A stretch of DNA of 40,649 nucleotides. Source: Gammaproteobacteria bacterium. GTDB lineage: Bacteria > Pseudomonadota > Gammaproteobacteria > GCA-2400775. The DNA lies in contig JAADIY010000029.1 of the NCBI GenBank assembly GCA_013151045.1, positions 1 to 40,649 on the forward strand, written 5' to 3'. Shown one piece after another: positions 1 through 40,649 of this stretch. Every line of letters begins with the position of its first letter. Position 1 is the stretch's first letter. The notes beneath the pieces are model-generated. The model had not been told where the DNA came from and searched no databases. It saw only the letters and a program-made list of their open reading frames with translations. The position numbers and the translations under genes were made by a program.

Positions 1-198
1 GCAGATAGCATCGATCTTTGTCGTAGTATTCGGGCGCGTGGTGGCGTTGATCCGATATTGGTTAAAAATATGGATGAGTTGGTAGCGACACTGAAAAATG
101 TATTGGTGAATGATGATTTGGTATTGACTGCGGGTGCGGGTGATATTGGTCGTATGGCATCTGAGCTACCAGCTCGACTTAAGGAGTGCGCGGGATGA
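1..198 (+). CDS. murC: UDP-N-acetylmuramate--L-alanine ligase, C-terminal fragment
   Basis: The window opens inside this gene; only the last 65 codons are present, in frame 1, ending in TGA. The fragment has the end of the Mur ligase C-terminal domain, including TAGAGDIGRMA, which matches the conserved GAGDIG-type motif near the MurC C-terminus. MurC adds L-alanine to UDP-N-acetylmuramate in the cytoplasm, the first amino acid of the peptidoglycan stem. The identification rests on that motif and on the murB-ddl-ftsQAZ genes that follow. The last codons contain AAGGAG (181-186), which acts as a Shine-Dalgarno sequence for an ORF starting on the murC stop. The 5' end lies outside the window. 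Confidence 0.88.
   Translation, partial: ADSIDLCRSIRARGGVDPILVKNMDELVATLKNVLVNDDLVLTAGAGDIGRMASELPARLKECAG
181..186 (+). promoter_or_regulatory. Strong Shine-Dalgarno sequence at the end of murC
   Basis: AAGGAG lies inside the last murC codons, 8 nt before ATGATG at 195. It is one of the best ribosome binding sites in the window, yet it does not serve murB, whose start is 158 nt further on in another frame. It points to translation of the 53-codon ORF 195-356. Confidence 0.5.
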
Positions 199-356
199 TG
201 GCCATGTTAGGGTTTTCTCGTGCTTCATTTTCACGCGCAACCCATGGGGTTGGGGCGATTTTTCCGTTTCACTGCATTACCAGTAGCCTATGTAGCACCA
301 CTGCATTGCGCTCTTGCTGCCTTGTGCTGCAAAAAAAGCGTTTCCAGCAGCGATGA
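195..356 (+). CDS. Small hypothetical ORF coupling murC to murB (53 aa)
   Basis: I do not recognise this peptide. The start ATG (195) overlaps the murC stop as ATGA, after AAGGAG with 8-nt spacing. The stop TGA (354-356) overlaps the proposed murB ATG (353) as ATGA. The peptide has 53 residues, is rich in Ser and Cys (four Cys between residues 27 and 42) and ends with basic QKKRFQQR. It has no clear transmembrane segment or known domain. It fills the otherwise unexplained 154-bp murC-murB gap. It may be a leader whose translation feeds ribosomes to murB, a genuine small protein, or a chance ORF. What is visible is the strong SD and the two stop/start overlaps; the function is unknown. Confidence 0.35.
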   Translation: MMAMLGFSRASFSRATHGVGAIFPFHCITSSLCSTTALRSCCLVLQKKRFQQR

Positions 357-1279
357 AAATGAAGCACGAACAGATCTTAAAACACGTTCCTTTGCGTGGG
401 CAGTTGAAGTTAGATGAAGCTATGAGTCGTCATACATCATGGCGTGTTGGCGGGTCTGCTGATCGTTTTTATCAGCCAGCAGATGTGGATGATTTGGCTA
501 ATTTTTTACGTCAAGTAGAACCTAGTGAGGCTTTGCATTGGGTTGGTTTGGGTAGTAATTTATTAGTTAGAGATGGCGGTCTACGTGGTACCGTAATTGC
601 TTTATTTGGTGTGTTAGATCAAATGCATTTGTTGCCGGACAATATTGTTGAAGTTGAAGCCGGTGTGAGCTGCGCTAAGCTCGCTCGGTTTTGTGCCAAA
701 AATGGTTTGGTCGGCGCAGAGTTTTTTGCTGGAATACCCGGAACGGTGGGTGGTGCTTTGGCAATGAATGCCGGTGCGTATGGCGGTGAAACATGGCCGA
801 AAGTGGAGACGGTTGGAACGATTGATCGTTATGGTCAACGTCATCGCCGGACACCGGCAGATTTTGAGATTGATTATCGTAGTGTTGTCAGTGATCGCGA
901 AGAATGGTTTGTTTCTGCGCAGTTTGGGTTTGTTGCAGGTGATGCGGAATCTAGCAGTCAAAAAATAAAGCAGCTATTGCGTCAACGCGCAGAATCTCAG
1001 CCATTATCTTTGCCTAGTTGTGGCTCAGTGTTTCGTAACCCAGTAAATGATCATGCTGCGCGCCTCATTGAAGCCAGTGGTCTAAAAGGCCATCGCATTG
1101 GTGGTGCTAGCGTATCTGAACAGCATGCTAATTTTATAGTGAATGATTCGAATGCCTGTGCTGCAGATATTGAGCAGCTCGCTATGGATATCGCTGACAA
1201 AGTGTTCATCGATCACAATGTGCGACTGCAACCTGAGTTTCGTGTCGTCGGTGAGAAAGGAGGTAAGCATGCAGAATGA
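353..1279 (+). CDS. murB: UDP-N-acetylenolpyruvoylglucosamine reductase
   Basis: MurB reduces UDP-GlcNAc-enolpyruvate to UDP-MurNAc with FAD and NADPH in the cytoplasm. The FAD-binding half has GLGSNLLVRDGG and PGTVGGALAMNAGAYGGE. The C-terminal half has the catalytic serine motif CGSVFRNP and a C-terminal glutamate in LQPEFRVVG. At about 308 aa it is the shorter type II MurB rather than the 342-aa E. coli type. I chose ATG 353 because it overlaps the stop of the preceding small ORF. A second ATG at 359 is equally possible, and neither has a clear Shine-Dalgarno sequence; an upstream in-frame TTG at 314 would add 13 unconserved residues. The 3' end overlaps ddl by 11 bp. Confidence 0.93.
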   Translation: MKMKHEQILKHVPLRGQLKLDEAMSRHTSWRVGGSADRFYQPADVDDLANFLRQVEPSEALHWVGLGSNLLVRDGGLRGTVIALFGVLDQMHLLPDNIVEVEAGVSCAKLARFCAKNGLVGAEFFAGIPGTVGGALAMNAGAYGGETWPKVETVGTIDRYGQRHRRTPADFEIDYRSVVSDREEWFVSAQFGFVAGDAESSSQKIKQLLRQRAESQPLSLPSCGSVFRNPVNDHAARLIEASGLKGHRIGGASVSEQHANFIVNDSNACAADIEQLAMDIADKVFIDHNVRLQPEFRVVGEKGGKHAE

Positions 1280-2282
1280 TTTGTTTGCCACATTGCGTGT
1301 CGGCGAGACGATGATACGTGATGTTAGTGAATACGGAAAAACAGCTGTGTTGTATGGTGGTAATGCTGCGGAGCGAGATGTGTCTTTAATTAGTGGCCGA
1401 GCTGTATTGGATGCCTTGCACGCGAATGGTGTTGATGCGAAAGCAATTGATCCAAAAAAAGAGTCTTTGCTGGTATTGAATCAATTTGATCGAGTATTTA
1501 TTGTTTTACACGGACGTGGTGGTGAGGACGGTACGATACAAGGATATCTTGAGACAATAGGCGTGCCCTATACCGGTAGTCGCGTCCTTGGTTCTGCAAT
1601 ATCTATGGATAAAATACGTAGCAAGCAGCTATGGATGGCTAGTGGTATTCCTACCCCGCAATTTTTTGCATTGAAGGCGGAAGATGAGGTGGATGCTGAT
1701 TTACTAATTTTTCCAGTTGTTGTTAAGCCCGCTAATGAAGGTTCTAGCTTCGGGATGACAAAAGTAGATAACCCTGATGCATTGCAAGATGCGTTGGATG
1801 TTGCTGCAAATTTTGACAATGAAATATTGATAGAACAATGGATTCAAGGTGCAGAATATACCGTTGCCATACTTGAAGGTGACGCCTTACCAATAATTCG
1901 TATCGAAACGACGAATGAGTTTTATGATTACGATGCAAAATATCAGCGCGATGACACCCGCTATCTTTGTCCGTGTGGATTAAGCCCTGAAAAAGAACAA
2001 GAGCTAAAAGAGCTCGCTTTGAAAGCATTTGATTCGGTCTCAGCTTGTGGCTGGGGGCGCGTCGACATCATGTGTGACGAATCTAACCATCCTTTTGTTA
2101 TCGAAGTTAATACCGTGCCTGGTATGACAGACCATAGTCTTGTTCCTAAAGCCGCTAGTGCTACGGGTATTGAGTTCTCTGAATTGGTGATGCGTATTCT
2201 TGATACGAGTTTTAGTGATGCCTACAGCAATACATCAGTGGGCGCGATGTTTGTCGAGGCGGAGATGGCTAATGGCTTTTAA
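1269..2282 (+). CDS. ddl: D-alanine--D-alanine ligase
   Basis: Ddl makes D-Ala-D-Ala for the peptidoglycan stem using ATP, and has an ATP-grasp fold. Visible motifs are the N-terminal GGNAAERDVSLISG with the D-Ala-contacting Glu (E35), the signature HGRGGEDGTIQGYLE (81-95), the ATP-binding KPANEGSSFGM, the tyrosine-containing FYDYDAKY omega loop (218-225), and the C-terminal EVNTVPGMTDHSLVP. The Tyr loop fits D-Ala rather than D-lactate as second substrate. The start at 1269 is set by GGAGG at 1259-1263 and overlaps murB. It gives about 20 extra N-terminal residues compared with typical DdlB; an internal ATG at 1314 would give a more usual length. The 3' end overlaps ftsQ by 11 bp. Confidence 0.94.
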   Translation: MQNDLFATLRVGETMIRDVSEYGKTAVLYGGNAAERDVSLISGRAVLDALHANGVDAKAIDPKKESLLVLNQFDRVFIVLHGRGGEDGTIQGYLETIGVPYTGSRVLGSAISMDKIRSKQLWMASGIPTPQFFALKAEDEVDADLLIFPVVVKPANEGSSFGMTKVDNPDALQDALDVAANFDNEILIEQWIQGAEYTVAILEGDALPIIRIETTNEFYDYDAKYQRDDTRYLCPCGLSPEKEQELKELALKAFDSVSACGWGRVDIMCDESNHPFVIEVNTVPGMTDHSLVPKAASATGIEFSELVMRILDTSFSDAYSNTSVGAMFVEAEMANGF

Positions 2283-3105
2283 ACGTCGCAAGCATAATCG
2301 TAAAAAGATTAACGTAGCGGTGAAAGCGCGTCGATACGGCTCCGTCTTCATTACTGTCGCGGGCACTGCATTGGTTGTGGCATTAATTGTAGCGACTGGT
2401 GGTTGGCTGGCTGATAACGATAATTTTCCTATTACTAAAGTGAATGTTGAGGGCGGGTTTGAGCATGTTTCTCCAGAGGACGTGCAAGCAGTGGTAATGC
2501 CTTTCGTTGGTAGTGGTTTTTTTCAATTAGATGTAGAAGGTATTAAACAGACCTTATCTGAAATGCCTTGGGTTGAGGCGGCGGTCGTTAGAAAAATTTG
2601 GCCAGATACGGTCTTTGTCCATGTCAAAGAACAAAGTGTATTGGCGCGTTGGGGTGGCGATGGTTTGTTGAATCTCAATGGGCGATCGTTTTATCCGGCC
2701 ACAGATACTATTGATACTGGCTTGCCCTTGTTGCACGGCCCTGATGGCAGTGAGCAGCGTGTTGCTGATCACTTTAAAACGACTAATGTGTTGTTGAGAG
2801 ATCTTGATGTTCAATTGACTAAGCTCACTTATAGTGCACGCGGATCTTGGCAGTTAGAGTTTAAGGGCGGTCAAGTTGTGATGCTTGGCCGAGAAAATAT
2901 AGAGCAGCGCATGCATAGATTATCGGATTTGTACCGTGAGCTGGAACAAAGCCGTGTTAATGCCCAGTTAGCTATTTTAGATATGCGTTATGACACTGGA
3001 ATAGCAGTGCGCTGGCAGCCACGTTTAGATACAGAGCAATGTGATAAACCAGAGGCGTGTAAACACGCCTCTATTACCAGTAAAACAGGGGAGCTGGTTT
3101 TCTAG
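2272..3105 (+). CDS. ftsQ: Cell division protein FtsQ
   Basis: This is a bitopic inner-membrane divisome protein that bridges early and late division proteins through FtsB/FtsL. The 277-aa product has a very basic cytoplasmic N-terminus (FKRRKHNRKK), one transmembrane helix at about residues 26-46, then a POTRA domain (FPITKVNVEGGF... through VFVHVKEQSVLARW) and the FtsQ beta domain. The ATG at 2272 overlaps the ddl stop and has a GGAG upstream near 2261. Length and position between ddl and ftsA match the family. The sequence of FtsQ is poorly conserved, so the context carries much of the call. Confidence 0.93.
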   Translation: MAFKRRKHNRKKINVAVKARRYGSVFITVAGTALVVALIVATGGWLADNDNFPITKVNVEGGFEHVSPEDVQAVVMPFVGSGFFQLDVEGIKQTLSEMPWVEAAVVRKIWPDTVFVHVKEQSVLARWGGDGLLNLNGRSFYPATDTIDTGLPLLHGPDGSEQRVADHFKTTNVLLRDLDVQLTKLTYSARGSWQLEFKGGQVVMLGRENIEQRMHRLSDLYRELEQSRVNAQLAILDMRYDTGIAVRWQPRLDTEQCDKPEACKHASITSKTGELVF

Positions 3106-3107
3106 CA

Positions 3108-4340
3108 ATGTCAAAAAGAACTGAAAAAGATCTTATCGTTGGGCTTGATATTGGTACATCCAAAGTGGTGGCTATTGTCTGCGAGATTAACCAAGGCGAT
3201 GAGATGGAAATTATCGGTGTTGGTTCGCATCCCTCTAGAGGGCTTAAAAAAGGGGTGGTCGTTAATATTGAATCTACTGTGCAATCAATTCAACGCGCGG
3301 TAGAAGAAGCTGAATTAATGGCCGGTTGTCAGATACATTCAGTATATGTTGGTATTGCTGGTAGCCACATTCGCAGTCTTAATTCTCACGGTATTGTTGC
3401 GATTAGAGACAAAGAAGTGATTGCTAGTGATGTTGATCGTGTTCTTGATGCCGCACGCGCTGTGGCGGTTCCTGCAGATCAAAAAATACTCCATGTCTTG
3501 CCGCAAGAATATGTCATTGATAACCAAGAGGGCATTCGTGAACCTATTGGTATGTCAGGTGTACGTTTAGAGGCGAAAGTACATTTGGTCACTGGTGCGG
3601 TCAGTGCTGCGCAAAATATTATTAAATGCATTCGTCGCTGTGGTTTAGACGTCGACGAAGTGATTCTTGAGCAGCTGGCTTCAAGTCACGCAGTATTGAC
3701 TGATGACGAGCGTGAGCTAGGGGTGTGTTTAGTTGATATCGGTGGTGGGACTACTGATATTGCGGTGTTCGCTGATGGCGCTATTCAGCACACTGCGGTG
3801 ATTCCTATCGCTGGCGATCAAGTGACTAACGATATTGCAGTGGCTTTACGTACACCTACGCCTAATGCCGAGGATATAAAAATAAAATATGCTTGCGCCC
3901 TAACCCAATTAGCCGGTCAAGATCAAACTATTGAAGTGCCCAGTGTTGGTGATAGACCGCCACGACGTTTATCGCGTCAGACATTGGCTGAGGTCGTCGA
4001 GCCACGCTACGAAGAGTTACTAACTTTGGTGCAAGCAGAGCTTAGACGCAGTGGATACGAAGATTTGGTTGCCGCAGGTGTCGTCATGACTGGCGGCTCA
4101 TCGAAAATGGAAGGCTTAATTGAGTTAGCGGAAGAGATTTTTCATATGCCCGTGCGATTAGGCTCGCCGCAATATGACGGTAGTCTAGTTGATGTGGTGC
4201 GTAATCCAATTTATGCGACAGGGGTGGGTCTGCTCTTGTTTGGTGGCAAGGAAAGAAGTGAAGGCAGAGCGGATATCTATAAGTCTGGTTCAGGAGCGCT
4301 CTGGAGCCGAGTTAAAAGTTGGTTTCAGGGTAGTTATTAG
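3108..4340 (+). CDS. ftsA: Cell division protein FtsA
   Basis: FtsA is an actin-like ATPase that tethers FtsZ to the inner membrane and recruits later divisome proteins. The 410-aa sequence begins with the phosphate-1 loop GLDIGTSKVVAIV, has phosphate-2 DIGGGTTDIAVF and the adenosine motif TGGSSKMEGL, and contains the 1C subdomain typical of FtsA rather than MreB. The C-terminus, LWSRVKSWFQGSY, is an amphipathic membrane-targeting helix. The start ATG is 2 nt after the ftsQ stop; a GGGGAG lies rather far upstream (about 3088). Full length, no anomalies. Confidence 0.97.
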   Translation: MSKRTEKDLIVGLDIGTSKVVAIVCEINQGDEMEIIGVGSHPSRGLKKGVVVNIESTVQSIQRAVEEAELMAGCQIHSVYVGIAGSHIRSLNSHGIVAIRDKEVIASDVDRVLDAARAVAVPADQKILHVLPQEYVIDNQEGIREPIGMSGVRLEAKVHLVTGAVSAAQNIIKCIRRCGLDVDEVILEQLASSHAVLTDDERELGVCLVDIGGGTTDIAVFADGAIQHTAVIPIAGDQVTNDIAVALRTPTPNAEDIKIKYACALTQLAGQDQTIEVPSVGDRPPRRLSRQTLAEVVEPRYEELLTLVQAELRRSGYEDLVAAGVVMTGGSSKMEGLIELAEEIFHMPVRLGSPQYDGSLVDVVRNPIYATGVGLLLFGGKERSEGRADIYKSGSGALWSRVKSWFQGSY

Positions 4341-4384
4341 CCCTACAGAGTTTTTAAAATTTAATTGATTAAGCGAGGAGAAAG

Positions 4385-5554
4385 ATGATGTTCGAACTAA
4401 TAGATACACATAATCAAAATGCAGTGATTAAAGTCATTGGTATTGGCGGTGGCGGTGGTAACGCTGTTGAGCATATGGTTAATGCTGATATTGACGGCGT
4501 CGAATTTGTTTGTGTCAATACTGACGCGCAGGCCTTAAAAAATTCTCAGGCGCGTACTATTTTGCAAGTAGGTGATAGCTTAACGAAAGGTTTGGGTGCG
4601 GGCTCTAACCCTGAGATTGGTCGGCAAGCAGCGTTGGAAGACCGCGATCGTATTGCAGAGATTATCGACGGTTCTGACATGGTGTTTATTACTGCTGGAA
4701 TGGGTGGTGGTACGGGTACTGGTGGGGCACCAGTTGTCGCGCAAGTTGCTAAAGAGATGGGTATTTTGACTGTTGCAGTTGTTACCAAACCATTCCCATT
4801 TGAAGGTAATAAACGTAATGCTATTGCTGATGCGGGTATAGAGGCGCTAAGCCAGTATGTTGATTCATTAATTACAATTCCTAATGAAAAATTGCTATCT
4901 GTTTTTGATCGTAATACTTCGTTACTTGATGCGTTTAAAGGCGCGAATGATGTGCTGCTTGGCGCAGTGCAAGGTATTGCACAGTTGATTACCCGCCCTG
5001 GTTTGATCAATGTTGATTTTGCTGATGTTCGTACCGTGATGTCAGAAATGGGTATGGCGATGATGGGTTCCGGTGTGGCAAGTGGTGACGATCGTGCCAG
5101 AGAAGCTGCCGAGCGCGCGGTTGCAAGTCCGCTATTGGAAGATATCAACCTTGCTGGCGCACGCGGCATTTTGGTTAATGTGACCGCAGGTCTTGATCTT
5201 TCGATTGGTGAGTTTGCCGAAGTCGGTGACACAATTAAAGCGTTTGCCTCAGATGACGCGACAGTTGTTGTCGGTACCGTGTTGGATGCAGAGATTGGTG
5301 ATGAGATTCGCGTAACCGTCGTTGCGACAGGTCTGGGTCAAGAATTGCGTAAACCGGTTGAAGAAGCGCCTGTTCGCTTAGTATATAAAGAAGCAAACGG
5401 TGGAGAAGTTGTCGACTATGATAATTTGGATCGGCCAACTGTGATGCGCGGTAATACAGTATCAAGCACAGATCGCTATGCTAGTCAGGATAGCTCAAGT
5501 GGTAATCTGGAATATCTTGATGTGCCAGCATTTTTGCGTCGCCAAGCAGATTAA
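4385..5554 (+). CDS. ftsZ: Cell division GTPase FtsZ
   Basis: This tubulin-like GTPase forms the Z ring. The 389-aa product shows the GTP-binding signature GGGTGTGG at 107-114, the T7 synergy loop NVDFAD at 209-214 with the catalytic Asp, and the conserved C-terminal peptide LEYLDVPAFLRRQAD, which binds FtsA and ZipA. The start ATGATG (4385) follows GCGAGGAG at 4373-4380. The linker before the C-terminal peptide is short (about residues 330-374). Gene position after ftsQA is standard. Confidence 0.98.
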   Translation: MMFELIDTHNQNAVIKVIGIGGGGGNAVEHMVNADIDGVEFVCVNTDAQALKNSQARTILQVGDSLTKGLGAGSNPEIGRQAALEDRDRIAEIIDGSDMVFITAGMGGGTGTGGAPVVAQVAKEMGILTVAVVTKPFPFEGNKRNAIADAGIEALSQYVDSLITIPNEKLLSVFDRNTSLLDAFKGANDVLLGAVQGIAQLITRPGLINVDFADVRTVMSEMGMAMMGSGVASGDDRAREAAERAVASPLLEDINLAGARGILVNVTAGLDLSIGEFAEVGDTIKAFASDDATVVVGTVLDAEIGDEIRVTVVATGLGQELRKPVEEAPVRLVYKEANGGEVVDYDNLDRPTVMRGNTVSSTDRYASQDSSSGNLEYLDVPAFLRRQAD

Positions 5555-5644
5555 GAGTAATTAAATGCCGATTAAGCAGAGATACAGCTAAGAAAGGTTA
5601 AATTATATCAACGGTTTGCCGAAACTGTGATATTGGCATCATTT

Positions 5645-5673
5645 TTGACAATCAATAGTGATGTAGTGTAAAA
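5645..5673 (+). promoter_or_regulatory. Candidate sigma-70 promoter upstream of lpxC
   Basis: A perfect -35 box TTGACA at 5645-5650 is followed after 16 bp by TGTAAA (5667-5672), a 4/6 match to the -10 consensus. It lies in the 167-bp ftsZ-lpxC gap and would let lpxC be transcribed apart from the division cluster, with a leader of about 40 nt. Assigned by eye only. Confidence 0.4.
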
Positions 5674-5721
5674 GGCTCTTATAAATCAAGGAATTGCGGG
5701 CGAGCCCGTTACTGAGACATT

Positions 5722-6633
5722 ATGATTAGACAACGTACCCTAAAGAATGTAATTCGTGCGACTGGAGTTGGTTTGCATACCGGTAAGAAGGTAATGCTAA
5801 CACTGAGACCCGCAGCTGCTGATACGGGTATTATTTTTCGTCGTGTTGATCTTGATGGTTACCCTGAAATTCCAGCGCACCCTAATAATGTTGGTGATAC
5901 CAGTATGTCTACTACGCTGGTGCACAATGGCATCCGTGTCTCGACGGTTGAACATTTGCTTTCAGCAATGGCCGGTTTAGGGATTGATAATGCTTATGTT
6001 GATATTAGTGCTGCTGAAGTACCGATTATGGACGGTAGTGCTGGGCCTTTTGTGTTCTTATTGCAGTCAGCAGGTATTGAAGAGCAGAACTCGGCAAAAC
6101 GTTTTATTCGTATTAAACAGCCGGTTGAAGTTGTTGACGGTGATAAGTGGGTTCGGTTTGAGCCGTTTGACGGATTTAAAGTCACGTTTAATATTGATTT
6201 TGATCATCCGGCATTTCGCGAGCGTGCGCAAACTGCGACAGTTGATTTTTCAACGACGTCTTTTGTTAAAGAAGTGAGTCGTGCGCGTACATTTGGTTTC
6301 ATGCGTGACCTAGAGCAGTTGCAAGCGCGTAATTTGGCGTTAGGTGGCAGTATGGAAAATGCGATTGTGGTTGATGACTACCGTATTCTTAATGAAGATG
6401 GTCTGCGCTATGACGATGAATTCGTTAAGCACAAAGTGTTAGACGCGATTGGTGACTTGTATTTGCTCGGACATAGCTTGATTGGTGCTTTTAGTGGTCA
6501 TAAGTCTGGTCATGCCTTGAATAATCGTCTATTACGCGAATTGCTTAAGAACGAAGAAGCCTGGGAAGTCGTTACGTTTGACGAGTCTGAACCTGCGCCA
6601 ATATCGTTTTCTCAGCCTGTCTCTGTAAGCTAG
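5722..6633 (+). CDS. lpxC: UDP-3-O-acyl-N-acetylglucosamine deacetylase
   Basis: LpxC is the zinc amidase that commits UDP-acyl-GlcNAc to lipid A synthesis, so the cell makes LPS. The 303-aa protein has the zinc ligands H78 ([16 protein letters not shown]), H237 and D241 ([10 protein letters not shown]), and the general acid-base His H264 in [10 protein letters not shown]. The N-terminal GVGLHTG motif is also present. Length matches the E. coli enzyme (305). It has its own upstream gap with a candidate promoter. E. coli LpxC is degraded by FtsH through its C-terminal tail; the tail here ([10 protein letters not shown]) differs from the E. coli one, so I cannot say whether that control is kept. 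Confidence 0.97.
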
Positions 6634-6673
6634 TATCCACTAGCGTTATTTTTCTGCTATAGGGTGCGGCACG

Positions 6674-7003
6674 TTAGTTGACGTCTGCTACTGTGTCAGG
6701 CGAGACTTTAACTTTGATATAGTTAATAGTGGGTAAAGATGTTTCTTGCTTGAGCTTTCTAATTAACTCTCTGCTGAGATAGCGTAACTTAGATGCCCAA
6801 GCAGGTGAGTCAGTCACAATGGTCATTTCAGATTCGTTTATTGCTGTTACCCAGCAATGATCGTGCATCGCTAGGGGCAAGTATTTTGTTACATGTTGGG
6901 TCAGTTCCATGCGCGCGCTGGCGCCAGCTATTAAGTCGGATAAGCCGCCTTGACGATTATTGAGTATTTGATTGATAGATCTTGGTCGTGAAGAAGTTGT
7001 CAT
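6674..7003 (-). CDS. dciA: DciA-like replicative helicase loader (DUF721)
   Basis: This small basic protein of 109 aa belongs to the DUF721/DciA family, which replaces DnaC as the DnaB helicase operator in most bacteria. It has the family's N-terminal half with a hydrophobic helix (LSDLIAGASARMELTQHV) and the KH-like core ending in WASKLRYLSRELIRKLKQE, where W-A-x-x-L-R is the usual hallmark. The location, opposite strand between lpxC and secA, is the same as PA4405 in Pseudomonas aeruginosa, which strengthens the call. It converges on lpxC with a 40-bp gap and diverges from secA. No dnaC-like gene is seen in this window. Confidence 0.8.
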   Translation of the reverse strand: MTTSSRPRSINQILNNRQGGLSDLIAGASARMELTQHVTKYLPLAMHDHCWVTAINESEMTIVTDSPAWASKLRYLSRELIRKLKQETSLPTINYIKVKVSPDTVADVN

Positions 7004-7113
7004 AAGTATTGCTTTTTACGCTAGTCGCCACCAGCTTAGCAATGTTACTATTTCGCGCGCAAGTCACATACTTTCCTCAAACCCACATAAGTTACTAATT
7101 TTTAATATAAATT

Positions 7114-9834
7114 ATGGTTGCAAATATTTTTAGAAAGGTCTTTGGTAGTCGTAACGATCGCTATATCAAGCGTCTGCGTCCAATAGTCGAGCGTGTAAAT
7201 GAGCTGGAAAATGAAATCAGCGATTTATCTGATGAAGATCTTATTATAAGGACAGAAGCTCTGCGACAGCGAGCCTCTGATGGCGAATCATTAGACAGCC
7301 TTATTCCTGAAGCTTTTGCTACGGTAAGAGAAGCCGGTAAGCGTGTTCACAATATGCGTCATTTTGATGTGCAGCTTATTGGTGGCATGGTCTTAAACCA
7401 AGGCAAGATTGCAGAAATGCGTACTGGTGAAGGTAAGACTTTAGTGGCAACGCTTGCCGGATACTTAAATGCATTACCTGGTGAAGGAGTGCACGTTGTT
7501 ACGGTTAACGACTATTTGGCAAAACGCGATGCTGAATGGATGGGGCAGATATACCGTTTCTTAGGTATGACGGTAGGTGTGATTTATAGCGGCCAAGATC
7601 AACAAGAAAAGCGCGATGCTTATGCTTGCGATATTGTGTACGGTACCAATAATGAATTTGGCTTTGATTATCTTAGAGATAATATGGCTTTTTCGTCAGC
7701 GGATCGCGTTCAACGTAAATTGAATTTTGCCATTATTGATGAGGTGGATTCGATTCTCATCGATGAGGCGCGGACCCCATTGATTATTTCTGGTGCCGTT
7801 GAAGATAAAACAGATTTATATATCAGTGTTAATAAGCTGATTCCTGGTCTTGTTAAGCAAGAAGAAGAGGATGGTCCAGGTGATTTTAGTGTTGATGAAA
7901 AAGCACGCCAAGTTTATTTGACTGAAGAAGGCCATCAACACGTAGAAGAATTGCTGGAAAATGCCGGTTTGTTAGGTCAGGGCGAAAGTTTATATGAAGC
8001 TTCTAATATCACGTTAATGCATCATATTAATTGTGCTTTACGTGCTCATGTCCTGTTTCAAAAGGATGTGCACTATGTGGTTAATAACGATGAAGTGGTC
8101 ATTGTTGATGAATTTACTGGCCGGACAATGCCAGGTCGACGTTGGTCGGATGGTTTGCATCAAGCGGTTGAAGCAAAAGAAGATGTAGCCATTCAGCAAG
8201 AAAACCAAACTTTGGCTTCTATTACTTTTCAAAATTTCTTCCGCTTGTATAACAAGCTAAGCGGTATGACCGGTACTGCAGATACTGAAGCATTTGAGTT
8301 TCAGCAGATTTATGGTTTAGAGGTGGTTGTTGTGCCAACGCATCGTGAGATGGTGCGTGACGATATGACGGATTTGATCTATCTCACCGCAAACGAAAAA
8401 TACGATGCTATTTTGGAAGATATTCAAGATTGCTATCAGCGCAAGCAGCCAGTATTGGTGGGTACAGCATCGATTGAAACTTCAGAGTATTTGTCTGGTT
8501 TGTTGAATAAGGTGGGCGTCAAACATGAAGTATTGAACGCTAAGCAGCATGAACGTGAGGCGGATATTATTGCTCAGGCGGGTAGTCCAGGGGCAATCAC
8601 CATTGCTACTAATATGGCTGGTCGCGGAACGGATATTGTTCTAGGTGGTAATCTTGAGGTCGCTCTTAGTAAGGTTGATGCGAATGATAGTGCTGCACTT
8701 CAAGCTGCGAATGATGAATGGCAGGCTGTGCATGAGCAAGTATTAGAGTCTGGTGGTTTGCATGTGATTGGTACTGAGCGACATGAATCACGACGTATTG
8801 ATAATCAGTTGCGCGGGCGTTCAGGTCGTCAAGGTGATGCCGGTTCTACGCGTTTTTATCTTTCTTTAGAAGATAACTTGATGCGGATTTTCGCCTCGGA
8901 TCGTGTGGCGAATATGATGCAAAAACTCGGCATGCAAAAAGGCGAGGCTATAGAGCATGGTCTGGTTTCTAAGGCGATTGAAAATGCGCAGCGTAAAGTT
9001 GAAGGCCATAACTTTGATATTCGTAAGCAATTGCTTGAATATGATGACGTTGCCAATGACCAACGTAAAGTAGTCTACGAGCAGCGTAACGAATTGATGG
9101 ACAGTGATGATGTGTCTGACACTATTAACACGATTCGTGAAGATGTTGTTAACGAAGTGATCAGCCGTCATTTACCACCAGGTAGCTTAGAAGAGCAATG
9201 GGATGTGGCCAATTTAGAAAAAGATATTGAGCAGCAGTTTGTGATGAGTGCGCCTATACGGCAATGGCTTGATGATGACGATAGCCTGCACGAAGAAATA
9301 TTACGTCAGAAGCTGCATGATATGGCGGTAGAAAGTTATCGTGAGAAAGAGGCGCAAGCTGGCCCTGAAGCGATGCGTCACTTGGAAAAGGCGGTGATGT
9401 TACGTGTGCTTGATAATATGTGGAAAGATCATCTGGCGGCGATGGACCATTTGCGTCAAAGCATTAATCTTCGCGGTTATGCGCAAAAAAATCCGAAACA
9501 AGAATATAAGCGTGAAGCGTTTGATATGTTCAATAGCTTGCTTGAGCGTATTCGTCTTGAGGTGGTGACTATGATTAGTCGCGTGCAGGTAAGAGATGAA
9601 GAAGATGTTGAAGTAATCGAAGAGCAACGCCGTCAGCAGCCGTCTGAAATGCAGTATCAGCATGCTGATAGTTCGGCTATACCAGACCAATCGGGCCAGC
9701 CGGCGCAGGGTGAGCAAGGCGCGGAGCACGTAGGTGATACCTTTGTTCGCTCTCAACCGAAGGTGGGGCGTAACGAACCTTGTCCTTGCGGTTCCGGTAA
9801 AAAATATAAGCAATGTCACGGTAAGTTAGCTTAA
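7114..9834 (+). CDS. secA: Preprotein translocase ATPase subunit SecA
   Basis: SecA is the motor that drives unfolded preproteins through SecYEG. The 906-aa sequence has Walker A GEGKT at 105-109, the DEAD-like [16 protein letters not shown] near 209-223, the preprotein cross-linking region, the second nucleotide fold ([16 protein letters not shown]), the helical scaffold, and the C-terminal SecB/zinc motif [13 protein letters not shown] (C890, C892, C901, H902). The length is normal. The start ATG sits in a very A+T-rich leader with no recognisable Shine-Dalgarno sequence, which may keep initiation low. No secM-like arrest ORF is visible upstream; the neighbour there is dciA on the other strand. 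Confidence 0.98.
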
Positions 9835-9851
9835 GCGTTTAATCGAGCATA

Positions 9852-11078
9852 GTGAGTACTGATCAAACAGCGATAGTGGTTGAAAAAAGCGCTAGACCTA
9901 TTAAAGGGGTTCGCTTAGCGACCGCGTGTGCGGGTATTAAGCAGACCGAGCGCGATGATGTCACGCTGATTGAGCTAACGGAAGGTTCTCGGTGTGTAGC
10001 GGTATTCACTCAGAATCGGTTTTGTGCTGCGCCAGTTGTGTTGGCAAAGCAGCATCTTGCTCAAGCCACGCCGCGCTATTTATTGATTAATAGTGGTAAC
10101 GCCAATGCCGGTATGGGGGAGATTGGCCGCGCCGATGCTACAGCCAGTTGCCTTGAGTTGTCAAAAAAAGCAGGTGTTGATCAAACAGCAGTATTGCCAT
10201 TTTCGACCGGAGTGATCGGTCAGCCCTTAGCCGTAGATAAAATCACTGCAGTGATGGATGAATTGATTACAGCGTTAGAAGAAGACGGCTGGTCCGCGGC
10301 AGCGACAGCGATAATGACGACAGATACTGTCGAGAAGGTGGCATCGGTTCAATGTCAGTATGGTGATGATAGCTTTACCGTAACGGGTATCGCTAAAGGA
10401 TCAGGCATGATTCATCCCAATATGGCGACTATGCTTGCTTATATCGCTACTGATGTGGGTGTTAGCAAAGAGGTGCTATCCCAATGTTTAAGCACCGCAG
10501 TATCTCAGTCATTTAACAGTATTACCGTAGACGGCGATACGTCGACCAACGATGCCTGTGTGTTGATGGCAACGGGGCAAAATACTTTGCATATCGATAG
10601 CGTTGATAGCTCAAGCTATAAGGCTCTGAGTACGGCTGTTAATTCAGTCTGTAAGGCTTTGGCCATGGCGATAGTCGCTGATGGTGAAGGTGCTACGTGT
10701 GTGGTCCATGTCGAGGTCAGTGGCGGTCAATCGGTTGCAGAGTGTCGACAAGTGGCAGATACCGTTGCCTTATCACCATTGGTGAAAACAGCCTTATTTG
10801 CTCAAGACCCCAATTGGGGGCGTGTGCTGGCTGCGGTAGGACGTGCCGGTATTGCTGATCTAGATGCGGATAAAGTCACTATCTACCTCGATGAGGTGCT
10901 GATTGCAGAAAGTGGTTCGCGCGCCGCTAATTATGACGAACAGGCGGCAAAGCGAGTCATGGAGCGACAAGAATATCGATTATGTATTGGCTTGGGACGT
11001 GGTGCAGAGGCTGCCCAGGTTACGACATGCGATTTATCTTACGACTATGTGCGTATTAATGCGGAATATCGCAGCTAA
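9852..11078 (+). CDS. argJ: Bifunctional ornithine acetyltransferase / N-acetylglutamate synthase
   Basis: ArgJ moves the acetyl group from N-acetylornithine to glutamate (the cyclic arginine pathway) and in some members also uses acetyl-CoA. The 408-aa precursor cleaves itself at the Ala-Thr bond within KGSGMIHPNMATMLAY, and the new N-terminal Thr (T193) is the nucleophile. NSGNANAG and DPNWGRVLAAVGRAG are further family signatures. The start is GTG at 9852, 17 bp after secA, so co-transcription is likely. argB, another arginine pathway gene, lies about 7 kb downstream. Whether this enzyme is mono- or bifunctional cannot be told from sequence alone. Confidence 0.95.
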   Translation: MSTDQTAIVVEKSARPIKGVRLATACAGIKQTERDDVTLIELTEGSRCVAVFTQNRFCAAPVVLAKQHLAQATPRYLLINSGNANAGMGEIGRADATASCLELSKKAGVDQTAVLPFSTGVIGQPLAVDKITAVMDELITALEEDGWSAAATAIMTTDTVEKVASVQCQYGDDSFTVTGIAKGSGMIHPNMATMLAYIATDVGVSKEVLSQCLSTAVSQSFNSITVDGDTSTNDACVLMATGQNTLHIDSVDSSSYKALSTAVNSVCKALAMAIVADGEGATCVVHVEVSGGQSVAECRQVADTVALSPLVKTALFAQDPNWGRVLAAVGRAGIADLDADKVTIYLDEVLIAESGSRAANYDEQAAKRVMERQEYRLCIGLGRGAEAAQVTTCDLSYDYVRINAEYRS

Positions 11079-11177
11079 GGAGCGTTAAAGTATTAAATTT
11101 TTATATTGGTTTAATTGTAGGCTCCATTTTGCATTAAACTCAGGTATGATCCGACTGATTCGCGTGGAGAGTGATAT

Positions 11178-12392
11178 ATGACATTGAATACTATACTAAA
11201 TTTCTTAGACGGTGGCTTGTTAGAGCCAACGGTTTGGGGCTATATTGGTTGGACATTATTGTTGACCCATATCACTATTGTCGGTGTTACCGTCTATTTA
11301 CACCGTTGTCAGGCGCATCGTGCTTTAGAGCTTCACGTTAGTATCAGTCATTTTTTCCGTTTTTGGATGTGGTTGACTACGGGTATGCGTACCAAAGAGT
11401 GGGCAGCTATTCATCGTAAGCATCACGCTAAATGTGAGACAGAAGGTGATCCGCATAGCCCAGTCGTTTTAGGTCTAGATAGGGTGCTATGGCAGGGTGC
11501 TGAGCTTTATCAGCAAGAAGCAGATAACGCTGAAACGCTAGAAAGATACGGTAAAGGCACCCCGGATGACTGGATGGAAAGACATCTTTATGCGCGTTCA
11601 AAAAACTGGGGTATTTCGGTGATGTTTGTTATCGACATACTGTTATTTGGTGTTGCTGGCATTGCTGTTTGGGCTGTTCAGATGGCCTGGATTCCATTTT
11701 TCGCTGCTGGGGTGATCAATGGTTTGGGTCATTGGTGGGGCTATCGCAGCTATGAGTGTGATGATGCCGCAACTAATATTTCTCCTATTGGTATTTTGAT
11801 CGGCGGTGAGGAATTGCATAACAATCATCATGCTTTTGCCAGTTCAGCAAAACTGTCATCAAAATGGTACGAGTTTGATATTGGTTGGATGTATATCTGT
11901 CTATTGGAAATATTTTGTTTAGCGAAAGTTAAGAAGTTGCCACCTGAGCTGACGATTGATAGAGAAAAAATGGCGCTGGATACTGACACCGTTGTTGCCA
12001 TGGTGGGTAACCGTCTGCAAGTGATGTCTAATTATTGCCAAGAAGTATTAAAACGCGTGCATCGTGACGAAGTGGGTAAGGCCGATGTCGTGGTGCGAGA
12101 GGATTTACACCGCAGTCTTCCTTTGTTGATACGTGAAGCGAGTCTTATGGATGGCATTAGCAAAGAGCGTCTTGAGAGTGTATTAGATACTAATGAAGCA
12201 TTAACGACGGTTTATTCGTTTAAGCAAAACCTACAAGAAATTATGAAGCGCTCAGCGGTGACTCATGAGCACTTGTTGGAAGCGATACAGGAATGGTGCC
12301 ATCAGGCTGAAGAAACTGGTATTAAGGCCTTAGAGGAGTTTGCGCAGGCATTAAGAGGGTATTCAATGCAAACCACGCCGGCAATGGCTTAA
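11178..12392 (+). CDS. Integral-membrane acyl (delta-9 type) fatty acid desaturase
   Basis: This is a di-iron membrane desaturase that introduces a cis double bond into acyl chains, controlling membrane fluidity. The three histidine boxes are HRCQAH (42-47), HRKHH (79-83) and HNNHH (214-218), as in acyl-CoA desaturases such as Pseudomonas DesB. Hydrophobic stretches at about 21-41, 55-70, 145-165 and 166-186 supply the membrane helices. After the catalytic core (about residue 255) there is a soluble, helical, charged tail of about 150 residues not needed for catalysis in minimal desaturases. An upstream TATGAT at 11145-11150 could be a -10 box, and GGAGAG lies before the ATG. The gene is closed by the terminator at 12423. 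The exact substrate (CoA, ACP or phospholipid) is uncertain. Confidence 0.87.
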   Translation: MTLNTILNFLDGGLLEPTVWGYIGWTLLLTHITIVGVTVYLHRCQAHRALELHVSISHFFRFWMWLTTGMRTKEWAAIHRKHHAKCETEGDPHSPVVLGLDRVLWQGAELYQQEADNAETLERYGKGTPDDWMERHLYARSKNWGISVMFVIDILLFGVAGIAVWAVQMAWIPFFAAGVINGLGHWWGYRSYECDDAATNISPIGILIGGEELHNNHHAFASSAKLSSKWYEFDIGWMYICLLEIFCLAKVKKLPPELTIDREKMALDTDTVVAMVGNRLQVMSNYCQEVLKRVHRDEVGKADVVVREDLHRSLPLLIREASLMDGISKERLESVLDTNEALTTVYSFKQNLQEIMKRSAVTHEHLLEAIQEWCHQAEETGIKALEEFAQALRGYSMQTTPAMA

Positions 12393-12422
12393 GTCTTTAG
12401 GTCTTGTACAAAAAAGAACAAT

Positions 12423-12450
12423 AAAAAACCCCGCTTAGGCGGGGTTTTTT
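12423..12450. terminator. Bidirectional rho-independent terminator between desaturase and rpmG
   Basis: A perfect 12-bp stem, six A then CCCCGC, a TTAG loop, then GCGGGG and six T. The U-tract is present on both strands, so it can stop both the desaturase (plus) and the converging rpmB-rpmG transcript (minus). Confidence 0.93.
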
Positions 12451-12475
12451 ATTGTCGACAAAAGCGGGAGGCTAC

Positions 12476-12631
12476 TTACTTGATTTTGCCTTCTTTGTAG
12501 ATCACGTGTTGACGTACAACAGGATCATACTTCTTGATTTCCATCTTATCAGGAGTATTACGTTTATTCTTTACGGTAGTGTAAAAATGACCGGTACCGG
12601 CAGAAGAATTAAGTCTAATTTTTTCGTACAT
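12476..12631 (-). CDS. rpmG: 50S ribosomal protein L33
   Basis: This is a 51-residue protein of the large ribosomal subunit, too short for many ORF filters. Reading the minus strand gives a start [19 protein letters not shown] and an end [10 protein letters not shown], matching L33 of Proteobacteria. It has no cysteines, so it is the zinc-independent form. It lies 33 bp downstream of rpmB on the same strand, the conserved rpmB-rpmG pair, and its transcript ends at the terminator 12423-12450. The usual MREKI start is MYEKI here. Confidence 0.96.
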
Positions 12632-12664
12632 GATGCTTTGTGCCCGTGATTAAAGTTTTTGGGA

Positions 12665-12901
12665 TTAAACGCTTTCGCCGCGTTTGCGCATGTCAGCAAC
12701 GACTTGGTCGATACCTACTTTGTCAACAATACGCATGCCTTTAGATGAGATACGAAGGCGTACCCAGCGACCTTCGGCTTCTAGCCAAAACCGGCGTGAG
12801 CGAAGATTCGGTAAAAAACGACGGCGCGTTCTGTTATTAGCATGAGAAACATTGTTCCCCGCCATTGGTCGTTTTCCGGTAACTTGGCATACCCTAGACA
12901 T
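12665..12901 (-). CDS. rpmB: 50S ribosomal protein L28
   Basis: This 78-residue ribosomal protein begins [20 protein letters not shown] and ends with DMRKRGESV, typical of gammaproteobacterial L28. I chose the ATG at 12899-12901 because it follows GGTGGAG with good spacing; an upstream in-frame GTG would add five residues (MVELK) that overlap that SD. It is first in the rpmB-rpmG pair with its own candidate promoter at 12967-12995. Confidence 0.97.
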
Positions 12902-12966
12902 TTTTAACTCCACCAATAATTAAAATACGCACGCATCAGCGCGTACGTAGTAAACCAAAGCCCGCC

Positions 12967-12995
12967 TTTATACCAGAATCTGGTCATATGAACAA
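12967..12995 (-). promoter_or_regulatory. Candidate rpmB-rpmG promoter with an internal palindrome
   Basis: On the minus strand TTGTTC (12990-12995) and TATAAA (12967-12972) are separated by exactly 17 bp, about 70 bp before the L28 start. The spacer and the edge of the -10 box hold a palindrome, ACCAGA-A-TCTGGT (12972-12984), placed where a repressor would block RNA polymerase. The -35 is weak (3/6), the -10 good (5/6). Confidence 0.45.
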
Positions 12996-13017
12996 GAAAA
13001 ATGATAGACATTTTCAC

Positions 13018-13692
13018 TCATATTAGTCCGCGTTCAGCGACCGATGTCGTCTGGCCGGCGCCAATAATGACATGGTCGAGAACGCGTATATCAACTAGCT
13101 CTAAGGCCTCCTTGAGGCGCCGTGTTAGCGTAATATCTGCCTGGCTAGGCTCTGAGTCGCCGGATGGGTGATTATGGGCAAATATGAGCGCTGAGGCATT
13201 ATATTTCAGAGCTTGCTTGACGATTTCCCTTGGATATACGGATGCCTGGTTGATTGTGCCGTGAAAAAGCTTTTCAAAGCGAATGAGGTGGTGACGGTTA
13301 TCGAGGAAGAGGCAGGCAAACACTTCGTGAGGGTAATGCCGTAGTTGGCTGGCTAAGTAGCGTCGTGTTCGAGTCGGATTAAGCATGACTTCTTGGCCAG
13401 TGAGTTCCTCAGATAAATAACGCTTACCCAGCTCCAGTGCAGCTTGAAACTGGCTATAAGCAGCATTACCGACCCCATGATGCTGGCAAAATCGCTGATA
13501 ATCGGTGCCCAATAAGGGTGATAAACCGCCAAATTCTTCAAGCAGAGACCTGCCTAGCTCAATAGCATTGTATCTAGCAGTGCCAGAGCGTAAGAATATG
13601 GCGAGTAACTCGGCGTTGGAAAGAGTGTTTGCCCCGTGATTGAGTAATTTTTCGCGTGGTTGTTCGTCTTCAGGCCACTGATGTATCGCCAT
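13018..13692 (-). CDS. radC: RadC/JAMM-family protein
   Basis: This 224-aa protein has an N-terminal helix-hairpin-helix-like region (residues 1-100) and a C-terminal JAB1/MPN metalloprotease-like domain. The metal-binding motif HNHPSGDSEPSQAD (173-186) is complete, with both His and the Asp. The name comes from an old link with DNA repair that was later withdrawn in E. coli; the biochemical role is unsettled. The start ATG has GGAGAG upstream. It lies between rpmB and coaBC as in Pseudomonas. It diverges from coaBC and sits upstream of rpmB on the same strand. Confidence 0.94.
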   Translation of the reverse strand: MAIHQWPEDEQPREKLLNHGANTLSNAELLAIFLRSGTARYNAIELGRSLLEEFGGLSPLLGTDYQRFCQHHGVGNAAYSQFQAALELGKRYLSEELTGQEVMLNPTRTRRYLASQLRHYPHEVFACLFLDNRHHLIRFEKLFHGTINQASVYPREIVKQALKYNASALIFAHNHPSGDSEPSQADITLTRRLKEALELVDIRVLDHVIIGAGQTTSVAERGLI

Positions 13693-13756
13693 AGTCTCTC
13701 CTTAGACATTAGGTGTTCCTATACAATCCATTGATTTTGTCGTGATTAATGTTACC

Positions 13757-13774
13757 TTAAAGTGCTTTAAAGTG
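13757..13774. repeat. Tandem TTAAAGTG repeat upstream of coaBC
   Basis: TTAAAGTG occurs at 13757-13764 and 13767-13774, exactly one helical turn (10 bp) apart, in the 122-bp radC-coaBC divergent gap. The phasing would suit a dimeric regulator, but no matching regulator is known to me. Confidence 0.35.
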
Positions 13775-13814
13775 TCTCTATGACTACAAATCGAGTATTA
13801 AAATTAAATACCTT

Positions 13815-15014
13815 ATGTTAGAACTAGCAAATAAGCGAGTGTTATTGGGTGTCAGTGGCAGTATTGCCGCTTACAAAAGCGCAGAACTGGTCAGATTGTT
13901 GTGCAAGCAAGGTGCACAAGTGCGGGTGGTTATGACCGCAACAGCGACGGAGTTTATTCAACCGCTGACCTTCCAGGCCTTGTCTGGAAATGTTGTCTAC
14001 AGTGCATGGGATGATGCCGACCGCGGTGATGGTATGGGCCATATTGAATTGGCCCGCTGGGCAGATGTGATTGTTATCGCTCCAGCCAGTGCAGACTTTC
14101 TTGCACGCTTACGCCAAGGTATGGCGGGTGATTTATTGACAACCTTGTGTCTAGCGAGCGACGGCACCATTGCCGTTGCTCCAGCGATGAATCGATTAAT
14201 GTGGGAGAACGCTGCTACTAAAGAGAACCTCGCTGTTCTTAAGCAACGAGGAATTCATATTCTCGGCCCTGGCACAGGTGGTCAGGCTTGTGGAGAGGTA
14301 GGACTTGGTCGAATGCTAGAGCCGGAGCAATTGGCACGTGATATCCCGACGCTTTTCTCAACAGGCATCTTATCTGGGACTAAATTATTGTTAACCGCGG
14401 GGCCAACGCGCGAACCCATTGATGCTATGCGGTTTCTCAGTAATCGTAGTTCCGGGAAAATGGGTTATGCCTTGGCCCAAGCCGCGATTGAAGCGGGAGC
14501 AGACGTAACATTAATTAGTGGTCCAGTCGCGCTGCCATCGCCATCGCGGGCAAAGCGTTTAAATGTAAATAGCGCCGATGAAATGTATGACGCGGTGATG
14601 TCTGAGGTTGCGGCCAATGATGTTTTTATTAGTGCAGCAGCCGTTGCTGATTATCGACCGGCTAACCCGTCAAAAGAAAAAGTAAAACGCAAAGACGATA
14701 ATGTTGATTTAGCGCTGACGCAAAATCGCGATATCGTAGCCAGCGTTGCAGCCTTGCCAAATAAGCCGTTCACTGTTGGTTTCGCTGCTGAGACCAGCGA
14801 TGTTGAAGTGCACGCGCGCGGTAAATTAGAGCGTAAGGGTTTAGATCTCATCGCTGCTAACCAAGTTGGTGAGGGCCAAGGGGCTGAAGTCGATGATAAC
14901 GCGATGACCATGTACTGGGCTGACGGTAGCCAGCATTTGGAAAAAACGACAAAAAATAAATTAGCGCGTCAGATGGTAGCGATAATTGGGGAACATTATC
15001 GTGCAGAAAGTTGA
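13815..15014 (+). CDS. coaBC: Bifunctional phosphopantothenoylcysteine synthetase/decarboxylase
   Basis: This fused enzyme carries out two steps of coenzyme A synthesis. The N-terminal CoaC flavoprotein (about 1-185) has the active-site His in [10 protein letters not shown] (H76), the PAMN motif (N126) and a Cys in GGQACGEVG (C159). The C-terminal CoaB half (about 188-399) has [21 protein letters not shown] and the lysine-rich KEKVKRK loop that closes over the acyl-CMP intermediate. The 399-aa length is usual. The ATG at 13815 has no strong Shine-Dalgarno. The 3' end overlaps dut by 14 bp, so the two are surely co-transcribed. Confidence 0.97.
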
Positions 15015-15456
15015 GCTAAAAATTTTAGATGAGCGTGTAGGCAGCGAATTTCCGCTGCCAGCTTACGCTACTGATGGTGCAGCCGGATTGGATCTGCGCG
15101 CTATGCTTGATGAAACGACAGTGATAGCGCCAGGTGAGACGATATTGATTGCCACGGGTATTGCTATCCATATTGGCGATCCGGCCTTTGCTGCGGTCAT
15201 TTTGCCGCGTTCGGGTTTAGGTCATAAACACGGTATTGTTCTTGGCAATCTAGTTGGCCTTATTGATTCGGATTATCAGGGCGGTTTATTTGTTTCCTGC
15301 TGGAATCGCGGCCAAGCTGAATTTAGCATTGAAGTCGGTGAGCGTATCGCACAGTTAGTTGTGATACCTGTGGCTCAGGTTAAGTTTGATATTGTGCAAG
15401 AGTTTGATGCAAGTGAACGAGCAGAAGGTGGTTTTGGCCATTCTGGTCGCATGTAG
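15001..15456 (+). CDS. dut: dUTP diphosphatase (dUTPase)
   Basis: The trimeric dUTPase hydrolyses dUTP to dUMP and PPi, keeping uracil out of DNA and feeding dTMP synthesis. All five motifs are present: [33 protein letters not shown] with the catalytic Asp, GERIAQLVV, and the C-terminal GGFGHSGR. I chose GTG at 15001 (151 aa) because GGGGAA lies 7 nt upstream and homologous proteins start near there; it overlaps the end of coaBC. The order coaBC-dut-algC-argB matches Pseudomonas. Confidence 0.97.
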
Positions 15457-15511
15457 TGACTGGGCGAGTTCGAAATAAGGATTGGGTTTGAGTAGTCGCT
15501 AAAGTAAGGAT

Positions 15512-19013
<3,502 letters not shown>

Positions 19014-19025
19014 ATAAATATTGGT

Positions 19026-19694
19026 TTAGCGCGCGGTAGCTGTAGCCCGCTGTGTGCCAGTGAGTATTCGATAGAGTTCTAAGTCTTGGTTGAACTTGTC
19101 GCGTACGTCGTCTTGCTCAATATTTTTTTCTTTAATAAAGGCTTCGGCTTCATCAATTTTGCTGCGCGTTTCCGCAATTTGCGCTTTGAGTAGTTTGGGC
19201 GTGATTTTACCGCTGCGCTCAAATGTTGCAGCTTCTTTGATTAGGGATTCGAGATCTAAGCGTAAACCACTTAAATTAGCTTCAACGAAATTAATGCTGA
19301 CTTGAATAGAATCAATATTGCGATCACGCGTAGCGATAAGATCTGATTCGTCGCGATAGTTGGCCACTAAGTTTCGTTTATAGTCTTCAGCTTTTTGTCG
19401 ATTTTCTTTTTCTTTTTTACGCAAAGCGGCTTCCCGACGTTCGGCGGCTAATTGTTCTTTGCTTTTCGCTGCATCGGTTTCAAGTGAACGTATTCCTGAC
19501 TCGTTAATGACTTCTCGTTTACGTTTGATATCTTTGGGCGGCACATTGTCGCTGTACTGAACATTGCCGTTTTCATCTGTCCATTTGTAAAGTTTGGCCT
19601 GTGTTATTGGTGACAACAGACACAGGCAAGCGCTAATGCCAATGCAGACAAGCAATTGGTAGGGTGAGAGAATTTTTTGTCCTAGAGACAGCAT
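19026..19694 (-). CDS. Secreted DUF4124 coiled-coil protein
   Basis: This 222-aa protein has an N-terminal signal peptide (hydrophobic residues 14-28, likely cut after TQA), directly followed by a DUF4124 domain with the hallmark KLYKWTDENGNVQYSDNVP (about 34-52). The rest is highly charged and predicted coiled coil. DUF4124 proteins are periplasmic and mostly of unknown role. It converges on argB with a 12-bp gap and diverges from the TauE/SafE gene. I can name the domain but not a function. Confidence 0.85.
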   Translation of the reverse strand: MLSLGQKILSPYQLLVCIGISACLCLLSPITQAKLYKWTDENGNVQYSDNVPPKDIKRKREVINESGIRSLETDAAKSKEQLAAERREAALRKKEKENRQKAEDYKRNLVANYRDESDLIATRDRNIDSIQVSINFVEANLSGLRLDLESLIKEAATFERSGKITPKLLKAQIAETRSKIDEAEAFIKEKNIEQDDVRDKFNQDLELYRILTGTQRATATAR

Positions 19695-19744
19695 ATCAGG
19701 CTATATTAACGAATCACGTCCCGACAATCGAGAGAGAAACTATT

Positions 19745-20500
19745 TTGGACTGGTCGAGCCAGTTGATACTGCTGATTGTGTCACTTTTCGCCAATGCTTT
19801 CTCCGCATTTGTTGGTGGTGGTGCAGGCTTAATTCAATTACCAGCGCTGATATTCTTAGGCCTGACATTTAGTGTCGCCCTAGCCACGCATAAAGTCGCT
19901 AGTGTTGCTTTAGGTGTCGGCGCGACAATCCGCCACTTAAGGACAAGTTCGCTAGAAAGGCGCTTTGCCCTGTTTGTTTTGGCTACCGGCCTACCAGGTG
20001 TCTTCATTGGTGCCGCCATTATTCTCAAGGTGCCCGATGCGGCTGCTCGTGTCGCTCTAGGGTTATTGACCATTAGTTTAGCGGTATATTCCTTTCTCAA
20101 GCCTGAATTAGGGCAAGTAGTTAGCCCAAAACACCGTGATGGCTACGGTTTATTGGTTGGTGGGGCCATATTATTGGTCATTGGGGTATTAAATGGATCG
20201 CTAACATCAGGGACGGGGCTTTTTGTCACCTTGTGGCTGATTAGCTGGTTTGGTTTTGATTATAAAATTGCGGTCGCCTATACCTTGATTCTAGTTGGTA
20301 TTTTTTGGAATGGCACTGGGGCCTTGGTGTTGGGCGTGCTCGGCAATATTGAGTGGACATGGTTACCGGCTTTAATAACAGGTTCATTGATAGGGGGTTA
20401 CATTGGCGCTCATATGTCCATAGTAAAAGGGAATCGGTGGATTAAGCGTGTTTTTGAACTAATAACATTATTGATTGGCTTAAAGCTATTGTTTGCTTGA
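19745..20500 (+). CDS. TauE/SafE family sulfite exporter-like permease
   Basis: This integral membrane protein of about 251 aa has roughly eight hydrophobic helices in two halves, each beginning with a glycine-rich motif (SAFVGGGAGLIQLPAL, and GVLNGSLTSGTGLF). That is the signature of the TauE/SafE (DUF81) family, associated with export of sulfite or organosulfur anions; the substrate here is unknown. The start is uncertain: TTG at 19745 has GAGAGA 8 nt upstream and gives the usual family length, whereas GTG at 19664 would add 27 hydrophilic residues inside the divergent DUF4124 gene. The 3' end is 5 bp from the converging J/PilZ gene. Confidence 0.86.
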   Translation: MDWSSQLILLIVSLFANAFSAFVGGGAGLIQLPALIFLGLTFSVALATHKVASVALGVGATIRHLRTSSLERRFALFVLATGLPGVFIGAAIILKVPDAAARVALGLLTISLAVYSFLKPELGQVVSPKHRDGYGLLVGGAILLVIGVLNGSLTSGTGLFVTLWLISWFGFDYKIAVAYTLILVGIFWNGTGALVLGVLGNIEWTWLPALITGSLIGGYIGAHMSIVKGNRWIKRVFELITLLIGLKLLFA

Positions 20501-20505
20501 TGCAG

Positions 20506-21642
20506 TTATGCGGATGTCGAAACAAATGAGCCACGTTGTTGAATAAATTGAATAGTAATAAAGCGCACGCCGATTTTGGAGAAAGGGCCCATAGCTTTAC
20601 AGTATTTCAATTCGGCGATGGCTTTGAAGTCTTCAGCATCAATTTTTATTCGGCTGCCGACGACTAGCGGTTTTTTGCTAATAAAGCTTAGACCGGTGGG
20701 TGAGACATCTGATAATGCTATACGCTCAGGTTGGCTTGGCCATAATGTGTACATGGCAGCAGGCTTTTTTACCTTGGCTCTTGCCACGCTGCGCCGAGGT
20801 ACGTTCTCATAGGCTTTTTCAAGCAGAATAAGCGGGCTACGGCAGACATCACAATATTCGTGTTGATGGGCGTAGCCATTATGTGAATATGGCGTTTTGC
20901 AAAAAAAACATTGTTGTCCAGCTTGCCTACCATAGGCATGAGCGTTGTTGTGGTGAGTAGATTTTTTATAAGCTTGATAGGCAGAGTAAGGGTTGTTGGT
21001 ATTGGCTTGGCGTTGCTGCTGGTGTTCTTGTTGTTCGGTGCTTGATGCGTTTTTTTTTCTTTGTTCTGCTTGAGGCTTTTCTTGGTTTTGTCCTGAAGCT
21101 TGTTTTTGATGCGGCTGTTTTGGTTTAGCCCCAGCACTATCGTTATTTGCCGTATTTTGTTTTTTCCCTGCTATGAGGTATTGATCATATTGTCGTCGTT
21201 TTACTTTGTTATTCAGTGTTTTCCACGCTTCCTCAAGCAGCGCATGGTTGATTTGTGGATTGCGTTTTAGCAACTTATAACTGGCTTCGATAACCACTAG
21301 TTCCGCGTCGGGTTGAACTTGCAGTACGCGGTAGTAATTGCGCCGGCTACCTGATTGTTTGCGTTTTACTTTGAATGCATGAGGTGTTTTGCCCAAATGT
21401 CCGCGAGATACAGTTTCTATGTCGCTTTTAGTAAATAGTTTGCGATCATAGGTTGCGCGTTTGGCTGGGTTACGTAGGGTAGCGTAAGCCGCATTGATAT
21501 GACTGGCATTCCATTCATCACCACCAAGATCGGGGTGGTGATGCAACTTTTGCATAAGCGTGCGGTAGCTTAGCTTGATTATTTCAAGCGAGGCATCGGG
21601 TTGCACTCTGAGTAAGCGATAAAAATTACGACGGCTTTTCAT
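20506..21642 (-). CDS. J-domain, degenerate J-domain, zinc ribbon and PilZ protein
   Basis: This 378-aa protein has four parts. Residues 5-68 are a J domain with an intact HPD triad (36-38), so it could stimulate a DnaK. Residues 99-157 repeat the same opening (SRRNYYRVLQVQPDAE versus SRRNFYRLLRVQPDAS) but lack HPD: an internal duplication that has lost DnaK stimulation. Residues 160-240 are a low-complexity Gln/Asn/Lys linker. A CxxC pair at 245/248 and another at 264/267 form a zinc ribbon. The C-terminus (283-370) is a PilZ domain with both c-di-GMP motifs, RSVAR (284-288) and DVSPTG (312-317). It is cytoplasmic, with no signal or membrane segment. The likely role, inferred, is a c-di-GMP-responsive co-chaperone or scaffold. 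No diguanylate cyclase lies nearby. Confidence 0.85.
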   Translation of the reverse strand: MKSRRNFYRLLRVQPDASLEIIKLSYRTLMQKLHHHPDLGGDEWNASHINAAYATLRNPAKRATYDRKLFTKSDIETVSRGHLGKTPHAFKVKRKQSGSRRNYYRVLQVQPDAELVVIEASYKLLKRNPQINHALLEEAWKTLNNKVKRRQYDQYLIAGKKQNTANNDSAGAKPKQPHQKQASGQNQEKPQAEQRKKNASSTEQQEHQQQRQANTNNPYSAYQAYKKSTHHNNAHAYGRQAGQQCFFCKTPYSHNGYAHQHEYCDVCRSPLILLEKAYENVPRRSVARAKVKKPAAMYTLWPSQPERIALSDVSPTGLSFISKKPLVVGSRIKIDAEDFKAIAELKYCKAMGPFSKIGVRFITIQFIQQRGSFVSTSA

Positions 21643-21747
21643 GTATCCGTTAACGAAATTGTTTAATTCGCTAACGGCTTGATTTTGCTAAAGTTGAGCT
21701 AAATTACGCTTATTATGTGATTCAGGCCGTCACTAGGAAAGCTGGGC

Positions 21748-22389
21748 TTAGCTGCCCCATTGCTGCCGATATTGTTGAATGGCGGCCAGTTGCTCGCCCA
21801 TATCGCCATGGTCATCGAGGTAGCTGACTAAATCATCTAAAGCGACAATGTTGCCAACCGGGATACCGTAGCGTTGTTCTACCATGGTGATGGCTGATTC
21901 TTTGTCTTGTCCGCGCTCTTGTCTATCGAGAGCGATAAATACACCTGCTGGGCTGGCCTTTGCGGCGTTGATGATTTCTATGGATTCGCCAACCGAGGTA
22001 CCTGCAGAAATAACATCATCGATAATCAAGATCTTACCCTTGAGTTCGGCACCAACGATGGTGCCGCCTTCGCCATGGTCTTTGGCTTCCTTACGATTAA
22101 AGGCATAGGGCACATTACGATCATGGTGTTCTGCTAGCGCTGTAGAGCAGCTCACAGCAAGGGGGATACCTTTGTAAGCAGGGCCAAAGAGCATATCGAA
22201 CTCGATGCCAGAGTCGATAATGGCGGCGGCATAGGCTTGGCCGAGTTTGGCAATACCGCGACCGTCATTGAATAAGCCAGTATTAAAAAAGTAGGGACTT
22301 TGGCGGCCAGATTTTAAAGTGAAATCACCAAAACATAAGGCGTTTTGCTGAAGAGAGAATTCGATAAAATCTTTCTGATAAGTTTGCAT
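21748..22389 (-). CDS. pyrE: Orotate phosphoribosyltransferase
   Basis: PyrE joins orotate to PRPP to give OMP in pyrimidine synthesis. The 213-aa sequence has [20 protein letters not shown] near the N-terminus, [10 protein letters not shown], and the PRPP-binding motif [13 protein letters not shown] at 120-132. Length equals that of E. coli PyrE. It follows uvrA on the minus strand with a 48-bp gap that lacks a clear terminator, so read-through from uvrA is possible. No rph gene is adjacent, unlike in E. coli. Confidence 0.97.
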
Positions 22390-22437
22390 GATGCTAAGAG
22401 CCTTTAAGTAAAAATAGTTATATTCGAATATTTCGGT

Positions 22438-25290
22438 TTATGCGCTTTTTGCCGGTGCTTCGTTATAGCGTTCAAGCACTTCTTTCAAAAACTTGCCAGT
22501 GTGAGAATGCTCGGTGTCGGCGATTTGTTGAGGTGTACCTGCGGCAATGATTTCGCCACCTTTGCCGCCGCCTTCTGGTCCGAGGTCCAGTATCCAATCG
22601 GCTGTTTTAATGACATCTAAATTATGTTCAATAATAATGATGGTGCTGCCTTGATCGCGTAAACGATGTAAAACTTTTAATAGTTGACGAATATCGTGAA
22701 AATGTAAGCCAGTTGTCGGTTCATCAAGTAAGTAAAGAGTGTTTCCGGTATCGCGTTTGGAAAGTTCTCTTGATAATTTGACGCGTTGAGCCTCACCACC
22801 CGATAAAGTAGTCGCGTTTTGACCTAACTTAATATAAGAAAGTCCAACGTCAGTTAAGGTGTCAAGTTTGCGTTTTAGTACAGGCACGGCGCTAAAGAAG
22901 CTTGCTGCGTCTTCGATGGTCATGTCGAGCACTTCGTGGATGGTTTTCCCTTTATAACGTATTTCTAGCGTTTCACGATTATAGCGTTGGCCTTTGCATA
23001 TATCGCAGGGCACATAAATATCAGCGAGAAAATGCATTTCTACTTTTATAACGCCATCACCTTGGCAAGCTTCGCAGCGGCCACCTTTAACATTAAAACT
23101 AAAACGACCAGGGTTATAGCCGCGAGAGCGAGCCTCTTGTGTGGCGGCAAATAATTCGCGGATTGGAGTGAACAAACCAGTATAGGTGGCAGGATTAGAT
23201 CGTGGTGTACGGCCGATAGGGCTTTGATCTATATTAATTACTTTATCGAGTTTATCTAGACCGCTAATTTTTTTATATGGAGCAGGCTCAGTAGTGCTTT
23301 GGTTGATAGCCATTGTTGCTGCACGATAAACCGTATCGTTAACAAGACTGGATTTTCCTGAGCCCGAAACACCTGTCACAACAGTCATTGCTGCAAGTGG
23401 AAAATGTGCGTCGACATTTTTTAAATTATTACCCTCGGCACCAAAGACACTTAAAGTTTGTTCAGCATTGAATTCAAAGTCGTGCTGAGGAATTTCGATT
23501 TGTTTGCGCCCTGCGAGGTAGTCAGCGGTGATTGAGTCGGTATGTTGTAACACTTGAGCCGGTGTGCCTTGTGCAATGATTTCGCCACCATGAACACCAG
23601 CGCCAGGACCTATGTCGATAACGTAGTCGGCAGCGCGTATAGCATCTTCGTCATGTTCTACGACGATGACCGTATTGCCGAGATCGCGAAGGTAGCGCAG
23701 AGTACCTAATAAGCGTTCATTGTCACGTTGATGTAAGCCTATTGAAGGTTCATCGAGCACATACATGACGCCAACAAGGCCAGCGCCGATTTGACTGGCG
23801 AGGCGAATACGTTGTGTCTCACCGCCTGATAGTGTGTCTGCGCTGCGTTCTAAGCTTAAATAATCAAGACCGACATTGACTAAGAATGATAAACGTTGGC
23901 CGATTTCTTTAATGATACGTGAGGCAATTTTACCACGTGCGCCAGTTAGTGTTAGATTCTCAAAAAATGCTTTGGCATCGCCAATAGGTAAGCATGCGAT
24001 ATCCGGCATAGACCTGCCATCAACATAAACGTGGCGTGCTTCGCGCTTAAGTCGTGTGCCAGAGCAATTAGTACAGTTATGTGTTGACATGTATTTGGCC
24101 AACTCATCTCTGACGACGCTTGAGTCAGTATCTTTATAGCGTCGTTCCATGTTTGGAATAATGCCTTCGAATGCTTGTTCTTTTTCAAAGGTTCCGCCAC
24201 GTTCACTGAAATAGGTGAATTTGATTACCTCATCGCCAGAACCATTAAGAATAAGCTCTTGAGTGGCTTCGTCGAGCTCTTCAAATGGCAAGTCAATGTT
24301 AAAACCGTAATGGGTTGATAGCGAAATTAATAACTGATAATAGTAACCATTGCGACGATCCCAGCCACGAATTGCACCGCCGGCGAGGCTCTGCTGCGGA
24401 TGGGTGACGACACGTTTGCGGTCAAAAAATGTTTGTTTGCCAAGGCCGTCGCAAGTAGGGCAGGCACCAGCCGGGTTGTTGAACGAAAATAAACGTGGTT
24501 CGAGTTCAGTAATACTATAGCCGCAGACAGAGCAGGCAAAGCTTGCAGAAAACACAATTTCTTCACGTTTTTTCTCATCAATAAAAGCAAGGCGAGCACG
24601 GCCACCACTGAGCTGTAAGCAAGTTTCAACTGAATCTGCTAACCGTTGTTGGATATCTTCTCTGACTTTAAAGCGGTCTATGACAGCTTCAATAGTGTGT
24701 TTGCGTCGTAAGTCTAGTTTTTCAACCTCGTCGATTTCAGTCACTTCACCATTGACACGGACACGAACAAAACCTTGGCTGCGTAATTGTTGCAATATTT
24801 GTATATGCTCACCCTTGCGTTGTTCAACTACAGGGGCTAATAACATAACCCGCAAGCCTTCATCGAGTTGGAGAATGTGATCAACAATTTGGCTAACAGT
24901 TTGTATTTGCAAGACAGTGTCATGGTCAGGACAGCGCGGTTCACCTGCGCGGGCATAAAGCAGTCGCAAATAGTCATAAATTTCAGTTACGGTGCCGACG
25001 GTGGAGCGTGGATTATGTGACGTTGTTTTTTGTTCAATAGAAATTGCTGGTGATAAGCCTTCTATTGAATCAACATCAGGTTTCTCCATAACGGATAAAA
25101 ACTGCCGCGCGTAGCTCGACAGTGATTCAACATAGCGGCGTTGGCCTTCAGCATAAATCGTGTCAAATGCGAGCGATGATTTACCGGAGCCAGATAAACC
25201 GGTAATCACCGTTAATTGGTTACGCGGGATATCGATATCGATTCCCTTAAGGTTGTGCGTGCGTGCCCCGCGAATGCGGATTGTGTCCAT
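22438..25290 (-). CDS. uvrA: Excinuclease ABC subunit A
   Basis: UvrA is the damage-sensing ABC ATPase dimer of nucleotide excision repair. The 950-aa product has two ABC modules: Walker [10 protein letters not shown] at 31-39 and GVSGSGKSS near 640, signatures [10 protein letters not shown] and [10 protein letters not shown], and zinc modules CSVCGYS...CPTCDGLG and CEACQGDG...[10 protein letters not shown] chose the ATG at 25288-25290 because it starts [15 protein letters not shown] like the family; an upstream ATG would add 15 unconserved residues. An AGGAG lies 11 nt upstream. I found no CTGT-N8-ACAG LexA box upstream, although E. coli uvrA is SOS-controlled. Confidence 0.97.
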
Positions 25291-25436
25291 CTTGTTTCCA
25301 ACTCCTAGAGTCTTTTGATCTTTCATTTGCTTCATTGCTGTTACCGCTTTTCTTGCTCTGCGCCCTGCAGGAAGTGCACTTGGTGTGCAAGGGCTAAGGA
25401 GCGTTGTGTAGTGGTTCTACATAAGTGACTGACTAG

Positions 25437-25472
25437 GTGCCCTCGGGGTGCTACGTGCCCTTGGGGCGCAAC
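25437..25472. repeat. Tandem 18-bp imperfect repeat
   Basis: Two adjacent copies, GTGCCCTCGGGGTGCTAC and GTGCCCTTGGGGCGCAAC, match at 15 of 18 positions. Each is internally self-complementary (CCC facing GGG), so each copy could fold into a short hairpin. Confidence 0.7.
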
Positions 25473-25516
25473 ACAATAGGGTGCAAAAAGCGGTGCAGCC
25501 CTTTGGGTTACGCCTG

Positions 25517-25595
25517 AAAAAGTGCCATTTTGCGTTGCTTGTCGTTTGTTTGGAACTACCAAACTTTTCTCCTCGCGCCATGATTGGCACTTTTT
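25517..25595. other. Nested inverted repeat, possible structured RNA element
   Basis: The outer arms AAAAAGTGCCA (25517-25527) and TGGCACTTTTT (25585-25595) are perfect 11-bp complements. Inside the 57-nt loop is a second perfect hairpin, GTTTGG-AACTA-CCAAAC (25548-25564). The right outer arm ends in five T, so on the plus strand it could also act as a terminator or attenuator 25 nt before the MFS start. Confidence 0.5.
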
Positions 25596-25620
25596 CCAGT
25601 GTATTTCTGGTGTAACAGTG

Positions 25621-27114
25621 ATGAAAATGAAAGGTCAACAGCCCCCAATGCAACCTGGTAATATACGCGTTTTTTGCCGTAACAATCAAAGAGCCTTCCC
25701 TTTGTCATACCCTGGTCTGAATTCAACTGAAAAGCGCGCGACGTTAACACTGGCGAGCCTATATTCCTTGCGAATGCTAGGGTTATTTATGATATTACCG
25801 GTCTTTTCCCTTTATGCCGAAGGCCTTGCAGATGTCACGCCATTACTGATCGGTATTGCTATTGGGGTCTATGGCCTGACGCAGGCGCTATTACAAATTC
25901 CCTTTGGGCTATGGTCGGACCGTATAGGCCGCAAGCCCGTCATTATCATTGGCTTAGCGATTTTTGCTATAGGCAGTGTGGTCGCAGCAATGGCAGATTC
26001 CATTGTTATGATTATTGTTGGCCGAGCGATTCAAGGCGCTGGGGCCATTGCTGCGGCGATAATGGCTTTGGCTGCCGACGTTACCCGCGAAGAGCAGCGC
26101 AGCAAGATTATGGCGACGATTGGTATCAGTATTGGCTTTGCCTTTGTTTTGTCGATGATTTTAGGGCCTATTTTGAATCAATGGGTAGGCGTGCCCGGTA
26201 TTTTCTGGATTACGGCCTTGCTGGCCTTGTTGGGCATGGCATTGGTGCAACTTGGTTTGCCAAAAACCGTTGTCTTACGTAGTCATAGGGATGCTGGCAC
26301 GCGGCCGTCGGATATTGGGTCAATTATTAGAGACGGTCAGCTTTTACGTATAGATCTGAGCATTTTTACGTTGCACTTCTTATTAACCGCGTGTTTCGTC
26401 GCATTACCACTGGCTTTGCGTGATGGTGCCGGGCTTGAAGCCGCTCAGCACCCATGGGTTTATGGCCCGGTCTTGATTATCGCAATGCTGCTAATGGTAC
26501 CTTTTGTTATTATTGCTGAAGCAAAACGTAAGATGAAACCAGTGATTTTGTTCGCTGTTGCAGGCATTTCAATCGGTCTGTTTATCATGGCAATATCACC
26601 GTCTAGCCTAGTTGGCATCATTGCAGGCTTGTTTATCTTCTTTCTGGCGTTTAATGTGCTAGAAGCAACGCTACCTTCATTGATTGCAAAAGAGGCGCCT
26701 GCTGATAAGAAGGGCACTGCAATGGGGGTATATTCCAGCGCGCAATTTCTTGGTGCTTTTGCCGGAGGCGCGCTTGGTGGATGGGTAATGGGCCAATGGG
26801 GCGCGTCGACAGTATTTATGGTGGCGGCCATAGTGACTTTGCTTTGGTTGGCTGTCATGTTTTCTTTGCGTAGTCCGAGTTATTTTAGCAGTCGTATGAT
26901 CCGCGTCGGTGCAGTAAGCCAGGCTACGGCGATCACTTTAAATGATCGTTTATTAGCGGTATCAGGTGTTAAAGAAGCAGTAGTAATTGTTGATGATGAG
27001 GTTGCTTATCTGAAAGTAGATAAAGCCACTTTAGATGAAGCGGCGTTGCAAGCCTTTCGGATAGATTATCAAGAGCCTGATAGGACTGATTCATTAGCAG
27101 AATCGGTATCGTAA
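25621..27114 (+). CDS. MFS transporter, YajR-like, with C-terminal ferredoxin-fold domain
   Basis: This is a 12-helix major facilitator permease (about residues 45-430). Motif A, GLWSDRIGRKP, follows helix 2, as in drug:H+ antiporters. After the last helix comes a soluble domain of about 60 residues (LNDRLLAVSGVKEAVVIVDDEVAYLKVD), like the YAM domain of E. coli YajR. The substrate is unknown. The start is unsure: ATG 25621 gives a hydrophilic N-terminal stretch of about 40 residues; a later ATG at 25648 is possible; the frame stays open upstream to 25522 but that runs through the hairpins. The order uvrA / MFS / ssb matches Pseudomonas PA4234-PA4232. Confidence 0.88.
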   Translation: MKMKGQQPPMQPGNIRVFCRNNQRAFPLSYPGLNSTEKRATLTLASLYSLRMLGLFMILPVFSLYAEGLADVTPLLIGIAIGVYGLTQALLQIPFGLWSDRIGRKPVIIIGLAIFAIGSVVAAMADSIVMIIVGRAIQGAGAIAAAIMALAADVTREEQRSKIMATIGISIGFAFVLSMILGPILNQWVGVPGIFWITALLALLGMALVQLGLPKTVVLRSHRDAGTRPSDIGSIIRDGQLLRIDLSIFTLHFLLTACFVALPLALRDGAGLEAAQHPWVYGPVLIIAMLLMVPFVIIAEAKRKMKPVILFAVAGISIGLFIMAISPSSLVGIIAGLFIFFLAFNVLEATLPSLIAKEAPADKKGTAMGVYSSAQFLGAFAGGALGGWVMGQWGASTVFMVAAIVTLLWLAVMFSLRSPSYFSSRMIRVGAVSQATAITLNDRLLAVSGVKEAVVIVDDEVAYLKVDKATLDEAALQAFRIDYQEPDRTDSLAESVS

Positions 27115-27149
27115 AATCATAGTTATAGAGTTTAGTTCGGGAGAGAGAG

Positions 27150-27641
27150 ATGGCACGAGGCGTAAATAAAGTTATTTTGATCGGTAATATGGGTAAAGAC
27201 CCTGAGGTTCGTTATATGCCTAGCGGCGGTGCTGCAGCTAACTGTTCAATAGCAACAAGTGAAAGTTGGCGCGATAAAACAACCGGCGAAATGCAAGAAA
27301 AGACCGAATGGCATAACCTGGTATTTTTTGGCAGACTCGCTGAGATTGTTGGTGAGTATTGTAAAAAAGGCTCAAAGGTTTATGTTGAGGGGCGTTTGCA
27401 AACCCGCAAATGGCAGGATAAGAGCGGTACAGATCGTTATACGACAGAAATTGTCGCTAACGAAATGCAGATGCTTGATAGCCGCGGTGGTGCCGGCGAT
27501 AATTTTGGTGGCGGTCAGCAGCAATCGTATAATTCGCCATCACAAGCACAATCATCACCTCAGCCTTCGGCTGGCGCTCAGCAACAACAGCCAGCACCAG
27601 CAATGGCTAATGATGATTTTGACGATGATATCCCGTTTTAA
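27150..27641 (+). CDS. ssb: Single-stranded DNA-binding protein
   Basis: SSB coats single-stranded DNA in replication, repair and recombination. The 163-aa protein has the N-terminal OB fold ([21 protein letters not shown], then [14 protein letters not shown]), a Gln/Pro/Ser-rich disordered linker (about 112-150), and the acidic C-terminal tip DDFDDDIPF that docks partner proteins. The ATG follows GGGAGAGAGAG. It lies 35 bp after the MFS gene. In E. coli ssb is divergent to uvrA; here the MFS gene is inserted between them. Confidence 0.97.
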
Positions 27642-27659
27642 TTTATCGCAAGGTCATAT

Positions 27660-27691
27660 TGCAGAGTAGTTGTAGTCGTTACTGCTCTGCA
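27660..27691 (+). terminator. Hairpin between ssb and sucC, probable terminator
   Basis: A 10-bp stem TGCAGAGTAG / CTGCTCTGCA with one G-T wobble and a 12-nt loop, 18 bp after the ssb stop. The trailing TTTCTAAATTT is only moderately T-rich, so it may be a weak terminator or a processing site. Confidence 0.5.
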
Positions 27692-27719
27692 TTTCTAAAT
27701 TTATTGAGTCACTGAAGCA

Positions 27720-28898
27720 ATGAAGCTCCACGAATATCAAGCTAAAGCCTTGTTCGAGAGTTTTGGTATTGATTTACCAAAGCATGGTGTCGTCTCGTCT
27801 GTTAACGAAGCACGTAGCGTTATGGCAGAAATACCTGCAGATGGCTGGGTGGTTAAAGCTCAAGTCCATGCAGGTGCTCGCGGCAAAGCAGGTGGTATAC
27901 GTGTAGTTAATGATGGTGCCGAGTTAGAACGTGCTGCAAATGATTTGTTAGGCTCGCAACTAGTCACAAACCAGACAGGCCCATTAGGCTTACCTGTTAA
28001 TCAAGTGCTCATAGAGCCAGCACTAAAAATTGAGCAAGAACTTTATTTGAGTTTATTGCTCGATAGGAAAATCGAGCGTGTCGTTTTTATTCTTTCCACT
28101 GAAGGTGGTATGGATATCGAAGAAGTTGCTGAAAAGCAGCCTGAGAAAATTTATCGTCTCATCATCGATCCGGTTGTCGGTTTGCAATCATGGCAATGCC
28201 GCCAAGTAGGCTTTGATTTGGGTTTGCCGACATCATTGATGACAGGCCTCGCTAAATTAATGCATTCACTTTATCGCTTGTATAGCGAGAAGGACGCCAG
28301 CTTAATTGAAATAAACCCTTTGGCAGTCTCTGATAAAGGCGAGCTAGTACCGCTTGATGCCAAGGTCGAAATTGACGACAACGCGCTTTACCGTCATCAC
28401 GATATTGCAGAGCAGCGCGATGGTGAGCAAGAAGATGAAAAAGAGCGTGCCGCACGTGTCCACGATCTTAATTATATTTCTTTAGACGGTGATATTGCCT
28501 GCATGGTGAATGGTGCAGGTTTGGCGATGGCGACCATGGACTTGATCAAGTTGCACGGTGGTGAGCCAGCGAACTTTCTGGATGTCGGTGGTGGTACTAC
28601 CGCGGAGAAGGTGGCTGAAGCATTTAAATTGATTGTGTCGGGAGATCAGGTTAACGCTATATTGATTAATATTTTTGGCGGTATCGTGCGCTGCGATTTG
28701 ATTGCTGAAGGTATTATTTCTGCGATTAAGGAAGTAGGAATAACGATTCCAGTTGTTGTGCGATTACAAGGTACTAATGCTGAGCAAGCGCGCATGATGT
28801 TAGATCAAAGCGGATTAGATTTGGTCGCCACCGAAGCCTTGACCAATGCGGCACAACAAGCGGTTGCCTTAGCGAAGCAACATAATGGTGATGCCTGA
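27720..28898 (+). CDS. sucC: Succinyl-CoA ligase (ADP-forming) beta subunit
   Basis: SucC, with SucD, converts succinyl-CoA, ADP and Pi to succinate, CoA and ATP in the TCA cycle. The 392-aa protein opens with [12 protein letters not shown] and has an ATP-grasp domain ([23 protein letters not shown]) and the C-terminal carboxylate-CoA ligase domain ([28 protein letters not shown]). The length matches the family (388 in E. coli). It overlaps sucD by ATGA. The family also includes malate-CoA ligase (MtkA), which I cannot exclude by eye, but with no serine-cycle genes nearby succinate is the simpler reading. The pair is not beside sucAB here. Confidence 0.92.
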
Positions 28899-29770
28899 TG
28901 AGTATATTAGTCGATAAAAACACCAAAGTTATTTGCCAAGGTTTTACAGGCAAGCAAGGGACATTTCACTCTGAACAAGCGATTGCTTATGGTACGCAAA
29001 TGGTCGGTGGCGTAACCCCGGGTAAAGGCGGTCAAAGTCATCTAGGTTTGCCTGTGTTTAATACGGTTCGCCAGGCAGTAAACCAAACTGGTGCCGAGGC
29101 AAGTAGCATTTATGTGCCGGCTCCGTATGCTGCTGAAGCTATTATTGAGGCGGCGGTCGCCGGTATTAAAATAATTTGCTGTATTACAGAAGGGATCCCT
29201 GTTTTAGATATGTTGAAAGTTAAGGCAGTTTTAAAACAGCATGGCGCCTGGTTAATTGGACCTAATTGTCCGGGCGTAATTACACCCGGTGGCTGTAAAA
29301 TTGGCATTATGCCGGGCAGCATTCATCAGGTCGGTTCGGTAGGTATCGTTTCACGTTCAGGTACGCTTACTTATGAGGCGGTGCATCAAACTACGGCGGT
29401 CGGCCTAGGTCAAAGTACTTGTGTTGGTATAGGTGGTGATCCGATTCAAGGTATGAACTTTATTGATTGCCTAGAGTTGTTTGAACAAGACGAGCAAACA
29501 AAAAGTATTATTCTTGTTGGTGAGATTGGCGGTGAAGCTGAAGAGGCTGCTGCTGAGTTTATTCAAAGTAATGTAAGTAAACCTGTTGTTGCTTATATTG
29601 CCGGTGTCACCGCGCCAAGTGGTCGTCGAATGGGGCATGCGGGAGCAATTATATCGGGTGGTCAAGGTACCGCTGAAGGTAAGATTAGGGCCTTGGAAAA
29701 AGTAGGCGTTGATGTGGTGCGTTCTCCTGCTGATATTGGCGATCAACTAAAGCAATGCTTGTCCGCCTAA
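28898..29770 (+). CDS. sucD: Succinyl-CoA ligase (ADP-forming) alpha subunit
   Basis: The 290-aa partner of SucC binds CoA and carries the phosphohistidine. A Rossmann CoA-binding domain begins the protein ([20 protein letters not shown]), followed by [11 protein letters not shown] and the catalytic His in [10 protein letters not shown] (H247), then [10 protein letters not shown]. The start ATG overlaps the sucC stop as ATGA, so translation is coupled. The length is standard (289 in E. coli). Confidence 0.95.
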
Positions 29771-29820
29771 GCGTAAGACAGGTATCTTCTTTAAAACCAC
29801 TTTGTTAAGGGATGACATTT

Positions 29821-30072
29821 ATGACTAAACCTACTATCGCTGGTCGTACCCCCATACCTACTCAACTAGAGGCAGGTAAAACTTATTATTTCTGCACTTG
29901 TGGTTTGTCACAGAACCAACCGTTTTGTGATAGCTCGCATCGTGATAGCGATTTTTCACCAAAAGCATTTGCCGTTGATGAAAGTAAGGCGTATTACTTA
30001 TGTGCGTGCAAGCAGTCGGCTGATTTACCATTTTGTGATGGTACGCATTCAACGTTAGATGCCAGTCAATAA
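29821..30072 (+). CDS. Tandem CDGSH-type iron-sulfur protein
   Basis: This 83-aa protein carries two CDGSH zinc-finger-like motifs that each bind a 2Fe-2S cluster through three Cys and one His: C25, C27, C36, H40 (here CDSSH rather than CDGSH) and C61, C63, C72, H76 (CDGTH). Bacterial tandem CDGSH proteins are relatives of mitochondrial Miner2; proposed roles are redox or cluster transfer, and the partner is unknown. I chose ATG 29821, which follows AAGGGA; a TTG-like start 9 nt upstream is less likely. It lies between sucD and nadE with about 50 bp before it. Confidence 0.93.
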   Translation: MTKPTIAGRTPIPTQLEAGKTYYFCTCGLSQNQPFCDSSHRDSDFSPKAFAVDESKAYYLCACKQSADLPFCDGTHSTLDASQ

Positions 30073-30105
30073 CGTTACATTATTTCACTGTTAGGGCGAT
30101 TAGTT

Positions 30106-31719
30106 TTGGCAGAAAAGCTTCGTATAAGTATCGCGCAGTGCAATTTTCGTGTCGGTGATATTGAAGGTAATGCTGAGCAAATATTGTCTTCTGTCGCTTT
30201 CGCTCGTGATGAGCAGTCTGCTGACTTGGTGGTTTTTCCTGAGCTCAGTCTTAGTGGTTACCCGCCTGAAGATTTAGTATTGCGTGATGGGTTTTGTGCC
30301 GCAGTGGCTCAGACCCTTTATTCTCTAGCGAAGCAAATAAAAGGTATTCATGCGGTCATCGGGTACCCGTTAATGCAAGATGGTTTGTTGTATAACGCGG
30401 CATCCGTTATGGCTGACGGTAAAATACTTGATACGTATCATAAGCAACAAATTCCTAACTACGGTGTGTTTGATGAGAAGCGCTATTTTACGCCCGGCGA
30501 TCAGGCCTGTGTGTTTAGCATTAAAGGCACGTCATTAGCATTAACAATATGTGAAGATATTTGGCGGCCAGGACCTGCTAATCAAGCAGCGCGCGCTGGT
30601 GCAGACATGATCGTTAATATAAACGCCTCTCCCTATCATGCAGACAAACAAGGCGAGCGTGAATCGGTATTGGTTCAACGCGTGCGTGAAAGTAAATTAC
30701 CGATTGTTTATTGCAATTTGATTGGTGGCCAAGATGAACTCGTATTTGACGGCGGCTCTATGGTTATAGCTGCTGATGAATCTATTCATCGTTGCTCACC
30801 GTTATTTACCGATGCGCATACCTTGGTTGAGTTCGATAGAGATCTTAATCCGAGTTTAATTGAATCTTTTCAAATACCTATGCGCGAAGAAGCGATATAT
30901 CGCGCAATTGTGTTAGCAGTAAAAGATTATGTGCGGAAAAATGGTTTTCCGGGTGTGGTTATTGGTTTGTCAGGCGGTATTGATTCCGCTCTAACACTGG
31001 CGATTGCTGTTGACGCGCTGGGAGCAGAAAATGTTCAGGCGGTGATGATGCCATACCAGTATACCTCCGATATAAGTATCGAAGATGCTCGTGCAGAGGC
31101 TGAGGCGCTAGCTATTCGCTACGATGAAATTGCTATAGAGTCGATGGTAGATGCTTTTGTTACTGAGCTGAATCAAAAAGAAAATTTCTCTCCGGGTGAT
31201 TTGGCCAAACAAAACTTACAAGCACGCTGTCGCGGTGTCTTACTCATGGCGATTTCGAATGAGACGGGTCGTATGGTTTTGACCACCGGCAACAAAAGTG
31301 AAATGGCGGTAGGTTATGCGACGCTTTACGGCGATATGGCGGGTGGCTTTGCTCCATTGAAAGATGTGTCAAAAACATTGGTCTATCAGTTGGCAGAGTA
31401 TCGCAATACGATAAGCCAAGTGATTCCCGAACGGGTAATAACCCGACCACCTTCTGCTGAGTTGGCACCAGATCAAAAAGATGTCGATTCACTTCCGCCT
31501 TATGAGGTATTGGACCCAATTCTTGAAGCCTACGTTGAAGAAGATAAATCGATAGCAGAAATTGTTGCCGAGGGTTTTGTTGAAGAAACTGTGCGTAAGG
31601 TCGTCATGATGGTGAGGCGAAATGAGTACAAACGTCGGCAAGCACCACCGGGTGTCAAGCTAACGGCACGGGCGTTTGGTAGAGATCGACGTTATCCGAT
31701 AACGTCGTGTTATATTTGA
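30106..31719 (+). CDS. nadE: Glutamine-dependent NAD+ synthetase
   Basis: This enzyme makes NAD+ from deamido-NAD+, taking ammonia from glutamine. The 537-aa protein has an N-terminal nitrilase-type glutaminase domain with the catalytic triad E46 (VFPELSLSGYPPED), K113 (YHKQQIPNYG) and C149 (LTICEDIW), and a C-terminal synthetase domain with the ATP P-loop SGGIDS at 289-294 and TTGNKSE. It is the two-domain form, unlike the ammonia-only E. coli NadE. The start is TTG at 30106 with a modest AGGG upstream. It is followed 146 bp later by glnB. Confidence 0.95.
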   Translation: MAEKLRISIAQCNFRVGDIEGNAEQILSSVAFARDEQSADLVVFPELSLSGYPPEDLVLRDGFCAAVAQTLYSLAKQIKGIHAVIGYPLMQDGLLYNAASVMADGKILDTYHKQQIPNYGVFDEKRYFTPGDQACVFSIKGTSLALTICEDIWRPGPANQAARAGADMIVNINASPYHADKQGERESVLVQRVRESKLPIVYCNLIGGQDELVFDGGSMVIAADESIHRCSPLFTDAHTLVEFDRDLNPSLIESFQIPMREEAIYRAIVLAVKDYVRKNGFPGVVIGLSGGIDSALTLAIAVDALGAENVQAVMMPYQYTSDISIEDARAEAEALAIRYDEIAIESMVDAFVTELNQKENFSPGDLAKQNLQARCRGVLLMAISNETGRMVLTTGNKSEMAVGYATLYGDMAGGFAPLKDVSKTLVYQLAEYRNTISQVIPERVITRPPSAELAPDQKDVDSLPPYEVLDPILEAYVEEDKSIAEIVAEGFVEETVRKVVMMVRRNEYKRRQAPPGVKLTARAFGRDRRYPITSCYI

Positions 31720-31844
31720 TGGTAGATTGTCTGTGTCGCTAAGGTGCCTTTTGCCAAATTGACGTTAGGCATCGACGAAAATGTGTAGCCGTTGTACTAT
31801 AGGCCAACGCAAGCTTATTCAACGGTTTTTGCGAATACTAATAA

Positions 31845-32204
<360 letters not shown>

Positions 32205-32217
32205 AACGATTTTATAG

Positions 32218-32240
32218 ACAGCTCTCATCATGGGAGCTGT
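32218..32240. terminator. Hairpin between glnB and bamD
   Basis: A 9-bp stem ACAGCTCTC / GGGAGCTGT with one wobble and loop ATCAT lies 14 bp after the glnB stop, between converging genes. The T tract (TGAACTTTTATTT) starts several bases late, so termination efficiency is uncertain. Confidence 0.45.
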
Positions 32241-32299
32241 TGAACTTTTATTTAGCTGCGTTTGAATTCCGTATTGGAATATTAAGCAGGCTATTTTCT

Positions 32300-33088
32300 T
32301 TAGCTTTTAGTTTTTCCGCTAGGCGTTCTGCTAAGTGGATGCTCAGGGTAGTTAAGCTGTAGCACACTTAGGCTCTCATTCGATAAATAGTGCATACCCA
32401 GGCGCTTGTATGTGCGGACTAATATTGCCAATGCTTCAGCAGTGGCATTCGATTGCGGGAGTTTCTCAATAATATATTTTGCACGGTTAATTGCTGCCAC
32501 AAAGGCGCCGCGTTTGACGTAAAACTGTGCGACGTGTAATTCATGGTCAGCCAGAATATTGCGCAGATAAATCATGCGTTGTCGTGCATCAGCACTGTAT
32601 TGGCTTTCCGGGTATTTGGTCACTAACTCTGAAAAATATTGAAAGGACTCGTTTGACGTACGCGGGTCTCTTGTCGCTGGATCAAAAAAACGAATTGGAC
32701 CAAATTTTCCTGATCTATCGTCAAAGGTCGCTAGGCCACGCAGGTAATAAGCACGATCAACCTTTTCATGGCGTGGGTTCAGCCGAATAAAGCGGTTGGC
32801 TGAGCTTAGAGCGAGTTCAGGTTCAGCGTTATCAAGATGGACAAAGCCGATATCGAGTTGAGCACGCTGGGCAAATGGGCCAAACGGAAAGCGTTTTTCT
32901 AGTTCTTGGAAGTATTCAACAGAGAGATCGTAGTTTTTCTTACGGTAGGCGGCGCTGGCTTCGTCATAAAGGCGCGCGGCACTCCAGTTGGAAGGGATAT
33001 CGTCTTTGTCTGGAAATAATGAGCAGCCACTGCTTAGTAATATGGATGTAAAAAGGAGTAGGGCAAGTAGAGGACGCAAGCAAGACAC
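32300..33088 (-). CDS. bamD: Outer membrane assembly lipoprotein BamD
   Basis: BamD is the essential TPR lipoprotein of the BAM complex that inserts beta-barrel proteins. The 262-aa precursor has a lipoprotein signal ending LLSSG-C (C22), then tetratricopeptide repeats over about 40-245 (LYDEASAAYRKKNYDLSVEYFQELEKRFPFG; AYYLRGLATF). Length and motifs match E. coli BamD (245 mature). The start is GTG at 33088 with no clear Shine-Dalgarno; TTG at 33079 would also leave a full signal peptide. It lies downstream of two BamD-like genes on the same strand. Confidence 0.94.
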   Translation of the reverse strand: MSCLRPLLALLLFTSILLSSGCSLFPDKDDIPSNWSAARLYDEASAAYRKKNYDLSVEYFQELEKRFPFGPFAQRAQLDIGFVHLDNAEPELALSSANRFIRLNPRHEKVDRAYYLRGLATFDDRSGKFGPIRFFDPATRDPRTSNESFQYFSELVTKYPESQYSADARQRMIYLRNILADHELHVAQFYVKRGAFVAAINRAKYIIEKLPQSNATAEALAILVRTYKRLGMHYLSNESLSVLQLNYPEHPLSRTPSGKTKS

Positions 33089-33172
33089 GAGGATATTCCA
33101 ATTGATCTAAACGATTAGTATAGCAAAGCTACTGCGATTTTGATGTCGCATACATTACAGATTTAATCGATG

Positions 33173-34477
33173 TTATTTGAGCTTACTGTGAATATCTGAC
33201 ATTGGTCGCACCCACGGATTGGGCGCTTGGAGTTCAGCGCTAAGGCCTTGTAATGCCAGTAGAGCCTCATTTCTACTGCGGTAATTGCCATAGGTTAAGG
33301 TATACCAATCACCGTTCTCATTGCTCGTGCGGAAATAATGCGCTTCGTCAGCAATGTCGTGGGTATCGATATATTCTTGTAATGCATTTTCGTTGTTGGT
33401 GCCAAGTAATTGCAGGGTATAGCCAGTACTAGGCTGTGATAAATACCAGGTTTCTTGGTCATTGCTAGCCCTGGCGATGACGAAATCGCTAGGGTCGGCA
33501 GTATTTGGAGTAATAAGCTGTAAGGGGCTTTCGTCTGCGGCTTCTTTAATGCTTCTGTGTTGAATGTCTCGGGGTTGCGGAATGTTCGCTTTGGCAGCCG
33601 CTACCGCTGAGCTCGGCGCGCCATTTTGTTTTTGTTTAAGTTTAAACGGGTCAACACGCGTCACTTCATTACCACTATTGTGGTTGCTAGCAATGTGGTG
33701 ATAGTCCGGGTATTTTCGCTCTAGCGCTTTGCGTACGTCAGTGGCATTGATCAAATCACCCTGCGCAGTAAATGCGTCAATCATTACCGAGTATGCCTCA
33801 GGCGTTGATTCGGAGCGCGCATAATTTTTTATGACGTATTCAGCTCGGGCAATAGCTTCTTTATACTTATTAAAGGATAAGGCCGTTCTGGCGGCCGTGA
33901 TCTCATGTTCGGCAAGTTTGCTATGCAGAACTTCCATACGTATGCGCGCATCTTGATTGTATTTGCTGTTAGGGTAAAGGCGGACCAATTCAGCGAAAGA
34001 TTCAAATGCTTTACGTGCCATGGTGGTCCGAGCATTGCCGGTGAGGTCACGATTTTGTAGTTGTCGAAGACCACCGTTATAGCGAGCGAGGCCACGCAAA
34101 TAATAGGCATAGTCAATGAGCGAATGTTCAGGGTAGGTTTGAATGAAAGCGTTACTGGTCTCAACAGCAGGTTCGCTATCGCCCAATTTATAGTGAGCAT
34201 AACCGCTGCCTAGCAAAGCTTGTGGTGCGCTTTTGTCTTCTGGATATTGTTTGCGCAGACGGGTGAATTGCGCAAGTGCTTCGTCATAGTCGCCACTATC
34301 GACAGCACTTTGACCGCGAGCATAGATTGTCATCGCCGGGTTTTCAGACTTGCTATTGGGGCTGTGAATAGCGTTCGTTGGTGTTGTGCTAGGAGTGCTT
34401 GAACACGATGCGCAAATCAGAATCACTAAACCTATTAGCGTGAATTTATGCACTGATTTAGCTGTTCTGCTTTTCAT
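33173..34477 (-). CDS. BamD-like TPR lipoprotein with C-terminal SPOR domain
   Basis: This 434-aa protein has a lipoprotein-type signal (helix 11-21, ICAS-C at C25; Cys at -3 is unusual), a BamD-like TPR region (about 45-255: YARGQSAVDSGDYDEALAQF, AYYLRGLARY, AFESFAELVRLYPNSKY), a disordered linker, and a C-terminal SPOR domain (about 350-434: STGYTLQLLG, then WYTLTYGNYRSRNEA). SPOR domains bind denuded glycan at the septum. I chose ATG 34475-34477 since it leaves a clean signal peptide; the frame is open to 34564 but that part overlaps the neighbouring pseudogene. The inferred role is an envelope scaffold at the division site linked to beta-barrel assembly. Confidence 0.85.
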   Translation of the reverse strand: MKSRTAKSVHKFTLIGLVILICASCSSTPSTTPTNAIHSPNSKSENPAMTIYARGQSAVDSGDYDEALAQFTRLRKQYPEDKSAPQALLGSGYAHYKLGDSEPAVETSNAFIQTYPEHSLIDYAYYLRGLARYNGGLRQLQNRDLTGNARTTMARKAFESFAELVRLYPNSKYNQDARIRMEVLHSKLAEHEITAARTALSFNKYKEAIARAEYVIKNYARSESTPEAYSVMIDAFTAQGDLINATDVRKALERKYPDYHHIASNHNSGNEVTRVDPFKLKQKQNGAPSSAVAAAKANIPQPRDIQHRSIKEAADESPLQLITPNTADPSDFVIARASNDQETWYLSQPSTGYTLQLLGTNNENALQEYIDTHDIADEAHYFRTSNENGDWYTLTYGNYRSRNEALLALQGLSAELQAPNPWVRPMSDIHSKLK

Positions 34478-35184
34478 TAAGTAGTTGATGGTCAATTTCT
34501 CTTTGTGAAAGCGATTTATGTAAAGAATCTGCTTTAATTTGTTTGCCCTGAGCTGCGAAAGCACCGATCATAATGGCACACGCCTTATGTACTCAGCGCG
34601 CGCAATTGCTTCATGGTTTTTATCTTGTTCCGATACTCTTTTGGCCAAAACCAATTTGTTATCAGCAAGGCTATTAAATAATGCTTCCATTCGTGTGCGT
34701 GAATCTTCGTGATATTGGCTGTTTGGGTAGTACGCCACTACCTGTAAAAAAGATTCAAACGCTTCGCGTGCCAAACTATCGCGATTATTGCTGACTACTT
34801 CGTTACTTTGCAACTTTTTGATTCCCGCACTATAACGCGCTAAGCCATGTAAATAAAAGGCATAATCGAGTAACGCGTAACTTTTCTTTGGCTCAATAAA
34901 GTTGCTGGTAATTTTTGCTGAGCTTTCTACACCGCCTAATTGGTAATGTGCGTAAGCAATACTTAGCAGCGCCTGTGGTATTCTTTGGTCAGTTGGAAAG
35001 TTATCTATATAATGTCGTGACAATATGTGAGTGCTGGCGAGTATTGACCTAGGCTGATCGCATTTTGTCCGCGAGAATACCTGATTTGCTGATTTGCCCT
35101 CGTTTGCAAGCATTGTATTGCTCTTGATGGGTGTTTCTCCTCTGTTATTAGAAAATGGCTTGGGTAAGTCGGCGGTGACTTCAT
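34458..35184 (-). pseudogene. Decayed third BamD-like TPR gene
   Basis: Three reading frames are needed to follow homology with the neighbouring SPOR-type gene. Frame one (about 35184 to 35008) gives IRYSRGQNAISLGQYSPALTY. A TA dinucleotide surplus in TATATA (35006-35011) shifts to frame two (DNFPTDQRIPQALL onward through AIARAEY), which stops at 34568. A third frame (34571 to 34458) continues the homology with MIGAFAAQGKQIKADSLHKS against MIDAFTAQGDLINATDVRKA. About 16 residues (an out-of-frame deletion) are missing between frames two and three. No lipobox or SPOR domain remains. The tail overlaps the start of the intact copy by 20 bp. This is tandem duplication followed by decay; one sequencing error could not explain both lesions. 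Confidence 0.8.
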
Positions 35185-35353
35185 ATTAAAGAACAAGGCT
35201 GCGGATGCGGTTTTAGTGAAGACTACCGGCCATTGTCTTAATTTGTGCTGAATTATAGAAATGGTCACCACTCTGTTAATACACTATTTGCCGTTATGGG
35301 CAAGGTTGTGGCCAGTGTTATGATTTATTAGGCACCCTAGAGCAAGCCCCTAT

Positions 35354-36331
35354 ATGACAAAAACATCGACAGACAATACTTATTTGTCGGCAACGGTTTC
35401 CGCAGAATGCAATGGTTTGAGGCTAGATCAAGCCTTGGCACGTATGTGGTCAGAGTATTCGCGTTCGCGGCTGAAGCAGTGGGTTGATCAAGGCTTAGTG
35501 AAGGTCAATGATGAGAGTTTGCGACCTCGGGATAAAGTGTTTGCAGGGGATGTGATTTCTCTGCAGCCGCAGCAAATCCCCGACGAGACGTGGAGCGCAG
35601 AAGACATCGCCATTGACGTTGTCTACGACGACGATGCGTTGATGGTCGTCAACAAGGCAGCAGGGATGGTCGTGCACCCGGCAGCAGGAAATTATAACGG
35701 CACGCTAGTCAATGCCTTACTTCACTACGCGCCTGATTTAGCAGGTCTTCCGCGAGCAGGCATTGTTCACCGACTGGATAAGGATACGACAGGTTTGTTG
35801 GTCATCGCTAAGACTTTGCAGGCACATAAAATATTGGTCGAGCAGTTAGAGCAACGTAGCGTTAAACGTAAATATGTAGCGATAGTGCAGGGCACCATGG
35901 TGGCGGGTTCGACGATTAATGAGCCGATAGCGCGACATCCTGTGAATCGGCAGCGTATGGCGGTAGTCTCGACCGGTAGAGAGGCGATTACTCATTATCG
36001 TGTTCGAGAGCGCTTTCGTCGTCACACAATGGTAGATGTGCAGCTAGAAACTGGGCGTACACACCAAATTCGTGTGCATATGGCGCATATAAAATGCCCA
36101 TTGCTTGGCGATCCGGTTTACAACGGGCGAGCGCGGCGTATGGCAGGTGCATCTCCAGAGTTGACGGAATGTCTGGATGGATTCAAACGCCAAGCCTTGC
36201 ATGCGTTTGAGCTAGGGCTGATTCATCCTGATAGTGGCGAGCCAATTGAGTGGCAAGCACCTATACCCGACGATATAGTTGCTGTTGCCGATGCCTTGCG
36301 TTTAGATAACACTCTGCATAATGGAATATAA
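35354..36331 (+). CDS. rluD: 23S rRNA pseudouridine synthase RluD
   Basis: RluD makes pseudouridines 1911/1915/1917 in helix 69 of 23S rRNA. The 325-aa sequence has an N-terminal S4 RNA-binding domain (about 20-70), then the RluA-family catalytic core with HRLDKDTTGLL (catalytic D142) and ETGRTHQIRVH. Length equals E. coli RluD (326). It overlaps pgeF by 11 bp. The bamD / rluD / pgeF cluster is conserved in gammaproteobacteria, with bamD on the opposite strand. Confidence 0.95.
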   Translation: MTKTSTDNTYLSATVSAECNGLRLDQALARMWSEYSRSRLKQWVDQGLVKVNDESLRPRDKVFAGDVISLQPQQIPDETWSAEDIAIDVVYDDDALMVVNKAAGMVVHPAAGNYNGTLVNALLHYAPDLAGLPRAGIVHRLDKDTTGLLVIAKTLQAHKILVEQLEQRSVKRKYVAIVQGTMVAGSTINEPIARHPVNRQRMAVVSTGREAITHYRVRERFRRHTMVDVQLETGRTHQIRVHMAHIKCPLLGDPVYNGRARRMAGASPELTECLDGFKRQALHAFELGLIHPDSGEPIEWQAPIPDDIVAVADALRLDNTLHNGI

Positions 36332-37067
36332 GGCTGCGTTAATATACCCAGACTGGCCGGCACCCTCTTGGGTGCATGCGGTATCAACGACACGACAGGG
36401 TGGTGTTAGCAGCGGACCTTTTTCAAGTTTTAATCTTGCTCAGCACGTTGGCGACAGCAATGACAATGTATCTTTAAATCGTGCTCGATTAGTGGGCAAT
36501 GTTTGTTTGTCGCAAGAGCCGGCTTGGCTGACTCAAGTGCATGGGAATCGTGTGCTGGATGTTGCAAATATCGATAGCAACGGCTTAACCGAGGCGGACG
36601 CGAGCTATGCTAGCAAAGCAGATCAAGCATGTGTCGTTATGACGGCGGATTGTTTGCCTATTCTATTGTGTCATCGTAAGAAAAAAATAGTGGCGGCAGT
36701 CCACGCAGGGTGGCGCGGTTTAGTGCAGGGAGTCGTCGAAGCGACCTTGTCGCCTTTCGGCGATGACCGGTCGCAAATCATCGCTTGGCTTGGACCAGGC
36801 ATAAGCAATAAGGCTTTTGAGGTGGGTGATGATGTTTGCCAAGCTTTTGCTACAGATAAAGATAAACCATCGTGTTTTAGCGCCATTAGCGAGACGCGAT
36901 GGCATGCCGACTTATATGAACTTGTGAGATTGCGCCTAAACCGTGCGGGCGTGGACGCGATATATGGTGGCGAGTTTTGTACTTACACTGATTCCGAGCG
37001 TTTCTTTTCTTATCGACGAGACGGAAAAACCGGTCGTATGGCCAGCTTGATATGGCTAGCTGATTAA
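36321..37067 (+). CDS. pgeF: Purine nucleoside phosphorylase / laccase-domain protein (YfiH)
   Basis: This 248-aa member of the DUF152 / multicopper-like YfiH family has the zinc site and active-site motifs MTADCLPILLC and AVHAGWRGLVQG, plus the C-terminal CTYTDSERFFSYRRDG. Earlier called polyphenol oxidase, members have since been shown to have purine nucleoside phosphorylase activity, and E. coli PgeF has been linked to editing of peptidoglycan stems with L-Ser. The start ATG overlaps rluD. It converges on tesA with a 13-bp gap and no terminator. Confidence 0.94.
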   Translation: MEYKAALIYPDWPAPSWVHAVSTTRQGGVSSGPFSSFNLAQHVGDSNDNVSLNRARLVGNVCLSQEPAWLTQVHGNRVLDVANIDSNGLTEADASYASKADQACVVMTADCLPILLCHRKKKIVAAVHAGWRGLVQGVVEATLSPFGDDRSQIIAWLGPGISNKAFEVGDDVCQAFATDKDKPSCFSAISETRWHADLYELVRLRLNRAGVDAIYGGEFCTYTDSERFFSYRRDGKTGRMASLIWLAD

Positions 37068-37080
37068 GCGATAGGCTAAG

Positions 37081-37710
37081 CTATTTCAATAGCTGATGAA
37101 TGGTTGGCCAAACATTATCTAATATAAGTACTTGCGCGTCGGCTGATGGGTGAATTTGATCAGCTTGAAAATAATTGGGGTCATCTTCAAAACCTGACAA
37201 CATAGATGGAACCAGTGCGACATCATGTTTGTCTGCTAGTAGAGAAAAACTGTCACTAAAGGCCTTGGTATAGGTGGGTCCGTAGTTAGGTGGGAGCTGT
37301 ACGCCTAATAGCATTACCTCAGACCCGCTGGTTTTAGCAGTAACAATCATTTGGTCAAGGTTGTTACGCATTTCATCAATGGGTAACCCTCTTAGTCCAT
37401 CATTACCGCCAAGCTCAATAATAGTGAGGCTGGGTTTGGCATAGCGCAGTGCTTCATTGATGCGACTGAGGCCGCCAGCTGTGGTGTCGCCACCGATACT
37501 GGCGTTAACGGTGGTTGCTGAGAAATTATTTTCGCCAAGACGCTTTTCTAGCAAACTGACCCAGCCAGCGTCTTGTGGCATATTGTAGGCGGCGCTCAAG
37601 CTGTCGCCAACGACAAGAATAGTATGTTTTTCTACCGACGAAGCGAGTGTTACGACGGTAAATAGCATGGTGCTAATTAGCGTAGTCAATAAGGTAATAA
37701 ATTTATTCAT
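37081..37710 (-). CDS. tesA: Periplasmic multifunctional esterase TesA
   Basis: TesA is the SGNH hydrolase of the periplasm with acyl-CoA thioesterase, arylesterase and lysophospholipase activity. The 209-aa precursor has a signal peptide (cut near residue 23, VVTLA-SS), the GDSL block (S37), block III GGND (N103), and the DxxH pair D184/H187 in DQIHPSA. It is divergent from the YbbA/YbbP-type transporter; the same neighbourhood exists in E. coli, which suggests the hydrolase and transporter work together. Confidence 0.95.
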   Translation of the reverse strand: MNKFITLLTTLISTMLFTVVTLASSVEKHTILVVGDSLSAAYNMPQDAGWVSLLEKRLGENNFSATTVNASIGGDTTAGGLSRINEALRYAKPSLTIIELGGNDGLRGLPIDEMRNNLDQMIVTAKTSGSEVMLLGVQLPPNYGPTYTKAFSDSFSLLADKHDVALVPSMLSGFEDDPNYFQADQIHPSADAQVLILDNVWPTIHQLLK

Positions 37711-37735
37711 GAATGATCAAGTTAAGTCTTCGTCA

Positions 37736-38425
37736 ATGCCTGCATCAATGTTAGTTGTTTCATCGCTTACCAAAGTAGTCGCCAGTCCGGGCGGTGAATT
37801 ACGCTTGTTGCAAGATATTAATTTTAGCGTAGATGCCGGCGAGCGTGTCGCAATTATTGGTGCCTCGGGTGCAGGTAAATCGACTTTGTTGGGGTTGTTA
37901 GCGGGTTTGGACACACCAACCAGTGGTTCGGTTCAGCTCAATGGGGTTAATTTATTTGATCTTAATGAAGATCAGCGCGCACGCATGCGTGGCGACAATA
38001 TGAGTTTTGTTTTTCAATCGTTTCAATTGTTAGCCAATCTTAATGCATTAGAAAATGTGGCTTTACCCTTAGAAATAAAAGGCGATGATCAGGCCTTAAA
38101 TAAGGCGAAAGAGCGGCTTGACGAAGTAGGTTTGGCTGAACGAATACACCATTATCCATCGCAATTATCTGGTGGAGAGCAACAGCGTGTGGCCTTGGCG
38201 CGTGCGTTTATCACCGAGCCAAAATTGCTGCTTGCAGATGAGCCGACAGGAAGCCTCGATCACGACACGGGTGTGTCGGTGATTAATTTATTAACTCAAC
38301 TTAATGAAACACAGGGTTCGACACTAATAATTGTAACCCATGATGAGAAAATAGCCGAGTATTGCCAACGCGTTATTACCATTGAAGCTGGGCGTATTCA
38401 GGGTATTTCGGACGCAACAAAATGA
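37736..38425 (+). CDS. ybbA: ABC transporter ATP-binding protein, YbbA/LolD-like
   Basis: This cytoplasmic ATPase of about 229 aa has Walker [10 protein letters not shown] (42-50), Q-loop FVFQSF, the signature [14 protein letters not shown], Walker B LLLADEP and the switch VTHD. It belongs to the MacB/LolD-type (type VII) class. It pairs with the permease that starts on its stop codon (ATGA). The start is unsure: ATG 37736 gives the family length; ATG 37709 is in frame but overlaps the tesA start codon on the other strand, and 37748 is another option. Divergence from tesA and the YbbP-like permease support ybbA over lolD. Confidence 0.88.
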
Positions 38426-40649
38426 TTTCATTGAAGTTGTCGTTACGCATGCTGCGTCGGTCTTGGCGCAGCGGAGAAATACAGATTTTATTTTGGGCTT
38501 TGTTTATCGCGGTGACAGGTATGACAGCAGTAGAAGCCTTTACTGAGCGCGTGCAGCTAGCGTTGGAACATCAAGCCAATGATTTACTGGGTGCAGACTT
38601 AGTGGTCAACTCCGATCATCCCTTTGATAGGCAATTACCCAATTTAGCGAAGGTAAATGGGCTGCGGTATGACTATAAAACGGAATTCCCTAGTGTTGCT
38701 ATAGCAGGTGATAAATTACAGTTAGGCTCTATTAAAGCGGTGGGAGAGTCTTATCCGCTGCGCGGCCAATTACGTATCGTAAAAAACAGTAGTGGTCAGT
38801 TCATTGATGTGCAAACGGGGCCGCCTCTAGGTCAAGCATGGTTAGGTCAGCGCATGATGTCGCAACTAGCCGTTAATGTTGGCGATACGGTGACCCTTGG
38901 CGACAAGCAATTTGTAGTTGGAGCGATGCTACAACAAGAGCCTGATCAATCGTCAGGTTTTACCGCTTTGGCGCCACGCGTAATGATTCATCAAGACGAT
39001 TTGGCGGCAACGAAGTTACTACTGCGTGGTAGCAGAGCACGTTATAGCTTATTACTGGCCGGTAATATTGCTCAACTATCAGTATTTCGCACACAAGCTG
39101 AACTCCTGCTAACGTCAGGACAACGTATGGAAGACGTTAAACAGGCGCGGCCACAGGTTGCTATCGCGCTTGATCGTGCTGATCGCTTTTTATCGTTAGC
39201 GGCATTGGTTGCTGTTGTGTTGGCAGGTATTGCGATTGTCAGTGCTAGTCGACGTTATCTTGCGCGACATTTAGGTGAGGTCGCGGTATTACGATGCATG
39301 GGAGCGAGCTATGGCAGCATTTTTATTATTGTTGCCGGACAACTCATTATCGCTGGTCTATTTGCAGCTTCCTTAGGTGTTGTTGTTGGTTATGGTGCGC
39401 AGTTTTTATTGACGGGTACTTTGTCGACGTTTGTTGCGAGCGAGCTACCACTGCCGGGTGGAAAAGCTGGAGTTGTCGCGTTTTTATCTGGAGTGTTACT
39501 GCTATTGAGTTTTGCTTTGCCCGTATTGTTGAGGCTTAGACAGATTCCTGCGCTGCGTGTGTTGCGTAACGATGTCGGCAACATTCAAATGAGCGGATGG
39601 AGTTTATACCTGGTTGGTTTGACGACGGTTGTATTGCTGATGTTATGGCAGGCACAAGATGCACGTCTCGTGGCGTATGTCGTAGTAGGTGTGTTGTCGG
39701 CTGTTGTTGTGTTGTATATTTCAGCGCGCTGCGCTATCTATTTGTTGCGCTATTTGCCCTTAAAAAAGGGTTATGGTTGGCGCTTAGGTTTGCGTGCTAT
39801 GACTCAGCGCAAAAATGATACTGCAATGCAGCTAACTGCCTGTGGAATAGGTTTAATGGTGTTATTGCTGTTTGGTTTGATTCGTACCGATTTGCTAAAT
39901 CAATGGCAAGCGAGTTTGCCGGAAGATGCGCCGAATCAATTTCTCATTAATGTGCAGCCAGGGCAGCAGCAGCAAATATTCGATTTATTTGATGAATATT
40001 CAGAACAACGGCCTGACTTATACCCAGCGATACGAGGTCGTTTGATTTCAGTGAATGATGATGGCGCGCGAGCCAGCAATATTGATGGTGAGAATGCAGA
40101 TGAGCAGCGTGGACCCGCTCGCAGTCTTAATCTTTCTTTTTCTGAAAATGAGCCTGCACACAGTCCTGTAGTTGAGGGTGATTGGTGGAATGGGAGTGAA
40201 GAAGGTTTGGTTTCGTTAGAGCAAGATTTTGCTAAGCGTATTGATGCCAAGATAGGTGACATAATACGAGTTAATATTGCAGGTAGGGAGCTTGAAGCAA
40301 AAGTGGCGAATTTGCGTGCTGTCGAATGGGATTCTTTCAAAATAAATTTTTATATGATTTTTTCTCCCGACGTAATGAAAGCGCAGCCGACGACTTATAT
40401 TGGTTCTTATAAACAGCGCGCAGAAGATAATGCGCTAACCAATGCGTTAGTGAATCATTTGCCTAATTTAACGATTATTGATGTCGGAAGCATTATTAAA
40501 CAAGTGCAACAGATTATTAACCGTGTCACGAGCGCGATAGAGTATGTCTTTATGTTTACCGTGTTGGCGGGTTGCGTTGTATTGTTTGCGGCTATTCATT
40601 CAACACTTGAGCAGCGTGTACGTTATAGCGCTTTAATGCGTGCATTAGG
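38422..40649 (+). CDS. ybbP: ABC transporter permease, YbbP-like (3' end missing)
   Basis: An uninterrupted frame of 742 codons runs from ATG 38422 past the end of the window. The N-terminus is a membrane anchor (ILFWALFIAVTGMTAVEAF, about 17-35) followed by a large periplasmic domain (EHQANDLLGADLVV). Then come an FtsX-type core (ALDRADRFLSLAALVAVVLAG; LGEVAVLRCMGASYGSIF), several more helices, a second periplasmic loop, and the start of the last FtsX core (AIEYVFMFTVLAGCVVLFAA). E. coli YbbP is about 800 aa, so roughly 60-90 residues are lost beyond the window. It is predicted to act with the preceding ATPase, probably on lipid-like molecules in concert with TesA. Confidence 0.9.
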   Translation, partial: MISLKLSLRMLRRSWRSGEIQILFWALFIAVTGMTAVEAFTERVQLALEHQANDLLGADLVVNSDHPFDRQLPNLAKVNGLRYDYKTEFPSVAIAGDKLQLGSIKAVGESYPLRGQLRIVKNSSGQFIDVQTGPPLGQAWLGQRMMSQLAVNVGDTVTLGDKQFVVGAMLQQEPDQSSGFTALAPRVMIHQDDLAATKLLLRGSRARYSLLLAGNIAQLSVFRTQAELLLTSGQRMEDVKQARPQVAIALDRADRFLSLAALVAVVLAGIAIVSASRRYLARHLGEVAVLRCMGASYGSIFIIVAGQLIIAGLFAASLGVVVGYGAQFLLTGTLSTFVASELPLPGGKAGVVAFLSGVLLLLSFALPVLLRLRQIPALRVLRNDVGNIQMSGWSLYLVGLTTVVLLMLWQAQDARLVAYVVVGVLSAVVVLYISARCAIYLLRYLPLKKGYGWRLGLRAMTQRKNDTAMQLTACGIGLMVLLLFGLIRTDLLNQWQASLPEDAPNQFLINVQPGQQQQIFDLFDEYSEQRPDLYPAIRGRLISVNDDGARASNIDGENADEQRGPARSLNLSFSENEPAHSPVVEGDWWNGSEEGLVSLEQDFAKRIDAKIGDIIRVNIAGRELEAKVANLRAVEWDSFKINFYMIFSPDVMKAQPTTYIGSYKQRAEDNALTNALVNHLPNLTIIDVGSIIKQVQQIINRVTSAIEYVFMFTVLAGCVVLFAAIHSTLEQRVRYSALMRAL

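Follow-up and report, generated by a model that had tools for sequence, protein, structure and literature searches.

Fusions of a PilZ domain to part of the Hsp70 machinery are known from Myxococcus xanthus, where a DnaK or DnaJ domain is present in 4 of the 24 PilZ proteins (PMC8316039). Moreover, the PilZ-DnaK chaperones CsdK1 and CsdK2 of this species bring CdbS, a protein that binds c-di-GMP, to higher levels (PMC10313047). Here we analysed a stretch of 40,649 nucleotides from a gammaproteobacterial contig (the window), which carries a gene for a protein that also combines such parts (Table 1). A sequence-only reading had seen in this protein a J domain with its HPD at residues 36-38, a second J copy lacking HPD (99-157), a Gln/Asn-rich linker, four cysteines as two CxxC pairs (245-267) and a PilZ domain with RSVAR and DVSPTG.

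Table 1. Features of the co-chaperone locus, in positions of the window.
Feature	Position	Strand	Basis or remark
Gene for the 378-aa J1-J2-linker-zinc ribbon-PilZ protein	20506..21642	-	ATG start; stop codon included
J1, J domain, residues 1-72, with invariant HPD at 36-38 (21529-21537)	21427..21642	-	Pfam, AlphaFold2, 53/53 relatives
J2, J-like domain, residues 98-160, in which the HPD loop is missing and the opening and last helices remain	21163..21351	-	Alignment, model, selection
Gln/Asn-rich disordered linker, residues 161-241; sequence drifts	20920..21162	-	pLDDT, identity, pN/pS
Zinc ribbon, residues 245-267, CFFC...CDVC	20842..20910	-	Four Cys in 47/53 relatives
PilZ domain, residues 284-370	20533..20793	-	Pfam in relatives, model, Foldseek, conserved motifs
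PilZ motifs RSVAR and DVSPTG	20779..20793 and 20692..20709	-	
Predicted 11-bp RNA hairpin, 4 nt upstream of the ATG	21647..21677	-	Fold, and same-place hairpin in the G002 orthologue

All of these elements were recovered. Pfam returned a DnaJ match (E=3.6e-17) with two matched stretches, the best at residues 6-66, together with a spurious Ctr match and a weak PilZ match (309-367, E=0.044) that lies under the curated cut-off. PilZ was matched at E<=0.01 in 43/53 family members (best 2.3e-9). The CxxC pairs start at residues 245 and 264, the two PilZ motifs at 284 and 312 as had been placed, and 26 of the 81 residues of the linker are Gln or Asn. With its J fold and an HPD in the helix II-III loop, this is a probable class C J-domain protein. 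It stands outside DnaJ classes A and B, as Pfam found no DnaJ_C client-binding domains in it and it has two CxxC pairs only, not the zinc region of four CxxCxGxG repeats. Pfam likewise gave no HSP70 match, and thus no DnaK nucleotide-binding domain, in the window protein. For the four family members searched against NCBIfam, only models of other proteins were returned, those for DnaJ included and all far under their cut-offs, and none for this architecture.

The open reading frame is a real gene, since another species of the genus (genome G002) carries an orthologue, L003, at 61-62% identity in the same order pyrE - gene - TauE/SafE-family gene, and pN/pS between the two is 0.34 overall. A full-length match was absent from the other three genus genomes searched, two of which are 89-95% complete. 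A scan of genome contigs with the single protein as query gave no matches; with an alignment as query, it gave 53 loci with organism names. A class-level scan was positive in 16/369 genomes, the window's own included, bringing the distinct proteins to 65. The J - zinc ribbon - PilZ core is therefore the architecture of a family of at least 65 members. Its commonest form, of about 240 aa, consists of a J domain, a short linker, a zinc ribbon and PilZ, the majority of members having no second J copy. Nearly all sources are MAGs; they include Halieaceae, Woeseiaceae, Granulosicoccus and Ectothiorhodospiraceae within the Gammaproteobacteria and, beyond them, Acidobacteriota, Nitrospirota, Gemmatimonadota, KSB1 and Candidatus Anammoxibacter. 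The family is sparse, because a family-profile scan of 398 genomes of the phylum found full-length matches only for the genome of the window and for a tandem member already known. Six further matches in that sample covered the J end alone and were rejected as family members.

Two organism labels within this set deserve comment. L058, on a contig whose MAG bears the label 'Halobacteria archaeon', is very close to L050 of the Ectothiorhodospiraceae, with end branches of 0.01-0.03 changes per column and neighbours in common, so L058 is probably misbinned or mislabelled. L037 (labelled Thermodesulfovibrio) and L040 (Deferribacteres) are also close and share four downstream genes in identical order, which suggests either a doubtful label on one of them or a transferred block.

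In the 53-member alignment, HPD of J1 is present in 53/53 members, and adjacent J1 residues are likewise invariant. This makes it very improbable that J1 is a DnaK-independent binding module in a protein devoid of co-chaperone activity, even though engagement of DnaK cannot be proved from sequence alone. In PilZ, R284, R288 and G317 are found in 53/53 and S314 in 52/53, whilst position 312 holds D in 48 members, N in four and E in one. The five positions R284, R288, D312, S314 and G317 all rank within the top seven conserved of the 104 PilZ-region columns, and the PilZ signatures RxxxR and (D/N)xSxxG lie at their correct places. The zinc-ribbon cysteine quartet is kept in 47/53, its loss being confined to six members from Nitrospirota and Pseudomonadales/Oceanospirillaceae (L039, L044, L047, L055, L056 and L059). 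Because these six retain HPD and the arginines, the zinc ribbon is dispensable where HPD and the ligand arginines are not. One member with two J copies, L034, has ELTPVG in place of DxSxxG and is a candidate for lost or weakened c-di-GMP binding.

The same residues bear on whether PilZ senses anything. Failure to bind c-di-GMP is known for some PilZ proteins, whether they have the motif or not (PlpA and the founding PilZ are examples), and the domain could accordingly be a constantly active docking module, with c-di-GMP absent or merely stabilising the fold and the protein acting as a fixed J adaptor between DnaK and a partner that binds PilZ. We consider this doubtful, as invariant arginines and a near-invariant DxSxxG over several phyla are hard to explain without selection for the ligand, and the host carries a large c-di-GMP network (see below).

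An AlphaFold2 model of the window protein, built on the 53-member alignment, contains both the J fold and the PilZ barrel whose absence would have told against the sequence-only reading. Block pLDDT is about 87-97 for J1, J2 and the barrel. J1 is predicted as helices at 7-10, 19-32, 43-57 and 59-72 (block pLDDT 90-97 past residue 10), J2 is folded at 103-168 (94-96), and residues 294-366 of PilZ form a barrel of six strands. Confidence in the zinc ribbon is moderate and uneven (65-91). Confidence is very low at 172-239, with pLDDT <50 at 172-189 and 191-239, as expected of a disordered stretch. In a Foldseek search against the PDB the top matches were solved PilZ domains (BcsA 5ej1/4p00, MotI 5vx6 and YcgR-c-di-GMP 5y6g; probability 1.00), with J domains ranking after them, and many of the matched PilZ structures are c-di-GMP-bound. 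With a pTM of 0.42 for the full window protein and 0.56 for a compact 226-aa relative, the models contain no confident packing of J on PilZ and no visible intramolecular gate. This weakly favours models in which control would be exerted via a client or partner rather than by a direct gate within the chain.

The second J copy is restricted to seven proteins (L001 of the window, L003, L033, L034, L095, L097 and L100). In the window protein, the J1 x J2 alignment scores 119, against a mean of 22.9 and a maximum of 48 over 2000 shuffles. None of the seven (0/7) has HPD in J2. Leaving out L100, which is too diverged for alignment throughout, the HPD loop is deleted in 6/6, with the opening helix, the following helices and a YD ending retained. 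An HPD at residue 184 of L070 was rejected as a second J domain, as it sits in a low-complexity linker. As to whether J2 arose several times, a plain tree needs 3 changes, but a tree with the seven tandem members in one clade scores higher (AU p 0.81). These trees allow a single origin of the tandem form, without demonstrating it.

When the window gene is compared with L003, pN/pS comes to 0.25 in J1, 0.26 in J2, 0.26 in the zinc ribbon and 0.23 in PilZ, whereas the two linkers have 0.53 and 0.60. As synonymous sites are almost saturated, only the contrast between segments can be used. The higher value belongs to linker 161-241, where amino acid identity is 31%. Since pN/pS in J2 equals that in J1 while the linkers drift, J2 is held by selection and is not decaying. 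This weakens the earlier suggestion of a folded spacer; its alternative, a client-binding site, still stands. Lacking HPD, J2 should not trigger DnaK, and it most likely serves J1 as a structural or regulatory partner, or provides a docking site. The roles that remain are a partner or inhibitor of J1, as Pam16 is for Pam18, a docking site and a rigid module. The window protein does resemble the Pam16/Pam18 pair in that a J-like domain without HPD lies next to a J domain of the active type, and Tim16/Pam16 inhibits the ATPase stimulated by Tim14/Pam18 (PMC2695266). In the tandem subgroup, J2 could by analogy autoinhibit J1 until released by c-di-GMP or a client, a proposal compatible with our preferred reading and in keeping with a domain that has lost its HPD loop yet is predicted to fold and is constrained. 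We nevertheless hold it to be rather unlikely, as the majority of relatives have no J2 and J1-J2 contact is not confident at the full-length pTM.

Upstream of the start codon, the predicted hairpin has z = -3.15. The orthologue has a hairpin in the same place (G002:C34:58827-58857) in which a stem A-U pair is replaced by U-A, a paired change, although its 71-nt stretch is no more stable than shuffles (z = 0.08). A pattern search gave one match per genome (G000, the window's own, and G002), each at the co-chaperone gene. The reversed control also matched (1 in G000, 2 in G002), and therefore the evidence is the position of the hairpin and not the match count. This could be a conserved RNA structure before the ATG, two sequences being too few for proof; it could cover the ribosome-binding region and could act in translation control or protein binding. 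An intrinsic terminator was rejected, as no T run follows the stem. Rfam gave no match near gathering score around the gene.

The 1.95-Mb genome of the host (95% complete) encodes one full-length Hsp70. Some 200 bases downstream on the same contig, a 384-aa frame carries the J domain that is strongest genome-wide, and the two are in all likelihood dnaK-dnaJ. Other J-domain genes include one for a 268-aa protein that is DjlA-like in layout, its J domain being C-terminal, and one for a protein of 254 aa in which a hydrophobic region lies at the N-terminus and the J domain at the C-terminus. For c-di-GMP, GGDEF was matched 23 times (in some cases by two fragments of a single domain), EAL 12 times and PilZ, apart from the window protein, 7 times, a large network for a genome of this size. 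Both arms of the proposed link, DnaK and a c-di-GMP network, thus exist in the host. Over the 53 loci, no neighbour gene is conserved except among close relatives, so that the gene behaves as stand-alone and its context names no client or pathway. Elsewhere in the window (32300-35113, minus strand), three adjacent genes all give matches to the BamD/YfiO lipoprotein family, and one of the three also has a SPOR domain.

Seven other PilZ matches in the genome also raise the idea that PilZ and c-di-GMP form the client side. DnaK would then be brought to other c-di-GMP receptors, or to a secretion or motility machine, and control their stability, as CsdK1/2 do with CdbS in the M. xanthus precedent (PMC10313047). 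This seems unlikely to us, given that the chaperone part differs (J rather than DnaK itself) and that variable neighbourhoods provide no genetic link to those genes.

Taken together, these data point to a class C J-domain co-chaperone that is governed by c-di-GMP and sends DnaK to a client, a reading to which we assign a probability of roughly one half. For it we count the invariant HPD and PilZ ligand residues, the c-di-GMP-bound PilZ matches, the fold confidence of J1, J2 and PilZ, purifying selection, the host DnaK and c-di-GMP network, and the CsdK precedent; against it, the example of PlpA, the missing conserved neighbour, the lack of confident J-PilZ packing, and L034 with its ELTPVG. 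The coupling of c-di-GMP to Hsp70 proposed from sequence is strengthened by the invariant residues and by DnaK, GGDEF and EAL in the host. The coupling itself stays at the level of inference, and this applies to the binding of c-di-GMP, the stimulation of DnaK, which way control runs, the client and the role of J2. J1 would dock on DnaK and set off its ATPase via HPD, whilst the C-terminal PilZ would hold c-di-GMP between its RxxxR arm and its DxSxxG strand. As the RxxxR arm closely follows ribbon and linker, starting 17 residues past the final zinc-ribbon cysteine, ligand binding could reorient the zinc ribbon/PilZ unit. This may expose a client docking surface or carry a client to J1-bound DnaK, the unit picking or freeing its client in response to c-di-GMP, and at high c-di-GMP DnaK would be directed to that specific client. 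A bolder version, an undescribed and widespread family of c-di-GMP-gated Hsp70 co-chaperones in one subgroup of which the HPD-less copy is a built-in Pam16-like inhibitor freed by the signal, is speculative and rather improbable. Were c-di-GMP to gate DnaK recruitment, the folding and turnover of proteins would come directly under a sessile/motile signal. The common form of about 240 aa, with no membrane segment apparent, is suited to purification and ATPase assay.

Lastly, we compared the protein with described systems. YcgR, BcsA, Alg44 and VCA0042 share with it the PilZ barrel, RxxxR and DxSxxG; they have other partner domains (YcgR-N, glycosyltransferase, membrane parts) and no J domain. 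With DnaJ (class A) and CbpA (class B) it shares an N-terminal J domain with HPD, and unlike them it is without DnaJ_C domains or a four-repeat CxxCxGxG region. AtcJ of Shewanella oneidensis is likewise a short J-domain protein with a dedicated C-terminal module and works with DnaK, but this module is a 21-aa extension for cold adaptation and not PilZ (PMC6715715). Tsrp1 of Rhodococcus, a c-di-GMP effector considered as a relative, proved unrelated. Tim14/Pam18 and Tim16/Pam16 offer a model for J1-J2 in their pairing of a J with an HPD-less J-like domain (PMC2695266), though they are two separate mitochondrial proteins where J1-J2 share one chain, and the likeness is a resemblance only. The M. 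xanthus PilZ proteins with a DnaK or DnaJ domain are likened here by domain content alone (PMC8316039). CsdK1 and CsdK2 also fuse PilZ to a part of the Hsp70 machine, and CsdK2 keeps the c-di-GMP motif; they carry DnaK itself, not a J co-chaperone, and a zinc ribbon is not mentioned in the accessible part of the source (PMC10313047). In M. xanthus, PilZ and the DnaK system have been shown to meet in a single pathway, and the J - zinc ribbon - PilZ family places the receptor on the co-chaperone. The statement that no characterised protein has this domain order holds for the open literature searched (subscription papers being outside its scope), which yielded no functional account of J - zinc ribbon - PilZ proteins; it is qualified by the core family of at least 65 members and by the M. 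xanthus PilZ-DnaK/DnaJ proteins (PMC8316039, PMC10313047). The joining of PilZ to a DnaK or DnaJ domain was thus already known, and the J - zinc ribbon - PilZ architecture is a variant of it.
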